Positions 1-64,000 of a DNA stretch of 64,000 bases are shown one piece after another. The first letter of the stretch is position 1; every line of letters begins with the position of its first letter. A model generated the notes under the pieces. The model was not told the origin of the DNA and did no database searches. It worked only from the letters and a program-made list of their open reading frames with translations. The stretch lies in NCBI GenBank assembly GCA_019683805.1, contig JADGHQ010000002.1, positions 1 to 64,000 of the forward strand, written 5' to 3'. A program made the position numbers and the translations under genes. Origin of the DNA: Thermoleophilaceae bacterium. Its GTDB lineage: Bacteria > Actinomycetota > Thermoleophilia > Solirubrobacterales > Thermoleophilaceae.

Positions 1-1
1 C

Positions 2-2797
2 TACGGGCCGTGCGCGTTCAACCAGGGGGACGAGACGAGCGGCATGACCGTCCGCAACGTCATCAACGGCGGGATCGTCGGCTACGACGGTCTCGCCCAG
101 GCGGTCTTCACCGCCCCCGCCGGGGCGTCGCTAGCAGGCGCGCAGCTCTCCTTGAAGGCGGTCGCTTTCCGCGGTGACGGCCAGTGGCAGCTCGGACTCT
201 TCGACGCGAGCTCGGGCTCGAACGGACCAATGCTCTCGGGTTGCGGCACCTCGACCGGGATCTGCGCCTGGGCCACCGAGTACGGCAACGCGCCCGGATG
301 GATCAGCCTGAACGGCATCACCAAGCTCTCGCTCAAGGTGCAGTGCAAGGCGATCGCCGGGTGCGACACGTCGTCGACGGGCATCTACCCGTACACCCGC
401 GCGCAGGTGAACATGTATTCGGCCGAGGTTCGCGTGCAGGACAGCACGACGCCGGCGCTCAACATCACCGGCGGCGGCCTCACCTCAAGCGGCTACAAGA
501 AGGGCACGCAGTCGCTCACCGTGTCGTCGTCGGACAACGTCGGCGTACGCGACTTCCGCTACGTCCTCGACGGCGGGGCGATCGACTCCCACCACTACCA
601 GTCGTGCGACTACACGCGGCCCGTGCCCTGCCCCGCCAGCCAGGGCGACACGTTCTCGCTCGACACCTCGGACCTGGCCGAGGGCAGCCACACGCTGATC
701 GTCAACGCGATCGACACCGCCGGAAACGCCAGGGGGACGACCGTGCCCTTCATCGCCGACAACAAGGCGCCCGGCCAGGTGGACGTGACGGTCGATCAGG
801 GCGAGGACTGGGTGGCGGACAACGGGTTCAGCGTTCACTGGACCAACCCCGCGTCCACGTCCCCGATCGCGGCCGCCCACTACAGCGCCTGCAAGGCGAA
901 CGACCCGAACGACTGCGTCACCACGAACACGCGCGTCGCCGGGTCGGACATCACCTCGATCGCGGGGATCGACCTCCCCGCCGCGGGCGACTACGTGCTC
1001 CGCGTGTGGCTCGAGGACGCGGCAGGGAACGTCGACCCGCAAACGGCGTCGGCGCCGGTGCATCTGCGGTACGACCCGACGGTGCCGGGACGGGCCGACC
1101 CGTCGCGCCGCAACGGCTGGATCGGCATCGCGGAAGCGCGCAACTATCCGCAGAGACTGGACCTCACTCCGGACGCAAAGGCAGTGCTGGGTCCGTCCCA
1201 GCTCAAGGGCTACTCGATTACCACCGACGGGTCTATGCCAGACACGACGGTCGAGGCCTTTGGCATGAACCCGACGTACACCGTCGCGGATCTGCCGGAG
1301 GGTGTGACGACGATCAAGGCGCGCGCGGTTTCGGGTGCCGGCGTCCCCGCAGACCCTGGCGACATCGGCGTTACGACCGTCAACGTTGACCTGACAAGGC
1401 CGACGGCGTCGGTTGACAACGCGCCATCGCCGGACGCGTGGCAGGGGGGAGCAATCACCCTGCGAGTGACCGCCCGGGATCAGGGCAACCTGTCAGGCAT
1501 GAACGGCTCGCTCGCCGGCGAGCCAGTCGAGAAGGGTGGTTACATCGAGTACCGCCTCGATGGCCAACCCGCCCAGCAGGTCAAGGGTCCCATCAGCGAG
1601 ACAGGAACGGTCGAGACGCAGGAGCTGTTGCTTCCGATCTCAGAAGACGGAAAGCACACCCTGACGTACAAGGCCGTCGACTTCGCCGGCAACGAGTCCA
1701 ACGAAAGGTCGATCGAATTCAAGATCGACAAGACGCCGCCCGTCGCCGCGTTCGAAGCGCAGGATGCCGACCACCCGCGCAATCTCAGCGCGGTCGTCGC
1801 CGACGCGACTTCCGGGGTGGCCGGCGGCGCGATCGAGATGAAGGGCGAGGGCGGTGACTGGCATTCGGTCCCGACTCGGCTCGATGGCGACCGCCTGCGC
1901 GCGACAGTCGACGACTCGAGCCTCACCGCCGGCAGGTACGAGTTCCGCGCGCGCGTCCGCGACAACGCGGGCAACGAGGCCGTGTCCGACCGGACGGTGA
2001 GCGGTCAGCGGATGGTGCTGGTCGCGCCCTTCCGGATCGAGACGCGACTCAGCGTCGGCATCGTCAAGGCGACGACGAAGGTCAAGCCGAGGAAGGTCTC
2101 GCGCAGGTGCCGCAAGAGCCGGCGGTGCATGGCGCGCGTTCGGAAGCAACGCGCGAAGGCGAGGCGCGAGGCAGCCAAGAGGGGCAAGAAGAACGCGCGT
2201 GACAGGACGGTGACCTCGATGAAGGTGCCGTACGGAAAGACGCGCCTGATCCAGGGCACGCTGCAGACCGCCGACGGCCGGCCGATTGCCGGCAGGTCCG
2301 TGAAGGTGATGCAGCTGCTCGCCGCGTCCGGTTCGCAGTGGCAGCAGATCGGCACGGTCGGGACCGAGCGGTCGGGCGCGTTCGCGTACCGGGCCCGGAA
2401 GGGGGCAAGCCGCACCTTGCGTTTCGTGTTCGACGGGGACGAGCTCCTTCACAACTCGCACGGCGAGGTGAAGCTCGTCGTGCCCGGTTACTCGAGCTTG
2501 AGGGCGAGCCGACACCGGCTGCGAAACGGCCAGTCGGTGATGTTCCGCGGAACCATCGGCAGACCGGTGGGCAAGCCCGGAAAGGTGATCGACCTGCAGG
2601 CGTTCTACCGGCACAAGTGGCGCACGTTCGCGACTCCTCGCACCGATTCGAAGGGTCTGTGGCACTATCGCTACCGATTCGAGGCGACCACCGGCACGAT
2701 CACCTACAAATTCCGGGTGCGGATGCGGAAGGAGGTGAGCTACCCGTACGTGCTCGGTTACTCGCCCGTGGTCAAGGTCACGGTGCACGGCCCGTAG
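2..2797 (+). CDS. Secreted Ig-like repeat protein, 5' truncated by window edge
   Basis: The frame is open to the first base, so the true start and any signal peptide lie upstream; the first ATG inside is at 44. The visible 930 or so residues contain several consecutive bacterial Ig-like/HYR-type modules, each ending in phrases such as DTAGNA, DAAGNV, DFAGNE and DNAGNE before the next TPP/KAP linker. A strongly basic K/R linker (about residues 680-725 counted from 44) separates these from two C-terminal beta-rich modules with carboxypeptidase-regulatory-like character (GTLQTADGRPIAG, then a second copy starting MFRGTIG). No enzyme motif is visible. It is likely an exported, cell-surface or secreted structural or adhesive protein. 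A strong hairpin follows the stop. Confidence 0.75.
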   Translation, partial: YGPCAFNQGDETSGMTVRNVINGGIVGYDGLAQAVFTAPAGASLAGAQLSLKAVAFRGDGQWQLGLFDASSGSNGPMLSGCGTSTGICAWATEYGNAPGWISLNGITKLSLKVQCKAIAGCDTSSTGIYPYTRAQVNMYSAEVRVQDSTTPALNITGGGLTSSGYKKGTQSLTVSSSDNVGVRDFRYVLDGGAIDSHHYQSCDYTRPVPCPASQGDTFSLDTSDLAEGSHTLIVNAIDTAGNARGTTVPFIADNKAPGQVDVTVDQGEDWVADNGFSVHWTNPASTSPIAAAHYSACKANDPNDCVTTNTRVAGSDITSIAGIDLPAAGDYVLRVWLEDAAGNVDPQTASAPVHLRYDPTVPGRADPSRRNGWIGIAEARNYPQRLDLTPDAKAVLGPSQLKGYSITTDGSMPDTTVEAFGMNPTYTVADLPEGVTTIKARAVSGAGVPADPGDIGVTTVNVDLTRPTASVDNAPSPDAWQGGAITLRVTARDQGNLSGMNGSLAGEPVEKGGYIEYRLDGQPAQQVKGPISETGTVETQELLLPISEDGKHTLTYKAVDFAGNESNERSIEFKIDKTPPVAAFEAQDADHPRNLSAVVADATSGVAGGAIEMKGEGGDWHSVPTRLDGDRLRATVDDSSLTAGRYEFRARVRDNAGNEAVSDRTVSGQRMVLVAPFRIETRLSVGIVKATTKVKPRKVSRRCRKSRRCMARVRKQRAKARREAAKRGKKNARDRTVTSMKVPYGKTRLIQGTLQTADGRPIAGRSVKVMQLLAASGSQWQQIGTVGTERSGAFAYRARKGASRTLRFVFDGDELLHNSHGEVKLVVPGYSSLRASRHRLRNGQSVMFRGTIGRPVGKPGKVIDLQAFYRHKWRTFATPRTDSKGLWHYRYRFEATTGTITYKFRVRMRKEVSYPYVLGYSPVVKVTVHGP

Positions 2798-2844
2798 ACA
2801 TCCACGGGCGAGCTATGAGCCTCCGTTGGTGTCTACGCATAGGA

Positions 2845-2866
2845 CGGGCCTCGACGCCGAGGCCCG
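2845..2866 (+). terminator. Hairpin after the Ig-like protein gene
   Basis: CGGGCCTCG (2845-2853) and CGAGGCCCG (2858-2866) form a perfect 9-bp stem with an ACGC loop. It lies 48 bases after the stop of the upstream gene and before the next start. No clean U-tract follows (CCTTCCCCC), so it is a hairpin-type terminator candidate as is common in high-G+C actinobacteria. Confidence 0.6.
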
Positions 2867-2921
2867 CCTTCCCCCGTCGTCAAGCAACACCTGATGAGAG
2901 CGCTCTACGGGCGAAGACGAG

Positions 2922-5900
2922 ATGCCGATAGATAAGGAAACCGTAGTGCAGCACGAACAGTGCAAGGGGGAATCGGAGTCTGCCACGAGGATCGCCCGGG
3001 GCGTTCTGCATGCGCGCCTCGCCGCTGCCGTCGTCGCTGCCGGTCTCGCGGCCGCCCTCGGCCTCGCGGACCAGCTTCGTGCGGACCCGACACGTCGTCT
3101 GCCGCATGCCCAGTCCTTCGCGCTCCCGAGACTCGATCACGCGCTCATGAAGGGATCGTGGACCGGCAAGGTGCGCGTAGCAATCACCCTTGCCGGCGGC
3201 GGCACTGCCTCGGCCGCCGCCAGGCTGAGCGCCGGTCGGGAGAGGGCTCTGACCGGGCGCCTGACGCGCGCCGAAGCGGAAGCGGTGCGCAACGACCCAG
3301 AGGGCGCGGGCCGGCACCTGGCGCGCCGACGAGAAGCCGCACGCGCCCGAGCGCTGCGGTACCTGCAGGCTGCGGCTGACGCGGCCGGACGACGCCTTGA
3401 CAGCCTCGCAAGGGCGATTCACACAGCGCACGGACGCGCTGTCGAGGCGAACCCGCTCACCGGAACGCTCACCGCGTGGGTGCCTCGGCGGGCGCTTCCC
3501 GGCCTTGCTGCCCGCCCCGACGTCTCCTCGGTCGCTCCATCCCCGATCGAGAGGCCGATGGCGGCGATCCGCACACAGAGCACCGATATGGGCGCTGATG
3601 CGTTCTGGAGCGCCGGGCACCTCGGAGGCGCTGGGCCGAACGACCGAAGGGACGCCTTCCCGAACGACACCTCCGGCGTCGACGTGGCCGTGATGAACGA
3701 CAAGATCCAGGAGGACCAGCCCCTCTTCCAGGGCGTCCAGTTCCTGCGCCCCCAAGGCGCGCCCCAGAACCCGGCCTGCGGGCAAACGAGCCCAGGATGC
3801 GAGCACGGAACCGAGGTCGCCGGAGTGATCGTCACACGGGGAAACGGTAGTTGCTCGATCTGCACCCCCGACAGCGGCGACGAGCGCGGCATCGCGTACG
3901 GAGTCGACAAGCTGCTCGACGCCAGCCTCGCGGACGCACCGCCGAATATCAGCAATGCATTTGCTGAGCTCCCCTGGGTTATGGGGATTACTCAAACTGC
4001 CAACTATCCGTACACTGGTGAACTCCCCGGCGTTGAAGATCCGGCCGAGATCCTTAGCGATAGCCACGGCTCGTACACCGCGAACGACGACGGCAGCACG
4101 CAGCAAGGTGACGACATGATCGCATCGAGCACCGGAGTAACCCTCACCGAGCCAGCGGGCAATGACGGTCAAAACGGCACGGGCTCCGACCACATCACGT
4201 CAAGCTGCATCGCCTACAACGTGATTTGCGCTGGCGCGGTTGGCAAGATGAATCCGGGTACGAGTGACGACATCATCACTGCATGGTCGAGCCGCGGCCC
4301 GTCGCCCGCTGGGCGGAAGAAGCCCGACATCGTCGCAATCGGTGGCGGCGATGCCGTTAGCAACATGACCGTGGTCGAGCAGCGCTGGACGCCGTCGGGG
4401 CTGAACCGGCTCACGCGCGGGGACACCGGCACAAGCTTCGCGTCGCCCGCAGTTGCGGCGGGCGCGGCACTGCTTGCGGGGTACGGCATCACCGACCCGA
4501 ACGCGCGCAAGGCGATCCTGCTCAACTCTGCTCGCCTGGGGCGCAGGACACCGTCCGACCCAATGGGCACCCAGGAGGGTTGGCAGCCCGACTGGGGCTG
4601 GGGCGAGCTCGACCTGGCTCAGGCTTACGCCGAGCGGGCGAACTGGCAGACCGATGAGGTGGCTGGTGGAAGGGCGAAGCTCTACGAGATGACGCCGCAG
4701 GCCGGAACGGACCGCGTGACGCTCGTCTGGCAGCGGCGCGTCACTGGATGTTTCGTGATCGGCTGCACGAAACGGACCACCTACACACTCACCAACCTCG
4801 ACCTCTACGCCTACGACATAGACACCCAGGCGCTCGAGGGAAGCTCCACGAGCACGATCGACAACGTCGAGCAGGTCCGAGCGCAGGACACCAGCGGCTC
4901 CCCCGACCTGCTGAAGGTCAAGGCCAACTCCACCGTCGACGGAGTTGCCGCCGAGCCCTTCGCCATCGACGGCACGCGCACTCTCACCCCTGTGACGGCG
5001 CCCGAGCCGAACGCGACCATCGTGAGCCGGACGCCCTCGGTCGTAAGGCCCGGGGAGCTCGTCACGATCACCGCGACGATCGCCAACCCCTCGGGCGACC
5101 TTCCCGCGCCGAGCTTCTCGGCGACTGCCGCCGGTAACAGCGTGGAGGTCGTCGGCGCCCCCTCGAATCCCCCGAGCCAGCTTGCGAAGAAGGGCACCGC
5201 AGGCGACTCGACCACGCTCACGTGGACAGTCCGCGCCCCGAGCGACGGCACCTACACGGTGACGATCCAGGGACAGGCGCAGAGCTACGGCGAGACGTGG
5301 AAGGGTGCTGCGGCGAGCGCGACCTTCACCGTCGACGGCACCCCACCGGCGCCGACGATCGCCTCACCCTCGGGCAGCGTCTGCGCGCCCGGGCTGAACG
5401 TCGCCTGGGGCGCTGCCGACCCCGCGGGCGTCGCGAGCTACGACGTCGACGTCCAGGTCGACGGCGGCCCGTTCTCGCCCTGGCTCCCCGGCACGGCCAC
5501 GACGAGCGGCAGCTACACCGGCTCGCTCGGGCACAGCTACGCGTTCCGGGTCCGCGCAACCGACGGCCTCGGAAACCTCTCGGGCTTCGTGAGCTCCCCC
5601 ACGGCCACGATCGTCGACTGCACCCCTCCGCCCGGCGGCGGGGCCAACCTGGGAGGCGGCGTCACTCCGGGCGGCGGGGGAACCGGCGGCGTCACGACGC
5701 CGCTCCGGCGGAGCGCGCCAAGGCTGGCGCTCACGAGAGCGGTCGCACGGGACTCGCGGCTCTACGTCAGCGGCCGCCTCGTGAGAGGTGCCACCGGCCA
5801 AGTGACCGCGACGCTACAGGTCGAGTCGCGCGTCGCCTCCCGTGCGCACGCGAGGATCCGCCGGAGCGCCTTCAGGCTCACGCTGCGGCGGCCGCGCGCG

Positions 5901-5987
5901 GCGCGGCGGCTGCGGCTCACGATCCGCTACTCGGGCGACCACCGTCACCTCCCCGGCACGCTGCGCCGCTACGTGCGCGCACGCTGA
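2922..5987 (+). CDS. Subtilisin-like (S8) secreted protein with C-terminal beta domains
   Basis: 1021 residues from the ATG; a GTG at 2946 preceded by AAGGA is an alternative start. A hydrophobic signal stretch lies at about residues 28-50, then a propeptide-like region. The S8 fold is recognised by HGTEVAG (His about 295), an oxyanion-type PAGNDG, and GTSFASP (Ser about 505). The first triad motif, usually VAVID, reads VAVMND here, so Asn occupies the usual Asp position and an Asp follows at about 260. After the catalytic domain come a beta-rich region, a fibronectin-like module (about 815-905), a Gly-rich linker and a C-terminal beta module. It is probably exported and perhaps cell-wall attached. 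Whether it is an active protease is uncertain because of the Asp shift. Confidence 0.85.
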   Translation: MPIDKETVVQHEQCKGESESATRIARGVLHARLAAAVVAAGLAAALGLADQLRADPTRRLPHAQSFALPRLDHALMKGSWTGKVRVAITLAGGGTASAAARLSAGRERALTGRLTRAEAEAVRNDPEGAGRHLARRREAARARALRYLQAAADAAGRRLDSLARAIHTAHGRAVEANPLTGTLTAWVPRRALPGLAARPDVSSVAPSPIERPMAAIRTQSTDMGADAFWSAGHLGGAGPNDRRDAFPNDTSGVDVAVMNDKIQEDQPLFQGVQFLRPQGAPQNPACGQTSPGCEHGTEVAGVIVTRGNGSCSICTPDSGDERGIAYGVDKLLDASLADAPPNISNAFAELPWVMGITQTANYPYTGELPGVEDPAEILSDSHGSYTANDDGSTQQGDDMIASSTGVTLTEPAGNDGQNGTGSDHITSSCIAYNVICAGAVGKMNPGTSDDIITAWSSRGPSPAGRKKPDIVAIGGGDAVSNMTVVEQRWTPSGLNRLTRGDTGTSFASPAVAAGAALLAGYGITDPNARKAILLNSARLGRRTPSDPMGTQEGWQPDWGWGELDLAQAYAERANWQTDEVAGGRAKLYEMTPQAGTDRVTLVWQRRVTGCFVIGCTKRTTYTLTNLDLYAYDIDTQALEGSSTSTIDNVEQVRAQDTSGSPDLLKVKANSTVDGVAAEPFAIDGTRTLTPVTAPEPNATIVSRTPSVVRPGELVTITATIANPSGDLPAPSFSATAAGNSVEVVGAPSNPPSQLAKKGTAGDSTTLTWTVRAPSDGTYTVTIQGQAQSYGETWKGAAASATFTVDGTPPAPTIASPSGSVCAPGLNVAWGAADPAGVASYDVDVQVDGGPFSPWLPGTATTSGSYTGSLGHSYAFRVRATDGLGNLSGFVSSPTATIVDCTPPPGGGANLGGGVTPGGGGTGGVTTPLRRSAPRLALTRAVARDSRLYVSGRLVRGATGQVTATLQVESRVASRAHARIRRSAFRLTLRRPRAARRLRLTIRYSGDHRHLPGTLRRYVRAR

Positions 5988-6012
5988 CCGGGCAGGCGGC
6001 ACACTTCGGCGC

Positions 6013-6921
6013 GTGACCGTCCGGCTCGGCACGCGCTCAAGCGCCCTCGCCCTCGCCCAGGCGAACCTGGTCGCCGCCGCCCTGCGGGAGCGCGCGGACC
6101 TGGACGTCGAGCTCGTCCCGATCACCACAAGCGGCGACGAGCGCGGCGGCCGGCCGCCGGAGCCCACCGGCGACAAGTCGCGCTGGGTGAAGGAGATCGA
6201 GGGGGCGCTGCTGCGCGGCGAGATCGACCTCGCGGTGCACTCCGCCAAGGACGTGCCCGGCTCGCTGCCCGACGGGCTCGAGATCGTCGCCGTGCCCGAG
6301 CGCGCCGACCCTCGCGACGCGATCTGCGGCGCCGCCTCGCTCGACGAGCTGCCGCGCGGCGCGCGGGTAGGCACGAGCAGCCTGCGCCGCCGGTCGCTGC
6401 TGCTCGCCGCCCGGCCCGACCTCGAGATCACGACGCTGCGCGGCAACGTCGACACCCGGCTGCGCCGCCTCTCGGACGGCGACTTCGACGCGATCGTGCT
6501 CGCGGCAGCGGGGCTCGAGCGCCTCGGCCGCGCCGGGGGCGAGCCGCTCCCCGCAAGCGTGATGACCCCCGCTCCCGGCCAGGGCGCGCTCGCCCTCGAG
6601 GCCCGCTCAGACGACGGGCGCACCGCCGCGCTCGCGCAGGTGCTCACGCACGCCGAGTCGCGCGCCTGCCTCGCCGCCGAGCGGGCGCTCGTCTCGAGCC
6701 TTGACGCCACCTGCAACACGCCGGTCGGCGCCCACGCCGAGATCGAGGACGGCGCGCTGCGCCTCTCCGCCTATGTCGGCCTGCCCGACGGCAGCCACTG
6801 GATCCGCGACGAGCTGACGGGCGACCCGGGCGACGCCGGCGCGCTTGGGACCGAGCTCGCGAGGCGGCTGCGGAGCGCGGGCGCGCAGGCGATCTTGGAC
6901 GCGGCGGAAGCCGCGGCGTAG
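6013..6921 (+). CDS. hemC: Hydroxymethylbilane synthase (porphobilinogen deaminase)
   Basis: 302 residues from a GTG 26 bases after the upstream stop; this start gives the canonical N-terminus TVRLGTRSSALALAQA. The enzyme polymerises four porphobilinogens into hydroxymethylbilane in the cytoplasm. KSRWVKEIEGALL, HSAKDVP, TSSLRRRS and LRGNVDTRL are family signatures, and Cys234 in DATCNTPVG is the expected dipyrromethane-cofactor attachment site. The length is normal for the family. It heads a tetrapyrrole run with the CobA-HemD fusion gene 14 bases downstream. Confidence 0.96.
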   Translation: MTVRLGTRSSALALAQANLVAAALRERADLDVELVPITTSGDERGGRPPEPTGDKSRWVKEIEGALLRGEIDLAVHSAKDVPGSLPDGLEIVAVPERADPRDAICGAASLDELPRGARVGTSSLRRRSLLLAARPDLEITTLRGNVDTRLRRLSDGDFDAIVLAAAGLERLGRAGGEPLPASVMTPAPGQGALALEARSDDGRTAALAQVLTHAESRACLAAERALVSSLDATCNTPVGAHAEIEDGALRLSAYVGLPDGSHWIRDELTGDPGDAGALGTELARRLRSAGAQAILDAAEAAA

Positions 6922-6922
6922 C

Positions 6923-6928
6923 TAGTGT
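6923..6928 (+). promoter_or_regulatory. -10-like TAGTGT for leaderless cobA-hemD
   Basis: A TANNNT hexamer seven bases before the ATG at 6936, so transcription would begin at or next to the start codon. No Shine-Dalgarno sequence is visible. It suggests the gene has its own start site in addition to read-through from hemC. Confidence 0.4.
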
Positions 6929-6935
6929 CCCGGCC

Positions 6936-8435
6936 ATGCCGGGCATCGTCTACCTGGTCGGCGCGGGGCCGGGCGATCCGGGCCTCATGACCCGCCGGTC
7001 GCTCGAGCTGATCGCGCGGGCCGACGCGATCCTCTACGACCGCCTGATCCCGCCCGCGGCGCTCGCGGGCGCGCGGCCGGACGCCGACCTCCGCTACGTC
7101 GGCAAGCGGCCGGGCGGCCACTCGATGGACCAGAGCGAGATCAACGCCCTGCTCGTGGAGCTCGGGTCGGCCGGCAAGCGGGTGGTGCGGCTCAAGGGCG
7201 GCGACCCGTTCGTGTTCGGCCGCGGCGGCGAGGAGGCGCAGGCGCTCGCCGAGGCGGGCGTGCCGTTCGAGGTGGTGCCCGGGGTCACGGCCGGGGTGGC
7301 CGCGCCCGCCTACGCGGGCATCCCCGTCACCCACCGCGACGACGCCTCCGCGGTCGCGTTCGTGACCGGGCACGAGAACCCGCAGAAGCCCGAGTCGGCG
7401 CTCGACTACGCGGCGCTCGCCAGCTTCCCGGGGACGCTCGTCCTCTACATGGGGGTGAGGAACCTCGCCCGGGTCGCCGAGCGGCTGATCGAGCACGGCC
7501 GCCCGGCCGACGAGCCGGCCGCCGTGGTCGAGCGCGGCACGCTCGGCGGGCAGCGCGCCGTGGCCGGCACGCTCGCCGAGATCGCGCGGAGGGTCGAGGA
7601 CGAGGGGATCCGTCCGCCGGCGATCACGCTGATCGGGCGGGTGGCGCGGCTGCGCGAGGAGCTCGCGTGGCTCGAGCGCCGGCCGCTCCACGGGCGCACC
7701 GTCGTCGTCACCCGCGCACGCGCGCAGGCGAGCGGCCTCGCGAAGCGCCTCGCGGACCTCGGCGCGCACGTGATCGAGACGCCCGCCATCCGGATCGAGC
7801 CGCGGCCCGTAGCGGGCGAGGTGCGCGCCGCGGCCGAGGCGATCGAGGAGTACAGGGTCGTGTGCCTCACGAGCCCGAACGGCGCGGCGCTCCTGATGGA
7901 GGCGCTCTACGCGGTCGGCAAGGACGCGCGCTCGCTCGCGAACGCCACCGTGGCCGCGATCGGGCCCGGCACCGCCGCCGCGCTGCGAGGCCACGGCGTG
8001 CGCGCCGACGTGGTGCCCGAGCGCTCGGTCGCCGAGAGCCTCGTGGACGCGCTGCGCGACGTGCCGGTGGAGCGCCGCCGCGTGCTCGTCGCACGCGCGT
8101 CGCAGGCGCGGGACGTGCTCCCCCGCGCGCTGCGCGAGCGCGGTGCCGAGGTGGACGTGGTCGCGCTCTACGACACCGTCGCCGAGCCGCTCTCGGACGC
8201 CCAGCGGAGCGCGCTCGAGAGTGCCGACTACATCACCTTCACCTCGAGCTCCACCGTGCGCTTCTTCATGGGCGCAGCCGACGGGCTGCCCGACGCCGCG
8301 CGCGTCGTGTCGATCGGCCCGGTGACGAGCGCGACCGCGCGGGAGCTCGGCCTGACCGTGCACGTCGAGGCGGAGCGCCACGACGTCGACGGGCTCGTGA
8401 GCGCGCTGCTCGCCGACGCGGAGGCGCGCTCGTGA
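6936..8435 (+). CDS. cobA-hemD: Uroporphyrinogen-III C-methyltransferase / uroporphyrinogen-III synthase fusion
   Basis: 499 residues with two catalytic domains. Residues 1 to about 245 are the SAM-dependent uroporphyrinogen-III methyltransferase ([12 protein letters not shown] near the start, [30 protein letters not shown]). Residues about 250-499 are a HemD-type synthase ([35 protein letters not shown]). One polypeptide therefore closes the HemC product to uroporphyrinogen III and methylates it to precorrin-2 for siroheme or cobalamin. Such fusions are known in Firmicutes and Actinobacteria. The stop overlaps the next GTG start by four bases. Confidence 0.95.
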
Positions 8436-9232
8436 TCGTCACGCTGCTCACCGACTACGGCCGCGACGACGACTTCGTGGGCGTCTGCCACGGCGTGATC
8501 GCACGGGTCGCGCCGGAGGTGCGGGTGATCGACATCACCCACGGCGTGCGTCGCCACGACGCGCGCGCAGGCGCGCTCACGCTGCGCAACGCCCTCCCCT
8601 ACATGCCCGTGGGGGTGCACGTGGCGATCGTCGACCCCGAGGTCGGCACCGAGCGGCGCGCTGTGGCGCTCCGCTGCGTGGACGGCCGCATCCTCGTCGG
8701 CCCCGACAACGGCGTGCTCAGCCTCGCCTGGGAGCGCTCCGGCGGCGTGACCGAGGCCTACGACGTGAGCCGCTCGCCGCACCGGCTCGAGCCCGTGTCC
8801 GCCACCTTCCACGGGCGCGACATCTTCGCCCCCGTGGCGGCCGCGCTGGCGGCGGGCGCCGAGCTCGCCGAGGCGGGCGAGCGGGTCGACCCGGACGAGC
8901 TCGAGCGAATCGAGCTGCCCAGGCCCCGCCGCGAGGGCGACTCGCTGGTCGCGCACGTGCTCTCGATCGACCGCTTCGGCAACGCGGCGCTCAACGTGGG
9001 GCACGAGGAGCTGGCCGGCACCGGCGTCGAGGTCGGCCAGGGCGTCGAGCTCGAGGCGCGCGGAGAGCGCTACCACGCCACCTTCGCGCAGACCTTCGCC
9101 GACGTCCGGCCGGGCGAGATCCTCGTGTACGAGGACTCCTACCGCGCGCTGTCGGTCGCGATCAACCGCGGCGACGCGGCCGAGACGCTGCGCCTCGGCA
9201 ACGACGACGAGGTTCGGATCGCGCCGAGATGA
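8432..9232 (+). CDS. SAM hydroxide adenosyltransferase (DUF62 family)
   Basis: 266 residues from the GTG that overlaps the hemD stop (GTGA), giving the canonical start [16 protein letters not shown]. The DUF62/duf-62 family hydrolyses S-adenosylmethionine to adenosine and methionine with a hydroxide nucleophile; the conserved D-R-H set is represented by TDYG, the central Arg region and FHGRDIFAP. VDPEVGT and VGPDNGVLS are typical. Tight coupling to a SAM-using methyltransferase gene and to birA is notable. It could be involved in SAM turnover in this operon, but the physiological role of the family is poorly known. Confidence 0.88.
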   Translation: MIVTLLTDYGRDDDFVGVCHGVIARVAPEVRVIDITHGVRRHDARAGALTLRNALPYMPVGVHVAIVDPEVGTERRAVALRCVDGRILVGPDNGVLSLAWERSGGVTEAYDVSRSPHRLEPVSATFHGRDIFAPVAAALAAGAELAEAGERVDPDELERIELPRPRREGDSLVAHVLSIDRFGNAALNVGHEELAGTGVEVGQGVELEARGERYHATFAQTFADVRPGEILVYEDSYRALSVAINRGDAAETLRLGNDDEVRIAPR

Positions 9233-9942
9233 TCGGCCGTCCCCGCGTCCACCACCGCTCCACCGACTCGACCAACGAGCGCGCCAGGCTGCTCGCCCTC
9301 GACGGCGCGCCGCACGGCACGCTCGTGACCGCCGACGAGCAGACGGCCGGGCGCGGGCGCCAGGGCCGCCAGTGGGTCGCGCCGCCCGGCAGCGCGCTGC
9401 TCATGTCGCTGATCTTGCGCGACCTCGACGAGCGCCAAACGCTGATGCCGCTCGCCGCCGCGGTGGCGGTGTGCGAGGCGGCGGAGGAGCTCGCGGACGT
9501 CGCGTGCGCGATCAAGTGGCCGAACGACGTCTGGGTCGAGGGGCGCAAGCTCGCCGGGATCCTGATCGAGGGCAGGCCGCAGGAGCGCTGGGTGGTTTTG
9601 GGGATCGGCGTGAACGTGCACACGGGGCGCGAGCAGTTCCCCGAGGAGCTGCGCGGGTCCGCCACCTCGATCGCGGCCGAGGCGGGCGCGGGCGAGGCGC
9701 CCTCGACCGAGGAGCTGCTCACGGCGCTGCTCGGCGCGCTCGAGCGGCGCCTCGCCGACCCGCCGGACGCGCTGCTCGAGGCCTGGCGCGCGCGCGACGC
9801 GCTGCGCGGGCAGACGATCCGCTGGCAGCACGGCACCGGCATCGCGCTCGGCGTCGACGCGGACGGGTCGCTGCTCGTCGAGACCGCCGACGGCACGACG
9901 ACGCTTGCCGCCGGTGAGGTTCACCTCGAGCACGAGCGCTGA
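9229..9942 (+). CDS. birA: Biotin--[acetyl-CoA-carboxylase] ligase
   Basis: 237 residues; the ATG overlaps the preceding stop (ATGA). It attaches biotin to carboxyl carrier proteins through biotinyl-AMP. GRGRQGRQW is the biotinyl-AMP loop and KWPNDVWVEGRKLAGIL is the second signature, followed by a small SH3-like C-terminal domain. The N-terminal helix-turn-helix of bifunctional BirA repressors is absent, so this is the monofunctional type with no DNA-binding role. It is the last gene of the hemC operon-like run. Confidence 0.94.
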   Translation: MIGRPRVHHRSTDSTNERARLLALDGAPHGTLVTADEQTAGRGRQGRQWVAPPGSALLMSLILRDLDERQTLMPLAAAVAVCEAAEELADVACAIKWPNDVWVEGRKLAGILIEGRPQERWVVLGIGVNVHTGREQFPEELRGSATSIAAEAGAGEAPSTEELLTALLGALERRLADPPDALLEAWRARDALRGQTIRWQHGTGIALGVDADGSLLVETADGTTTLAAGEVHLEHER

Positions 9943-10072
9943 CGAGAAGTGGCGGCGCGCCTCGCGCGGGGTTAGGATCGCCTCGAGGCTCGGACAGGCC
10001 GCGGCCGACTTGAGGGGTCCGTGCGTTGGCCCACGCCGCTCCTCGATCCCACGCGTCGTGCCAGCCTGGACC

Positions 10073-10468
10073 ATGTCGCTTCGCAACTTCGAGCTCGAGC
10101 AGGAGACGATCAACGGTCAGACGGTGGCCATCAGGCTCGCCGGCGACGTCGATCTCTACGTCGCCGACGACCTGCGCGAGGCGGTGGGCCAGCAGATCGA
10201 CAGCGGCAGGTCGCGACTGATCATCGACCTCACCGAGGCCACGTTCATCGACTCGACGACCCTCGGGATCCTCGTCGGCGCCATGAGGCGGCTGCGCACG
10301 CGCGGCGGCCGCCTCACGGTCGTCTGCCCGAACCCCGTGATCGCGCGCGTGTTCGAGATCACGGGGCTCAACCGCATGTTCGGCGTGTTCGAGACGCGCG
10401 AGCAGGCGCTCGCGCCGCCGGCGCCCGCCCCCGAGGGCTACACGCCGCCCGGGACGCCGCCGCGCTGA
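10073..10468 (+). CDS. STAS-domain anti-sigma factor antagonist
   Basis: 131 residues from ATG 10073. A SpoIIAA/RsbV-type STAS domain covers residues 5 to about 110: a short beta start (VAIRLAGDVDLYVADDLREAV) and the phosphorylation loop FIDSTTLGIL with the conserved Ser. A Pro-rich tail follows. Such proteins bind anti-sigma kinases when dephosphorylated. No cognate kinase is adjacent; a kinase-like protein lies at 38964 and a PP2C phosphatase at 43071. Its 3' end overlaps the convergent small membrane gene by 31 bases. A TAGGAT box lies near 9972, roughly 95 bases upstream. Confidence 0.88.
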   Translation: MSLRNFELEQETINGQTVAIRLAGDVDLYVADDLREAVGQQIDSGRSRLIIDLTEATFIDSTTLGILVGAMRRLRTRGGRLTVVCPNPVIARVFEITGLNRMFGVFETREQALAPPAPAPEGYTPPGTPPR

Positions 10469-10623
10469 CACGGCGGCTCGTGCTCGCCCTCCGCCTGCTC
10501 GCACGCATCCATGCGCGCGTCGCGGCGGCGCATGAACGCGAGCCACGCCGCGAGCACCGCGACCGGGCCGAGGAATATCGGCAGATCGACGAGCACGTGG
10601 CCTGCGTGGGCGAGCGGAAGCAT
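10438..10623 (-). CDS. Small membrane protein coupled to the His-rich membrane protein
   Basis: 61 residues. Its ATG shares one base with the TGA of the upstream gene (TGATG), a translational-coupling arrangement. After a short segment with His (AHAGH) comes one transmembrane helix (about residues 10-30, LVDLPIFLGPVAVLAAWLAF) and an Arg stop-transfer, then a polar tail. It is not assignable to a known family. The tight coupling suggests it is a subunit or partner of the 638-residue membrane protein. Its last 31 bases are antisense to the STAS gene. Confidence 0.6.
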   Translation of the reverse strand: MLPLAHAGHVLVDLPIFLGPVAVLAAWLAFMRRRDARMDACEQAEGEHEPPCQRGGVPGGV

Positions 10624-12539
10624 CACGCGGGCGTGGGCGCCCTCGTGCGAACGTGCCCGGAGGCAGGCAGCGGTCCGGCGCCGGCGAAGCGCGGGCTCTC
10701 GGCCGTCCGCTCGAGCCGGCGCAGGCCGATGCCCATCGCCACGAGCCAGCCCGCGGCGATCGCGGCGAGCAGGAGGTAGGCGGGCAGGGCGAGCCAGCCG
10801 CCGCCGATCGCCTCGCGCTGGAGGACCTTCTTGTCGCGCACGAACGGCCGCGTGAAGCGCGCCGGCGCCGGGATCTCCCTGGCGGGGATCGCCCTGTCCT
10901 CCGGCATGTACACCGGCAGCGCGAGCACCTGGCGGCCGTCCTCCATGCGCAGCATCGTCTTCCAGCGGCCGTGGACCGGGACGGGCACGGTCGACCGGTA
11001 GACGCCCTCGGCGACCTTCCTGAGCCGGTCGACGTACAGGCCGCCGCCCTGCCACGACGTGAGCGTGAGCCACTGAGCGCGCTCGGCGGCGTCGCGCGGG
11101 TGAAGCTCGACGGTGGCCTCGACCTCGCGGCCCGGCGCGGGCCTCACGTCGCGGAGCGCGATCGTGGCCGCCTGGTGGCCGCGCGGCTCGCTCATCGGCA
11201 GCGGGAAGGCGATCACGAACACCGCCGCCGCGGCGGCCGCCGGCAGCAGCCAGCGCGGTGCGCGGGCGGGCTGCCCGGCCGCGAGGTCCGCCGAGGTGAG
11301 GGCGCGGCCGATGAAGCCGCCGAGCACGCCGCCGGCGAGCGCGGCCGCGAAGCCGAGCGGCGCGGCCTGCGGGAGCAGCGACGAGGGCCACGGCAGCGGC
11401 ATCCAGACGTGCGACCAGCCCCACTCGGCGGCGAGGCCGACAGTGCCGATCAGGACGCCCGAGGCCGCGCCGAGCGCGAGCGGGCGCCGACGGCCTAGCC
11501 GCGCCGCCGCGAGCTCCACGCACACCGCCTCCGCGAGGTAGAGCGGGAAGTGGAGCGTGCTCATCCCGAGCACCGGGCCGATCACGAGGCTGAGCCCTCC
11601 GCGCATGCCGACGAAGAAGAGCGCCGCAGCCAGCGCGCCGAAGCGCCCGAGGTAGAGGCGCGCCGTGACGAGGCCCGCGCCCGCGGCGAGCATCAGCAGG
11701 ATCGGGTGGTAGACGAGCTGGAACTGGGGCACGCCGAAGTCGAACTCGCCCTGCAGCGTCGAGAGGCCGATCAGGAACGCCCCGGCCGACGCGGCCGCGC
11801 GCCAGCGCACGAGGAACGGCTCCCCCCGGGAGGGCACGCCGGGGCCGCGCGAGCGACGACCCTCCACGAGCAGGACGAGCACGCCGATCGTCGAGAGCGA
11901 CGCCCCCGCCACCATCAGCACGTGCGTCGGTCCCCAGAGCGTGACGTCCTGCCCGAAGAGCGCGTGCCAGACGTCGTCGAGCGGGAAGCCCGCGAGCGCG
12001 CAGGCGGCGCACAGGAAGATCAGGACGCCGCCGAGGGGCGCGCGCCACTCGCCGCCGATGCGGACCGAGGTGGGCACGCGGCCGCTCGCGCCGAGCACGA
12101 TCGCGGTGAAGCCGGCGAGCGCGAGGCCCATGAGGCCGATCAGGATCGGATAGTGCGCGGCGGTCCCGAACGGACCCGGGTCGCGGCCGGTGTCGATGTG
12201 CTTCGCCACGTCCCAGTAGAAGCCGAAGACCGCGACGAGCGCCGACCCGCCGGCGATGGCCGTCGGCAGCGCCGCCCAGCCCGGCAGGCCGGTGGCGCGC
12301 TCGGCCGCGGCTGCGAGCCGGTCGACGACGCGCACCCGCCCGTCGCGGTATGCGATCGCCGCCCACAGCACGAGCGCCGAGAGCGCGGCGCCCACCGCCG
12401 TGGCCCAGATGACGTCCCCGATCGGCGCGCCGCGCGCGGGCTCGCTGCCGGTCTCGGCCAGGGCCGGCGCGGCGGCCGCCAGGGACGCGATGGCTGCGGC
12501 GCCTCCCGCCGCTGCAAGTCTCGGAACACGTGCCTTCAT
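10623..12539 (-). CDS. His-rich polytopic membrane protein with internal repeats and C-terminal exported domain
   Basis: 638 residues; start chosen at the ATG preceded by AAGGGAGG. A signal-like segment (residues 8-28) is followed by about ten transmembrane helices to about residue 445, a soluble domain (about 450-575) whose wording (TLTSWQGGGLYVDRL, VHGRWKTML, LPVYMPEDRA) recalls FixH/YtkA-like exported beta domains, and a final helix (about 582-605). The membrane part carries related blocks with conserved His and Asp: YWDVAKHIDTGRD...H129, DDVWHALFGQD...H206, EFDFG...H278 and H330. Function is unknown; bound metal or heme is a reasonable guess. It is divergent from a MerR regulator. Confidence 0.8.
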   Translation of the reverse strand: MKARVPRLAAAGGAAAIASLAAAAPALAETGSEPARGAPIGDVIWATAVGAALSALVLWAAIAYRDGRVRVVDRLAAAAERATGLPGWAALPTAIAGGSALVAVFGFYWDVAKHIDTGRDPGPFGTAAHYPILIGLMGLALAGFTAIVLGASGRVPTSVRIGGEWRAPLGGVLIFLCAACALAGFPLDDVWHALFGQDVTLWGPTHVLMVAGASLSTIGVLVLLVEGRRSRGPGVPSRGEPFLVRWRAAASAGAFLIGLSTLQGEFDFGVPQFQLVYHPILLMLAAGAGLVTARLYLGRFGALAAALFFVGMRGGLSLVIGPVLGMSTLHFPLYLAEAVCVELAAARLGRRRPLALGAASGVLIGTVGLAAEWGWSHVWMPLPWPSSLLPQAAPLGFAAALAGGVLGGFIGRALTSADLAAGQPARAPRWLLPAAAAAAVFVIAFPLPMSEPRGHQAATIALRDVRPAPGREVEATVELHPRDAAERAQWLTLTSWQGGGLYVDRLRKVAEGVYRSTVPVPVHGRWKTMLRMEDGRQVLALPVYMPEDRAIPAREIPAPARFTRPFVRDKKVLQREAIGGGWLALPAYLLLAAIAAGWLVAMGIGLRRLERTAESPRFAGAGPLPASGHVRTRAPTPA

Positions 12540-12629
12540 GCAGCCTCCCTTATCGTCGCCGCGCGGGGAGATTTTACATGAATCGATGTCACATGGACAC
12601 ATGGAGCACCGGAGCCCGACCGGCGCGGG

Positions 12630-12635
12630 TACGAT
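12630..12635 (+). promoter_or_regulatory. -10-like TACGAT for leaderless merR
   Basis: TANNNT hexamer seven bases before the GTG at 12643. It favours the GTG over the in-frame ATG codons at 12586 and 12601, since those would lie upstream of the transcript. The inverted repeat ACAT-N6-ATGT at 12577-12590 sits upstream between the divergent genes and could be an operator. Confidence 0.4.
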
Positions 12636-12642
12636 CGTCCGC

Positions 12643-13365
12643 GTGGGAGAGAACGGCCTGACGATCGACGAGCTTGCGCGCGAGGTCGGCATGACGGTCC
12701 GCAACGTGCGCGCGCACCAGTCGCGCGGCCTGCTCCCCCCGCCCGAGGTGCGGGCGCGGACCGGCTACTACGGGCCAGCGCACGTCGCTCGGCTCCGCCT
12801 CATCAAGGAGATGCAGGCGGAGGGTTTCAACCTCAAGGCGATCGAGCGCCTGCTGAGCGCCGCCAACGGCGCCGACGAGCAGCTGCTCGACTTCCGCCGC
12901 ACGCTGCTCAGCTCGTTCGCGGACGAGGAGCCCGAGCTGATGACGACCGAGGAGCTGACCGAGCGCTTCGGCCCGCCCGACAGCCCCGCGCTGCGCAAGG
13001 CCGCCAGGCTCGGGCTCGTGCGCCTGCTCGGCGACGACCGCTGGGAGGTGCCGAGCCCGACGATGCTGCGGGCGGGCGAGGAGCTCGTCCGCCTCGGGAT
13101 CCCGCTCGAGCACGCGCTCGCGGTGGCCGAGCGGGTGCAGCGCAACATCCGCTCGATCGCCGAGGCGTTCGTGCGCCTGTTCGTCTCGGATGTGATCGGC
13201 TCGAACGACCCCGCGACGCTCTCGCCGCAGGAGTGGGAGCGGACGCGGCAGGCGCTCGAGCGGCTGCGCCCGCTGGCGATGGACGTGGTGCGCGCCGCGT
13301 TCCAGCACACGATGACCGAGCAGATCGAGCGCGAGGTGGCGAGACTGCTCGGCGGGAAGCAGTAG
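12643..13365 (+). CDS. MerR-family transcriptional regulator
   Basis: 240 residues from GTG 12643. The N-terminal MerR winged helix is clear: LTIDELAREVGMTVRNVRAHQSRGLLPPPEVRARTGYYGPAHVARLRLI. Instead of the Arg-Tyr pair of metal sensors it has AHQSRGLL, a variant typical of actinobacterial MerR-like proteins. The rest is helical (residues about 80-235) with no Cys cluster, so the inducer cannot be guessed. It lies divergently from the His-rich membrane protein, about 100 bases away, which makes that operon the first candidate target. The next gene downstream is convergent. Confidence 0.88.
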   Translation: MGENGLTIDELAREVGMTVRNVRAHQSRGLLPPPEVRARTGYYGPAHVARLRLIKEMQAEGFNLKAIERLLSAANGADEQLLDFRRTLLSSFADEEPELMTTEELTERFGPPDSPALRKAARLGLVRLLGDDRWEVPSPTMLRAGEELVRLGIPLEHALAVAERVQRNIRSIAEAFVRLFVSDVIGSNDPATLSPQEWERTRQALERLRPLAMDVVRAAFQHTMTEQIEREVARLLGGKQ

Positions 13366-13379
13366 GCGGGGCCGCGCCG

Positions 13380-13670
13380 CTAGGCGGCCTCGGGCTCGGC
13401 GTCGTCCGGCGACTCGGCCGCCTCGTCCCCGGCCTCCGGCTCGGCGCCGGCCTCGGGCTCGGCGGCGGCCGCGGAGTCGGTCTCGGCGTCGGTTTCGGCC
13501 TGGGGCTCGGCGTCGGCCTCGGCGTCGCCGGCCTCGGCGTCTTCCGCCTCGTCCTCGCGGTCAGGCTCCTCCTCGTCCTCGCGCTCGGGCTCCTCGCCTG
13601 CGTCCACCGTCGCCTCCTGCGCCTGCGCCTGATCGGCGCCCGCCTGCGCGGCCTCCGCCTCGCCGACGCC
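13380..13670. repeat. Low-complexity Glu/Ala/Asp codon tract
   Basis: Repeats of GCC/GAG/GAC-type codons (on the minus strand) encode the acidic tail of the DEAH helicase. The tract creates spurious open frames on the plus strand rich in Gly/Leu/Val. Confidence 0.7.
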
Positions 13671-16052
13671 CTTGCGCTTGCGCCGGCCCCCGCCGCGGCG
13701 GCGCCTGCCCTTCGGGAAGTTGCGCAGCAGCTCCCGCGCGAGCGCGGACGGCTTGCGCGCCATCCGCGTCCGGGCCCCGCGCAGAACCTCCTCCGCCTCG
13801 GGCGTGTGGGCCAGCGCCGCCGCGAGCAGCGCGGCCGCGAGGCGGCGGTCCTGCTTGCGGGCCGCCTGCACCAGGCGGCGCGCGTTGCGCGCGTGCGCCG
13901 GGCCTGAGGAGTTGACGAGCAGGCCGAGCAGGCGCTTCGTCTCCGGCCAGCGCTGCACCGCGTACTCCTCGTGGACGTCGCGCGTGTACTCCGCGAGCCG
14001 CCAGAGCCACGCGGTCGCCTGGTCGCGCCGGCCGATCGAGCGCTCGGCGAGCGCCTGCAGCAGCACCTTGACGGCCTCGCGGCGCTCGTCGCGCGCCCAG
14101 CCGCCCACGATGTCGACCGCCTCGTCGAACGCCTCCGCGTCGCGCAGCGCCGACACCTCCTGCAGCGCGCGGATGCGCAGCGCGGAGTTGCGGTTGCGCT
14201 GCAGGCAGGTGATCAGGAAGCGGCGGCGGAGCTCGCCGGTCGAGTCGAAATGCAGCATCGCCTTCGCGCGGCGCCAGTTGTTCGACGCCACGCGGGCGCC
14301 CGCGAGCGCCGCCCACGCGTGCTGCTCGGCCCACGAGAGGTTCTCGACGGCGATCCGCCACAGCTCGCGCTCGAACACCTGGGCGCGGCGCTCGGGATCG
14401 GGGGTGACCGGGACCACGCGGCGCTCCACGCGGATGCGCCGCCCGCGCCCGCGCCGCACGGGGCCGACGACGATCGCGCCGCCGCGGTAGACGTCGCGGT
14501 CGAGCAGCGAGTGGAGCGTCACGACCGGGTCGTCGTGCGTCGTGGCCGGGTGCACGAAGTCGACGACGATGCCCGCCTCCTTGCCTGGGTGGCGGCGGGT
14601 GACGCGCCCGACGCGCTGCTGGTAGATGCGCTTCGACGCCGTCGGCGCGAGGTGCATGCACACCGTCGCGCGCGGCGAGTTCCACCCCTCCGCGAGCAGC
14701 TGCGCGTTCACGAGCACGTCGATCTCGCCGCGCTCGTAGGCCGCGAGGATGCGGGTCAGCTCGCGCTTGGGCGTCTCGCCGGAGACGGCCTTGGCCTTCA
14801 TGCCCGCGTCCTGGAACGCCTTGGCGACGTTGTACGCGTGCTGCACGCCCGCGGCGTAGACCACGCCCGGCAGGTCCTTGAAGCGCACGCGGTAGAGGTC
14901 GGCCACGGCCGCGTTGAACGGGCCCTGGTCGAGCAGCGCGGCCAGCTCTTCCTGGTCGAAGTCCTGGTCGACCTCGCCCTTGCGCAGCGGCACCTTCGCG
15001 ATCGTGCGCACGCCCACGCCGGGCGGGATGCGCACGCAGCGCAGCGGCGCGATCACGCCGCGGCGCGCCGCCTGCGCGAGGTCGAAGCGCGAGGTCTGCG
15101 TCGGGAAGAGGTCGGTGACGTGGCGCGCGATCAGGGCGCCGGTGGCGGTCATGCCGATGAAGGTCGGCCCCTGCCAGCGGCGGATCGTCTCGCTCGTCTT
15201 CTCGCCGAGCGCGGTGTGCGCCTCGTCGCAGATCACGATCGTGTACGCGTCCGAGATCTGGCCGGCGTTGCGCACGAACCACTGGTAGGTCTCGACGGTC
15301 ACGACGCCCGCGCCGACGTCGGGCACACGGTCCCCCTTCAGGAGCGCCGGCGTGACGCGGCTCTTGTAGCCGCGGTCGAAGAGCTCGCCGTGGAACTGCT
15401 CGACGAGGTTGCGGCGGTGCGTGAGGATCAGGACGCCGCCGGTGCGCGAGGCCTCGACGAACCCGAGCGCCGCCACCGTCTTGCCGGCGCCCGTCGCGTG
15501 CTCGAACCAGAAGCGGCGCGAGGCCCCGGGGTCCTCGGGCTGCTCCTCGAGCTGCTCCTCCACGCCCTCGCCGGCCCCGTCCTGCTCCCAGTCGAGCGGC
15601 TCCTCGTCGCCCGAGAGCTCCTCGTCGTCCTCGATCTGCTCCTCGCCGGGGGAGAGCTGCTCGTACTCGTGGAGGGTGCCGCGCCCGTTGCCGTCGCGCT
15701 GCGACTCCTGCAGCTCCGACAGCAACGCGATCAGCGTGCCCGACAGGGCGTCGACCTGGTGCGCGGAGAGCACCGTGCCGTCGGCGAGATGCGGCTCGTC
15801 CTCGTTGAGGAGGCGCTCCAGCCCGAGCATGAGCGAGAAGTCCTGCCGCCACTCGACGGAGGGGTAGTCGCGCCCCGCCTCGATCTCCGCGAGCGCCGAG
15901 TCGAGGGCGCGCCGGCGCGGCGTGCCCGGGGCGAGCACGGCAGCCGGATCCTCGCCCTCGTGCAGGAACGGCTCGCGCGCGAACTTCTCCGCGCGCTCCA
16001 GGTCCGCGACGGGAACCGGCGGCGATGCGACGGCGGAGCTTGTTTCAGCCAA
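13380..16052 (-). CDS. DEAD/DEAH-box helicase (SF2, type III Res-like) with acidic C-terminal tail
   Basis: About 890 residues. The start is uncertain: TTG 16052 has AGAGG six bases upstream; GTG codons at 16097 and 16094 are alternatives. The N-terminal region contains an acidic stretch (EEQIEDDEELSGDEEPLDWE). The SF2 core follows: ATGAGKT (Walker A, about residue 190), LTHRRN, VICDEAHTALGEKT (DEAH), GMTATG, then the second RecA domain with LAEGWNSPRA and QRVGRVTRR. A long helical region of about 260 residues follows, then roughly 95 residues of Glu/Asp/Ala. The core resembles the Res subunit of restriction systems and SSL2-like helicases, but no methylase or nuclease is nearby. Probably a DNA helicase in repair or chromosome maintenance. 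Confidence 0.85.
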   Translation of the reverse strand: MAETSSAVASPPVPVADLERAEKFAREPFLHEGEDPAAVLAPGTPRRRALDSALAEIEAGRDYPSVEWRQDFSLMLGLERLLNEDEPHLADGTVLSAHQVDALSGTLIALLSELQESQRDGNGRGTLHEYEQLSPGEEQIEDDEELSGDEEPLDWEQDGAGEGVEEQLEEQPEDPGASRRFWFEHATGAGKTVAALGFVEASRTGGVLILTHRRNLVEQFHGELFDRGYKSRVTPALLKGDRVPDVGAGVVTVETYQWFVRNAGQISDAYTIVICDEAHTALGEKTSETIRRWQGPTFIGMTATGALIARHVTDLFPTQTSRFDLAQAARRGVIAPLRCVRIPPGVGVRTIAKVPLRKGEVDQDFDQEELAALLDQGPFNAAVADLYRVRFKDLPGVVYAAGVQHAYNVAKAFQDAGMKAKAVSGETPKRELTRILAAYERGEIDVLVNAQLLAEGWNSPRATVCMHLAPTASKRIYQQRVGRVTRRHPGKEAGIVVDFVHPATTHDDPVVTLHSLLDRDVYRGGAIVVGPVRRGRGRRIRVERRVVPVTPDPERRAQVFERELWRIAVENLSWAEQHAWAALAGARVASNNWRRAKAMLHFDSTGELRRRFLITCLQRNRNSALRIRALQEVSALRDAEAFDEAVDIVGGWARDERREAVKVLLQALAERSIGRRDQATAWLWRLAEYTRDVHEEYAVQRWPETKRLLGLLVNSSGPAHARNARRLVQAARKQDRRLAAALLAAALAHTPEAEEVLRGARTRMARKPSALARELLRNFPKGRRRRGGGRRKRKGVGEAEAAQAGADQAQAQEATVDAGEEPEREDEEEPDREDEAEDAEAGDAEADAEPQAETDAETDSAAAAEPEAGAEPEAGDEAAESPDDAEPEAA

Positions 16053-16204
16053 GTACGGCCTCTCGTTGAGACGAGTGACGGAGTTCGGTGGCACCACGTG
16101 CGGTGGGACCGCCGCTTCTGGTGGCCAGTCCCTCCGGCGGAACGGACGCGGCCGGAGTGCCAGCGGCTTGCCCGCGCCCTCCCTTGCAGCGCGGTGTCTG
16201 CACC

Positions 16205-16230
16205 TATTAAAGCACCGTTCCCGACGGTGC
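16205..16230. promoter_or_regulatory. A+T-rich box and perfect inverted repeat between divergent helicase and tlpA-like genes
   Basis: TATTAA (16205-16210) is immediately followed by GCACCGT (16212-16218), TCCCG loop, ACGGTGC (16224-16230). The minus strand reads the same repeat followed by TTTAAT. The arrangement fits a shared divergent promoter region with an operator, or a 5' hairpin on the plus transcript. Confidence 0.45.
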
Positions 16231-16276
16231 CGCACGAGCTGCGCGCCGCGGACCGTGTGCGATGCTTGTGACCGCA

Positions 16277-16861
16277 ATGGGTCGCAAGCGCGTGCTGTGG
16301 AGCGTGGCGGCAGCGGCGCTCGTTGCCGTGGTCGCGATCGGGCTCGCGACCGCGGGCACGGGCTCGGGCCCCTCGAGGAGCGCCGCGCCGTCGAGGGCCG
16401 TCGCCGAGAAGCGCCTCGCGGGCTCGCCGCCCGCGCTCGCGGCGCTGCACGCACAGGCGAGCCGGCTCCTGCCGGGCGGGGTCGACGCGTTCGAGAAACG
16501 GCTCGAGCAGCTCCGCGGCCATCCCGTCGTGGTCAACAAGTGGGCGTCGTGGTGCGGCCCGTGCCGCGCCGAGTTCCCCGAGTTCCAGCAGGCCTCGGTC
16601 GAGCACGGCAGGAAGGTCGCCTTCATCGGCGTCAACTCGAGCGACAACGACGGCGCGGCGAAGCGCTTCCTCGCGCAGTTCCCGGTCAGCTACCCGAGCT
16701 ACAGCGACGGCGACGGCAGGATCGCGGAGAAGATCCGCTCGCCCGGCGCCTTCCCGACCACGACCTACTTCGACTCGCAGGGCAGGCGCGTGGGCGAGCA
16801 CATCGGCGTCTACCGCAGCCGCGGCGAGCTCGAGGCCGACATCCGGCGGTACGCGCGCTAG
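16277..16861 (+). CDS. TlpA/ResA-like exported thioredoxin-fold protein
   Basis: 194 residues from ATG 16277 (an in-frame ATG at 16262 adds five residues). A single N-terminal hydrophobic signal or anchor (residues 5-25) is followed by an Ala/Ser linker and a thioredoxin domain with the redox motif WASWCGPCRAEFPEF at about residues 95-108 and the cis-Pro region GAFPTTTYFD. Such proteins reduce or protect thiols outside the membrane, for example in cytochrome c maturation. No cytochrome genes are next to it; galT-like follows after 14 bases. Catalytic Cys residues are intact. Confidence 0.88.
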   Translation: MGRKRVLWSVAAAALVAVVAIGLATAGTGSGPSRSAAPSRAVAEKRLAGSPPALAALHAQASRLLPGGVDAFEKRLEQLRGHPVVVNKWASWCGPCRAEFPEFQQASVEHGRKVAFIGVNSSDNDGAAKRFLAQFPVSYPSYSDGDGRIAEKIRSPGAFPTTTYFDSQGRRVGEHIGVYRSRGELEADIRRYAR

Positions 16862-16875
16862 CGCGACGCTCTACG

Positions 16876-17922
16876 GTGCCCGGCGCCTTGCCCGAGCTTC
16901 GGATCGATCCGCTCTCCGGACTGAAGACGATCGTCGCGGGCGAGCGCGCGGGCCGCCCGGGCGGCGGCTTCCACGCCGAGCCGCAGCCGCCCGTCGATCC
17001 CGAGTCGGACCCGTTCCTCGAAGGGCACGAGGACCGCACGCCGCCCGAGCTGTACGCGCTGCGGCCGGGAGGCGGCCCCGAGAACGGACCGGGCTGGCTC
17101 GTGCGCGTCGTGCCCAACCTCTACCCGGCGCTCGCGCCCGCCGACCGCCCGGCGCCGCGCGAGCCCGCGGGCATGCCGGCGGGCGCGGAGCCGGCCGACC
17201 CGCTCGCCGCCGGGAGCGGTCAACCGGACCTCTTCGGCGCGCGCCCCGCGCACGGGGCGCACGAGGTGATCGTGAACGCGCCCGACCCGGTCAGCTCGCT
17301 CGGGATGCTCGCGCCCGAGCAGGTCGAGATCGCGATGGGCGTCTGGCGCGAGCGCATGCGCGCGCACCCCGACGCCGCGCTCGCGCACCTGATCGTGAAC
17401 GAGGGCCGCGAGGCGGGCGCGTCGCTCCCGCACACCCACGCCCAGCTCTACGCCCTGCCTTTCGTGCCGGCCGCGGTGGCGCGCGAGCGCGAGCGCTTCA
17501 CCGCCTACTGGGAGCGCACGCAGGGCCGCAACCTGCTCGAGGACCTGGTGCAGGAGGAGGTGCGCAGGCGCGAGCGGCTCGTGGCGGTGGACGCCGAGGG
17601 CGTGGCGATCTGCCCGTTCGCCTCACGCGTCCCCTTCGAGGTGCAGATCGTGCCGCGCACGCCGCGGCGCCTCTTCCAGGAGGACGGCCCGCTCTGCGCG
17701 CGGCTGCTGCACGACGTGCTCGGGCGGCTCGAGCGCGCGCTCGGAGCGCTGCCGCCGCTCAACCTCTGGGTCCGCAGCGCGCCGCGCGGCGCCGACCACT
17801 TCTGCTGGCGGATCGACGTGCTGCCGCGCCTCACGCGGCTGGCCGGGCTCGAGATGGGCGCGGGCGTGAGCCTCAACGTGGTGCCGCCCGAGCGGGCGGC
17901 CGAGATCCTGCGCGACGCCTGA
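16876..17922 (+). CDS. GalT-like HIT-superfamily nucleotidyltransferase lacking the metal ligands
   Basis: 348 residues from GTG 16876; a TTG at 16888 following TACGGT is an alternative. The GalT fold is evident from GHEDRTPPELYAL, LVRVVPNLYPAL, HEVIVNAPD and the active-site HTHAQ (His186, His188, Gln190). The family zinc motif CPFC reads DPFL (residues 45-48), the third zinc ligand His in SPDH is replaced by Pro (residue 138), and the second-site HWH reads CWR (310-312). The catalytic His188 is kept. It may transfer nucleotidyl groups to sugar phosphates or act as an Ap4A-phosphorylase-like enzyme; the substrate is not determinable and no other Leloir gene is adjacent. Confidence 0.8.
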   Translation: MPGALPELRIDPLSGLKTIVAGERAGRPGGGFHAEPQPPVDPESDPFLEGHEDRTPPELYALRPGGGPENGPGWLVRVVPNLYPALAPADRPAPREPAGMPAGAEPADPLAAGSGQPDLFGARPAHGAHEVIVNAPDPVSSLGMLAPEQVEIAMGVWRERMRAHPDAALAHLIVNEGREAGASLPHTHAQLYALPFVPAAVARERERFTAYWERTQGRNLLEDLVQEEVRRRERLVAVDAEGVAICPFASRVPFEVQIVPRTPRRLFQEDGPLCARLLHDVLGRLERALGALPPLNLWVRSAPRGADHFCWRIDVLPRLTRLAGLEMGAGVSLNVVPPERAAEILRDA

Positions 17923-17955
17923 CCCGCGGGGTCGCGCGGGGGCGGCGCGGTCCGC

Positions 17956-17961
17956 TAGGTT
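17956..17961 (+). promoter_or_regulatory. -10-like TAGGTT upstream of the 203-residue protein gene
   Basis: TANNNT hexamer nine bases before the ATG at 17971, with no Shine-Dalgarno sequence; consistent with a leaderless or nearly leaderless transcript. Confidence 0.35.
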
Positions 17962-17970
17962 CCCCGCGCG

Positions 17971-18582
17971 ATGCCGCCCAGCGAGCGCCCGATCCCGCAG
18001 TTCATCGCCGAGCCGCCGCGCGAGCAGCTCCCCTACGGCCGCTGGGCCGAGACGCTCGCCGGGCACTTCCTCGACGCGGCGAGCCGGCTCGATGCGGAGG
18101 ACGACCTCGGCGAGCCGGGGCCGATCACCTGGTTCCCCGACCGCACCCTCTGGGGACGCACCTACGTCCCGTGCACCGCGCCGACCTCAAACGGCTTCGA
18201 GCTGTTCGGAGTCGTGTCCTTCACGCGCGAGCACGACGGCGCGGAGGCGCGCGACTTCGATGCCGCCGTCGACTACACCGACGAGACGGCGGAGGCGAAC
18301 CCCGACTGGCAGCTCGACCTCTCCGACCACGAGCTCGGCCACTGGCGCGGGCCCGGGGGCCGCACGGGCGAGATAGCGATCGTCTGGGGCGTCGCGCTCG
18401 TGGCGAACGGCGCGGTGGCGACCGCCGAGCTCGGCCCCACCACCACGGACCAGTGCGTGCTCGTGGACGACCGCTTCACGCTCGTGTCGCTCGACAACTA
18501 CGGCGGCGACTACCTCGAGGTGAAGCTCTGGGGCGCGGGCGGCGGCGAGCTGGCCAGCGAGTCCCTGTACGAGGACTACTGA
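17971..18582 (+). CDS. Conserved-looking hypothetical protein
   Basis: 203 residues from ATG 17971, no signal peptide or transmembrane helix, acidic overall. The composition is that of a soluble cytoplasmic beta-rich protein (ITWFPDRTLWGRTYVPCTAP, FELFGVVSFTRE, DNYGGDYLEVKLWGAGG). Codon use matches neighbouring genes, supporting expression. I do not recognise the family. It sits after the galT-like gene with its own promoter-like TAGGTT and ends before the Vgb-like gene; no functional hint comes from context. Confidence 0.7.
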   Translation: MPPSERPIPQFIAEPPREQLPYGRWAETLAGHFLDAASRLDAEDDLGEPGPITWFPDRTLWGRTYVPCTAPTSNGFELFGVVSFTREHDGAEARDFDAAVDYTDETAEANPDWQLDLSDHELGHWRGPGGRTGEIAIVWGVALVANGAVATAELGPTTTDQCVLVDDRFTLVSLDNYGGDYLEVKLWGAGGGELASESLYEDY

Positions 18583-18656
18583 GACGCGCTTGACCGCGGG
18601 CTGACCGCGCGGTTAGGCTCGTCGCTCGTTGCCGGCCCGCGGCCGGACGCCACCTG

Positions 18657-19937
18657 ATGGGCTCGCACGGACGTCGGTTATCGAGGGGGAGGGCCGCCTG
18701 CGCGCTGGCACTGGTGGTGCTGCTCGCGCTCCCGGCGAGCTCGTCCGCCGCGATCACTAGCTTCGCCATGCCGCCCGGGGCCCTGCCGGACCGGATCGCG
18801 GCCAGCCCGGACGGCGCGCTGTGGATGACCTTCTCGGGGACCTCGCAGGTGGGCCGCATGACCACCTCCGGGCAGGTCCGCGCGCTGCCGCTCGCCGGAA
18901 GCCAGGTGGGCGCGTCGGGCCTCGCGTTCGGGCCGGACGGATCGCTCTGGGTGGCGGAGGCCGCGGCGAACACGATCGTCCACATGGCCGCGGCGGGGAC
19001 GGTGCTCGGCACCGTCCTCATCCCCGGGTACTCGCACCAGCCCTACGGCGTGGCCGTGGGCCCGGATGGAAACGCGTGGGTGACTGAAGCCAACGAGGAC
19101 ACCGTGGCGCGGATCACGCCGGCGGGAGGCGTCACCGAGTTCCGCCTCCCCCCGGTGGGCAACGACCCCGCGGGAGCGGCCGACATCGTCGCCGGGCCGG
19201 ACGGGGCGATGTGGTTCACGCTGCTCGGCGCCGGGCGGGTCGGCAGGATCCAGGTGAGCGACGGGTCGATCGCGCTCTACCCGCTCCCGTCGGGTCGCTT
19301 CGCCCGGCCACACTCGATCGTCGTCGGGCCGGACGGCGCGCTCTGGTTCACCGAGAGCGGCGCCGACAGGATCGGCCGCATCACGACCGCCGGCGAGGTG
19401 ACGGAGTTCCCCCTGCCGACGCGCGGCGCCGGGCCGCGGGGGATCGACGTGGGCAGGGACGGCAACCTCTGGTTCGTCGAGGCGGACGCCGACAAGGTCG
19501 GGAGGATCACGCCGGGCGGGCGGGTGACCGAGTTCACGCTCGCGGCCGCGGGGAGCGTGCCGAACGACATCGCCTCGGGCCCGGACCGCGCGCTCTGGTT
19601 CACGCTGGTGAACGCGAACGCGGTGGGCCGCATCACGACCGACACCCCGCCCGCGCCGCCTCCCGCGGCCGCAAGCTGCGCGACCCGGCGCGCCGACCCG
19701 GGCGCCGTGCGCGTGTCGTGCCGCGTCCGGAGGCTCACGGGCGGCGCGCGCGTGACGGCGTCGCTCAGCCGCGGCCGCCGCGTCTACGCGAGCGCGGCGC
19801 GAGCGGTGCGGGGGCGCTCGTTCGGCTTCGTGCTGCACGGCCGCCGCGGCTCGCTGCCGCATGGCCGCTACCGCCTAAGCGCGCGCGTGACGAAGGCCGG
19901 CCAGGCCACGCCGATCGAGCTCGTCGTGCGCGTATAG
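18657..19937 (+). CDS. Secreted Vgb-like (streptogramin lyase family) beta-propeller protein
   Basis: 426 residues with a clear signal peptide (Arg-rich n-region, hydrophobic 15-28, cleavage near SSSAAIT). About seven repeats of the virginiamycin B lyase/NHL type follow, recognisable by GPDGALWFTESGADRIGRI and VTEFPLPT phrases spaced about 42 residues (blades to about 325). A C-terminal beta module (about 335-426) resembles the cell-surface tails seen in the first genes of the window. Real Vgb lyases are cytoplasmic; the export signal and tail argue for an extracellular binding or scaffold role rather than antibiotic inactivation. Confidence 0.82.
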   Translation: MGSHGRRLSRGRAACALALVVLLALPASSSAAITSFAMPPGALPDRIAASPDGALWMTFSGTSQVGRMTTSGQVRALPLAGSQVGASGLAFGPDGSLWVAEAAANTIVHMAAAGTVLGTVLIPGYSHQPYGVAVGPDGNAWVTEANEDTVARITPAGGVTEFRLPPVGNDPAGAADIVAGPDGAMWFTLLGAGRVGRIQVSDGSIALYPLPSGRFARPHSIVVGPDGALWFTESGADRIGRITTAGEVTEFPLPTRGAGPRGIDVGRDGNLWFVEADADKVGRITPGGRVTEFTLAAAGSVPNDIASGPDRALWFTLVNANAVGRITTDTPPAPPPAAASCATRRADPGAVRVSCRVRRLTGGARVTASLSRGRRVYASAARAVRGRSFGFVLHGRRGSLPHGRYRLSARVTKAGQATPIELVVRV

Positions 19938-19957
19938 CGGCCGCCGGCCGCGGCTAT
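19934..19957 (+). terminator. Imperfect hairpin at the end of the Vgb-like gene
   Basis: ATAGC (19934-19938) pairs with GCTAT (19953-19957) around a GGCCGCCGGCCG core, overlapping the stop codon. No U-tract. A weak terminator candidate before the tRNA gene. Confidence 0.3.
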
Positions 19958-19990
19958 CCTGGCGGCGACCGCGGGCCCCCGCTCGCGGGC

Positions 19991-19996
19991 TAGCAT
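19991..19996 (+). promoter_or_regulatory. -10 box TAGCAT of tRNA-Arg
   Basis: TAGCAT ten bases before the mature tRNA 5' end. The identical hexamer precedes the tRNA-Lys gene on the other strand at 57544-57549, which supports both. Confidence 0.5.
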
Positions 19997-20006
19997 CGTG
20001 ATCCAC

Positions 20007-20079
20007 GCCCCCGTAGCTCAGGGGATAGAGCACAGGTTTCCTAAACCTGGTGTCGGAGGTTCGAATCCTCCCGGGGGCG
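20007..20079 (+). tRNA. tRNA-Arg (anticodon CCT)
   Basis: Full cloverleaf of 73 bases: acceptor GCCCCCG (20007-20013) pairs with CGGGGGC (20072-20078), discriminator G, D-arm GCTC/GAGC, anticodon stem CAGGT/ACCTG around loop TTCCTAA giving anticodon CCT, and T-arm GGAGG/CCTCC with TTCGAAT. CCA is not encoded. It reads AGG codons. Confidence 0.96.
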
Positions 20080-20093
20080 CTGCGCGCGCAGCG
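20078..20093 (+). terminator. Hairpin directly after tRNA-Arg
   Basis: CGCTGC, GCGC loop, GCAGCG: a perfect 6-bp stem starting at the end of the tRNA. Could terminate or guide 3' processing; no U-tract. Confidence 0.35.
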
Positions 20094-20127
20094 GGGACGC
20101 TGCACCGGGCCGACCGGCGTGGGCCGC

Positions 20128-20133
20128 TAACGT
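20128..20133 (+). promoter_or_regulatory. -10-like TAACGT for the luciferase-like oxidoreductase gene
   Basis: TANNNT hexamer eight bases before the ATG at 20142, no Shine-Dalgarno sequence; leaderless geometry. Confidence 0.4.
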
Positions 20134-20141
20134 GAGCCCGC

Positions 20142-21215
20142 ATGGACGGCCTGCGGGTCAGCGTGCTCGACCAGTCGCCGATCCGCGAGGGCGCGACGGG
20201 GGCGGTCGCGCTGCGCGAGACGCTCGACCTGGCGCGCCTCGCCGACGAGCTCGGCTACCACCGCTACTGGGTCGCCGAGCACCACGGCGGGCCGATGCTC
20301 GCGAGCGCGAGCCCCGAGGTGCTGATCCCCGCGATCGCCTCGGCGACGTCGCGCCTGCGCGTCGGCAGCGGAGGGGTGATGCTCCCGCACTACAGCCCGC
20401 TCAAGGTGGCCGAGTCGTTCAGCGCGCTCAGCGGCCTCTTCCCCGGGCGCATCGACCTCGGCATCGGCCGCGCGCCCGGCACCGACCCGATGACGACATA
20501 CGCGCTCCAGCGCGACCGCCGCGAGGCCGCGCCCGACGACTTCCCGCAACAGCTCGCCGAGCTGCTGGGCTACCTGAACGACTCGCTGCCGCGCGACCAC
20601 CCCTTCGCGCGGCTCGCGGCGACGCTTCCGGGCCTGCCCGAGAAGCCCGAGCCGTGGCTGCTCGGATCCTCGCACCAGAGCGCGATCTGGGCCGGCGAGC
20701 TCGGCCTGCCGTACTCGTTCGCCGACTTCATCAACCCCGGCGGCGCGGAGATCGCGAGCCTCTACCGCGAGCGCTTCACGGACAGCGAGGCGCTGCCGGC
20801 GCCGCGCGTCATGGTCGGGGTCTGGGCGATCTGCGCCGACAGCGACGAGGAGGCGCAGCGGCTCGCCTCGAGCAGCCGCATGACGATGACGCTGCTGCGG
20901 CAGGGCCGCCTGATCCCCGTGCCGCCGCCCGAGAAGGCGCTCCGCTTCCTCGAGCAGCACGGCGCTGCGCGCGACGGCCGGCCGTCGGGGCGGCGGGCCG
21001 TGATCGGCGGGCCGGAGAAGGTCCGCGCCGGGCTCGAGCGGATCGCGCGCGAATACGGCGCGGAGGAGGTCATGGTGGTCACCATCACCTACGACCACGC
21101 GGCGCGGCGGCGGTCTTACGAGCTGATCGCGCAGGCCTTTGGGCTCGAGCGCCGCGGCCCCGGCGAGGAGGCGCGCGAACAGGTGTCCGTGTCGAGCCGC
21201 CCGGCCGCCGGCTAG
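20142..21215 (+). CDS. Luciferase-like (LLM class) flavin-dependent oxidoreductase
   Basis: 357 residues from ATG 20142. The TIM-barrel LLM family (MsnO8-like) is recognised by LRVSVLDQSPI, ARLADELGYHRYWVAEHHGGPMLAS, RVGSGGVMLPHYSPLKVAE, FPGRIDLGIGRAPGTD and the C-terminal RAVIGGPEKVRAGLE. It should bind FMN or F420-type reduced flavin and act as a monooxygenase or dehydrogenase on an unknown small molecule. The gene ends on a CTAG shared with convergent pyrE, so their stop codons overlap. Length is normal. Confidence 0.9.
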   Translation: MDGLRVSVLDQSPIREGATGAVALRETLDLARLADELGYHRYWVAEHHGGPMLASASPEVLIPAIASATSRLRVGSGGVMLPHYSPLKVAESFSALSGLFPGRIDLGIGRAPGTDPMTTYALQRDRREAAPDDFPQQLAELLGYLNDSLPRDHPFARLAATLPGLPEKPEPWLLGSSHQSAIWAGELGLPYSFADFINPGGAEIASLYRERFTDSEALPAPRVMVGVWAICADSDEEAQRLASSSRMTMTLLRQGRLIPVPPPEKALRFLEQHGAARDGRPSGRRAVIGGPEKVRAGLERIAREYGAEEVMVVTITYDHAARRRSYELIAQAFGLERRGPGEEAREQVSVSSRPAAG

Positions 21216-21763
21216 CGGTCCGGCCGCTCGGGGTAGACGTCGTCGATCGTCGTGAGCGCCACGTACGGCGCGCCGCCCGCCGCCGCGCGGATCGCCTCCG
21301 CGCCGCCGGCGAGCCGGTCGAGCACGCTCACCACGCCGACGATCTCGAGCCCTTCCTCGCGGACCCGCTCGATCGCCGCGATCGTGGAGCCGCCGGTGGT
21401 CACCACGTCCTCCACGATCAGGCAGCGGTCGTCGGGGCCGAGCAGCGGCCCCTCGACCCAGCGCTGCAGCCCGTGCGCCTTGCGCTCCTTGCGCACGAAG
21501 AACGCCTTCACGTCGGCGCCGGCCGCGAGCGCCGAGCACGCGATCGGGTCGGCGCCCATCGTCATGCCGCCCACGGCGGTCGCGCCGAGGCGCCGCGCCT
21601 CGCCCGCCACGAGCTCGCCCATCGCCATGAAGCCCGCGGGCCGCAGGGTGGCGCGCTTCGCGTCGACGTAGTACTGCGCCTTGCGGCCGCTCGTCAGCGT
21701 CACCTCCCCGATCACGAGGGCGTGCTCGCGCAGCTCCCTGACCAGCCGCTCGCGCGCGCTCAT
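21212..21763 (-). CDS. pyrE: Orotate phosphoribosyltransferase
   Basis: 183 residues; ATG 21763 overlaps the stop of the upstream gene (ATGA). It converts orotate and PRPP to OMP in pyrimidine synthesis. The PRPP-binding motif is CLIVEDVVTTGGSTIAAIE, with GVTLTSGRKAQYYVDAK-type N-terminus (EVTLTSGRKAQYYVD) and the catalytic loop FFVRKERKAHG. It is a standalone form. It is co-transcribed with the 118-residue membrane protein and convergent with the LLM oxidoreductase gene. Confidence 0.95.
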   Translation of the reverse strand: MSARERLVRELREHALVIGEVTLTSGRKAQYYVDAKRATLRPAGFMAMGELVAGEARRLGATAVGGMTMGADPIACSALAAGADVKAFFVRKERKAHGLQRWVEGPLLGPDDRCLIVEDVVTTGGSTIAAIERVREEGLEIVGVVSVLDRLAGGAEAIRAAAGGAPYVALTTIDDVYPERPDR

Positions 21764-22116
21764 GCCAGGTGCGCCCGCGCGCGGCGACCGTGCCGGTAGC
21801 CGGCGAGCAGCCACAGCGGGTAGGTGGCGAAGAGCATGCCCGCCACGAGGTGCGTGGCGGCGTCGTTGCGCTTGTGGTCGATCCGGAGCACGCCGGAGTT
21901 GAGCATCCAGTCGCGCCCGCTGCGCGCCCGCGTCGCCTTCCAGACCGGCCGCGTCCACTTCGCGTTCAGGTAGAGCGGGATCGAGACGCCCCAGAAGCCG
22001 GCGACCGTGGCGGCCGCCGCGAAGCGCGCCACGTTGCGCTGCGCGCGCTCGGGCGCGAGTCGGGCGTAGGCCTCGCCGCTCGCGTACAGCAGGGGGGCGT
22101 CGATCAGGAACGACAC
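21760..22116 (-). CDS. Small hypothetical membrane protein upstream of pyrE
   Basis: 118 residues from GTG 22116 preceded at nine bases by TAGGAT. Two hydrophobic segments are visible (about 32-50, VARFAAAATVAGFWGVSIPLY region, and about 88-105, HLVAGMLFATYPLWLLAGY) flanking an Arg/Lys-rich middle (WKATRARSGRDW). It has no recognised domain. The four-base overlap with pyrE indicates one operon, though a functional link to pyrimidine synthesis is not implied by its sequence. Confidence 0.7.
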   Translation of the reverse strand: MSFLIDAPLLYASGEAYARLAPERAQRNVARFAAAATVAGFWGVSIPLYLNAKWTRPVWKATRARSGRDWMLNSGVLRIDHKRNDAATHLVAGMLFATYPLWLLAGYRHGRRARAHLA

Positions 22117-22125
22117 GGCGGCGTG

Positions 22126-22131
22126 ATCCTA
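22126..22131 (-). promoter_or_regulatory. -10-like TAGGAT for the membrane protein-pyrE operon
   Basis: TANNNT on the minus strand nine bases before the GTG at 22116; near-leaderless geometry. Confidence 0.35.
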
Positions 22132-22263
22132 GTCTGAGCGGGCGCCCGGCCGGAGCGCCGCGGGTCTTCATCTCGGGAACGGATCTGCCGATGTAGTCCT
22201 CGCGGAGGAGCCCCGCCACGGGCACATGGCGAGCCACGGGAACAGCACGAGGGAGGCGGCGCG

Positions 22264-22641
22264 GTGATCGGCCTGCTGAGGCTTGCCTCGACGCTCGCCA
22301 GCGCGATCGTGATCGTGAGCTTCGCTGCCTTCGCCTCCGACCAGGCGGCGGCCGTCTCGAAGCGCCAGGTGCGCGCGATCGACGCTCCCGCCCCGAGCGC
22401 GGCGGCGGAGCGCGAGCGCGAGCAGGAGCACGGCCGGGTGCGCGAGGCGATCGACGACGCCAACGACGTGCTCGTCACGCCCTTCACCGGCCTGACCGGC
22501 TCGAGCAACGTCTGGGTGTCGCGCTCGGTGCCCGCGGTCGCTGCCCTGCTCGCCTACGGGGTCCTCGCGCGGGTGCTGCTCGCCTACCTCGAGAGCGCCC
22601 CGTCGCGCACCCGCGCCAGACTGCGCCGCCGGCGCGCCTAG
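22264..22641 (+). CDS. Hypothetical protein with two transmembrane segments
   Basis: 125 residues from GTG 22264. The N-terminal segment (residues 3-24) may be a signal or first helix; a charged middle (EREREQEHGRVREAIDDAND) is followed by a second helix (about 88-108, SVPAVAALLAYGVLARVLLAY) and an Arg-rich C-terminus (RTRARLRRRRA). I do not recognise the family. The stop codon shares a CTAG with the convergent L,D-transpeptidase-like gene. Codon use is normal for the window. Confidence 0.7.
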   Translation: MIGLLRLASTLASAIVIVSFAAFASDQAAAVSKRQVRAIDAPAPSAAAEREREQEHGRVREAIDDANDVLVTPFTGLTGSSNVWVSRSVPAVAALLAYGVLARVLLAYLESAPSRTRARLRRRRA

Positions 22642-23606
22642 CGGTAGACGTAGATCGGGTCTCCGAGCGAGATCCAGTCGTAGATCGAGACGGCGTTCGG
22701 GATCGGCACGCGGATCCAGCCGTGGCTCGCCGGGTAGGACGGCACCTCGGCGTAGCCGTGGACCGCGTAGCCGCCGATGAAGTAGCTCGAGTAGACCATG
22801 CCCTTCGCGTTCGTCCCGGGCGTCTTCAGGTAGAAGCGGAAGCGGCCGAACACCGTCGGCGTCGAGGGCTTGCCCGAGGACGCGTGGTAGATCCGCTGGG
22901 GCCGCCCGCCGCGCGCGAGCACGAGCACCTGGCGCGACCAGTCGAACTCCACGTGCTTGCCGGCGCCGGGGTGCTCGAGCGCGAAGCCGCCCCGGCCCGA
23001 GAGCAGCAGCTTGTAGACCTGGCGACTCGCCGCGCTCGTGCGGCTCATGCCGTTGACCTTGCGGAAGGCGAGCACCGCGCGGCCGGTGGCGGCGTCGAAG
23101 CGGCCGCTGCGCGAGGTGACGTAGCCGAGCCGCGCGAGCCCGCGCTGCAGCAGCCGCACCTTCAGCCCGCTCGCCCCCGCCGACGCCTCCGGCGCGACGA
23201 CGTGCACCGCGAGCCTCGCCGTGCGGCCCCGGTCCTCCGGGTCGCCGTCCCTGCGGATCGTGACCTTCAGCCGGTAGGTCCCGAGCCGCCGCGCGCGGAG
23301 CCTCACGCTGAAGCCCCCTCCCCGCAGTCTGCCGCGCACCGCTGCCGCGCGGCGGCCGCCGCGGAAGATCTCGACGGTGGCCACGCCGGGCTCGGCGAAC
23401 GGGCGCGGGCCCTCCACCACGACGGCCTGCCCCCTGTACGAGTACGTGCGGCCGCCGAGCAAGAGGCCCGAGGCGATGTGCACGCGGCTGCCGAAATCGT
23501 GCGCGGCCGTCTGCGGCCGGGCCGCGGGCGCGCCGGCGGCGTGGGCCGCGGGAGCGGCCACGGCGACCGCGAGCAGCGCCGCAGGCGTCGAGTACCGGCG
23601 CTGCAT
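22638..23606 (-). CDS. L,D-transpeptidase (YkuD)-like secreted protein with Trp in place of the catalytic Cys
   Basis: 322 residues with a signal peptide (to about residue 25). An N-terminal beta domain (about 30-155) is followed by a peptidoglycan-binding domain type 1 (about 160-215, LQRGLARLGYVTSRSGRFDAATGRAVLAF) and a YkuD fold (about 220-322). The YkuD signature normally reads HG then SHGC(I/V)R; here His283-Gly284 are present but the second part is SHGWIRV, with Trp297 encoded by TGG. Transpeptidation by the Cys mechanism is therefore not possible as read; it may bind peptidoglycan only. A sequencing error TGC to TGG cannot be excluded. Confidence 0.88.
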   Translation of the reverse strand: MQRRYSTPAALLAVAVAAPAAHAAGAPAARPQTAAHDFGSRVHIASGLLLGGRTYSYRGQAVVVEGPRPFAEPGVATVEIFRGGRRAAAVRGRLRGGGFSVRLRARRLGTYRLKVTIRRDGDPEDRGRTARLAVHVVAPEASAGASGLKVRLLQRGLARLGYVTSRSGRFDAATGRAVLAFRKVNGMSRTSAASRQVYKLLLSGRGGFALEHPGAGKHVEFDWSRQVLVLARGGRPQRIYHASSGKPSTPTVFGRFRFYLKTPGTNAKGMVYSSYFIGGYAVHGYAEVPSYPASHGWIRVPIPNAVSIYDWISLGDPIYVYR

Positions 23607-23615
23607 GGCGCGGTG

Positions 23616-23621
23616 AATCTA
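23616..23621 (-). promoter_or_regulatory. -10-like TAGATT for the L,D-transpeptidase-like gene
   Basis: TANNNT on the minus strand nine bases before the ATG at 23606; no Shine-Dalgarno sequence. Confidence 0.35.
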
Positions 23622-23651
23622 GCCGGCCGGGCGGCGGCCCGCCAACGCCCA

Positions 23652-24434
23652 TCAGGCGACGAGCCGGCGGCGCATCGCCTGCACCGGGAGCGGCAGCAGC
23701 GCGACCGTCAGCACGACCAGCCAGAGCGAGTTGCCGAGGATCGACCCGAGCTCCGGGCCGAGGATCAGCCCGCGCGTGATCTGGACGAGGTGGTAGAGCG
23801 GCGTGAGCCACGCCACCACGTGCGTCCACTCGGGGAGGCGGTCGAGCGGGTAGAAGATCCCGCTGAACAGGAACAGCGGCGTGATCAGCAGCGTGTAGTA
23901 GTACGAGTAGAGCTCCACCCGGTTGACGACCGTGGTGAAGGCGATCCCCATCATCCCGAAGCAGCTCCCGCCGAGCAGCAGGAACAGCGGGACGAGCACC
24001 GCCCAGGGCGACTCCACGAAGCCGAAGATCGCCACGACCACGAGGAACGCGGTCCCGTAGATCAGCGCGCGCGTCGCGGCCCACGCCACCTCCGCGACGA
24101 CCAGGTCCTCGACCTCGACGGGGGTGGACACGATCGCGTCGTAGAGCCGGTTCTCGGTCATCTTGAAGTAGATGTTCCAGGTGGTCTCGAACGACGCCGC
24201 CCACATCGTCGACGAGGCGACGAGCCCGCTCGCGATGAACTCCTTGTACGGGATCCCGTTGACCGACTGGAGGTATGCGCCGAGCCCGAACCCCATCGCG
24301 AGCAGGTAGAAGACGGGGTCGATGAAGTTCGGCAGCAGCGCCCCGCGCCAGAGCTTCGAGAACACGAGCAGGTCGCGCCGCCAGACGCGGTAGGCCATGC
24401 GCGGGCTGGGCAGGAGCGGGCGGGGCGCGCTCAT
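23652..24434 (-). CDS. ABC-2 type transporter permease
   Basis: 260 residues; ATG 24434 overlaps the ATPase stop (ATGA). Six transmembrane helices and the ABC-2/NodJ-like pattern are visible: RRDLLVFSKLWRGALLPNFIDPVFYLLAMGFGLG (first part), YDAIVSTPVEVEDLVVAEV, and the C-terminal LFLFSGIFYPLDRLPEW. It forms an exporter with the preceding ATPase, of the kind used for polysaccharides, lipids or drugs. The neighbouring membrane-protease and sugar-transferase genes hint at an envelope substrate, but this is inference. Confidence 0.9.
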   Translation of the reverse strand: MSAPRPLLPSPRMAYRVWRRDLLVFSKLWRGALLPNFIDPVFYLLAMGFGLGAYLQSVNGIPYKEFIASGLVASSTMWAASFETTWNIYFKMTENRLYDAIVSTPVEVEDLVVAEVAWAATRALIYGTAFLVVVAIFGFVESPWAVLVPLFLLLGGSCFGMMGIAFTTVVNRVELYSYYYTLLITPLFLFSGIFYPLDRLPEWTHVVAWLTPLYHLVQITRGLILGPELGSILGNSLWLVVLTVALLPLPVQAMRRRLVA

Positions 24435-25156
24435 TCGCGCAGGCTGCGCCCGGTGATCTCGAGGAACACGCCCTCGAGCGTGTCCTGCCCGTGTCGCTCG
24501 CGCAGCTCCGCCGGCGAGCCCTCGCTCACGATGCGCCCGTCGTCCATGATCGCGAGCCGGTCGCAGATGCGCTCCGCCTCCTCCATGTAGTGGGTCGTGA
24601 GGATGAGCGTCACGCCCGACCGCTTGAGCTGGTCGAGCGTCGCCCAGACGGCGAGCCGCGCCTGCGGGTCGAGCCCCGTCGCGGGCTCGTCGAGCACGAT
24701 CAGGTCCGGCTCGTTCACGAGCGCGCGGGCGATCAGCAGCCGCCGCTGCATGCCGCCGGAGAGCTCGCGCGGCTTGGAGTCGCCGCGGCGCTCGAGCCGC
24801 GCCATGCGCAGGAGGTCCTCCACGCGCCCGTCGGCCGGCAGGCCGTGGTAGCGCGCCTGCATCTCGAGGTTCTCGCGCGCCGACAGCTCCCAGTCGAGGT
24901 TCGTCGTCTGCGGCACCACGCCGATGCGCGACTTGATCGCTCGGCGCTCGCGCGAGGCGTCCATCCCGAGCACGCGCAGCGAGCCCTCCTCGACGCTCGC
25001 GAGCCCGTAGATCATCTTCATCGTGGTGGTCTTGCCCGCGCCGTTCGGGCCGAGGAAGCCGAAGCACTCGCGCTCGCGCACGTCGAAGTCGATCCCGTCG
25101 ACCGCCACGAGCTCGCCGTAGCGCTTGCGCAGCCCCCGCCCCTCGACGGCGTTCAC
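24431..25156 (-). CDS. ABC transporter ATP-binding protein
   Basis: 241 residues from GTG 25156, which overlaps the CPBP gene stop. All nucleotide-binding motifs are present: GPNGAGKTTT (Walker A), VVPQTTNLDWELSARENL (Q-loop), RELSGGMQRRLLIARAL (signature), LIVLDEPATGLD (Walker B) and TTHYMEEAERICDR (switch His). It is the DrrA/NodI-type ATPase for the ABC-2 permease that follows, probably an exporter. Confidence 0.94.
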   Translation of the reverse strand: MNAVEGRGLRKRYGELVAVDGIDFDVRERECFGFLGPNGAGKTTTMKMIYGLASVEEGSLRVLGMDASRERRAIKSRIGVVPQTTNLDWELSARENLEMQARYHGLPADGRVEDLLRMARLERRGDSKPRELSGGMQRRLLIARALVNEPDLIVLDEPATGLDPQARLAVWATLDQLKRSGVTLILTTHYMEEAERICDRLAIMDDGRIVSEGSPAELRERHGQDTLEGVFLEITGRSLRE

Positions 25157-25998
25157 GGCGACTCCGCGCGCGCCTGCCTGCGCGCGAGCAACGGCGGCGC
25201 GAGCGCGCATGCCGAGACCATCGCCGCACCGAGCGCCACGGTCACCCCCGTTCCGTGATCCGCCTGGGCGGCGAGCGCCACCGTGTTGTTGAAGGCGTGC
25301 AGCCCGATCGTGGCGAACAGCGTGCCGGTCCGCTCGTACACGAGGCAGAGGATCACGCCGAGCAGCGCCAGCGCCGGGAGCACGGAGAACGACGAGCCCG
25401 AGGCGTGGATCGCGCCGAACACGACTCCGTCGACGAGGGCCGAGAAGGCGACGCCGTAGCGGGTGCGGAGCGCCCGGTAGAAGAACCCGCGGAAGAAGAG
25501 CTCCTCCGCCACGGGCGCCACCACGATCACGAGCAGCGCGGCGAGCACGAGCCGCAGGTCGCTCTGGTCGACCGCGAGGTCGTTCGTGACCTCCTGCTCC
25601 TGGTGGAGGTTCAGCAGCGTCACGTAGAGGACCGAGAGCGCCCAATAGGCGGCGAACCCGATCCCCGCGACCTTCAGGGTCAGGCGCAGCGGGGCGGCGC
25701 GGAAGCCGAACTGGCGCAGGCGCGGCCGCGCGCTCTGGGCTGCGAGGAACACCGCGGTGGCGATGAAGACCGCGTCCTGCAGGAGCGTGCCGACCAGCGT
25801 GAACGTGGGGTCGCCCGAGTCGATGCCCGCGCCGAAGGCGCTCGCGAGCACGCCGATCACGGCGAACACGAACAGCGTCGCCGCGAAGCCCGTGACGAGC
25901 GCGACCGGCCCGTACCAGGGCGGCCAGCGCGGCTGGTCGGCGTCCTGCCGGTCCGGCACGGGCGCCGCGGGCGCCGGGATGCTCGGGGGGTGGGCCAT
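25153..25998 (-). CDS. CPBP-family intramembrane glutamic endopeptidase
   Basis: 281 residues with about seven transmembrane helices. The Abi/CPBP motifs are EELFFRGFFYR (Glu165, Glu166, Arg170), FGAIHASG and LHAFNNTVAL. The family contains Rce1-like prenyl-protein proteases and bacteriocin-immunity proteins. It lies between a HAD phosphatase and an ABC exporter in a minus-strand operon, where it could process or protect against an exported product. A Pro-rich cytoplasmic N-terminus precedes the first helix. Confidence 0.9.
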   Translation of the reverse strand: MAHPPSIPAPAAPVPDRQDADQPRWPPWYGPVALVTGFAATLFVFAVIGVLASAFGAGIDSGDPTFTLVGTLLQDAVFIATAVFLAAQSARPRLRQFGFRAAPLRLTLKVAGIGFAAYWALSVLYVTLLNLHQEQEVTNDLAVDQSDLRLVLAALLVIVVAPVAEELFFRGFFYRALRTRYGVAFSALVDGVVFGAIHASGSSFSVLPALALLGVILCLVYERTGTLFATIGLHAFNNTVALAAQADHGTGVTVALGAAMVSACALAPPLLARRQARAESP

Positions 25999-26004
25999 GC
26001 AGGG

Positions 26005-26676
26005 CTAGGTTACGAGCCCCGGGAGCTCGGAGAGCGTCGAGATCGCCTCGAGCGAGCCCGCGCCCGAGGGCGTGCCGTCGCGGGCGAGCAGGACGGCGCG
26101 CAGGCCCGCGGCGCGCGCCCCCTGGACGTCCTTGTCGAGCGAGTCCCCGACGTGGAGCGCCTCGCCCGGCTCGCAGCCCGCGAGCTCGAGCGCGGCGTGG
26201 AAGAGCGCGGCCGCCGGCTTGGCGGCGCCCACGACGGCCGACGCGACCACGCCGTCCACGAGCGGCCGCAACCCCACGCGCTCGAGCGCCTCTGGCAGCG
26301 AGCAATCCCAGTTGCTCGCCACCACTGTGCGCACGCCGCGCTCGCGCAGCGCCGCGAGCGCGGGCCGCGCGTCCTCGTACGGGCGGAAGCGGATCGCCGC
26401 GAGCATCGCCTCGCGCACGTCGTCCTGGCGCTCGCGCCCGAGCCCGAGCGACTCGCGCACAACCCGCGCGCAGCGGTCGCGCAGGTCGGCGAGCGAGGAG
26501 GGGTCGCGGCCCTCGAGGTTGTGGGCGAGGTAGTAGCGGATCTCCGCGCGGAACGCCGCCGCCGCCTCCTCCTCGCCGACCTCGATGCCGCGCGTCGCGA
26601 GCTCGGCGCGCAGGTGCGGCCCGGGCTCGTCCATCCGCAGCAGCGTCCCGAACGAGTCGAGCAGCACCGCCCTCAT
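26005..26676 (-). CDS. HAD-superfamily hydrolase
   Basis: 223 residues; the ATG overlaps the stop of the upstream transferase gene (ATGA). HAD motif I is LLDSFGTLL, with Ser replacing the second nucleophile-side Asp (usual DxDGTL; here DSFGTL), motif II is VVASNWD, the Lys is in GAAKPAA and motif IV is HVGDSLDKDVQGARAAG. The DSFGTL variant is also found in the HDHD3-type group of this superfamily. The likely activity is small-molecule phosphatase; the substrate is unknown. Confidence 0.9.
   Translation of the reverse strand: MRAVLLDSFGTLLRMDEPGPHLRAELATRGIEVGEEEAAAAFRAEIRYYLAHNLEGRDPSSLADLRDRCARVVRESLGLGRERQDDVREAMLAAIRFRPYEDARPALAALRERGVRTVVASNWDCSLPEALERVGLRPLVDGVVASAVVGAAKPAAALFHAALELAGCEPGEALHVGDSLDKDVQGARAAGLRAVLLARDGTPSGAGSLEAISTLSELPGLVT
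26007..26012 (-). promoter_or_regulatory. -10-like TAACCT before the CPBP gene
   Basis: TANNNT eight bases before the ATG at 25998, overlapping the TAG stop of the HAD gene. It could give an internal leaderless start for CPBP and the ABC transporter. Confidence 0.35.
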
Positions 26677-27935
26677 GCGACCCAGTGCCAGGTGGCGAAG
26701 TAGCCGACGGCCGTGACGAGCCCCGCGGCGGAGACGGCGAGCGCGGGGGCGGCGAGCGCCCGGCGCCGCTCGACCGCGAGCGCGAGCCAGGCGAACAGCG
26801 GGAAGATCACGGCGACGTGCCGCGGCAGCGACATCAGGGGCTGCGGCCCGACGGGCGAGGAGAGCGGCAGCGCGAGCGACAGCACGGCCCACGCGCCCCA
26901 CGCGGGCGGGAGCCGGCGAACAGCGCCCGCGCACATCGCGAGCGCGGCGACGAGGCAGGCGAACAGCAGCACGTTCTGGCGCGCTACGACGAGCGGGTCG
27001 CCGCCCGCGCGGGTGAAGTAGACCCGGTCCCGCGACCCGTGCGCGAGCTGGCGCAGGCCGTCCCATGCGGCCACGGCGCCGTCGCGCACCCCCGCCCAGG
27101 GACCGCTCATCCCGTCGTGATACCAGGCCGCCTGCGCCTTCATGAACGCGAGCGGCTCGCCGAACGCGACGCCCAGGTAGAGCGCGTACGCGGCGAGTCC
27201 CGCGGGGGCGAGCGCGAGCCACGCGAGGTCGCGGCGCGAGCGGCCGTGCCGCAACAGGAGCAGCGCGACCGGAAGCGCGAGCAGCGCGCCCGCGGGCCGT
27301 GCCGCCGACGCCGCCGCGCAGAGCGCCGCGGCCCAGGCGGCGCGCCCCTGGCGCGCGGCGTAGAAGGCGCCCACCGACAGCAGCAGGAAGAGGCCCTCCG
27401 CGTACGGCGCGCCGAAGTAGAAGGACGCCGGCCAGAGGGCGAGCAGCAGCACGGTGAGCCGCGCGGCGCGCTCGCCGAGCTCGAGGCGGACGAGCCGCTC
27501 GAGCAGGACGAGGGCGGCGCCGAAGCAGGCGAGCGAGACGGCGAACCCCGCCACGAGCAGGGCGGCGTGGTCGGGCACGACCGCCACGATCCGCACGAGC
27601 AGCGGGTACAGCGGGAAGAACGCGGCCTCGGGGCCCGCGCCGGTCCCGGCCGTGAAGCCGTAGCCGTCGTGCGCGATCGAGAGGTACCAGACCGCGTCCC
27701 AGTGGGCGAGCGGCGTGAGCAGCGCCGAGCCCGCGCCGCCGAGCGGGTCGGTGACCGCCGGCACGTCGAACTGCGAGCGGCGCGGTGAGTCGGAGAGCAG
27801 GGCGGCCGCCGCCGCCGCGACGACCAGCACGCCCAGGCGCGACCAGGCGAGCACCCCGAGCGCCCAGCGAGCGCGGAGCGCGGGCAGGACCGGGCCCGGT
27901 CGCGCCGCCGCCTGCGATATAGCCTCCTGCGCCAT
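26673..27935 (-). CDS. PIG-V-like membrane mannosyltransferase
   Basis: 420 residues from ATG 27935, with about ten transmembrane helices. The GT-C type loop HWDAVWYLSIAHDGYGF (about residues 77-93) with Asp after the first helix, followed by AAFFPLYPLLVR and WPASFYFGAPYAEGLFLLL, matches the PIG-V/GPI-mannosyltransferase-like family found in actinobacteria. It should use a polyprenyl-phosphate sugar donor outside the membrane. First gene of a five-gene run with HAD, CPBP and ABC genes. Its ATG overlaps the ATG of the divergent mscS gene. Confidence 0.85.
   Translation of the reverse strand: MAQEAISQAAARPGPVLPALRARWALGVLAWSRLGVLVVAAAAAALLSDSPRRSQFDVPAVTDPLGGAGSALLTPLAHWDAVWYLSIAHDGYGFTAGTGAGPEAAFFPLYPLLVRIVAVVPDHAALLVAGFAVSLACFGAALVLLERLVRLELGERAARLTVLLLALWPASFYFGAPYAEGLFLLLSVGAFYAARQGRAAWAAALCAAASAARPAGALLALPVALLLLRHGRSRRDLAWLALAPAGLAAYALYLGVAFGEPLAFMKAQAAWYHDGMSGPWAGVRDGAVAAWDGLRQLAHGSRDRVYFTRAGGDPLVVARQNVLLFACLVAALAMCAGAVRRLPPAWGAWAVLSLALPLSSPVGPQPLMSLPRHVAVIFPLFAWLALAVERRRALAAPALAVSAAGLVTAVGYFATWHWVA
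27920..27925 (+). promoter_or_regulatory. -10-like TAGCCT for leaderless mscS
   Basis: TANNNT eight bases before the mscS ATG at 27934, located inside the first codons of the divergent transferase gene. Confidence 0.4.
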
Positions 27936-28722
27936 GCCTGCGCTCGATCTTCCCATCGCGAGCGACTTCTGGGACCACAACCACCAGTGGATCACCGCTC
28001 TGATCACCTTCGGGACCGCGGTGGCCCTCTCGCGGCTCGTCGACCGCATGGTGACGCGGCGGGGCCGCAACCTCGCGAGCGCCGTGGCCGGCGGGGAGCT
28101 CTCGCCCGTCGCCGACACGCGCCTGCGGCTCGTGCGCCGGCTGATCGGCGCCCTGATCGTATTCATCGGCCTGCTGCTCGCGCTCAACCAGTTCAGCGAC
28201 ATCAAGCGGGTGGCCACCGGGGTGCTCGCCTCCTCCGCAGTGCTCGGCATCGTGGTGGGCTTCGCGGCGCGGCAGACCTTCGCGAACGCGATCGCGGGGA
28301 CGCTGCTCGCAATAGCCCAGCCGATCCGCATCGGCGACCTCGTCACGTTCGAGGGCGAGACCGGGACGGTCGAGGACGTCCGCCTCACCTACACCTACGT
28401 GCGCGCGGGCGACGGCCGCCGCGTGATCATCCCGAACGAGCGGCTCGCGCAGAGCACGATCGTGAACCACACGATCTTCGACCCCCGCGTGCGCGTCGAG
28501 GTGTCGCTCTGGGTGCCCGCCGACGCGGACGTCGGGGCCGCGCTCGACGCGCTCTCGGCCGAGCCGGGCGTGGAGGCGAGCGTGGCCGACATGGAGAAGG
28601 ACGGCATCCGCATCGCGGTCGTGGCGTGGGCGCCGAGCGCGGCGGAGCGCGACTCGCTCGCGGCAGGACTTCGCGCGAAGTGCATCGAACGTCTGCGCGA
28701 AGCATCTATTCTCGGAAGTTGA
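27934..28722 (+). CDS. MscS-family mechanosensitive ion channel
   Basis: 262 residues from ATG 27934. Three N-terminal hydrophobic segments lead into the pore-lining helix and beta domain: GVLASSAVLGIVVGFAARQTFANAIAG (TM3 region), then QPIRIGDLVTF, TGTVEDVRLTYTYVR and VIIPNERLAQSTIVNHT. This is a small MscS that releases solutes on hypo-osmotic shock. No Shine-Dalgarno sequence is visible, in keeping with a leaderless start. Confidence 0.93.
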   Translation: MPALDLPIASDFWDHNHQWITALITFGTAVALSRLVDRMVTRRGRNLASAVAGGELSPVADTRLRLVRRLIGALIVFIGLLLALNQFSDIKRVATGVLASSAVLGIVVGFAARQTFANAIAGTLLAIAQPIRIGDLVTFEGETGTVEDVRLTYTYVRAGDGRRVIIPNERLAQSTIVNHTIFDPRVRVEVSLWVPADADVGAALDALSAEPGVEASVADMEKDGIRIAVVAWAPSAAERDSLAAGLRAKCIERLREASILGS

Positions 28723-28795
28723 TCGCGCGCCTTCTCCGGCCCCGACCGGCGCACCGGCGAACGCCGCGCGACGCTCCTCGGCGGCTCGGCCTTCG

Positions 28796-30955
28796 ATGAC
28801 CTACAGACAGCGAAAGCAGCGACGGCGAAGGGGACGTTCGCGCAACTGGATTCTGCTCGCGCTGGCCATCCTGGCGGCAATGGCCGCGGTCGCCGTGCTC
28901 TCGGTGGTCGGCTACATCCTCGCGATCGCCGCCACCGCGCCGGACCTCTCCGAGCTGCGGCCGATCGACCGCGGGTCGCTCTCGAAGGTCTACGCCGCGA
29001 ACGGCGAGCTGCTCGGCTACGTGCAGTCGTACAACCTGCGCACCCCGATCCCGTGGCGGGACATGCCGCCGAACCTCCGCAACGCCACGGTCGCGATCGA
29101 GGACCAGCGCTTCTACAAGCACGGCGGCGTGGACTACGAGTCGATCGTGCGCGCCGCCTTCCGCAACCTGAAGTCGGGCCGGACGCTCCAGGGCGGCTCG
29201 ACCATCACCCAGCAGCTCGTGCGCAACCTCTACATAAAGTCGCCCAAGCGCGACTTCGCGCGCAAGATCCGCGAGGCGAAGCTCGCCTCGGAGCTCGAGA
29301 AGCGGCACTCGAAGCAGTGGGTGCTCGAGAACTACCTCAACGACATCCCCTACGGCACGGTGAACGGGCGCACCGCGATCGGGGTCGAGGCCGCGGCCGA
29401 GACGTTCTTCTCGAAGCACGCCAGGGACCTCACGCTGCCCGAGGCCGCGCTGATCGCCGGCCTCCCCCAGGCGCCCTCCGAGTACAACCCCTTCCGCAAC
29501 CCCGACGCGGCGCTCGAGCGGCGCAACCAGGTGCTGCGCAAGATGGCGCAGATGGACTACATCACCGACGCCGAGGCCCAGCGGGCGATGCGGACGGGGC
29601 TCGGGCTGAGGCACGGCGACACCTACACGAGGCGCCGCGAGCCCTACTTCTTCGACTACGTACAGGAGCAGCTCATCGAGCGCTACGGCGTGAACGTGGT
29701 GCGCAAGGGCGGGCTGAAGGTCCACACGACGATCTACCCCGCCCTTCAGGACGCGGCCCGCAAGGCGATGGCCAACCGCCTCTACCTGCCCACCGACCCC
29801 GCCTCGGCGGTCGTCGCGATCGACCCCGCCAACGGCTACATCCGCGCGATGGCCTCGAGCAGCACGTACAAGTCCCGCACGTTCAACCTGGCCGCGCAGG
29901 GCCATCGCCAGCCGGGCTCCTCGTTCAAGACGTTCGTGCTCACGACGGCGATCAAGCGCGGCGTGAACCCGAACACGACGACGTACGTCTCCCAACCGCT
30001 CAACCTGAGCACGCCGTACGGGCCGTGGCAGGTGAAGACCTACGACAACAGCTACGCGGGACGGATCAACCTCGTGCGCGCCACGCTGCGCTCGGACAAC
30101 TCGGTCTACGCGCAGCTCGACCTCGACCTCGGGCCGAAGTCCGTGGCGGAGACGGCCAGGTCGATGGGCATCACGACGCACCTCGACGGGCTGCCCGCCG
30201 AGGGCCTCGGCGGCCTGAAGCTGGGCGTCTCCCCGCTCGAGATGGCGGACGCGTACGCGACGCTCGCCTCGGGCGGGGTCCACCACAAGCCGCTCGCGAT
30301 CACGAAGGTCGAGTTCCCCGACGGCAAGGTCGACAGCTTCGGGACCCCGAAGGGCAGGCGAGTGCTCACCGACGGGCAGGCCTACGAGGTCACGAAGATC
30401 CTCGAGCAGAACGTGCAGGCCGGGACCGGCACCGCCGCGAACATCGGCTGCCCCGCGGCCGGCAAGACCGGCACGACCGACAACTTCAACGACGCCTGGT
30501 TCGTGGGGTACACCCCGCGCCTCGCGGCGGCGGTCTGGGTCGGATACCCGAACGCGCTGATCGAGATGCGCAGCGTGCACGGCATCAGCGTCGCGGGCGG
30601 GACGTTCCCCGCGCAGATCTGGCACGACTTCATGAGCGTCGCCAAGGGCTCGTTCTGCGGCGGGTTCCCGCGGCCCTCGACGCCGGTCCAATGGGAGCCG
30701 TTCTACGGGAAGTACTCGCGCTCGGGCGGCGGCTACGAGGGCACCGGCGCCTACCCGCCGGGCACGGGCACCGCGCCCCCGCCCGCCTCGAACGGCGGCG
30801 CCGCGGCGCCCGGCACGGACAACGGCTACAACCCGGGCGGCAACGGGTCGCCGCAGCAGCAGGCGCCGGGCTCGGGGACCGGCGGCGGGACCGTGCCGCC
30901 GGGCGGCGGCTACGGCGGTGGCGACCAGGGCGGCGCGGCGGCTCCCGGCCAGTAG
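28796..30955 (+). CDS. Class A penicillin-binding protein (transglycosylase/transpeptidase)
   Basis: 719 residues: basic cytoplasmic N-terminus, one transmembrane anchor (residues 18-45), GT51 transglycosylase (about 60-240, with catalytic Glu102 in VAIEDQRFYKHGGVD and GGSTITQQLVRNL), and a transpeptidase domain with SSFK (375-378), SDN and KTGT (557-560). It polymerises and cross-links peptidoglycan at the outer membrane face. A long Pro/Gly-rich tail (about 630-719) follows. A TATTCT hexamer at 28707-28712, inside mscS, may be a promoter with an 80-base leader. The 3' end overlaps the next start by 38 bases. Confidence 0.95.
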   Translation: MTYRQRKQRRRRGRSRNWILLALAILAAMAAVAVLSVVGYILAIAATAPDLSELRPIDRGSLSKVYAANGELLGYVQSYNLRTPIPWRDMPPNLRNATVAIEDQRFYKHGGVDYESIVRAAFRNLKSGRTLQGGSTITQQLVRNLYIKSPKRDFARKIREAKLASELEKRHSKQWVLENYLNDIPYGTVNGRTAIGVEAAAETFFSKHARDLTLPEAALIAGLPQAPSEYNPFRNPDAALERRNQVLRKMAQMDYITDAEAQRAMRTGLGLRHGDTYTRRREPYFFDYVQEQLIERYGVNVVRKGGLKVHTTIYPALQDAARKAMANRLYLPTDPASAVVAIDPANGYIRAMASSSTYKSRTFNLAAQGHRQPGSSFKTFVLTTAIKRGVNPNTTTYVSQPLNLSTPYGPWQVKTYDNSYAGRINLVRATLRSDNSVYAQLDLDLGPKSVAETARSMGITTHLDGLPAEGLGGLKLGVSPLEMADAYATLASGGVHHKPLAITKVEFPDGKVDSFGTPKGRRVLTDGQAYEVTKILEQNVQAGTGTAANIGCPAAGKTGTTDNFNDAWFVGYTPRLAAAVWVGYPNALIEMRSVHGISVAGGTFPAQIWHDFMSVAKGSFCGGFPRPSTPVQWEPFYGKYSRSGGGYEGTGAYPPGTGTAPPPASNGGAAAPGTDNGYNPGGNGSPQQQAPGSGTGGGTVPPGGGYGGGDQGGAAAPGQ

Positions 30956-32297
30956 CGGCCCCGGCGCGGCCGCGGCGCCGGGGCGCGGACGGCCCGGGCT
31001 GCTCGCGCTCGGCGCGCTCTGCGCCGTCTACGCGGCGCTCGCCGCGTTGCCCGCCGCTCCCGGGTCGAACGTGGTGCTGGCCACCGTCGGCGGCTCGCCG
31101 GGCTGGCTGCTCGGCCCGCTGCGCTTCGCCGGGATCGAGTCGCTCGCGGACGGCCCGCTCGGAGGGCCGCTCTTCTACGCCGGCCTGTGGCTGGCGCTCC
31201 TGCTGTACGTCTGCGTGCTCGCACGCTGGCGCGACCTGTCGGCGCGGACGGCGCTCTCGACGATCGCGGGCCTACACCTCCTGTTCCTGCTCGCGCCGCC
31301 GCTGCTCTCCCAGGACGTCTTCTCCTACATCGCCTACGCGCGGCTCGGCGTGGGGCACTCGCTCAACCCCTACACGCACGCGCCGAACGACATTCCGCTC
31401 GATGCCGTCTACCCCTTCGCCGGGTCGAAGGACGCAAGCTCGGTGTACGGCCCGGTCTTCACCCTGCTCACCTATCCGCTCGCGCCGCTCGGGGTGCCCG
31501 CCGCGTTCTGGATCCTCAAGGCCGTCGCCGCGGCCGCGTCGCTCGGGGTCGTGCTGCTCGTGTGGCGCGCCGCGCGGCTGCTCGGCCGCGACCCGGTGCT
31601 CCCCGCGCTGATCGTGGGCCTCAACCCCCACGTGCTCGTGCACGTGGTTGGCGGCGCGCACAACGAGGCGCTGATGATGCTCCCGGCCGCCGCCGCGCTG
31701 CGTGCGTGGGCAGCGGGCAGGCGGGCGCTCGGCCCCGCGCTCGCCACGCTGGGCGCGGCCGTGAAGGCGACCTCGATCGTGCTCGCGCCCTACCTCGCGC
31801 TCGCGCAGGAGGGGCGCCCGCGGCCCGAGGCGCGCCGGTCGCTCGTGCGGGCGCTCGCCGCTGCGGCGGCGGTCGCCGCGGGGATCGCCCTGATCGCGCT
31901 GGTCGCCTTCGGCTCGCACGCGCTCGACGCGGTGAGCCTGCTCTCCTCGAACCAGGAGCGCAGCTCGCGCTGGAGCTTCCCGTACAAGACCGCTCAGGCG
32001 CTGGCAGCGGTCCTGCCGGGCGACCGGCTCGAGTACCGCGACGCCGTGCGCGCCGTCTACGCCGCCGCGTTCGCGGGCGTGGCACTCTTGCTGATGTGGC
32101 GCACCTGGCGCGGCGCGGACCCGATCTGGGCCGCCGCCTGGGCCACCTTCGCGCTGCTCGTGGCCTCGGCGTGGCTCGTGCCCTGGTACCTGCTCTGGCT
32201 GCTGGTGCCGACTGCGCTCGCCCGCGGCCGCGCGCTCGTGCCCGCCGCGGTCGCGCTGTCCGCGTGGACGCTGGTGATCGCGGTGCCGCTGCGCTGA
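30918..32297 (+). CDS. MptB-like polyprenol-phosphate-mannose-dependent mannosyltransferase (GT-C)
   Basis: 459 residues if the GTG at 30918, inside the PBP coding sequence, is used; it is needed to include the first membrane helix. About twelve transmembrane helices. Family signatures are SQDVFSYIAYARL, HSLNPYTHAP, SVYGPVFTLLTYPLA, GLNPHVLVHVVGGAHNEALMM and WLVPWYLLWLL, as in actinobacterial MptA/MptB alpha-mannosyltransferases. It likely extends an envelope mannan or lipoglycan outside the membrane. Its coupling to a PBP gene fits cell-wall assembly. Confidence 0.87.
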   Translation: MATRAARRLPASSGPGAAAAPGRGRPGLLALGALCAVYAALAALPAAPGSNVVLATVGGSPGWLLGPLRFAGIESLADGPLGGPLFYAGLWLALLLYVCVLARWRDLSARTALSTIAGLHLLFLLAPPLLSQDVFSYIAYARLGVGHSLNPYTHAPNDIPLDAVYPFAGSKDASSVYGPVFTLLTYPLAPLGVPAAFWILKAVAAAASLGVVLLVWRAARLLGRDPVLPALIVGLNPHVLVHVVGGAHNEALMMLPAAAALRAWAAGRRALGPALATLGAAVKATSIVLAPYLALAQEGRPRPEARRSLVRALAAAAAVAAGIALIALVAFGSHALDAVSLLSSNQERSSRWSFPYKTAQALAAVLPGDRLEYRDAVRAVYAAAFAGVALLLMWRTWRGADPIWAAAWATFALLVASAWLVPWYLLWLLVPTALARGRALVPAAVALSAWTLVIAVPLR

Positions 32298-32324
32298 GCG
32301 CCGCCGCGCGGCAGGATTGGGGGC

Positions 32325-33311
32325 GTGGCGGAGCTCGAGCTGATCGAGGCGATCCAAAAGGCGCTCTCCGAGCGCGCCGGGATCGTGCGCGGCCCCGGCG
32401 ACGACGCCGCGGTCGCGCGGACGCCGGGCGAGGTGACCGTGACCTCGGTGGACGCCGTGGTGGAGGACGTGCACTTCCGCCGCTCGACGCACTCATCGGC
32501 CGACATCGGGCACAAGGCGCTCGCCGCCGCCCTGTCGGACCTCGCCGCGATGGGCGCGGACGGCGCCCATGCCTACGTGGCGCTGGCGCTGCCCCCTGGG
32601 ATGGCCACCACCGAGGCGCTCGCGCTGGTCGAGGCGATGGAGCGGCTCGCGGAGCGAACCGGCACGACGATCGCGGGCGGCGACGTCGTCTCGAGCCCCG
32701 CCCTGGTCGTCGCGGTGACCGTAACCGGCTGGGCGCGCTCCGAGGCCGAGCTCGCCTACCGGGACGGGGCGCGGCCCGGCGACCTCGTAGGGGTGACGGG
32801 CGAGCTCGGCGGGTCGGGCGCCGGGCTGCTCCTGCTCTCGGGGACGGAGGTCGACCTCCCCGGCGAGCGGCGGACATCGCTCCTCGAGCGCCACCTCCGC
32901 CCCGAGCCGCTGCTCGCCACCGGGCGCGCCCTGGCGGGCGCCGGCGCGACGGCGATGATCGACGTGAGCGACGGGGTGGCGACCGACGCGGGCCACCTCG
33001 CGCGCCGCAGCGGCGTCGAGATCGAGATCGAGGCCGCCGCGCTCCCGCTCCAGGCGGGCGTCGCGGAGACCGCGCTCGCCGCGGGGAGGGATCCGATCGA
33101 GCTGGCTGCCGGCGCGGGCGAGGACTTCGAGCTGCTGCTCGCGGCGCCACCCGAGCGGCGGGCCGATCTCGAGCGCGCGGCCCGCGCCGCGGGCACCCGC
33201 GTGACCTGGATCGGCAGCGTGCGCGAGGGCGAGCCGCGCCTGCTACTGCTGGACGAGCGGGGCCGGGTCCTCGCGCTCGGCGGCTACGAGCATCTGCGCG
33301 AGCCGCGCTGA
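32325..33311 (+). CDS. thiL: Thiamine-monophosphate kinase
   Basis: 328 residues from GTG 32325. It phosphorylates TMP to the cofactor [54 protein letters not shown] and [10 protein letters not shown] are the PurM/ThiL-fold signatures, in the right order and spacing. Length is normal. It follows the MptB-like gene by 27 bases and its last 69 bases lie antisense to a FlgM-like gene. Confidence 0.95.
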
Positions 33312-33449
33312 CTCGCGGGCACGCGCCGACCGGCGCAGGATCGCGGCGGCGACGGCGTGCGGATCGACCACGTACTCGCCGCGCCTCACGAGCGCGCTCA
33401 GCTCGGGGGTCGCGTCCGTGACGTCCGTGTGATCTCCAGTGGTGCTCAC
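33243..33449 (-). CDS. FlgM-like small protein (possible anti-sigma-28)
   Basis: 68 residues from GTG 33449. The central phrase [19 protein letters not shown] matches the FlgM C-terminal pattern (G-Y-x-V-D-x-x-x-V-A-x-A-I-L). FlgM binds and inhibits the flagellar sigma factor. No flagellar gene is in the window, there is no visible Shine-Dalgarno site, and the 3' third overlaps thiL on the other strand. The call rests on this motif alone. Confidence 0.5.
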
Positions 33450-33577
33450 GCCAAGATCGCGGAGTCGCGCGGGCGCTCATCCATGGCGCCCTTCGGTCCT
33501 CCGCTCAGGTTATCGGCAGCCCCGGCGGTTCGTGCGCAGCGCCCCCGCCGCGCTACGACGAGCGTCCACGGCCGCCC

Positions 33578-35356
33578 TCAACGGCGCAAGGCCGAGCGCG
33601 TGCCGCCGAGCGACCCCGGCCCGGCGTGGCCGCCCGGCCCCCGGATGCGCGGCCGCTCGCCCACGGGCTTCGGCTCCGGCCTGCGCGCCCGGCCGGCGAG
33701 CACGGCGAGGTTCGACCCGAGAACCCCGAGCGTCAGGCAGCCGGCGAGCGCAGAGGCGAAGCCGACGTGGTGGCCGACGACGAGCAGGTAGAGGTACCAG
33801 AGCGCCTCGAGCGGGTTCAGCGACAGCACGCGCATGTAGTAGAGCGCGGCGACCGCGAGCGGCACGAGCCCCGCGACGATCAGCGCGAACGGGGCGATCC
33901 GGCGCCGGTCGGCCGGCCCCAGCGTGGCGAGCATCCAGAGGTGCAGCGGCGGCAGCAGGAAGAGCGCGGCGTAGGGGTCGATCAGCCAGACGACGATCGC
34001 GACGCCGCACATGAGCAGCGCGGGCGCGGTCGGAGCCGCCTCCGACGCCGGATCGCCGTGCGCGCCGAGCCAGCGGATCAGCGGCACGCGCGCGAACGCC
34101 CACGCCGCGGCGACCACCCCCGCGACCGCGAGCACCTGAGCGAGCGCGCCGCCGTCGAGCGGGTACGCCTGCGGGGGGGCGGGCGAGGAGCCGACGGGCG
34201 GCGCGGCGCCGAACGCCCCCAGCAGCTCCGCGAGCACGAGCCCGGCGAGGAAGGGCGCGGCGCCGGCGAGCGTCCAGCGCCACCAGCGGTCCGCGCCGCG
34301 GCGCCTGCGGCGGGCGCGCGCGAAGGCGTCGACGGACGCCACCAGCGCAGGGAGGATCAGCGTGAAGGCGATCAGCGACACCGCCCACGCGGGCAGCACC
34401 TTGCGCACCACCGTGACGTAGCCGTGCGGCCCGTCCGCGAGCGGACGCCCCTCGTCGAGCGCGTAGACCGCCCGCAGCACTCCGCGGCCGAGCGCGCCGA
34501 GACGCTGCTCGTCGATCGCGCTCGCGGGCCGGTCGGCGCGCGGCGGGAGCTCGCCGCTGCCCGAGACGCGCACCGCGTCCACTCCCCGCTGGAGCAGCGG
34601 GCCCTGCTCGCCCAGGCCGAGCGGAAACGCCTCGCGGATGAGCTGCGCGGGCAGGCCCTCCGCGCCCGGCAGCGACCCGAGCTCCTGCCGCAGCGAGTCG
34701 GACACGGTGCGCTGGAGCGCGATCCCGGCGCGCTTGGCGTCGCCTCCCCAGCCGACCACGAGCGGGCCGCGGACGCGGTCGGCCCCCAGGTTCGAGAGCA
34801 CGATCGCGCCGTCGATCAGGCGGCGGTCCGGGTCGGTGGCGAGGAAACGGCGCGCGCCCGCGCTTCCGAGCGTGGACCCGTCGACCGAGGCGAGGACGAG
34901 CGTCTTGCGCGGCGCACGCCCCTCGAGCACGCGCGCCATCTCGAGCAGCGCCGCGGTGTCCGCCGCGCTCCCGGCCGCGTCCGGCACGCCGAGCGCGTCG
35001 CGCGGAGCCATCACGACGATCTGGCGGCGGGTCGAGCCCACGCGGCGCGCAACCACGTTGGCGAGCGCGCGCCCGCCGGCGCGAAAGCTGTCGATGCGCG
35101 TGTCGAAGCCGGCGGCCGCGAGGCCCTGCGCCACGTGCCGCGCCGCCGCGAGGTCGCCCGGCCGCCCCGGGCGGCGGTCGGGGAAGCGCTCCGCCAGCGC
35201 GCGCGCGCTCGAGGCAGCCAGCCTGCCCTCGAACAGGACGTCCGCAGCCAGCCCCTGCGGCAGCGGTGAGGGCCTCGACTCGAGGGAGAACATCCCGATC
35301 ACCACGGCGAGCAGGGCCGGCAGGAACGCCGCTCTGTAGATACGCGGCTCGATCAC
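33578..35356 (-). CDS. M28 peptidase-like / GPI-transamidase-like membrane protein, probably inactive
   Basis: 592 residues from GTG 35356. One N-terminal helix (8-22) is followed by an extracytoplasmic domain (about 35-320) with the M28 layout: QGLAAAGFDTRIDSF, a strand ending VVMAPRDALG, AALLEMARVLEGRAPRKTLVLASVDGSTLGSAGAR. About eight helices follow (about 325-560) and a basic tail. The M28 metal-binding His in the AHxD motif is Pro118 and the DN(S/A)G motif is not kept, so zinc hydrolysis is doubtful. Divergent from the response regulator operon. Confidence 0.8.
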   Translation of the reverse strand: MIEPRIYRAAFLPALLAVVIGMFSLESRPSPLPQGLAADVLFEGRLAASSARALAERFPDRRPGRPGDLAAARHVAQGLAAAGFDTRIDSFRAGGRALANVVARRVGSTRRQIVVMAPRDALGVPDAAGSAADTAALLEMARVLEGRAPRKTLVLASVDGSTLGSAGARRFLATDPDRRLIDGAIVLSNLGADRVRGPLVVGWGGDAKRAGIALQRTVSDSLRQELGSLPGAEGLPAQLIREAFPLGLGEQGPLLQRGVDAVRVSGSGELPPRADRPASAIDEQRLGALGRGVLRAVYALDEGRPLADGPHGYVTVVRKVLPAWAVSLIAFTLILPALVASVDAFARARRRRRGADRWWRWTLAGAAPFLAGLVLAELLGAFGAAPPVGSSPAPPQAYPLDGGALAQVLAVAGVVAAAWAFARVPLIRWLGAHGDPASEAAPTAPALLMCGVAIVVWLIDPYAALFLLPPLHLWMLATLGPADRRRIAPFALIVAGLVPLAVAALYYMRVLSLNPLEALWYLYLLVVGHHVGFASALAGCLTLGVLGSNLAVLAGRARRPEPKPVGERPRIRGPGGHAGPGSLGGTRSALRR

Positions 35357-35383
35357 CCTTCAGGCCTCGCGATCCCCTCAACC

Positions 35384-35389
35384 TACAAT
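35384..35389 (+). promoter_or_regulatory. -10-like TACAAT of the response regulator operon
   Basis: Close to the actinobacterial -10 consensus in the divergent gap. The -35 region is not recognisable. Transcription would start near 35396; start codons at TTG 35395, GTG 35416 and ATG 35425 are all possible. Confidence 0.5.
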
Positions 35390-35415
35390 CTGCCTTGGTT
35401 GAGGCAAGCCGGGCC

Positions 35416-36125
<710 letters not shown>

Positions 36126-36129
<4 letters not shown>

Positions 36130-37559
36130 GCCGCACGCGCCTCGGCCTGCCCTCGCTCACGCACAAGCTGGCCGGGCTCTTCTTCGCGATCACGGCGGCG
36201 ATGCTCGCCGTGGTCTTCTTCTTCATCGTGCCGCAGCTCACCCCACGGCTCGAGAACCAGCGCCTGGACGACCTCGAGCGGGTGGCGGCGGCGTCGTCGC
36301 GGCCGCTCGAGTCGGTCCTGAACCTCAGCACGATCTCGACGCGCAGGCTCGACGGGCTCGTGCGCTCGGTCGCGGACGGCGCGAACGCGAAGCTCACGCT
36401 GCTCGGCCAGGGCACGCGGAACAGGGAGCTCTACCCGCTCTCCGACTCGCGCGCGGCCAACAGCGGCCCGCCGCGCAGCGTGCGCCGGCTCGCCTCCCAG
36501 GCGCTCCGCACCAACCGCGCCGCCGCGAGGATCACGCGCGTCGCGGGTCAGCGCACCGCGCAGGTCGCGGTCCCCCTGCACACGAACGGGATCAAGCAGG
36601 CGGACTGGGTGGCGGTCTACTCGCGCTCGCTGGGCGAGGTGGCGGACACCGTGAGCATCATCCGCAGGCGCGTGCTGATCGCTTCGGGCCTCGCGTTGCT
36701 CGTCGCGCTCTTCGGCGGCTACGCCGTGGCGCGCGCGGTGTCCCGGCGCGTCAAGCGGCTCGAGAACGCGGCCGACAAGGTCGCCGCCGGGCAGTTCGTC
36801 GAGCCGCTGCCGATCGACTCGCGCGACGAGCTCGGCCAGCTCACGCGCAGCTTCAACGAGATGCAAGAGCAGCTCCAGAAGGTCGAGCGCGCCCGCAGGG
36901 AGTTCATCGCCACCGCCTCCCACGAGCTGCGCACGCCGATCTTCTCGCTCGGGGGCTTCGTCGAGCTGCTCCAGGACGAGGACCTGACCGCCGAGGAGCG
37001 GCAGGAGTTCCTGGCGACGATGGCCGAGCAGGTCGGGCGCCTGCAGAAGCTCGCCGTGGACCTGCTCGACCTCTCGCGGATCGACGCCGGATCGCTCGAG
37101 CTGCACTCGGAGGACGTCGATCTCGGGGACATCGCGCGCCGCGTGGTGGAAGAGTTCGCCCCCGCCGTGACCCAGCACCGATCAGAGCTCGCCCTCTCGC
37201 TGTCCGATCGCGCGGTTCACGCCTGGTGCGATCGGGAACGCGTTGCGCAGGTCTTGCGCATCCTGCTCGACAACGCGATTCGCCACACGCCGGCCGGCAC
37301 GCCCATCAGCGTGAGCGCCGTGGGCGGCAACGGGTCCGCGGCGCTGCGCGTGTCCGACTCGGGCCCGGGCATCGCCGACAGGGACCAGGTGTTCGAGCGC
37401 TTCTACACCGCCGACGCAGCGCGCGGCTCGGGTCTCGGGCTGGCAATCGCGCAGGAGCTCGCCGAGCGCATGCGCGGCCACGTGACACTGCGTTCGCGGC
37501 CGGGCGAGACGGTCTTCACGCTCTCGCTCCCTTCCGCGCGGAACGGCGGTGGCGCGTGA
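36126..37559 (+). CDS. HAMP-containing sensor histidine kinase
   Basis: 477 residues. Two transmembrane helices (about 14-36 and 183-205) bracket an extracytoplasmic sensor of about 145 residues. HAMP follows (about 203-256), then the H-box FIATASHELRTPIFSLGGF with His266 and the ATPase domain with N-box LLDNAIRHTPAG, G1 DSGPGI and G2 GSGLGLAIA. It phosphorylates the regulator encoded just upstream. HtrA, encoded immediately downstream with overlap, suggests an envelope-stress signal. Confidence 0.95.
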
Positions 37560-38716
37560 GGCGGCTGGCGCTCGCGCTCTCCGTCGCCGCGCTCGCGGCG
37601 CTGACGGCGGCCGGCTGCGGCGGGGGCGGCAAGAGGGACGACTCGTTCCAGGCCACCACCGTGCAGCAGACCACCGTGAAGGTGGTCGGGCGCGCCGCCG
37701 CCGGCTTCGACGCGGAGACGCTCTACCGCCAGCTCTCGCCCGGCGTCGTGACGATCATCTCGATCTTCGACGGCTCGGGCGGCGCGCTCGCCGGCGGCGA
37801 GGAGGGCCTCGGATCGGGCTTCGTGGTCGACCCGAGCGGCTACATCGCGACGAACGCCCACGTGGTCACGACCGGTGACCGGCCGCCGCTGCGGCGGGCG
37901 AGCCAGGTCTACGTCGAGTTCGGCGACGGCAACCGCGTCCGCGCGAGGATCGTGGGAGCGGACCCCGACTCGGACGTCGCGCTCGTGAAGGTCGACCCGA
38001 GCGGGCTCCGGATGGTGCCGCTCTCCTTCGGGGACTCGTCGAAGCTGAGCGTCGGCGAGCCCGTGGCCGCGATCGGCAGCCCGTTCGGAGAGGAGCAGTC
38101 GCTCTCGGTGGGCGTGATCTCGGCGCTCGACCGCTCGATCCGGTCGCTCACGCAGTTCGACATCGCCAACGCCATCCAGACCGACGCGGCCATCAACCAC
38201 GGCAACTCCGGCGGTCCCCTGATCGACGCGCAGGGCAAGGTGATCGGGATCAACTCGCAGATCAAGTCGTCGAGCGGCGGCGGCGAGGGCGTCGGCTTCG
38301 CGGTGCCCGCCAACACCGTCAAGCGCTCGATCGAGCAGCTGCGCGCGAACGGTAGGGTCGAGTACGGCTACCTCGGCGTCAGCTCGCAGACGCTCTACCC
38401 GCAGCTCGCCGAGCATCTCGGCCTCAAGGTCGACCGCGGCGCGCTCCTGGCCAGCGTCCAGCGCGGCGGCCCGGCGGACCGCGCCGGCCTGCGCGGCGGG
38501 AGCCGGCGCGAGAGCTTCCAGGGCGGCCGCGTGCTCGCGGGAGGCGACGTGATCGTGTCCGTGAACGGCGCGCCGGTGCGCAGCTCGAACGACCTGGGCA
38601 GCCTCGTCGCGCTCGAGGACCCCGGCACCGATGTCGCGCTCGGGATCCTCCGGGACGGCAAGCGCACGACCGTGCACGTGAAGCTAGGCAGGCGCCCCTC
38701 GGACACGCGCGGCTGA
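37556..38716 (+). CDS. HtrA/DegP-like serine protease (S1C) lipoprotein with PDZ domain
   Basis: 386 residues from the GTG overlapping the kinase stop. The N-terminus is a lipoprotein signal with lipobox LTAAGC (Cys about 22). The chymotrypsin-like domain has His in ATNAHVV, Asp in DSDVALVKV and Ser in INHGNSGGPL. A PDZ domain (about 290-380: YGYLGVSSQTL, GALLASVQRGGPADRAGL, DVIVSVNG) completes the architecture. It degrades or refolds misfolded proteins outside the membrane, and the two-component genes upstream probably regulate it. Confidence 0.95.
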   Translation: MRRLALALSVAALAALTAAGCGGGGKRDDSFQATTVQQTTVKVVGRAAAGFDAETLYRQLSPGVVTIISIFDGSGGALAGGEEGLGSGFVVDPSGYIATNAHVVTTGDRPPLRRASQVYVEFGDGNRVRARIVGADPDSDVALVKVDPSGLRMVPLSFGDSSKLSVGEPVAAIGSPFGEEQSLSVGVISALDRSIRSLTQFDIANAIQTDAAINHGNSGGPLIDAQGKVIGINSQIKSSSGGGEGVGFAVPANTVKRSIEQLRANGRVEYGYLGVSSQTLYPQLAEHLGLKVDRGALLASVQRGGPADRAGLRGGSRRESFQGGRVLAGGDVIVSVNGAPVRSSNDLGSLVALEDPGTDVALGILRDGKRTTVHVKLGRRPSDTRG

Positions 38717-38963
38717 CCCCGGCGCACGAGCGCGCGCGGCTCGCCCGCGCCGCGTCCGCACCGCTCGACGACACCCCGTACGATCTCGCGCAGCCGCCCC
38801 TGGCTGGACTAGGCCGCGCCACGCCGGCGTCGCACGGGGCCGCCCGGCGCCCGAGCGGTAAGGCCGCGAAGCCGATCCCCCAGCGAGGAAATCGACCAAC
38901 ATCTCGGCGCAGGGACGGACAGCCTGCGGTTTCAAGCGGACGACAGGAGGAAACGGAGACCCG

Positions 38964-39341
38964 ATGACAGTCGAGAGCGGTTCGAGCACCGTCCGGCTGA
39001 CGGTGCCCGCCAAGCCGGACTACGTCGTGCTCGTTCGGCTCGCCCTCTCGGCGGTCTGTCGGCTCACGCCGCTCCAGCCCGAGGACGTCGCCGACCTCAA
39101 GCTCGCGGTCACCGAGGCCGCGAGCGAGCTCGTCCACGACGGCTCCCAGGGCCAGCTCGTGTGCGCCTTCGCGCTGCACGACGACCGGCTCGTGCTCGAG
39201 GTCGGCGGACCGGCGCACCCACACGTCTCGCCCGAGGAGCAGGAGCTCGGCCGGGCCATCATCGCGGCGACTGTCGACGAGTGTGAGTACGGCGACGGCG
39301 TGGTCCGGCTGGTGAAATACCTCCCCGACGGCACCGAGTAG
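38964..39341 (+). CDS. RsbW-like anti-sigma regulatory factor, degenerate ATP site
   Basis: 125 residues from ATG 38964, with AGGAGG at 38945 and GGAG at 38955. The HATPase_c fold of RsbW/SpoIIAB is visible: VRLTVPAKPDYVVLVRLAL, ADLKLAVTEAASELV, DDRLVLEVGGPAHP and VVRLVKYLPDG. The N-box Asn is replaced by Glu55 and the G1 Asp-x-Gly-x-Gly is not present (VGGPAHP), so kinase activity is doubtful. It may still bind a sigma factor or a STAS protein. It precedes the trehalose genes by 36 bases. Confidence 0.75.
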   Translation: MTVESGSSTVRLTVPAKPDYVVLVRLALSAVCRLTPLQPEDVADLKLAVTEAASELVHDGSQGQLVCAFALHDDRLVLEVGGPAHPHVSPEEQELGRAIIAATVDECEYGDGVVRLVKYLPDGTE

Positions 39342-39377
39342 GCTCCGCTGGCTCGCGAGGCACAGGAGGCCCGAGTT

Positions 39378-40616
39378 TTGCTTCAACCGGTCGGGGTAGG
39401 CCACAAGTCGCTCGCCGACTACACCCACCTGGTGGGGCGTCCGCTCGTGGCGGAGATCCGGGAGCTCGCGGAGGGGCTGCGCGGGCTCAAGGTGCTGCAC
39501 CTGTCCGCGACGGCGTTCGGCGGGGGCGTGTCGGAGATCCTCTACACGCTCGTGCCGCTCATGCGCGACGTCGGGATCGAGGCCGAGTGGGAGATCATGA
39601 TCGGCCGCGAGGAGTTCTACAACGTCACCAAGCGGATCCACAACGCGCTCCAGGGCTCCGAGCACGAGCTGGACGCGCACAGCTGGGAGGTCTACGAGCA
39701 GTACAACCGCATGAACGCGGAGGAGCTGTCCGGCGGCTGGGACGTGGTGATCGTCCACGACCCGCAGCCCGCCGCGGTGCGCCAGCACGTCCCCGAGAAG
39801 GCGCGCAACTGGGTCTGGCGCTGCCACATCGACCTCTCGACTCCCAACGCCGCGACGATGGAGAGGATCGTGCCGCTCGTGACCGACTACGACGGCTCGG
39901 TCTTCCACCTCCGCGAGTACGTGCCGGCCGCGCTCGACGGAGCGAGCTGCACGGTCCACATCTGCCCGCCGGCGATCGATCCGCTCTCGCCGAAGAACAT
40001 GGCGCTCTCGCCCGAGGACGCCGCCTTCGTCTGCGACCAGTTCGGCATCGACGTGGACAGGCCGCTGATGTGCCAGGTGTCGCGCTTCGACCCCTGGAAG
40101 GACCCGATCGGCGTGATCGACGCCTACCGCGCCGTCACCGCGGAGATGCCCGAGGTCCAGCTCGCGCTTGTGGGCTCGATGGCCACCGACGACCCCGAGG
40201 GCTGGGAGTTCTTCAACTCGACCATCGAGTACGCGGCGGGAGACCCCGACATCAAGATCCTCAACAACCTCAACAACGTCGGGGCGATCGAGGTGAACGC
40301 GTTCCAGTCCCAGGCGGACGTCGTGGTCCAGAAGTCGACGCGCGAGGGCTTCGGCCTCACGGTCTCCGAGGCGCTGTGGAAGGCGCGGCCGTTCATCGGC
40401 GGGGCCGTGGGCGGAATCCCCCTCCAGGTCCAGGACGGCGAGACCGGCTTCCTCGTCTCCTCGCCCGAGCAGTGCGCCCAGCGCTCGCTCGAGATCCTGC
40501 GCGAGCCGGAGCTCGGGAAGCGGCTCGGCCGCGCCGGCAAGGAGCACGTACGCAAGCACTTCCTCACGCCGCGGCTGTTGCGAGACTGGCTGCGGATCTT
40601 CGCCGACCTGGCATGA
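39378..40616 (+). CDS. treT: Trehalose synthase, GT4 glycosyltransferring type (TreT-like)
   Basis: 412 residues from TTG 39378, supported by AGGAGG at 39364-39369. GT-B fold with LHLSATAFGGGVSEILYTLVPL near the N-terminus, VIVHDPQPA, WRCHIDLSTPN, QVSRFDPWKDP and the C-terminal STREGFGLTVSEALWKARP and GGIPLQV. This matches the TreT family, which joins NDP-glucose and glucose to trehalose directly. The stop overlaps the OtsA start by four bases. Substrate preference is inferred from family only. Confidence 0.85.
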   Translation: MLQPVGVGHKSLADYTHLVGRPLVAEIRELAEGLRGLKVLHLSATAFGGGVSEILYTLVPLMRDVGIEAEWEIMIGREEFYNVTKRIHNALQGSEHELDAHSWEVYEQYNRMNAEELSGGWDVVIVHDPQPAAVRQHVPEKARNWVWRCHIDLSTPNAATMERIVPLVTDYDGSVFHLREYVPAALDGASCTVHICPPAIDPLSPKNMALSPEDAAFVCDQFGIDVDRPLMCQVSRFDPWKDPIGVIDAYRAVTAEMPEVQLALVGSMATDDPEGWEFFNSTIEYAAGDPDIKILNNLNNVGAIEVNAFQSQADVVVQKSTREGFGLTVSEALWKARPFIGGAVGGIPLQVQDGETGFLVSSPEQCAQRSLEILREPELGKRLGRAGKEHVRKHFLTPRLLRDWLRIFADLA

Positions 40617-42124
40617 CGCGCGACACGCCCATCGTCCTCGTCTCGAACCGCGGCCCCGCCACATTCCATCGAGACGAGCGCGGTGAGCTCGTCGCGACGC
40701 GCGGGGGCGGAGGCCTCGTCACCGCCCTCACGGGGCTCGTGAACCACCGCGACGCGCTCTGGATCGCGTCGGCGATGACGGAGGCCGACGCCGAGGCGAG
40801 CCGGCGGTACGGCGGCCGCAGCTTCGCCTGCCAGGTGGACGGGACGACCTACACCGTGCGCCTGGTCGAGTCCGACCCCGAGGCGTACGACCGCTTCTAC
40901 AACGTCGTGGCGAACCCGCTGCTGTGGTTCATCCAGCACTACCTCTGGGACCTCTCGAACGCGCCTGACATCAGGCGCAACGAGGTGGAGGCGTACGAGA
41001 ACGGGTACTGCGCGGTGAACGCCGACCTGGCCGCCGCTGTGCTCGACGAGGTGGGCGAGGGCGATGCCGTCGTGATGCTCCACGACTACCACCTCTACAC
41101 CGCGCCGAGGATGATCAGACGCGAGCGCCCCGACCTCTTCCTGCACCACTTCGTGCACATCCCGTGGACGCAGCCGGACGCCTGGCGAGTGCTGCCGCGC
41201 GACATCCGCGAGGACATCTACGAGGGCATCCTGGCGAACGACATCATCGGCTTCCACACCCGCTCCTACAAGCGCAACTTCCTGCTCTGCTGCCGGGAGC
41301 TGTTCGGGCTCGACGTGGACGACGAGGCAGGCGTCGTGCGCCACGAGGGCCGCGAGGTGTGGGTACGCGCCTACCCCCTGCCGATCTCGGCCGAGAGCTT
41401 CCGCAGGACGGCGGCGCGGGAGTCCGTGCGCGAGTTCGAGGAGGAGCTCCTGCGCCGCCGGCGCGAGCACCTGATCCTGCGCGTGGACCGCGCCGACCTC
41501 TCGAAGAACGTGCTGCGCGGCTTCACGGCGTTCGACCTCTTCCTCACCCAGCACCCCGAGTTCCGCGAGAAGGTCACCTTCATCGCCCAGCTGATGCCCT
41601 CGCGCCAGGACGTGCCCGAGTACGTCGAGTACCTGGAGCGGATCGAGGCGCTCGTCGCCGTGGTGAACCACCGGCACGGCACGACCGACTGGATGCCGAT
41701 CCACCTCAAGCTGCGCGAGAACCTCGACGAGGCGATCGCTGCCTACAAGCACTACGACCTGCTGATCGTCAACGCGATGTTCGACGGCATGAACCTGGTT
41801 GCGAAGGAGGGGCCGCTCGTGAACGAGCGCGACGGCGTGTCGCTCCTGTCGGAGAACACCGGCGCGCACGAGGAGCTCGGCGAGTTCGCGCTCTCGGTGA
41901 ATCCGTTCGACGTGCAGGAGCAGGCCGACGCGATCCACCGCGCGCTGACGATGTCCGCCGAGGAGCGCGCCTGGCGCTCCGCGGGGCTGAAGCGGATCGT
42001 GACCGCTCGCAACCCGGGCAACTGGGTGGACGAGCAGCTGCGCGACATCGAGGCGAAGCGGGCGGGCGAGCCGCCGCCGCCGATCGAGGCCGCGCAGCAG
42101 CCGCCCGCGGCCGAGCGGCGCTAG
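40613..42124 (+). CDS. otsA: GT20 family trehalose-6-phosphate synthase-like protein
   Basis: 503 residues; ATGA overlap with the TreT gene. GT20 signatures: VLVSNRGP, GGGGLVTAL, VMLHDYHLY, FVHIPWTQPD, NDIIGFHTRSYKRNF, LRVDRADLSKNVLRG and DGMNLVAKE. It would form trehalose-6-phosphate from NDP-glucose and glucose-6-phosphate. No OtsB phosphatase is adjacent. Related GT20 enzymes make glucosylglycerol phosphate or validoxylamine derivatives, so the acceptor is not certain. Confidence 0.88.
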   Translation: MTRDTPIVLVSNRGPATFHRDERGELVATRGGGGLVTALTGLVNHRDALWIASAMTEADAEASRRYGGRSFACQVDGTTYTVRLVESDPEAYDRFYNVVANPLLWFIQHYLWDLSNAPDIRRNEVEAYENGYCAVNADLAAAVLDEVGEGDAVVMLHDYHLYTAPRMIRRERPDLFLHHFVHIPWTQPDAWRVLPRDIREDIYEGILANDIIGFHTRSYKRNFLLCCRELFGLDVDDEAGVVRHEGREVWVRAYPLPISAESFRRTAARESVREFEEELLRRRREHLILRVDRADLSKNVLRGFTAFDLFLTQHPEFREKVTFIAQLMPSRQDVPEYVEYLERIEALVAVVNHRHGTTDWMPIHLKLRENLDEAIAAYKHYDLLIVNAMFDGMNLVAKEGPLVNERDGVSLLSENTGAHEELGEFALSVNPFDVQEQADAIHRALTMSAEERAWRSAGLKRIVTARNPGNWVDEQLRDIEAKRAGEPPPPIEAAQQPPAAERR

Positions 42125-42160
42125 CCGTTCGCGCCCGCCCGCGCGCCGAAGGCCGCGCTC

Positions 42161-42505
42161 CTAGACCTCGAACGAGAACTCGCCGCCGCGCGGCGGCTCG
42201 GGCGCGGGCGCCGGCGGCGCCGGCGCGGCGGGCCGGGCAGGCGCGGCCGCCGGGCTCGGCGCACGCGGGTGCCTGCGGCGCCGGTGGGCGCGACGGCCGC
42301 GGGGAGGTGTCGTCCGCACGCGCCGCCCCGGTCGCGCGCGCCGCTTCGGCCGTGAGGGCGCGAGGGGACGAGCCGGCGCGGCCGGGCGCCACGGCGCGGC
42401 CGGGCGCTCGGGCTGCGCCGGCCGCACGGGCTCGCGGCCGCACCCCTCGGGCTGCCCGGAGACGATCAGCAGGCCGGCGGCGAGCAGCGCAGCCAACCGC
42501 CCCAT
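42161..42505 (-). CDS. Small exported Pro/Arg/Ala-rich protein
   Basis: 114 residues from ATG 42505. An N-terminal hydrophobic segment (residues 3-17, GRLAALLAAGLLIVSG) and a Cys at about 22 suggest export, possibly as a lipoprotein although the lipobox is poor. The rest is low-complexity Pro/Ala/Arg ending GGEFSFEV. No domain is recognised. Alone on the minus strand between otsA and rpsF. Confidence 0.55.
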   Translation of the reverse strand: MGRLAALLAAGLLIVSGQPEGCGREPVRPAQPERPAAPWRPAAPARPLAPSRPKRRARPGRRVRTTPPRGRRAHRRRRHPRAPSPAAAPARPAAPAPPAPAPEPPRGGEFSFEV

Positions 42506-42632
42506 GTTCCGCCATCGAACCCGGCGCACGATGCCGAGCGCCGCGCCTGCTCGCCGCCGTTCCACGTTCGGCCAAAGGGCGCGCGGGCGCCTTTCTCGCC
42601 CCCCGTGCGCACGCAGGGCCGAGCACCGCTGC

Positions 42633-42638
42633 TATCGT
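42633..42638 (+). promoter_or_regulatory. -10-like TATCGT of rpsF
   Basis: TANNNT twelve bases before the rpsF ATG, implying a leader of about five bases. This leaves no room for the S6:S18-binding leader known from other bacteria. Confidence 0.35.
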
Positions 42639-42650
42639 CCCCCGCCGCCT

Positions 42651-43055
42651 ATGCCGCTCTACGACCTGATGCTCCTGCTCGACCCGAACGCCCCGGACGA
42701 GCGCCGCGACGAGATCGTCTCGCAGATGCGCGGCGCGATCGAGGCGGACGGCGCGCTCCTGGGCCAGCACGACTGGGGCATGCGGCGCCTCGCCTACGAG
42801 ATCGATCACCGCGGCGAGGCGGACTACCGCCTGTTCCAGTTCGAGGGCCCGCCCGAGCTCGTCGAGAGGCTCGACCACACGCTCAAGATCGCCGACGGCG
42901 TGCTGCGCTTCCGCATCATCAGGCTGAAGCCCGGCTCGCCGCCTCCACCCGAGCCGCGCGCCCAGAGCGCGCGGCCGGAGCCGCGCGAGGAGGCCGGCAC
43001 CGCTCAGGTGGCCGCCCGCTCGGTCGCCGACGCGCCGCCTTCCCGCGGGCGCTAG
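42651..43055 (+). CDS. rpsF: 30S ribosomal protein S6
   Basis: 134 residues. PLYDLMLLLDPNAPDERRDEIV, WGMRRLAYEI, GEADYRLFQFEGPPELVERLDHTLKI and GVLRFRIIRL are S6 signatures; a Pro/Ala/Glu extension of about 35 residues follows residue 100. S6 binds S18 in the small-subunit platform. In most bacteria ssb and rpsR come next, but here two minus-strand genes intervene before ssb at 46124. Confidence 0.95.
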   Translation: MPLYDLMLLLDPNAPDERRDEIVSQMRGAIEADGALLGQHDWGMRRLAYEIDHRGEADYRLFQFEGPPELVERLDHTLKIADGVLRFRIIRLKPGSPPPPEPRAQSARPEPREEAGTAQVAARSVADAPPSRGR

Positions 43056-43070
43056 CCGGCCCGGGCGCTC

Positions 43071-45308
43071 CTACCCGTTCGCAGGCGCTCCCGGCGCCGC
43101 GCCGCGCATGCCCGCCGCCACCGGGTCGGGCTGGAAGCGCAGCGCGATGAGGGCGATGTCGTCGCGGGTGTCGCCGCCGCTCCGCTCCATGGCCTTGCGC
43201 TCGAGCGTGTCGACGATCTCCTCGGGCGAGCGGCCGCGCAGGCCGGCGAGCATCGACGCGAGACCCGCCTCGCCGAGATGCCCGCCGAGCGGCCCCGTCT
43301 CGATCACGCCGTCGGTGTAGAGGACGAGCGTGTCTCCCGGGCGCATCTCGAGGGTCGACTCCTCGAAGCCGGCCTCGTGCGACGCGCCCACGATCGTGCC
43401 GTACTCGCCGGCGGGCTCGACCGTCCCGTCGGCCCGCAGCACGAGCGCGGGCGGGTGCCCGGCGAGCGCCAGACGCAGCTCGGCCGTCTCGGAGCGCGGC
43501 CTGAAGCGCGCGACGCAGACGGTGCAGAGGTCGCCCCCCTCGCGGAGCATCGCCTCGTTGAGGATCCCGAGCACGGCGTCCTGCTCGGGCGTCTGCAGGG
43601 CGGCCGCGCGTAGCGTGTAGCGTGCGAGCGCGGTGGTCGCGGAAGCCTCGGGCCCCTTGCCGACCACGTCTCCGATCATGAGCTGCCAGCCGCCGTCGGG
43701 GTGGTCGAAGACGTCGTAGAAGTCGCCGCCCACCTCCTGCAGCTCGCCCGCCGCGCGGTAGCGGACGGCGAGCTCGCCGCCCTCGATCTCCGGCAGGCGC
43801 ATCGGCAGGAGGCGCGTCTGCAGCGTGTGCGCGATCCGGGTGCGCTCGGTGTAGAGCCGCGCGTTCTCGACCGCGATTGCGGCGCGCCGCGCGACGTCCT
43901 CGGCGAGCCGCAGGTCGTCCTCCGTGAAGATCGCGCCCGACTCGGAGGAGAGGAGCCCGAGCACGCCGAGCGTGCGGCCGCGCACGCGCAGTGGCGCCGT
44001 GATCGCCGATCGCACGTCGAGCCGGCGCAGCAGCTCGAGGTGCCCGCCGTCCCTCGCCGCCATGACGAGCAGGTCGTCCGTCACCCGCGGGATCAGCTCC
44101 GACTCGCCGCTGCGGATCACCTTGAACGCGCCCGAGGCGTCGTCGGGTCGCGGCGGATACCGCCGCCAGAGCTCCCAGGCGAGATCCTCCTTGGCGGGGT
44201 CCGCGTGGGCGACGGCCACCTGCCGCAGCTCCCCGCGTTCGTCGAGGAGCTGGATCGCGCACCCGTCGGAGATCGCGGGCACCGCGATGCGGGTGACGTT
44301 GGCGAGCGTCTCCTCGTAGTCGAGCGAGGCGTCGAGGATCTCGCCCGCGTGCGCCAGGAAGGTGGCGCGCCTGCGCGCGGCGCGCTCCGACTCGAGCAGC
44401 CGGCGCCGCTCGGTGACGTCGATGACGACCACGCTCACCCCGATCGGCGTGCCGTCGGGGCCCTTCACCGGTATGTACGAGCCGAGCCAGTGGCGCGTCT
44501 CGCCGGGGCAGGCGCGCGTCTCGCCGGCGTACTCGATGTCGCTGAGCGCCTCGCCCGTCTCGAGCACCTGCCTGAACGCCGCGGACACCTCCTCGCCGAG
44601 CTCCTCGCCGACGAGCTCGAACACGGTGCGCCCGATGTGATCCCCGACCGGGATGCCGTTCATCGCCGCGAGCGCCTCGTTGATCTGCACGCAGCGGAGG
44701 TCGGTGTCGTAGAGCGCGAGGCCGACCGGCACGCTCGCGAACACCGAGTCGAGCTGTGCCCGCGCCCGCTCGGCCTCCTCGTAGAGGCGCGCGTTGTCGA
44801 TCGCCAGCCCGAAACGGCGCGCCAGGTGGTGCGCGAAGTCGAGGTCCGTCTCGTTGTAGTGGCGGCTCCCTCCGAGCGCGAGGAAGGTGAGCGCCCCGAT
44901 GGTGCGCCCGCGCGCCCGCAGCGGCACGATCATGCAGGAGGCGGGCGCGAGCTCTCCGTACGCCTCGAGCTCGTCGTCCCGAAGCGGCACGGCCGAGTGC
45001 CCGACGACGTCGGTCACGAGCTCGGACTCGTCGGTCTCGATCACGTGCAGCACGCCCTCGCTGCCGGCCTTCTGCTCGCGGTAGCGGCGGCTCAGCTCGA
45101 GCAGCAGCCGCTCCTGCTCGGGGTCCGGCTGGCCGCTCGTGATCCCGCGCAGCGAGCCGTCCGGCCGGAGCACGTCCACGGAGCACCAGTCGGCGAAGTC
45201 GGGCACCGCGAGCGTCACGACCTCCTTGAGGGTTCGCTCGTAGTCGAGGGAGCGAGCGAGGGCGGCGCTGGCCTCGGCGAGGAAGCGGAGCGCGCCCTCG
45301 GCCCTCAT
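43071..45308 (-). CDS. GAF-PAS-GAF-PP2C (SpoIIE/RsbU-like) serine phosphatase
   Basis: 745 residues from ATG 45308 (GTG 45341 adds eleven). Domain order: GAF 1 (about 12-180, TLKEVVTLAVPDFADWCSVDVL), PAS (about 185-310, VFASVPVGLALYDTDLRCVQINEALAAMNG, with IDVTERRRL at its end), GAF 2 (about 325-500), PP2C (about 515-730; GGDFYDVF, IGDVVGKGPEA, LYTDGVIE, DDIALIAL). All PP2C metal-binding Asp motifs are intact. Such enzymes dephosphorylate STAS anti-anti-sigma proteins in response to bound ligands or redox; the STAS protein at 10073 is a candidate substrate. Confidence 0.93.
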   Translation of the reverse strand: MRAEGALRFLAEASAALARSLDYERTLKEVVTLAVPDFADWCSVDVLRPDGSLRGITSGQPDPEQERLLLELSRRYREQKAGSEGVLHVIETDESELVTDVVGHSAVPLRDDELEAYGELAPASCMIVPLRARGRTIGALTFLALGGSRHYNETDLDFAHHLARRFGLAIDNARLYEEAERARAQLDSVFASVPVGLALYDTDLRCVQINEALAAMNGIPVGDHIGRTVFELVGEELGEEVSAAFRQVLETGEALSDIEYAGETRACPGETRHWLGSYIPVKGPDGTPIGVSVVVIDVTERRRLLESERAARRRATFLAHAGEILDASLDYEETLANVTRIAVPAISDGCAIQLLDERGELRQVAVAHADPAKEDLAWELWRRYPPRPDDASGAFKVIRSGESELIPRVTDDLLVMAARDGGHLELLRRLDVRSAITAPLRVRGRTLGVLGLLSSESGAIFTEDDLRLAEDVARRAAIAVENARLYTERTRIAHTLQTRLLPMRLPEIEGGELAVRYRAAGELQEVGGDFYDVFDHPDGGWQLMIGDVVGKGPEASATTALARYTLRAAALQTPEQDAVLGILNEAMLREGGDLCTVCVARFRPRSETAELRLALAGHPPALVLRADGTVEPAGEYGTIVGASHEAGFEESTLEMRPGDTLVLYTDGVIETGPLGGHLGEAGLASMLAGLRGRSPEEIVDTLERKAMERSGGDTRDDIALIALRFQPDPVAAGMRGAAPGAPANG

Positions 45309-45432
45309 GACTCCCTGCTCATGGACCTCGCGTTCGTTCACCCGCCCCTTGGCCGGCGCCTGGGGAAAAACCGGCCGTTGGTCCAGCGTACTCCCCCACC
45401 GGGCGCTGCGGGAGGGGCGGATCGCGCGCGCC

Positions 45433-45930
45433 TCAGGCGCGCCGCAGCGCGAAGTCGTGCAGCCCCTCGCGCGCGTCCGCGCAGCCAGGGCACGCGCCGA
45501 GATGGGCCTCGAGAGCGGGCATCGCGCCTCCCGGGCTCCCGCCCACGAGCTCGATCTCGACGTGCTCGGCGATCGCGGCGAGGCAGTCGCGGCAGTCGGG
45601 CGAGCGCGCGCCGCCCAGGGTTCGCGCCAGCTCGGCGAACGCGAAGCTCGCGGCGAAGACGGTGAAGCGGCTGCTGCCGTCGTAGGCGTCGAGCGAGGCG
45701 CGCAGGCGCTCGAACGCCGCCTCGGCGGCTTCGGCCGCCAGGTCGGGGTCGCGCTCACCGCGCCCGCGCAGCCCGTCCCGCACCGCGCGGGCGACCAGCG
45801 AGCGCAGGCGCCCGGCCGCGCGGGCGCGCTCGCGCTCGTCCCCGCCGCTGAGCGCGGCGAGCCACGCGCGCGAGTCGGGGTCGGGCGCGCTCGCGGGATC
45901 GGGGCAAGGCGAGGGCACGGCGGAGAGCAT
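45433..45930 (-). CDS. Sigma-region-2-like domain fused to a zinc-finger anti-sigma-like module
   Basis: 165 residues from ATG 45930. Residues about 20-107 look like ECF sigma region 2 (RAWLAALSGGDERERARAAG, ending SRFTVFAASFAFAELARTLG). Residues 113-155 look like a ZAS-type finger with C113-x2-C116 and H143-x3-C147-x2-C150. There is no region 4, so it cannot be a complete sigma factor. It may be a regulator that senses redox or binds another sigma factor. It is divergent from ssb by 193 bases and upstream of the PP2C gene. Confidence 0.65.
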   Translation of the reverse strand: MLSAVPSPCPDPASAPDPDSRAWLAALSGGDERERARAAGRLRSLVARAVRDGLRGRGERDPDLAAEAAEAAFERLRASLDAYDGSSRFTVFAASFAFAELARTLGGARSPDCRDCLAAIAEHVEIELVGGSPGGAMPALEAHLGACPGCADAREGLHDFALRRA

Positions 45931-46049
45931 GGCGACTCGGGCGGTCGTCGGTCCCGCGGAGGACCTGGCGGGACGAGCTTCCGTCACGGCAGTGGGCGCG
46001 ATCGTGAAAACGCGCCGACATTGCCGCAACTTTCGCGGACGAGGCCCTG

Positions 46050-46075
46050 TTGGCGTCGGTTCGGGCCTGTACCCT
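46050..46075 (+). promoter_or_regulatory. Weak promoter candidate for ssb operon
   Basis: TTGGCG (46050-46055) and TACCCT (46070-46075) with 14-base spacing, ahead of an ssb leader containing AAGGAG at 46106-46111. Spacing is short, so only a suggestion. Confidence 0.3.
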
Positions 46076-46123
46076 CGACCGAGATCCCAACCGCCCGCCC
46101 AGACCGAAGGAGCATCAACTCAC

Positions 46124-46576
46124 ATGGCAGCCACCAACATCAACCGCGTCGTCCTGACGGGCAACCTCACGCGGGATCCAGAGCTTCGCACCACCACCGG
46201 CGGGACCTCCGTCTGCAGCCTGCGCATCGCCTGCAACACGCGCCGGCGCGACCCCTCCGGCGAGTGGGTCGACAAGCCGAACTTCTTCGACGTCACGGTG
46301 TGGGGCGCCCAGGGCGAGAACTGCGCGACCTACCTCCAGAAGGGGCGTCCGGTCGCCATCGATGGCCGGCTTGAGTGGCGCGAGTGGGAAGACAAGGACG
46401 GCAACAAGCGCCAGTCGGTCGAGATCGTCGCCGACTCGGTGCAGTTCCTCGGCTCGCGCGAGGGCGTCGAGAACGGCGGACGCTTCACTCCGCGCAGCGA
46501 CCTCCCGGCCGACACAGCCGACTTCGAGACCGCGCCCGCCGGCCCGGGGAACGCGGACGATGACATCCCGTTCTAA
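46124..46576 (+). CDS. ssb: Single-stranded DNA-binding protein
   Basis: 150 residues. The OB fold is recognised by NINRVVLTGNLTRDPELRTT, FFDVTVWGAQGENCATYLQKG and AIDGRLEWREWEDKDGNKRQ; the acidic C-terminal tip DDDIPF recruits partner proteins. A 167-base spacer separates it from rpsR. It is likely the first gene of the ssb-rpsR-rplI-dnaB-dnaC-like-purA run. Confidence 0.96.
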   Translation: MAATNINRVVLTGNLTRDPELRTTTGGTSVCSLRIACNTRRRDPSGEWVDKPNFFDVTVWGAQGENCATYLQKGRPVAIDGRLEWREWEDKDGNKRQSVEIVADSVQFLGSREGVENGGRFTPRSDLPADTADFETAPAGPGNADDDIPF

Positions 46577-46744
46577 CATGGTCGGTCGCGAATTGCCGCA
46601 TCCGCGGACGAGGCGCCAGGCACCGCGCCCGGCCGCCAGCCGCTCCTCGCTGGTGGCCGCGGTCATCGGCGGCGGAGAGGGCGCCCTGGGAGCATGCCCG
46701 CGGGCGCGGCACTCGGGACCGATCACCCAAAGGAGCTAGAGAAC

Positions 46745-47020
46745 TTGGCAAAGGCACGTACAGCCGGCCGTCAGGCGCGTCGGCGCGACCGCAAGGGCAG
46801 CCCGGGTAGCGGGCGCAGGAAGCCCTGCGCCTTCTGCCGCGACAAGGTCGACGTCGTCGACTACAAGGACTTCGGCACCCTGCGCCGCGCCATGAGCGAG
46901 AAGGGCAAGATCCGCTCGGCTCGCATCACCGGGGCGTGCCGCAGGCACCAGCGTCAGCTCGCGATCGCCATCAAGCGCGCCCGCGAGCTCGGCCTGCTGC
47001 CCTACGTCGCGGAGCGTTAG
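46745..47020 (+). CDS. rpsR: 30S ribosomal protein S18
   Basis: 91 residues from TTG 46745, with AAGGAG about ten bases upstream; this start gives the usual N-terminus [42 protein letters not shown] contains the CxxC of the zinc-type (C+) S18. The C-terminal [23 protein letters not shown] is fully conserved. It pairs with S6 in the ribosome platform. Confidence 0.95.
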
Positions 47021-47023
47021 AGG

Positions 47024-47473
47024 ATGGCCCAGGCGATCCTGCTTCAGCCGGTCGAGAGCCTAGGGGACCGCGGCGACGTCGTCGAGGTCTCCCCGGGGTA
47101 CCTGCGCAACTACCTCGTCCCGCGCAAGCTCGCGCAGCCCGCCACGCCGGGCGCGATCGCCGAGGCGCGCCGGCGCGCCGAGGCGGCCGAGCGCGCTGCC
47201 GCGGAGCAGGCGGCGAGGGCGCAGGAGAACGCCGCGCTGCTGACGCGGACGGTGCTCACGATCCGTCAGCAGGCGGGCGACGACGGCCGCCTGTTCGGCT
47301 CGGTTACCTCCCAGGACATCGTCGACGCGATCCGGCAGGCCCGCGGCCTGCGGCTCGACCGGCGCAAGGTCCAGCTCGATCACCCGATCAAGACCACCGG
47401 CACGCACATGGTCACCGTCGAGGTGGCGGAGGGCGTGACCGCCGAGGTCAAGACGATCGTCACCGGCGAGTAG
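47024..47473 (+). CDS. rplI: 50S ribosomal protein L9
   Basis: 149 residues. The N-terminal domain AILLQPVESLGDRGDVVEVSPGYLRNYLVPRKLA is diagnostic, followed by the long helix (AEARRRAEAAERAAAEQ) and the C-terminal domain GRLFGSVTSQDIVDAI. Normal length; four bases after rpsR. Confidence 0.96.
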   Translation: MAQAILLQPVESLGDRGDVVEVSPGYLRNYLVPRKLAQPATPGAIAEARRRAEAAERAAAEQAARAQENAALLTRTVLTIRQQAGDDGRLFGSVTSQDIVDAIRQARGLRLDRRKVQLDHPIKTTGTHMVTVEVAEGVTAEVKTIVTGE

Positions 47474-47550
47474 GAAGCGTTCCGGTGGTCGCAGGCGCTC
47501 GCTGGGCGGCGTACTCCGGTAGTCCCGACAGCCTCGTCCCTTGAGCGCAC

Positions 47551-48948
47551 GTGGCTGTCTCGGTCGCGCCTGACTCGGGCAAGCTGCCTCCCCAGAACCT
47601 CGAGGCCGAGTCCTCGGTGCTGGGCGCCATCCTGCTCGCCGAGCAGGCGCTCGACGGCGTGCTGGTCGACGTCCGGCTGAAGCCCGAGCACTTCTACAGG
47701 CCGCGCCACCAGCTCATCTTCCGGTCGATGATCCGGCTCAAGGAGAAGGCGGAGCCGGAGGCGATCGACCCGGTCACGGTCTGCGAGGACCTGAGCCGGC
47801 ACGGCGAGCTCGAGGAGGCAGGCGGCCAGGCGTACATCCACTCGCTGCCGAGCATGGTCCCGGCGGCGGGGAACGCCCGCCACTACGCGCGCATCGTGCG
47901 CGAGCACGCGCTCATGCGGCGGCTGCTCGAGGCCTCGCGGCAGATCCAGGATGAGGTCTACAGCTGGAGCGGGGACGCGAGCTCGCTCGTCGAGCGCGCG
48001 GAGTCGCTCTTCTTCAAGGTCGGGCACGAGGACCGCACGGGCGAGCTGCGCTCGATCGAGGACGTCCTCCACGACGAGCTCGACAAGCTGGAGCTCGTCT
48101 CGCGCCAGGGCCTGCCGGTCACCGGCACGCCCTCGGGGTTCACGGACCTCGACGAGCTCACCGGCGGCTTCCAGCCCGGCAACCTGATCGTGCTCGCCGC
48201 GCGGCCCTCGATGGGCAAGTCCGCGCTCGTCGTCAACATCGCGGAGAACGCGGCCGTCGAGTACGACCGCCCCGTCGCCCTCTTCTCGCTCGAGATGTCC
48301 GAGACAGAGCTCGCCCAGCGCTTCATCGCCTCGCAGGCCAAGCTGAACGGCGACGACCTGCGCAAGGGGCGCGTCAAGCCCGACCGCTGGCCGAAGGTCG
48401 TGAAGGCCACCGAAAGGCTCGCGCGAGCGCCGCTCTACGTCGACGACTCGAGCGACATCGGGATCCTCGAGGTGCGCGCGAAGGCGCGGCGCCTGCACGC
48501 GCGCAAGCCGCTCGGGCTGCTGATCGTCGACTACCTGCAGCTCATGCGCCCCGAGGACCCGACCGCCAGCCGCGTGGAGCAGATCGGGCAGATCAGCCGC
48601 GGGCTCAAGATCCTCGCGCGCGAGCTCCAGATCCCGGTGATCGCGGTGTCGCAGCTCTCGCGCGCCGTCGAGGCGCGCCCCGACAAGCGTCCGCTCCTCT
48701 CCGACCTGCGCGAGTCGGGCCAGATCGAGCAGGACGCCGACCTCGTGATGTTCATCTACCGCGACGAGTACTACAACCGCGACTCCGACCGGCCCGGCGA
48801 GGCCGACGTGATCGTCGCCAAGCACCGCAACGGCCCGGTCGGCGACGTGGTGCTCACGTTCCTCTCGCGCTATCCGAAGTTCGCCAACCTCTACCGCGAG
48901 CGGCCCGGCGAGGCGCCGGTCGCGCCCGCCCCCGACGACGGCCTGTGA
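47551..48948 (+). CDS. dnaB: Replicative DNA helicase DnaB
   Basis: 465 residues from GTG 47551. The N-terminal domain (PPQNLEAESSVLGAILL to about residue 120) is followed by the RecA-like motor: AARPSMGKSALVVNIAEN (Walker A), ALFSLEMSETELAQR, LLIVDYLQLM (Walker B), ILARELQIPVIAVSQLSR and DLRESGQIEQDADLVMFIYRDE. No intein interrupts these motifs, unlike in some actinobacteria. It unwinds DNA at the fork. The stop overlaps the DnaC-type gene by four bases. Confidence 0.97.
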   Translation: MAVSVAPDSGKLPPQNLEAESSVLGAILLAEQALDGVLVDVRLKPEHFYRPRHQLIFRSMIRLKEKAEPEAIDPVTVCEDLSRHGELEEAGGQAYIHSLPSMVPAAGNARHYARIVREHALMRRLLEASRQIQDEVYSWSGDASSLVERAESLFFKVGHEDRTGELRSIEDVLHDELDKLELVSRQGLPVTGTPSGFTDLDELTGGFQPGNLIVLAARPSMGKSALVVNIAENAAVEYDRPVALFSLEMSETELAQRFIASQAKLNGDDLRKGRVKPDRWPKVVKATERLARAPLYVDDSSDIGILEVRAKARRLHARKPLGLLIVDYLQLMRPEDPTASRVEQIGQISRGLKILARELQIPVIAVSQLSRAVEARPDKRPLLSDLRESGQIEQDADLVMFIYRDEYYNRDSDRPGEADVIVAKHRNGPVGDVVLTFLSRYPKFANLYRERPGEAPVAPAPDDGL

Positions 48949-49760
48949 GCGGGCTCGCGCACGAGGGGCTGTTCGACCCCGCGGGCGAGCGCCCGTACGA
49001 CGACTCCCCGGATCTCGACGACGAGCTCGAGGTCCGCGCCGCGCGCTTCGGGCGGGACCCCGGCGCAGGGGAGACGGGCTACTGCCCCGAGGGGGAGTGC
49101 GACGGCAGCGGCTGGCTCCTGGGCGACGACAACCTGGCGCGCCCATGCGCGTGCCGCGAGCGGCGCATCAACCGGGCGCAGAGCCGCCGCATCGGGACCG
49201 GCATCCCGAGGCGCTTCCGCGGGGTGTCGTTCGAGCGCAAGCCGATCTGCGACATGGACCCCTTCGTGCTGCGCACGGTGCGCGCGTTCACCGAACGGAT
49301 CTCCGAGCGGCTCGACGAGGGGCGCGGCCTGTGGTTCCAGGGCGACGTGGGCACGGGCAAGACGTCGCTCGCCATGCTCGTCTCCAAGGCCGCGCTCGAG
49401 GCGGGGCGCTCGGTCGCCATCTACTCCGTGCCCCGGCTGCTCGCCGACATCAAGGAGACCTACGAGCGCGACGCGGGCGAGTCGTATGCGAGCTTCTTCC
49501 GGCGCCTCTGCGAGGTCGACCTGCTCCACCTCGACGACCTCGGCGCCGAGAAGCGCACCGAGTGGGTGCTCGAGCAGCTCTATTCGATCGTCAACGAGCG
49601 CTGGCAGGAGGAGGCGTCGATCGTCGTGACCACCAACCTGACGGACCTCGACGAGCTGCGCGAGCAGGTGGGGGCGCGCACCGTGTCGCGGCTGGTCGAG
49701 ATCTGCGGCGACCCCATCCCGATCATGGGACGCGACCTGCGCATGGCCTCGACACCGTAG
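48945..49760 (+). CDS. DnaC/DnaI-type AAA+ helicase loader-like ATPase with N-terminal Cys cluster
   Basis: 271 residues from the GTG overlapping the dnaB stop. The AAA+ core has GDVGTGKTSLA (about 133-143), VDLLHLDDLGAEK (Walker B) and VTTNLTDLDEL with a C-terminal Arg finger region TVSRLVEICGDPI. An N-terminal Cys set, C47-x4-C52 and C68-x-C70, probably binds zinc, as in DnaI-type loaders. Overlap with dnaB makes a role in loading DnaB very likely. IstB-like transposition ATPases share the core, but there is no transposase nearby. Confidence 0.88.
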   Translation: MSGLAHEGLFDPAGERPYDDSPDLDDELEVRAARFGRDPGAGETGYCPEGECDGSGWLLGDDNLARPCACRERRINRAQSRRIGTGIPRRFRGVSFERKPICDMDPFVLRTVRAFTERISERLDEGRGLWFQGDVGTGKTSLAMLVSKAALEAGRSVAIYSVPRLLADIKETYERDAGESYASFFRRLCEVDLLHLDDLGAEKRTEWVLEQLYSIVNERWQEEASIVVTTNLTDLDELREQVGARTVSRLVEICGDPIPIMGRDLRMASTP

Positions 49761-49774
49761 CGGCGCCCGCTCCC

Positions 49775-49780
49775 TACACT
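49775..49780 (+). promoter_or_regulatory. -10-like TACACT of purA
   Basis: TANNNT nine bases before the purA ATG at 49790, without a Shine-Dalgarno site; leaderless geometry and an own promoter for purA. Confidence 0.4.
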
Positions 49781-49789
49781 CGGCTCGAG

Positions 49790-51090
<1,301 letters not shown>

Positions 51091-51094
<4 letters not shown>

Positions 51095-51828
51095 CCCGAG
51101 CCGCCCGCGCCGGGCGCCGCCCGCTCGAGCACCGCGCGCTCGCCGCGGCGAAGCAGCCGCGCCGCCGTGACGATCGCCCCCATCAGCGCCGTCACCCCGA
51201 GCGTCACCTGCACGCTCAGCACGCCCTCCCGCGTCCAGTACACGTCCTCGAGCTCGAGCAGCAGCGCCGACTCGTCGAGAGTGAGGCCCATGCCGGCGCC
51301 GAAGGCGAGCGCGAGCTTGGGCTTCAGCTCCTCGCGGCCGGACGCGACGGCGATCGAGCCGGACGCGAACGCGAGCAGGATGCCGGGCACGAAGTGGTGG
51401 ATGTGGCGGCGGCCGATGTGCACGTCGCGGAACGGGCCGACCCGGCGCCGGCCGCGCAGCACCCAGGCGAGGCCGCGGGCGGCGAGGAAGGTGACGACGA
51501 AGGAGGCGAACAGGTTGAACGCGGCGTTCTCACGGTCGCTTCCCTGCCGGTAGCCAGCGACGGCGACCGACACCGTCTCGCCGATCGCCTCCTCCGCGGC
51601 GAGCAGCAGGTCGTCCGCCTCGGCGGGCATGGGCGCCGAGCCGCGCCGCCAGACGCGCCCGACCTCGGCCGCGATCACGCCCGCGGTGGAGGCGAGCGCG
51701 GCGAGCGCGAGCGCACCGGTACGACGGTCGGCCACCTCCAGCCCTCTGCGCCGGCGCAGCATCAGCGGCCGCCGCGCGCCCCGCGCGAGGCCGACGGCTC
51801 GGTCTACGACGGGAGCGCTCAGCGCCAT
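51091..51828 (-). CDS. Conserved-type integral membrane protein, last gene of the nucleotide-sugar operon
   Basis: 245 residues. About five hydrophobic segments are visible. The middle carries RDVHIGRRHIHHFVPGILLAF and then LTLDESALLLELEDVYW, a His-rich loop plus Asp-Glu pair found in actinobacterial membrane proteins of unknown function. The start overlaps the acyltransferase gene by ten bases, so it is translated with the sugar genes; it may be part of envelope-glycan assembly, but there is no transporter or ligase motif. Confidence 0.75.
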
Positions 51829-52529
51829 CGCTCGAGCAGCTCCTCGTCGCCCACCTCGCGCACCGGACGCGCGGGCACCCCCATTACGAGCGTGCGCGGC
51901 GGCACGTCGCGGGTCACGACGGCGCCCGCCGCGACGAACGCCTCCTCGCCCACCTCGACGCCCGGCAGCAGCACGGCGCCGCCGCCCACGCGGCAGGCGC
52001 GCCGCAGGATGGCGCCGCGCAGCTCGTAGTCGGCCGCGTGGCGCCCCGCGGTGTCGTCGTTCGTCGTCGTCACCCCCGGCGCGACGAACACGTCGTCCTC
52101 CACGACGCTGTGAGCCGTGATGTAGCAGCCGGTCTGGATCCGCACGCCGGCGCCGACCGTCACGTCGTTGTCGATCGCCGACCCGCGGCCGACGACCGAT
52201 CCCGCGCCGACCACGGCGCGCTCGCGCACGTGCGACTGATCGCCCACCACGGCCCCCTCGCCTATGCGCGCGCCCGCAAGCACCACCGCGCCCGCGCAGA
52301 TGGTCGCGCCGGCCTCCACCACGAGCGGCGGCGGCGGCTCGCGCGAGGCGCGCGAGCGCGGGCCGAGCGCCGGGGGCTTGCCGAGCACCGCGTTGTCCTG
52401 GATGCGCACCTCGCCGCCGATCACCGTGCCCGCGTGGATCACGACGTTCCCGCCGATCTCCACGGTCGGCGGCAGCTCCACGCCCTCGCCAAGCAGCAGG
52501 CCCGGCGCCCGGTCAGACGGCCGCAGCAC
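51819..52529 (-). CDS. Left-handed beta-helix N-acyltransferase (WbpD-like)
   Basis: 236 residues from GTG 52529, overlapping the upstream oxidoreductase gene by 17 bases. Hexapeptide repeats run through most of the protein (VVIHAGTVIGGEVRIQDNAV, ICAGAVVLAGARIGEGAVVG, AVVGAGSVVGRGSAI, VFVAPGVTTTNDD, GGAVLLPGVEVGEEAFVAAG). The block VFVAPGVTTTND is common in WbpD-like UDP-sugar N-acetyltransferases. It would acetylate a 3-amino group on a UDP-sugar acid, which fits its neighbours. Confidence 0.88.
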   Translation of the reverse strand: MLRPSDRAPGLLLGEGVELPPTVEIGGNVVIHAGTVIGGEVRIQDNAVLGKPPALGPRSRASREPPPPLVVEAGATICAGAVVLAGARIGEGAVVGDQSHVRERAVVGAGSVVGRGSAIDNDVTVGAGVRIQTGCYITAHSVVEDDVFVAPGVTTTNDDTAGRHAADYELRGAILRRACRVGGGAVLLPGVEVGEEAFVAAGAVVTRDVPPRTLVMGVPARPVREVGDEELLERWR

Positions 52530-53517
52530 GCGAGCTCCCGTCCAGCGAGCGCTGCAGCTCCTCGAGCACGCGCACGACGCGCAGGCCGCTCCGGCCGCCG
52601 GAGCGCGGCTCCGAGCCGTCGCGCACGCGCTCGACGAAGTGCCGGCACTCGATCCGCAGCGGCTCCTCGTTCGAGACGCGCGGGCTCCAGATGTCGCCCG
52701 AGCGCGTGATGTACTCGCCGTACGACGAGGTGTCCTGGTCGAAGCCCTTGTCGTAGACGGTCACCTTCCGCTCGAGCTCCATGTCGTCGAAGGTGGCCAT
52801 CTTCCGCGAGCCTACGACCGTGAGCCGGCGCTCCTTGTGCGGGTCGAGCCACGACAGGTGCAGATGGGCCGCGACGCCCGAGGGGAAGCGCAGGTAGCAG
52901 AACACCACGTCCTCGACGCCCGGCTTCATGTAGCTCTCGCCGAAGGCGTGGCATTCGCTCGGCTCCTCGTCCACGATCCGCAGGATCACGGACACGTCAT
53001 GGGCGCCGAGGCTCCAGAGGGCGTTCTCGTCGGGCCGGAGCTTCCCGAGGTTCAGCCGGTTCGTGTAGATGTAGCGGACGTCGCCGAGCTCCCCCGCGGC
53101 TGCGATCTCCCTCACCTTCTCGACGCCCGGGTGGTACTCGAGCAGGTGCCCGACCATCAGCACCCGGCCCGCGGCGCGGGCGGCGGCGACGACCTCCTCG
53201 GCGTCCGCGACCGACTGCGCGAGCGGCTTCTCGACGAAGCAGTGCTTCCCGGCCGCGAGCACGCGCAGCGCGGTGCTCGCGTGCGCCGGCACGTGGGTCG
53301 CGACCGCCACCGCGTCGAGCTCGGGGTCGGCGAGCAGCTCATCGAGGTCGCTCGCGACGCGGGCGCGCGGGAACTCCGGCGCCCAGCGTGCGCGCGCCGC
53401 CTCCGAGCTGTCGCAGACCCAGCGCAGATCGACGTCGGGCAGGCGGTCGAAGTTGCGCGCAAGGTTCGGCCCCCAGTAGCCGAGCCCCACCACGCCGACC
53501 TGCACTGGCCGGGTCAC
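52513..53517 (-). CDS. Gfo/Idh/MocA-family oxidoreductase (WbpB-like)
   Basis: 334 residues from GTG 53517, overlapping the dehydrogenase stop (GTGA). The Rossmann start is VQVGVVGLGYWGPNLARNF; the signature EKPL is in GKHCFVEKPLAQS, followed by MVGHLLEYHPG and LGAHDVSVI. WbpB-type enzymes oxidise the 3-hydroxyl of UDP-GlcNAc uronic acid. Between the 6-dehydrogenase and the acyltransferase this role is the best fit. Confidence 0.88.
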   Translation of the reverse strand: MTRPVQVGVVGLGYWGPNLARNFDRLPDVDLRWVCDSSEAARARWAPEFPRARVASDLDELLADPELDAVAVATHVPAHASTALRVLAAGKHCFVEKPLAQSVADAEEVVAAARAAGRVLMVGHLLEYHPGVEKVREIAAAGELGDVRYIYTNRLNLGKLRPDENALWSLGAHDVSVILRIVDEEPSECHAFGESYMKPGVEDVVFCYLRFPSGVAAHLHLSWLDPHKERRLTVVGSRKMATFDDMELERKVTVYDKGFDQDTSSYGEYITRSGDIWSPRVSNEEPLRIECRHFVERVRDGSEPRSGGRSGLRVVRVLEELQRSLDGSSRAAAV

Positions 53518-54761
53518 AGGCGCACGAGGTTCTTCGCCTCGATCCCGCGCGTCACGCCGCGGAAGTCCACGACGAGCGGCGCGGCGTCCACCACGGCCTG
53601 CACGTCGAGGCTCGGGTGCGCCGTGACGATCACCGCGGCATCCGCGCCCTGCAGCCCCTGCTCGAGGGTCTGCGACGACAGGCCGAGCTCGGGCACCTCC
53701 GGCACGTAGTCGTCGTGGTAGACGAGGCTCGCGCCGCGCTCGCCGAGCAGCCTCATGATCTTCAGCGCCGGCGACTCGCGCAGGTCGCCCACGCCCGGCT
53801 TGTAGGAGACCCCGAGGATCAGGATCCGCGACCCGCGCACGGGCTTGGCGTGCTCGTTGAGCGCTTGCGTGACCTTCTCCACGCAGAAGTACGGCATCGC
53901 CTGGTTCACCTGCCCGGCGAGCTCGATGAACTCGGTTTGCACGTCGAACTCGCGCGCCCGCCACGAGAGATAGAACGGGTCGACGGGCAGGCAGTGGCCG
54001 CCCATGCCGGGTCCCGGGTCGAAGCGCATGAAGCCGTAGGGCTTCGTCGCCGCCGCCTCTACCACCTCCCAGATGTCCACGCCCATGCGGTCGGCCACGA
54101 TCGCGAGCTCGTTCACGAGCGCGATGTTCACCGAGCGGAAGATGTTCTCGAGGAGCTTCGTCATCTCCGCGGCCTCGGGACCGGAGACCGGCACGACGTG
54201 GTCGCACACCTCGCTGTAGAGGTCCACCGCGCGCTCCAGGCAGGCGGGCGTGAGGCCGCCGACCACCTTGGGCGTGTTCCGCATGCGGTAGTCGGTGCGC
54301 CCCGGGTCGACGCGCTCGGGCGAGAACGCCACGTTCAGGTCGCGCCCGGCGGCCAGCCCGGACTCCTCGAGCAGCGGCACGAGCAGCTCCCGCGTCGTCC
54401 CCGGGTAGGTTGTCGACTCGAGCACGACGAGCTGACCCGCACGCACGACGCGCGCGAGCTCGCTGGCTGCCGACGTCAGCGGGCCCAGGTCCGGCTCGCG
54501 ATTGCGCGTGAGCGGGGTCGGCACGGCGATGATGACGGCGTCGGCGGGACGCAGCGCGCCGTACCGCGTGGTGGGCGTGAAGCGGTCGAGCACGGAGCGG
54601 AGCCGCTCGGAGGGGATGTCCTCCACGTAGCTCTCGCCGCGCTCGAGCTGCGCGACCCTGCGCGCGTCGACGTCGACGCCCATGACCTCGTGACCGGCAT
54701 CGCAGAACTCGACCGCGAGCGGCAGCCCGACGTAGCCGAGGCCGACAATCCCGATCTTCAT
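53514..54761 (-). CDS. Nucleotide-sugar 6-dehydrogenase (WbpA/WecC-like, UDP-GlcNAc type)
   Basis: 415 residues; the ATG overlaps the epimerase stop. NAD-binding KIGIVGLGYVGLPLAVEF, VPTPLTRNREPDL, ESTTYPGTT, central Lys-Asn helix KLLENIFRSVNIALVNELA and the catalytic Cys257 in GMGGHCLPVDPFYLSW. It oxidises C6 of a UDP-sugar to the uronic acid. The PxTPL...EPDL and TTYPGTT wording resembles WbpA/TuaD-like UDP-GlcNAc rather than UDP-Glc enzymes. Confidence 0.9.
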   Translation of the reverse strand: MKIGIVGLGYVGLPLAVEFCDAGHEVMGVDVDARRVAQLERGESYVEDIPSERLRSVLDRFTPTTRYGALRPADAVIIAVPTPLTRNREPDLGPLTSAASELARVVRAGQLVVLESTTYPGTTRELLVPLLEESGLAAGRDLNVAFSPERVDPGRTDYRMRNTPKVVGGLTPACLERAVDLYSEVCDHVVPVSGPEAAEMTKLLENIFRSVNIALVNELAIVADRMGVDIWEVVEAAATKPYGFMRFDPGPGMGGHCLPVDPFYLSWRAREFDVQTEFIELAGQVNQAMPYFCVEKVTQALNEHAKPVRGSRILILGVSYKPGVGDLRESPALKIMRLLGERGASLVYHDDYVPEVPELGLSSQTLEQGLQGADAAVIVTAHPSLDVQAVVDAAPLVVDFRGVTRGIEAKNLVRL

Positions 54762-55837
54762 CGCCTGGGAGTGTATGAGGCGAGAACGTCGGAGATGCGC
54801 TCCCCGGCGCGCCCGCCGCCGTAGAGCTCGGGCCGCTTGCCCGACGGCCGCGGACGCTCGAGGGCGCGCAGCGCGGCGTCGCGGTCGAGGTCGACGAGCA
54901 CGTTCCAACCGAGCTCCACCGTCTCGACCCATTCGGTCGTGTCGCGCAGCGTGACGCAGGGCACGCCCAGCAGGTAGGCCTCCTTCTGCACGCCGCCCGA
55001 GTCGGTCAGGATCGCGCGTGCGTGCCGCGCGAGCGTGAGGAAGTCGAGGTAGCCGAGCGGCCGGGTAAGGCGCAGCCGCGGCGCCGCCTCGAGCCGGGGC
55101 ATCAGCGCCGCCGCCTCGAGTCGGGCGCGCGTGCGCGGGTGGACCGGGAACACGGCGGGCAGCGGCAGGGCCTCGAGGAGCTCGACGAGCCTCGCGAGCC
55201 GGGCCGGGTGGTCCACGTTGCCCGCCCGGTGCGCGGTGACGAGCACGTACTCGCCGCGCGTCACGCCGTGGGCCTCGAGGGCGCGGGAGCGCTCCTCCGC
55301 CACGCGCGCGAACGCGAGCGAGACATCTGCCATCACGTCGCCCACGAGGTGGATCTCACCCGCGGCCGCCTCGCGCTCGAGGTTGCGCACCGCCGTCTCG
55401 GTCGAGCACAGGAGGAGGTCGCTCGCGTGGTCGGTCAGCACGCGGTTGAGCTCCTCGGGCATCGCGCGGTCGAACGAGCGCATGCCGGCCTCCACGTGCG
55501 CGAGCGGGATGCGCGCCTGGGCCGCCGCGATCGCGCCGGCGAGCGTGGAGGTGGTGTCGCCGTAGACGAGCACGAGCTCGGGCTCGAAGCGGCGTAGCTC
55601 GCGCTCGAGGCCCGCGATGATGCGCGCCGTCTGCTCGGTCGGGCTGCCGGCGCCGACCCCGAGCTCGCAGTCGGGGTCCGGCACCGCGAGCTCCTCGAAG
55701 AAGATGCGCGAGAGCTCGTCGTCGTAGTGCTGGCCGGTGTGGATCAGCCGCTCGTCGTGGCGCTCGCGGAGGCGGCGCGAGACGGCTGCCGCCTTCACGA
55801 ACTGAGGCCGGTTTCCGACGATGGTGACTATTCGCAC
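54758..55837 (-). CDS. UDP-N-acetylglucosamine 2-epimerase family (WecB/WbpI-like)
   Basis: 359 residues from GTG 55837. RIVTIVGNRPQFVKAAAVSR, HTGQHYDDELS, VYGDTTSTLAGA, HVEAGMRSFDRAMPEELNR, VTAHRAGNVD, PLGYLDFL and LTDSGGVQKEAYLLGVP are family hallmarks. It is either the non-hydrolysing UDP-GlcNAc 2-epimerase or the UDP-GlcNAc3NAcA 2-epimerase (WbpI); the oxidoreductase and acyltransferase downstream favour the latter. First gene of a five-gene overlapping operon. Confidence 0.93.
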   Translation of the reverse strand: MRIVTIVGNRPQFVKAAAVSRRLRERHDERLIHTGQHYDDELSRIFFEELAVPDPDCELGVGAGSPTEQTARIIAGLERELRRFEPELVLVYGDTTSTLAGAIAAAQARIPLAHVEAGMRSFDRAMPEELNRVLTDHASDLLLCSTETAVRNLEREAAAGEIHLVGDVMADVSLAFARVAEERSRALEAHGVTRGEYVLVTAHRAGNVDHPARLARLVELLEALPLPAVFPVHPRTRARLEAAALMPRLEAAPRLRLTRPLGYLDFLTLARHARAILTDSGGVQKEAYLLGVPCVTLRDTTEWVETVELGWNVLVDLDRDAALRALERPRPSGKRPELYGGGRAGERISDVLASYTPRR

Positions 55838-55868
55838 GATGTTTTCCGCCCGGGTCCCGAGGCCGGCA

Positions 55869-55874
55869 TATGAT
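55869..55874 (+). promoter_or_regulatory. -10 box TATGAT of the leaderless 51-residue gene
   Basis: Near-consensus -10 hexamer six bases before GTG 55881, in the divergent gap with the sugar operon. No recognisable -35. Confidence 0.55.
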
Positions 55875-55880
55875 GTGCGT

Positions 55881-56036
55881 GTGGTCGCACGGAAGTTGAT
55901 CGCCGGGGCGATGGAGGCCGTCGGGGTGGCCGCAGGCGTGGCGCGCCACCTCGCCTGGTACCTCAGCTACCAGGTGGACGGCACCGCCCGTCACCGGCCG
56001 CCCGCGCGTCGACGCGCCGGCTCGCGCGCATCCTAG
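55881..56036 (+). CDS. Small basic protein, probably leaderless mRNA
   Basis: 51 residues from GTG 55881. A short amphipathic or membrane-proximal helix (LIAGAMEAVGVAAGVARHLAW) precedes a Tyr-rich spot and an Arg-rich C-terminus. No family is recognised. Support comes from the TATGAT box at leaderless distance, normal codon use, and the stop codon sharing CTAG with the convergent aminotransferase gene, the same arrangement as three other real gene pairs. Confidence 0.55.
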   Translation: MVARKLIAGAMEAVGVAAGVARHLAWYLSYQVDGTARHRPPARRRAGSRAS

Positions 56037-56860
56037 AGCGGCGGGCGGGGGAGCACCGCGCGGAGGTGGGCGGCGAATGCCTGCTCGGCCTCGCGGGTGC
56101 GTGGCCCGGGCGCCTCGAGCTCGACGTCCTCGATCCGGCGGATCGGGTGCACCTCCCGCACCGTCGAGGCGAGGAACGCCTCGCTGGCGCGCGGCAGCTC
56201 GTCGGTCGTGACGGCGCGCTCCTCGACATCCACGAGCTGCATCAGCCGCTCCCTCGTGATCGAGGCGAGGACCCGCTCGGAGAGCGGCGTGGTGCAGAGC
56301 GCGCCGTCCTCCGCGACCCAGAAGAGCGACGCCGTCGGGGCCTCCAGCACGCGGCCGCGCGGCGTGACGAGCAGCGCCTCGTCGAAGCCCCGCTCCTGGG
56401 CGATCCGCGTGGCGAGCATGTGCGCGGCGTAGGAGAGCGACTTGACGCCCTCGAGCACGGGGGTGGGGGAGTGCGTGACGAACGCGATGCTGAGCGACCC
56501 GGGGCGGTCCCTGAGCGGCTCGGTGAGGAGCAGCCGGTGCCCGCCGCGGGTGAGGACGATGCGAAGGACGCCGTCGAAGCCCTCGCCGCGGGCGGAGAGC
56601 AGCTCGGCGGCCTCGCGCTTGATCTCGGCCTGCGGCAGCGGGTAGCCGAGCCGCAGGTTCGCCAGGGAGCGCCCCATGCGCTCGAGGTGCTCGTCGAGCG
56701 CGTAGGGCGTGCCGGCGTAGACGCGCACGACCTCGAACACCCCGTCGCCGCGCAGGAAGCCCTCGTCGGTGACCGGGATGGCCGCCTCCGCGGCGGGCTG
56801 GATGCGTCCGTCGAGGCAGGCGAGCTCCGCTGCGGCCACGGCTTCCGGCGCTTCGGTCAT
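56033..56860 (-). CDS. Class IV PLP-dependent aminotransferase
   Basis: 275 residues. The fold-type IV pattern is present: IPVTDEGFLRGDGVFEVVRVYAGTPYALDEHLERM, VKSLSYAAHMLATRIAQERGFDEALLV with the PLP Lys in VKSL, and GRVLEAPTASLFWV. The family includes branched-chain aminotransferase, D-amino-acid aminotransferase and aminodeoxychorismate lyase; the relaxed ...EAPTAS block (usual E-x-S-x-SN) prevents a finer call. It is not the DegT-type needed for the nearby sugar operon. Confidence 0.88.
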   Translation of the reverse strand: MTEAPEAVAAAELACLDGRIQPAAEAAIPVTDEGFLRGDGVFEVVRVYAGTPYALDEHLERMGRSLANLRLGYPLPQAEIKREAAELLSARGEGFDGVLRIVLTRGGHRLLLTEPLRDRPGSLSIAFVTHSPTPVLEGVKSLSYAAHMLATRIAQERGFDEALLVTPRGRVLEAPTASLFWVAEDGALCTTPLSERVLASITRERLMQLVDVEERAVTTDELPRASEAFLASTVREVHPIRRIEDVELEAPGPRTREAEQAFAAHLRAVLPRPPL

Positions 56861-56867
56861 GCCCGGA

Positions 56868-56873
56868 ACCCTA
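56868..56873 (-). promoter_or_regulatory. -10-like TAGGGT of the class IV aminotransferase gene
   Basis: TANNNT on the minus strand seven bases before the ATG at 56860; leaderless geometry. Confidence 0.4.
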
Positions 56874-56902
56874 CGCGCCGGAGCGCGCCGTGTCGCGGGC
56901 GC

Positions 56903-57136
56903 TCAGCGCTTCAGGCAGATGCGCCGCCAGGCCGAGCGCAGCGCGCGGCGCTCGTTCTGGAGCATCAGCTCCTCCGAGCCCTCCGCATAGCGCTCCGACT
57001 CGTCCCGCGGGTCGCCCGTGATCCCCCGCCTGGCGGTCTCGAGGTGGACCGCCGCGATCTCCTCGGTCATTCCTTCCCAGCCGTCTGCTGCCGATTCCGT
57101 GGGTTCCGCCTCCTCCCGCTGTCCGTTGCCCGGCAT
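56903..57136 (-). CDS. Small acidic hypothetical protein
   Basis: 77 residues from ATG 57136; a second in-frame ATG lies about 22 codons in (MTEEIAAVHLETARRG). It is Glu-rich and helical with a basic C-terminus (ALRSAWRRICLKR). Codon use follows the window (CTCGAG, GCGGCG). No domain is recognised and no Shine-Dalgarno site is clear. Confidence 0.5.
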   Translation of the reverse strand: MPGNGQREEAEPTESAADGWEGMTEEIAAVHLETARRGITGDPRDESERYAEGSEELMLQNERRALRSAWRRICLKR

Positions 57137-57463
57137 GCATCAGGACAAACAGGAAGTTGCGCGATTTGTTACGCCCGTCGTGGGCATAGGGAGCGCCGGG
57201 CGCGCGATTGGCGCGTTGCCCCTCCGGGGCCTGCGCGAACCCACCTTCGGCCCGATCAGCGACGCCTTCATGCTCAGGCCGAACCGTAGGCGCCGGCTGG
57301 GCGAGGACGCCGGAGACCCATCCTGGAGCCGCAAGGCCCCGGTGGCGGGTGAAGCCTCCCCCGCCCAAGCGCACGGCCCGCACGAGCGCTCCGCCAGATC
57401 CGCCGCGGCGCCGCGCCGAGCGCGAGCGCGAGCGCGGGTGAATCGTAGAAACGTTGGGACAAG
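57137..57463. other. Intergenic stretch without a convincing gene
   Basis: 327 bases between the 77-residue gene and tRNA-Lys. It includes a relatively A+T-rich patch at 57143-57175. Open frames in it are Arg/Pro-rich shadows with no domain. I see no tRNA, repeat or clear hairpin beyond what high G+C gives by chance. Confidence 0.5.
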
Positions 57464-57536
57464 TGGGCCGCCTGGGACTCGAACCCAGAACCTCGGGGTT
57501 AAAAGCCCCTCGCTCTACCAATTGAGCTAACGGCCC
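57464..57536 (-). tRNA. tRNA-Lys (anticodon TTT)
   Basis: Read on the minus strand: acceptor GGGCCGT pairs with GCGGCCC (one G-U), discriminator A, D-arm GCTC/GAGC, anticodon loop CTTTTAA on a GGGG/CCCC stem giving anticodon TTT, T-arm CTGGG/CCCAG with TTCGAGT. 73 bases, CCA not encoded. Confidence 0.95.
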
Positions 57537-57543
57537 CGTGCGG

Positions 57544-57549
57544 ATGCTA
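57544..57549 (-). promoter_or_regulatory. -10 box TAGCAT of tRNA-Lys
   Basis: Seven bases before the mature 5' end on the minus strand; same hexamer as in front of tRNA-Arg. Confidence 0.5.
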
Positions 57550-57637
57550 GTGCGGGGTCATGCGCGAGTGCGCGGGTCGGCAGCGGAGCACCCCGCGGTC
57601 AAGTGATCGCGCGCGCGTCCGATATCGAGGTAGAGAA

Positions 57638-58684
57638 ATGCGGCACCCCGACGTGAATCCCCAGCGCTCTGGGACGCGACCTGACGACGGCGACGGTCCG
57701 CTGGCGGATCTCACCGCGGGCGTGATGTGGCTGATCGCCGCGGCGACGGGGCTTCTCGGGCTGGCGCTCCCCGGGAGCGACCGGTCGCATCTCGGCTGGG
57801 CTCTCGGGCTCGTCGCGTTCGCGTCGGCGTGGGGGTGCGTCGAGCTGGCCCTCGGCATCCGGTCGCTGACGATGCGGATCGGGACCCGCGCGTGGGTGAC
57901 GGCGGCGATGCTGCCGGTGGTCGCGCTCGCGCTCTGGGCCACCGGCGGGGCGGACAGCTATCTCCAGCCGCTGCTCCTCTTCACCGCGCTGTTCATCGCG
58001 TACTTCTTCCCGCCGCGGCTCGCGTGGCCGCTCGTGGCGCTGTTCGTGCTCGCGTACGCCACGCCGCTCGCCTACGACGGCGCCGCGCTGGGCAGCGCCT
58101 ACCCGGCCCGAGCCGCGATCTTCGCCGCCGCCGTCGCGAGCGAGACGGTCGTGATGCAGATGCTCAAGCGCCGGCTCGTGCGGGCCGAGGCGCGCCAGCG
58201 CGCGATCGCGCAGCAGGATCCCCTGACCGGCCTGCAGAACCGGCGGGCGTTCGATACGGCCCTCGCGGACGCCGCGCGCGGGAAGACGGTGCTCGTGCTG
58301 TTCGACTTCGACGACTTCAAGAGCATCAACGACAGGCACGGCCACCCTGTCGGCGACGCCGTCCTGCAGGCCGTGGCCCGGGCCTGCCTCGACGTCGCCC
58401 GCGAGGGCGACTGCCTCGCGCGCATAGGGGGCGACGAGTTCGCCCTCGTCGCGCGCGACTCGGGCGGCGCCGGGGTGGAGCGGCTCGTGACCGCGCTCGA
58501 CGAAGCTATCGCGACAGCCGAGATGCCCGAGGGCATCGACTCGATCCGGGCGACGTTCGGCTGGGGGATCGCCCCTGACGAGGCGACCGCCCCCGACGAG
58601 CTGTTCCGCTGCGCCGACGAGCGGCTCCTGCGCCGCAAGCGCGCGTCGAAGACGGCCCAGCCCACGGGCGAGAGAGCAGCCTGA
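57638..58684 (+). CDS. Membrane-bound GGDEF diguanylate cyclase
   Basis: 348 residues from ATG 57638 with GAGG eight bases upstream. About six transmembrane helices (about 27-185) lead into a GGDEF domain (about 195-345): DPLTGLQNRRAFD, FDFDDFKSINDRHGHPVGDAVL and the intact active motif GGDEF (about 264-268). An I-site RxxD (REGD) lies five residues before it, so product inhibition is expected. It makes c-di-GMP from GTP. There is no partner EAL gene in the window. Confidence 0.93.
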   Translation: MRHPDVNPQRSGTRPDDGDGPLADLTAGVMWLIAAATGLLGLALPGSDRSHLGWALGLVAFASAWGCVELALGIRSLTMRIGTRAWVTAAMLPVVALALWATGGADSYLQPLLLFTALFIAYFFPPRLAWPLVALFVLAYATPLAYDGAALGSAYPARAAIFAAAVASETVVMQMLKRRLVRAEARQRAIAQQDPLTGLQNRRAFDTALADAARGKTVLVLFDFDDFKSINDRHGHPVGDAVLQAVARACLDVAREGDCLARIGGDEFALVARDSGGAGVERLVTALDEAIATAEMPEGIDSIRATFGWGIAPDEATAPDELFRCADERLLRRKRASKTAQPTGERAA

Positions 58685-58710
58685 GGGCAGGGGCCGGCGG
58701 CGCTCTCCGC

Positions 58711-60303
58711 TCAGTGGCGGAAGTGGCGGCGGCCGGTGAACACCATGGCCACGCCGGCCTTCTCGCAAGCGTCGATGACCTCCTGGTCGCGCTGCGAGCC
58801 GCCCGGCTGGATGATCGCCTTCACGCCCGCCGCGATCGCGGCCTCGGGACCGTCGGCGAACGGGAAGAACGCGTCCGAGGCAAGCACCGAGCCCTCGAGC
58901 GGCGACTGGGCCTTCTCGACCGCGATCCGCACCGAGTCGACGCGGCTCATCTGCCCGGCGCCGATCCCGAGCGTCGCCAGCCCCTTCGCCATCACGATCG
59001 CGTTGGAGCGCACGTGCTTGCACACGCGCCACGCGAACAGCAGGTCGCCCCACTGCTCCTCGGTGGGGCGGGCGGTGGTCACCACGCGCATCTCCTCGCG
59101 CGACTCAGACTCGCAGTCGCGGTCCTGGATGAGCATGCCGCCGCGCACGCGCTTCATGTCGTGCTCCCCGAAGGGCACGCTGCGCCGCTCCTGGTCGCGC
59201 AGGATGCGGATGTTCGGCTTGTGGGTGAGGATCTCGAGCGCGTCGTCGTCGTAGCCCGGCGCGAACAGGAGCTCCACGAAGACCTTCGACAGCCGCTCCG
59301 CGAGCACGGCGTCGACCGGCCGGTTGAAGCAGTAGATCCCGCCGAAGGCGCTCATCGGATCGGTGGCGAAGGCGCGATCGAAGGCCTCGACGGGAGTGGC
59401 GCCGACAGCGACGCCGCAAGGGTTGTTGTGCTTCACGATCACGGCCGCCGGCAGCTCGAACTCGTCGAGCAGGGCGCGGCCGGAGTCGAGGTCGAGCAGG
59501 TTGTTGAACGAGAGCTCGCGGCCGTGGAGCTTCGACACCATCGAGAGCAGGTCGGTGCGCGCGCCCGCCTGGACGTAGTACGCGGCGCGTTGGTGCGGGT
59601 TCTCGCCGTAGGCGAGGTCGAGGACCTTCTCGTAGGCGCGCACGTACAGCGCCGGGAACGACTCCTCCTTCTCGCAGAACCAGCGGGAGATCGCGGCGTC
59701 GTAGCGGGCCGTGTAGCCGAACGCCTCCATCGCGAGGATCTCGCGCGTCTGCGCGGACAGGCGGCCGTCGGACTCGCGCATCTCCTCGATCACCGCGTCG
59801 TAGCTCTCCGGCTTCACGACCACGGCGGCGAAGGCGTGGTTCTTCGCCGCGGCGCGGATCAGAGTGGGGCCGCCGATGTCGATGTTCTCGATCACCTCGG
59901 CCTCCTCCACGCCGCGCCGCGACGACACGCGCTCGAACGGGTAGAGGTTCACGCAGACGAGGTCGATCGGCTCGATCTCGTGCTCCGAGAGGGTGGCCAC
60001 GTGCTCGGGCTTCGAGCGAACCGCGAGCAGCCCGGCGTAGATCTTCGGGTTGAGCGTCTTGACGCGCCCGTCGAGGATCTCGGGAAAGCCGGTGTAGTCC
60101 TCCACCGCGCGCACCTTCAGGCCGGCGCGCTCCAGCTCGGCTGCGGTGCCGCCGCTCGCGACGAGCTCCACGCCCATGTCGGCCAGCCCGCGCGCGAAGT
60201 CGACCACGCCGCGCTTGTCGGACACGCTGAGGAGCGCCCGTCTGATGCGGACCTCGCCGGGCGCGGTCGTCGCCGTCATGCGGCCGGGCTCAGCCGTCGC
60301 CAT
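58711..60303 (-). CDS. purH: Bifunctional AICAR transformylase / IMP cyclohydrolase
   Basis: 530 residues; ATG 60303 overlaps purN by 14 bases (a second ATG at 60279 is possible). The N-terminal cyclohydrolase part shows RRALLSVSDKRGVVDFARGL, TGFPEILDGRVKTLNPKIYAGLL and IDIGGPTLIRAAAKNH; the transformylase part shows GENPHQRAAYY, VIVKHNNPCGVA and AFFPFADG. It performs the last two steps to IMP. Full length. Confidence 0.97.
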   Translation of the reverse strand: MATAEPGRMTATTAPGEVRIRRALLSVSDKRGVVDFARGLADMGVELVASGGTAAELERAGLKVRAVEDYTGFPEILDGRVKTLNPKIYAGLLAVRSKPEHVATLSEHEIEPIDLVCVNLYPFERVSSRRGVEEAEVIENIDIGGPTLIRAAAKNHAFAAVVVKPESYDAVIEEMRESDGRLSAQTREILAMEAFGYTARYDAAISRWFCEKEESFPALYVRAYEKVLDLAYGENPHQRAAYYVQAGARTDLLSMVSKLHGRELSFNNLLDLDSGRALLDEFELPAAVIVKHNNPCGVAVGATPVEAFDRAFATDPMSAFGGIYCFNRPVDAVLAERLSKVFVELLFAPGYDDDALEILTHKPNIRILRDQERRSVPFGEHDMKRVRGGMLIQDRDCESESREEMRVVTTARPTEEQWGDLLFAWRVCKHVRSNAIVMAKGLATLGIGAGQMSRVDSVRIAVEKAQSPLEGSVLASDAFFPFADGPEAAIAAGVKAIIQPGGSQRDQEVIDACEKAGVAMVFTGRRHFRH

Positions 60304-60925
60304 CGCCCCCCTCTCCCTCGATCAGCACGCGCCGGTGGTTCACGGGGTCGATCCTCACGCGCCCCTGCGCGATCAGCCGCACGGCCTGCGGAAGGAGCTC
60401 GTGCTCGACCGCGTGGATCCTGTCCTCGATCTCCTCGATGCGCGCAGGATAGGAGAGCGGCACCGCCCGCTGCAGGATGATCGGCCCGGTGTCGACTCCC
60501 TCGTCGACGAAATGGACCGTGACGCCGGTGACGCGCACGCCGTGGTCGACCGCCCGCTCGATCGACCGCACCCCGGGGAATGCGGGAAGGAGCGAGGGGT
60601 GCACGTTCACTATCCGGCCGCTGAAGCGGCGGATGAACTCGCCGGTGAGGATCTCCATGAAGCCGGCGAGCACCACGAGCTCGGCCCCTCGCTCGTCGAG
60701 CCAGTCGGCCAGCGCGAGGTCGCGCGCCTCGCGGTCGGGATGATCGGCGGCGGCGAAGACCGCGGTCTCGACGCCGGCCGCGCGCGCCCGCTCCAGGCCG
60801 CGCGCCCCAGCGCGGCTCGACGCCACGCCCACGACCTCGATGCCCTCGCGCCCGTGGACCTTGTCGAGGATGGCCTGGAGGTTCGTCCCCTCGCCGGAGA
60901 CGAGGACGGCGACGCGGAGGCTCAC
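60290..60925 (-). CDS. purN: Phosphoribosylglycinamide formyltransferase
   Basis: 211 residues from the GTG overlapping the recQ stop (GTGA). RVAVLVSGEGTNLQAILD, LAGFMEILTGEFIRRFSGRIVNVHPSLLPAFPG and the formyl-folate motif GVTVHFVDEGVDTGPIILQ are diagnostic. It adds the first formyl group in purine synthesis. A short acidic C-terminus (EGEGGDGDG) is present. Confidence 0.96.
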   Translation of the reverse strand: MSLRVAVLVSGEGTNLQAILDKVHGREGIEVVGVASSRAGARGLERARAAGVETAVFAAADHPDREARDLALADWLDERGAELVVLAGFMEILTGEFIRRFSGRIVNVHPSLLPAFPGVRSIERAVDHGVRVTGVTVHFVDEGVDTGPIILQRAVPLSYPARIEEIEDRIHAVEHELLPQAVRLIAQGRVRIDPVNHRRVLIEGEGGDGDG

Positions 60926-62688
60926 GCCGTGCGCGGGACGCGCAGCTTCGGATACGCGCCGCCCGTGGTCATCAGCCGCCGCTGCTCGATCAGCTCGTCG
61001 ATGCGCGCGAGGATGTCCGCCCTGCGCATGTGCGCCGAGCTCGCGTACGCGGGCAGCCCGTCGTAGGAGTTGCGCAGGATCTTCCTGGTGCGCGCCCCGT
61101 GGAGGATCTCCGCGCAGGTGGTGCGACCGACCGCCGGCCGGGCGGTGCGCGCGACGGAGATGATCGCCTCGTCGAGGTCGCCGATCCGCTCGGCCGCCGG
61201 CGCGCGCGGCGGCTCGAGTGCCTCGACCAGCGCCGGCGCGCACACGTCGCAGCAGTCGCCGGCCGGGGCGGGCGGCGCCGAGTCCCCGAAGTGCCGGAGC
61301 AGCGCGGCGCGCCGGCATGCGCCGCCCTCGACGTACGCCCACATCTCGCGGTACTGCCGCCAGCGCGCCCGGCCGGCCTCGGCCATCGACGCGCGCGCGA
61401 GCCGCTCCGCGCGCCGGTCGAAGGGGCCGGCGAGCCGCCCGAGCACCCGCTCGGTCGAGGACGGCAGCGGCTCGAGCGCCCCGGCCTGCGCCAGATGCCC
61501 GACCAGCGCGCGGAGCCGGTCGCCGTCGCAGCCGAGCGCGCGCGCGAGCTCCGCCGCCCCGCAGTCGTAGAGGCCGTTACCGTCGGCCGCGGCGACGAGC
61601 CGGTCCGCGAGCGCGCGCGCGAGCTCCGGCGCGAGCTCGTCCCGCTTGATGAAGTGGACGTGGAGCGCCTTGTCGCGGCTCTCCGCGAGCAGGAGCGCGA
61701 GCGCCTGTCCGCCGTCGCGGCCGGCGCGGCCCGCCTCCTGGTAGTAGGCCTCGAGCGAGGCCGGCACGCTCGCGTGGATCACGCTGCGCACGTTCGGCTT
61801 GTCGACGCCCATCCCGAACGCGTTCGTGGCGACGACGACCTGCGCCTCGTCCGCGAGGAAGGCGCGCTGCACGGACGCGCGCCGCTCGCGGTCGAGGCCC
61901 GCGTGGTAGGCGAGCGCCTCGACCCCGAGCTCGGAGCGGATCAGCGCCGCGAGGTCCTCGGAGCCAGCGCGCGTGCCCGCGTAGACGATCGCCGGCAGGC
62001 CGCCCTCCCGGCGGAGCGCCCCGAGGAGCATGTCGCGCTTCTCGTGCGGCGCCGGCCGCGCGACCGCGAACGAGATGTTCGGCCGGTCGAAGCCGGTGGC
62101 GACAAGCAGCGGGTCCCGCAGGCGCAGCCGGCGGGCCACGTCCGCCGCCACGCGCGGGGTGGCCGTGGCCGTGGCCGCGAGGATCGCCTCCGCGCCGAGC
62201 GCCCGGGCGGCGTCGGCGAGGCGGAAGTAGTCGGGCCGGAAGTCGTGCCCCCACTGGGAGACGCAGTGGGCCTCGTCGACCACGAACAGCCCCACCCGCG
62301 CCTCGCACAGGCGCGCGACGAACCCGGGCGCCGAGAAGCGCTCGGGCGCGACGTAGAGCAGCCGCAGCTCGCCCGCGACCGCGCGCGCGAGCGCCTCGGC
62401 GTTCGAGCCGGCGTCCTGCTGCGAGTTGAGCAGCGCGACGCGCGCTCCCAGCCCGCGCGCGCGCAGCCCCTCGACCTGGTCCTGCATCAGGGCGACGAGC
62501 GGCGACACGACCACCGTGAGGTCGTCGCGGAGCAGCGCCGGGAGCTGGTAGCAGAGCGACTTCCCGGATCCGGTGGGCATGACGACGAGCGCGTCGCGCC
62601 CTGCGAGCGCGGCCTCGCACGCCTCGCGCTGCCCGCGGCGGAAGCCGGGGAAGCCGAACGTCTCCTGCAGCGCGCGCGTGAGGTCCAC
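60922..62688 (-). CDS. recQ: RecQ-family ATP-dependent DNA helicase
   Basis: 588 residues from GTG 62688. SF2 motifs: FRRGQREACEAALAGRD, VVMPTGSGKSLCYQLPAL, VVSPLVALMQDQVEGL, FVVDEAHCVSQWGHDFRPDY, ATATATPRV, TNAFGMGVDKPNVR and YYQEAGRAGRDG. The zinc module Cys are in EGGACRRAALLRHFGD and GDCCDVC. A helical C-terminal module (about 510-588) with SYDGLPAYASSAHMRRADIL may be a divergent HRDC-like or winged-helix segment. A 3'-5' helicase for repair, embedded in the purine operon. Confidence 0.95.
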   Translation of the reverse strand: MDLTRALQETFGFPGFRRGQREACEAALAGRDALVVMPTGSGKSLCYQLPALLRDDLTVVVSPLVALMQDQVEGLRARGLGARVALLNSQQDAGSNAEALARAVAGELRLLYVAPERFSAPGFVARLCEARVGLFVVDEAHCVSQWGHDFRPDYFRLADAARALGAEAILAATATATPRVAADVARRLRLRDPLLVATGFDRPNISFAVARPAPHEKRDMLLGALRREGGLPAIVYAGTRAGSEDLAALIRSELGVEALAYHAGLDRERRASVQRAFLADEAQVVVATNAFGMGVDKPNVRSVIHASVPASLEAYYQEAGRAGRDGGQALALLLAESRDKALHVHFIKRDELAPELARALADRLVAAADGNGLYDCGAAELARALGCDGDRLRALVGHLAQAGALEPLPSSTERVLGRLAGPFDRRAERLARASMAEAGRARWRQYREMWAYVEGGACRRAALLRHFGDSAPPAPAGDCCDVCAPALVEALEPPRAPAAERIGDLDEAIISVARTARPAVGRTTCAEILHGARTRKILRNSYDGLPAYASSAHMRRADILARIDELIEQRRLMTTGGAYPKLRVPRTA

Positions 62689-62696
62689 GGACGGCG

Positions 62697-62702
62697 AGGG
62701 TA
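62697..62702 (-). promoter_or_regulatory. -10-like TACCCT for leaderless recQ
   Basis: TANNNT on the minus strand eight bases before GTG 62688, suggesting recQ-purN-purH have a start site separate from purF. Confidence 0.4.
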
Positions 62703-62771
62703 TCCGGCGCGGCGGCCGAAACCCCGGGGCCGCAACGCTCCTGTTGCGCTCGTCGCGGAGCTTTCGCGAAG

Positions 62772-64000
62772 TCAGGCGCTCACGGCCGGCGCCGGCTCCT
62801 CGAGCGCGAACTTCCCGGCCGCGCGCTCTGTGCGCGCGAGCGGGTACTCGCCCGTGAAGCAGGCGTCGCAGTGCGTCTCGCGCGTCGCGCCGATCGCCTC
62901 GTACACCCCTTCGAGCGACAGGTACGCGAGCGAGTCGCAGCCGAGCTCCTGGGCGACCTCGTCCACCGTCCGCCCGTGGGCGATCATCTCCTGCGTCGTC
63001 GACATGTCGATCCCGTAATGGCAGGGGTGGCGGATCGGCGGCGCCGAGACGCGCATGTGGACCTCCGCGGCGCCCGCGTCGCGCAGCATGCTCACGATCT
63101 GGCGCGTGGTGTTGCCGCGCACGATCGAGTCGTCCACGACCACGAGCCGCTTGCCGCCCACGATCTCCGGCAGCGGGTTGAACTTCATCCGCAGGCCGTG
63201 CTTGCGCAGCTCCTGGCCTGGCTGGATGAACGTGCGGGCGACGTAGCGGTTCTTGATCAGGCCGTCGTCCTTCGGGATCCCGGAGGCGGTCGAGAAGCCG
63301 TTTGCCGCCGGGTTGCCCGAGTCGGGGACCGCGATCACGAGGTCGGCCTCGACCGGCGCCTCGCGCCAGAGGATCTCGCCCATGCGCCGGCGCGAGAGCT
63401 GGGTGAGGCGGCCCTCGAGCTTGGAGTCCGGCCGCGCGAAGTAGATGTGCTCGAACACGCAGAACGCGCGCCGCTCGGACTCGATCACCTGGCGCGTCCT
63501 GATGCCGTGCTCGCAGAGCGTGACCATCTCGCCGGGCAGGACGTCGCGCAGGAACTCGGCGCCGATGATGTCGAAGGCGCAGCTCTCGGACGCCACGCAG
63601 TAGCGGTCGCCGAGCCTGCCGAGCGCGAGCGGGCGCAGGCCGGCGCCGTCGCGGAAGGCCACCACCGCGTCGTTCGTCATCACGACCGTCGAGAAGGCGC
63701 CCTCGAGCCGCGGCGCGACGTCCGCGACCGCGTCCTCGATCGAGGCGGCCTCGTGCGTCGAGAGCAGCGCCGCGATCAGCTCGGAGTCGGAGGTCGAGCG
63801 CAGGACCACGCCGCGCGCCGTGAGCTCCGAGTGCAGCTCGAGCGCGTTGATGAGGTTGCCGTTGTGCCCGAGCGCGATCTCGCGCGCGTCGGAGCGGTAG
63901 ACGGGCTGGGCGTTCTCCCACGCGGACGAGCCGGTCGTGGAGTAGCGCACGTGCCCGATCGCGTGCGTCCCGGTGAGGGCCTGCAGCTTGGGCTCGTCGA
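62772..64000 (-). CDS. purF: Amidophosphoribosyltransferase, N-terminus beyond window
   Basis: The frame is open to the last base of the window, so the start and the Ntn catalytic Cys are not seen. Visible: GHVRYSTTGSSAWENAQPV, ALGHNGNLINALEL, the glutaminase body, IAVPDSGNPAANGFS, and the PRPP site VVVDDSIVRGNTTRQIVSML. C-terminal FTGEYPL precedes a short tail. First committed step of purine synthesis; 83 bases separate it from recQ. Confidence 0.95.
   Translation of the reverse strand, partial: DEPKLQALTGTHAIGHVRYSTTGSSAWENAQPVYRSDAREIALGHNGNLINALELHSELTARGVVLRSTSDSELIAALLSTHEAASIEDAVADVAPRLEGAFSTVVMTNDAVVAFRDGAGLRPLALGRLGDRYCVASESCAFDIIGAEFLRDVLPGEMVTLCEHGIRTRQVIESERRAFCVFEHIYFARPDSKLEGRLTQLSRRRMGEILWREAPVEADLVIAVPDSGNPAANGFSTASGIPKDDGLIKNRYVARTFIQPGQELRKHGLRMKFNPLPEIVGGKRLVVVDDSIVRGNTTRQIVSMLRDAGAAEVHMRVSAPPIRHPCHYGIDMSTTQEMIAHGRTVDEVAQELGCDSLAYLSLEGVYEAIGATRETHCDACFTGEYPLARTERAAGKFALEEPAPAVSA

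What the first reader, a model, noticed from the sequence alone, without database searches (positions are those of the whole stretch)
10438..13365. Uncharacterised His-rich repeat membrane protein with small partner and divergent MerR
The 638-residue protein has an internal repeat pattern in its membrane part: YWDVAKH(114)..GRD(120)..H129, DVWH(192)..GQD(198)..H206, EFDFG..H278, and H330 before FPLYL. The first two copies share W/D, His, Gly-polar-Asp and a second His entering a helix. It ends in an exported domain resembling FixH/YtkA types, is translationally coupled (TGATG) to a 61-residue membrane protein with AHAGH, and faces a MerR gene. Repeated buried His suggest metal or heme binding. 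This is the best candidate in the window for an undescribed system; function is inference.
Basis: partly seen in the sequence, partly recalled or inferred. Interest (0 to 1): 0.65.

Follow-up and report, generated by a model that had tools for sequence, protein, structure and literature searches.

The report
PmoC-like copper-site membrane protein family
A membrane protein that no database names, widespread in soil actinobacteria, carries two metal-binding motifs matching those of the copper subunit of methane and ammonia monooxygenases, so it may be a lone, simpler relative of those enzymes or a membrane copper handler that shares their site.

Summary
The genes are real: a 638-aa membrane protein (10623-12539, minus), a 61-aa partner overlapping it by TGATG, and a divergent MerR. 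The His "repeat" is half right. H114/H129 and H192/H206 are invariant in every homologue that covers them (112/112 and 114/114); H278 and H330 are not. The two units are a significant internal repeat.

The protein has no Pfam, NCBIfam or PDB sequence match. Its motifs, D-x3-H-x4-R[DE]-x6..8-H and D-x3-H-x5-D-x7-H, reproduce the order and spacing of the CuC (D156/H160/H173) and CuD (N227/H231/H245) copper sites of PmoC, the C subunit of particulate methane monooxygenase. Profile-profile comparison with 65 PmoC/AmoC sequences scores 35.5 (P 2e-4; 0 of 400 column shuffles; 44 decoy families at most 20.4), but at site 1 only. Foldseek ranks PmoC (7s4h_C) first of 350,542 PDB chains for the AF2 core, below formal significance (E 0.11).

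Neighbours differ by clade: MerR, Baeyer-Villiger monooxygenase, SDR and hydrolase genes around chromosomal copies; copper-resistance genes around most plasmid copies. I read it as a remote PmoC relative with a copper site, most likely an oxygenase subunit; copper handling is the main rival. It is not a CuMMO member: no PF04896 match, no XmoA/XmoB genes. Binding and catalysis are inferred.

The parts
10623..12539 (-). 638-aa polytopic membrane protein: signal/first helix, about 11 transmembrane helices, C-terminal exported beta domain, last transmembrane helix
   Evidence: ORF and translation; AF2 model pLDDT 89.2, pTM 0.89; relatives in 36 of 296 Actinomycetota genomes
11820..12443 (-). PmoC-like core, residues 33-240 (five transmembrane helices)
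   Evidence: AF2 core model pLDDT 88.4; Foldseek rank 1 of 350,542 PDB chains = PmoC 7s4h_C, prob 0.97, E 0.11, TMq 0.45
12153..12212 (-). Metal motif 1, residues 110-129: D110-x3-H114-x4-R119-D120-x8-H129, matching the PmoC CuC motif
   Evidence: D110, H114, R119, H129 invariant in 112 of 112 members, D/E at 120; hhalign to PmoC P 2e-4, 0/400 shuffles
11922..11978 (-). Metal motif 2, residues 188-206: D188-x3-H192-x5-D198-x7-H206, same spacing as the PmoC CuD motif (N-x3-H-x5-[DE]-x7-H)
   Evidence: D188, H192, D198, W202, H206 invariant in 114 of 114 members; x7 spacing in 118/118 members and 65/65 PmoC; not aligned to PmoC site 2 by profile comparison alone
11346..11420 (-). Residues 374-398 (GWSHVWMPLPWPSSLLPQAAPLGFA), weakly PmoA-like stretch
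   Evidence: hhalign to PmoA P 0.02-0.06, 1 of 200 shuffles as high; suggestive only
10800..11204 (-). Exported beta-sandwich domain, residues 446-580, invariant K527, D548, E576; absent from short-form relatives
   Evidence: AF2 strands 457-565; conservation; short forms L119/L120 lack it; no significant Pfam match
10438..10623 (-). 61-aa single-helix partner with HAGH, predicted N-out, translationally coupled (TGATG)
   Evidence: related small proteins downstream of other family members
12601..13365 (+). Divergent MerR-family regulator with no cysteine; start uncertain (ATG 12586 or 12601, GTG 12643)
   Evidence: Pfam MerR_1 5.3e-21; zero Cys; MerR adjacent in 14 of 30 loci

Best explanation
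The 638-aa protein belongs to an undescribed family whose N-terminal membrane core is a remote homologue of PmoC/AmoC, the copper subunit of copper membrane monooxygenases. Two D-H-H triads, formed where one helix ends and the next begins on the outer face of the membrane, bind copper as the CuC and CuD sites of PmoC do. I think the protein is the catalytic subunit of a small copper-dependent membrane oxygenase without XmoA and XmoB. The further helices, the exported beta domain and the 61-aa coupled helix would complete the active-site environment or deliver copper and electrons. In the Thermoleophilia it would hydroxylate a hydrophobic carbon substrate; downstream SDR, Baeyer-Villiger monooxygenase and alpha/beta-hydrolase genes would carry the product through ketone and ester. 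The Cys-free MerR would respond to an organic ligand. Shown: the family, invariant ligands, motif correspondence, profile and fold similarity, gene neighbourhoods. Inferred: copper, oxygenase activity, substrate, and the roles of the partner and regulator.
For: Motif identity: 118 of 121 members carry both motifs; site-2 spacing is identical in 118/118 members and 65/65 PmoC; site-1 spacing equals PmoC in the most divergent members (x6 in 8, x7 in 29, x8 in 81); distance between the motifs 67-82 versus 71-74 in PmoC. PmoC ligands D156/H160/H173 and N227/H231/H245 come from PMC12576850. Motif by chance: 0 of 200,000 local column shuffles. Profile-profile comparison: score 35.5, P 2e-4, shuffle maximum 27.1 of 400, 44 decoy families at most 20.4. 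Fold: PmoC rank 1 of 350,542 PDB chains, AmoC 9cl6_C rank 25, PmoC 7yzy_C rank 39; a pMMO chain also at rank 16 for the full-length model. Copper link: cupredoxin-like, CopC, DUF1775, multicopper oxidase, HMA and P-type ATPase genes beside several members. Oxidation link: Pfam tally of genes -2 to +3 around 30 loci gives MerR 15, SDR 7, FMO-like 7; most of the FMO genes carry the Baeyer-Villiger fingerprint FxGxxxHxxxW[DP]; ALDH immediately upstream in two loci.
Against: No PF04896 match in the window's genome or 40 relatives, nor in any member scanned. Foldseek E-values are not significant (0.11) and TM-scores moderate (0.45, rmsd 8.4 A). The profile signal comes from site 1; site 2 alone does not align to PmoC site 2 (P 0.73), and Asp replaces the CuD Asn. 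The first PmoC comparisons were marginal (P 0.06, 10 of 260 shuffles) and became strong only after divergent members without the site-1 insertion were added. No XmoA or XmoB gene is nearby. The oxidation-gene context appears in a minority of loci and not at the window locus. Most plasmid members sit in metal-resistance islands, which fits copper handling as well or better.
Confidence: 0.48

Rival explanations
1. A membrane copper-handling protein with a PmoC-like site: it sequesters, moves or oxidises Cu(I) at the outer face of the membrane, or delivers copper to an exported cuproenzyme. It is homologous to PmoC but not an oxygenase.
For: Plasmid members lie among CopC, DUF305, TlpA and CtaG-type genes (M. 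vanbaalenii); cupredoxin, HMA and P-type ATPase (S. mirabilis); multicopper oxidase and cupredoxin (Streptomyces F2); metal-sensitive regulator, two P-type ATPases, YHS and a four-helix copper-binding protein (Leifsonia); YHS protein (M. aubagnense). Cupredoxin-like lipoproteins next to chromosomal members.
Against: Thermoleophilia members neighbour oxidation genes instead; the window MerR has no cysteine, so it is not a CueR-type copper sensor; the family has none of the Met/Cys clusters usual in copper transporters (my knowledge); many invariant or nearly invariant buried acids (E226, E265, E342, E372) suggest chemistry rather than storage.
Confidence: 0.32
2. The match to PmoC is convergent: an unrelated multi-helix protein with a duplicated D-H-H unit binding another metal (iron, zinc) or acting in proton or quinone chemistry.
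For: No significant Foldseek E-value; no sequence-level PDB or Pfam match; the internal repeat could be a local duplication; site 2 does not align to PmoC on its own.
Against: Full D/H/R/D/H pattern with P-x-H ending at site 1 and 0 of 400 shuffles as high; PmoC ranks first by fold; copper genes nearby in several clades.
Confidence: 0.17
3. A single-chain CuMMO equivalent in which C-like, A-like and B-like parts are fused in xmoCAB order.
For: Order: PmoC-like core, then a stretch weakly like PmoA (P about 0.02, 1 of 200 shuffles), then an exported beta domain and last helix.
Against: The PmoA match is 24 residues long and not significant alone; the beta domain shows no match to PmoB (P 0.25-0.4) and has no conserved His copper ligands; short relatives without it exist.
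Confidence: 0.03

Closest known systems
PmoC / AmoC / HmoC (CuMMO subunit C, PF04896)
   Same: Same order, residue types and near-identical spacing of two D(N)-H-H motifs at helix-loop-helix junctions; best PDB fold match; significant profile alignment at site 1
   Different: About 17% identity in the structural alignment; no PF04896 match; motif 2 starts with Asp, not Asn; longer, with more helices and its own exported domain; no XmoA or XmoB genes nearby
Actinobacterial hydrocarbon CuMMO operons (Mycolicibacterium chubuense NBB4 and others)
   Same: Actinobacterial, PmoC-type motifs, a small protein gene downstream; M. chubuense NBB4 carries a family member on the same plasmid
   Different: Those are three-gene CAB operons; this is one gene plus a 61-aa partner
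FixH / YtkA-like exported domains (PF05751, PF13115)
   Same: Weak HMM hits to the C-terminal beta domain in a few members
   Different: Scores far below cut-off; no solid homology shown
MerR-family regulators (CueR, MerR, FtsR-like)
   Same: N-terminal MerR helix-turn-helix
   Different: No cysteine; longer C-terminal domain; not CueR, ZntR or MerR proper

Membership tests
CuMMO subunit C (PmoC/AmoC) | Matches the PF04896 AmoC profile | tested here: not met
   No PF04896 hit in P0001 or any of 66 members at E up to 1; none in the own genome or 40 relatives
CuMMO subunit C (PmoC/AmoC) | CuC triad D-x3-H-x12-H | tested here: met
   D-x3-H...H with R[DE] at the same offset, invariant; H-to-H x12 in the divergent members, x13-14 in the rest
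CuMMO subunit C (PmoC/AmoC) | CuD triad N-x3-H-x13-H | tested here: inconclusive
   Same spacing in 118/118 members but Asp instead of Asn; no independent profile alignment
CuMMO subunit C (PmoC/AmoC) | PmoC fold | tested here: inconclusive
   Top Foldseek hit of 350,542 chains, prob 0.97, but E 0.11 and TMq 0.45
CuMMO complex (XmoCAB) | Encoded with XmoA and XmoB | tested here: not met
   No such genes seen in the window neighbourhood or among the top families of the neighbour tally; the own genome lacks PF04896
CuMMO complex (XmoCAB) | Copper content and hydrocarbon or ammonia oxidation | not testable with these tools
   Needs biochemistry
Known transporter family | Match to a Pfam or NCBIfam transporter model | tested here: not met
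   Zero families for P0001 in either library at E up to 5
CueR-type copper-sensing MerR | Metal-binding cysteines in the C-terminal loop | tested here: not met
   The regulator has no cysteine; CueR score 37 against a cut-off of 147
FixH/YtkA domain | Pfam score above cut-off | tested here: not met
   Best E 0.01-0.02 in a few members, below cut-off

The most novel reading that the evidence does not exclude
A new class of copper membrane oxygenase that works with a single large PmoC-like chain plus a 61-aa helix, without PmoA and PmoB, present in roughly one in eight sampled actinobacterial genomes. It would show that the C subunit alone carries the active site.
Probability: 0.35. Interest if true: 0.92.

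Novelty: new variant of a known kind. Interest (0 to 1): 0.72.

Why it matters
Where methane and ammonia monooxygenases carry out their chemistry has been disputed for decades, with the CuC/CuD region of PmoC now the leading candidate (PMC12576850). A family that keeps that ligand set while lacking the other two subunits is a natural experiment: if it oxidises a substrate, PmoC-type sites are sufficient; if it only handles copper, the motif alone is not diagnostic for an oxygenase. It would also add a hidden oxidation or copper capacity to widespread soil actinobacteria, in proteins now annotated as hypothetical.

Tried and rejected
Sequence searches of Pfam, NCBIfam and PDB with P0001 and the family profile: nothing. 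Full-length Foldseek: no significant hit. Viral structure library: nothing, and no PmoC seen there. First hhalign comparisons with 3 and 10 PmoC sequences: marginal, so I enlarged both sides; the same site-1 residues were aligned each time, except in one core-only run that caught only its second half. Site 2 alone against PmoC site 2: no alignment. PmoA match of residues 374-398: kept as suggestive only. PmoB match of the beta domain: rejected. Heme ligation, transporter, CueR-type regulation and H278/H330 as ligands: rejected or unsupported. Profile search of whole genomes with alignment A1 failed twice for technical reasons; single-protein searches replaced it. A literature search of open papers found no description of the family, but subscription papers and preprints were not searchable.
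Full report
Observation. The ORFs are as described: a 638-aa protein at 10623-12539 (minus), a 61-aa protein at 10438-10623 starting inside its stop codon (TGATG), and a divergent MerR gene ending at 13365. The genome is a high-GC actinobacterial assembly (2.56 Mb, 134 contigs, 95% complete); many relatives are labelled Thermoleophilaceae or Solirubrobacteraceae. The protein has no Pfam, NCBIfam or PDB sequence match.

Family. Relatives occur in 25 of 199 genomes of the class and 36 of 296 genomes drawn across the phylum, and in 53 loci of genome contigs, including Acidimicrobiia and one Chloroflexota contig. In 66 aligned homologues D110, H114, G118, R119, D120, H129, D188, H192, G196, D198, W202, H206, E226, E265, R294, E342, K527, D548 and E576 are invariant, while H278 is 35% and H330 61% conserved. 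With more divergent members the site residues hold in 112 of 112 (site 1, with E for D120 in three) and 114 of 114 (site 2) sequences. The two units are a true internal repeat (P 3.7e-5).

Link to PmoC. The motifs are D-x3-H-x4-R[DE]-x(6-8)-H and D-x3-H-x5-D-x7-H. PmoC has D156/H160/H173 (CuC) and N227/H231/H245 (CuD); the two sites lie about 6 A apart and were never both occupied in the cryo-EM structures (PMC12576850). PmoC sequences were collected from actinobacterial genomes, plasmids and viral contigs. All 65 have D-x3-H-x4-R[DE]-x6-H and [ND]-x3-H-x5-[DE]-x7-H with 71-74 residues between the starts; 118 of 121 family members have both motifs, 67-82 residues apart, and the most divergent members have the exact PmoC spacing at site 1. 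Shuffling columns locally never produced motif 1 in 200,000 trials.

Statistics of homology. Early hhalign runs were marginal (P 0.06 with 10 PmoC sequences, 10 of 260 shuffles as high) but put the site-1 ligands in register. With 115 family and 65 PmoC sequences the N-terminal half gave P 0.0054, with 1 of 200 shuffles as high. With plasmid-borne members added and match columns based on a member without the site-1 insertion, the score was 35.5, P 2e-4, against a shuffle distribution of 14.5 +/- 2.9 (maximum 27.1 of 400); 44 unrelated families reached at most 20.4. This was one of several alignment choices, so the P value is optimistic. Site 2 alone does not align to PmoC site 2; its support is the conserved spacing.

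Structure. AF2 models are confident (pLDDT 89.2 full length, 88.4 core). In the model D110/H114 end one helix and H129 starts the next, and likewise D188/H192 and H206; loop charges put both loops on the outer face. For the core the best of 350,542 PDB chains is PmoC 7s4h_C (prob 0.97, TMq 0.45, 17% identity), with AmoC 9cl6_C and PmoC 7yzy_C in the top 50, but no E-value passes 0.001. Coordinates could not be inspected, so ligand geometry is untested.

Neighbourhood. In 30 loci with at least 2.5 kb on both sides, MerR is adjacent in 14, and Baeyer-Villiger-type FMO (fingerprint FxGxxxHxxxW[DP] in all but one) lies within four genes in 8, SDR in 8, alpha/beta hydrolase in 6. A Pfam tally over 139 neighbours agrees: MerR 15, SDR 7, FMO-like 7, alpha/beta hydrolase 5-6. 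Aldehyde dehydrogenase is directly upstream in L004 and L006. These genes would fit subterminal oxidation of an alkane-like substrate through alcohol, ketone and ester (my knowledge of that pathway). Other chromosomal members are followed by a small helix protein, a cupredoxin-like lipoprotein and a 350-460 aa membrane protein. Plasmid members sit beside copper or heavy-metal genes in M. vanbaalenii JOB5, S. mirabilis, Streptomyces F2, L. shinshuensis and, less clearly, M. aubagnense; Rubrobacter marinus and M. chubuense lack obvious ones. The window locus itself has neither: its neighbours are the partner, the MerR, and genes that look like housekeeping (STAS, biotin ligase, helicase; by eye).

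Partner and regulator. The 61-aa protein has one predicted helix with an arginine-rich C-terminal side, so N-out, and its HAGH would lie on the outer face. Eight related small proteins share P-x-F-x(1-2)-P, but the His pattern varies. The MerR has no cysteine, which argues against a CueR-like copper sensor.

Interpretation. Remote homology to PmoC with a conserved metal site is likely (about 0.8). Copper is the natural metal but is inferred from homology and neighbours. Oxygenase (0.48) is favoured over copper handling (0.32) because of the clade-specific oxidation genes, the conserved buried acids and the Cys-free regulator; plasmid islands favour the rival, and the two roles may differ between subfamilies. 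It should not be filed as a CuMMO: it has no PF04896 match and no XmoA/XmoB genes, and the CuD Asn is Asp.

Novelty. No description was found in the open literature searched, with the limit that subscription papers and preprints were not searched. I call it a new variant of a known kind: a PmoC-type site in a new, apparently stand-alone architecture.

Noticed in passing
L240, L241, L242, L273, L274, L275: Plasmid-borne family members, most of them 475-496 aa, are annotated only as hypothetical proteins and mostly lie in copper or heavy-metal resistance islands of Mycolicibacterium, Streptomyces and Leifsonia.
   Followed up: partly
L275 and L087 (NC_018022.1, M. chubuense NBB4 plasmid pMYCCH.01): The same plasmid carries a canonical CuMMO CAB operon (about 574400) and a family member (about 406739).
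   Followed up: no
L004:10846-12228, L006:14089-15498, L124:11131-12387, L126:12037-13362: A 420-470 aa membrane protein with an N-terminal HG..G..DLP motif and no Pfam match sits close to a small helix protein, and in most cases a cupredoxin-like lipoprotein, downstream of family members; it may be another undescribed copper-linked protein.
   Followed up: partly
L119:1-996, L120:5068-5922, L121 (the L120/L121 genome matches Rubrobacter marinus): Short family members of about 330 aa lack the exported domain and have the exact PmoC spacing at site 1; two copies in one genome appear frame-disrupted.
   Followed up: partly
L160-L239: At least 127 IMG/VR viral contigs encode a PmoC relative; PmoC genes on large freshwater phages have been described (PMC7674155).
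   Followed up: no
window 13380-15938: A large DEAD/DEAH-type helicase with a long acidic repetitive C-terminal tail lies beyond the MerR gene (by eye, not tested).
   Followed up: no
G000:C51:4795-6045: The window's genome has a strong FMO-like (PF00743) gene elsewhere (E 1.3e-93), so a flavin monooxygenase exists although none is next to the family gene.
   Followed up: no
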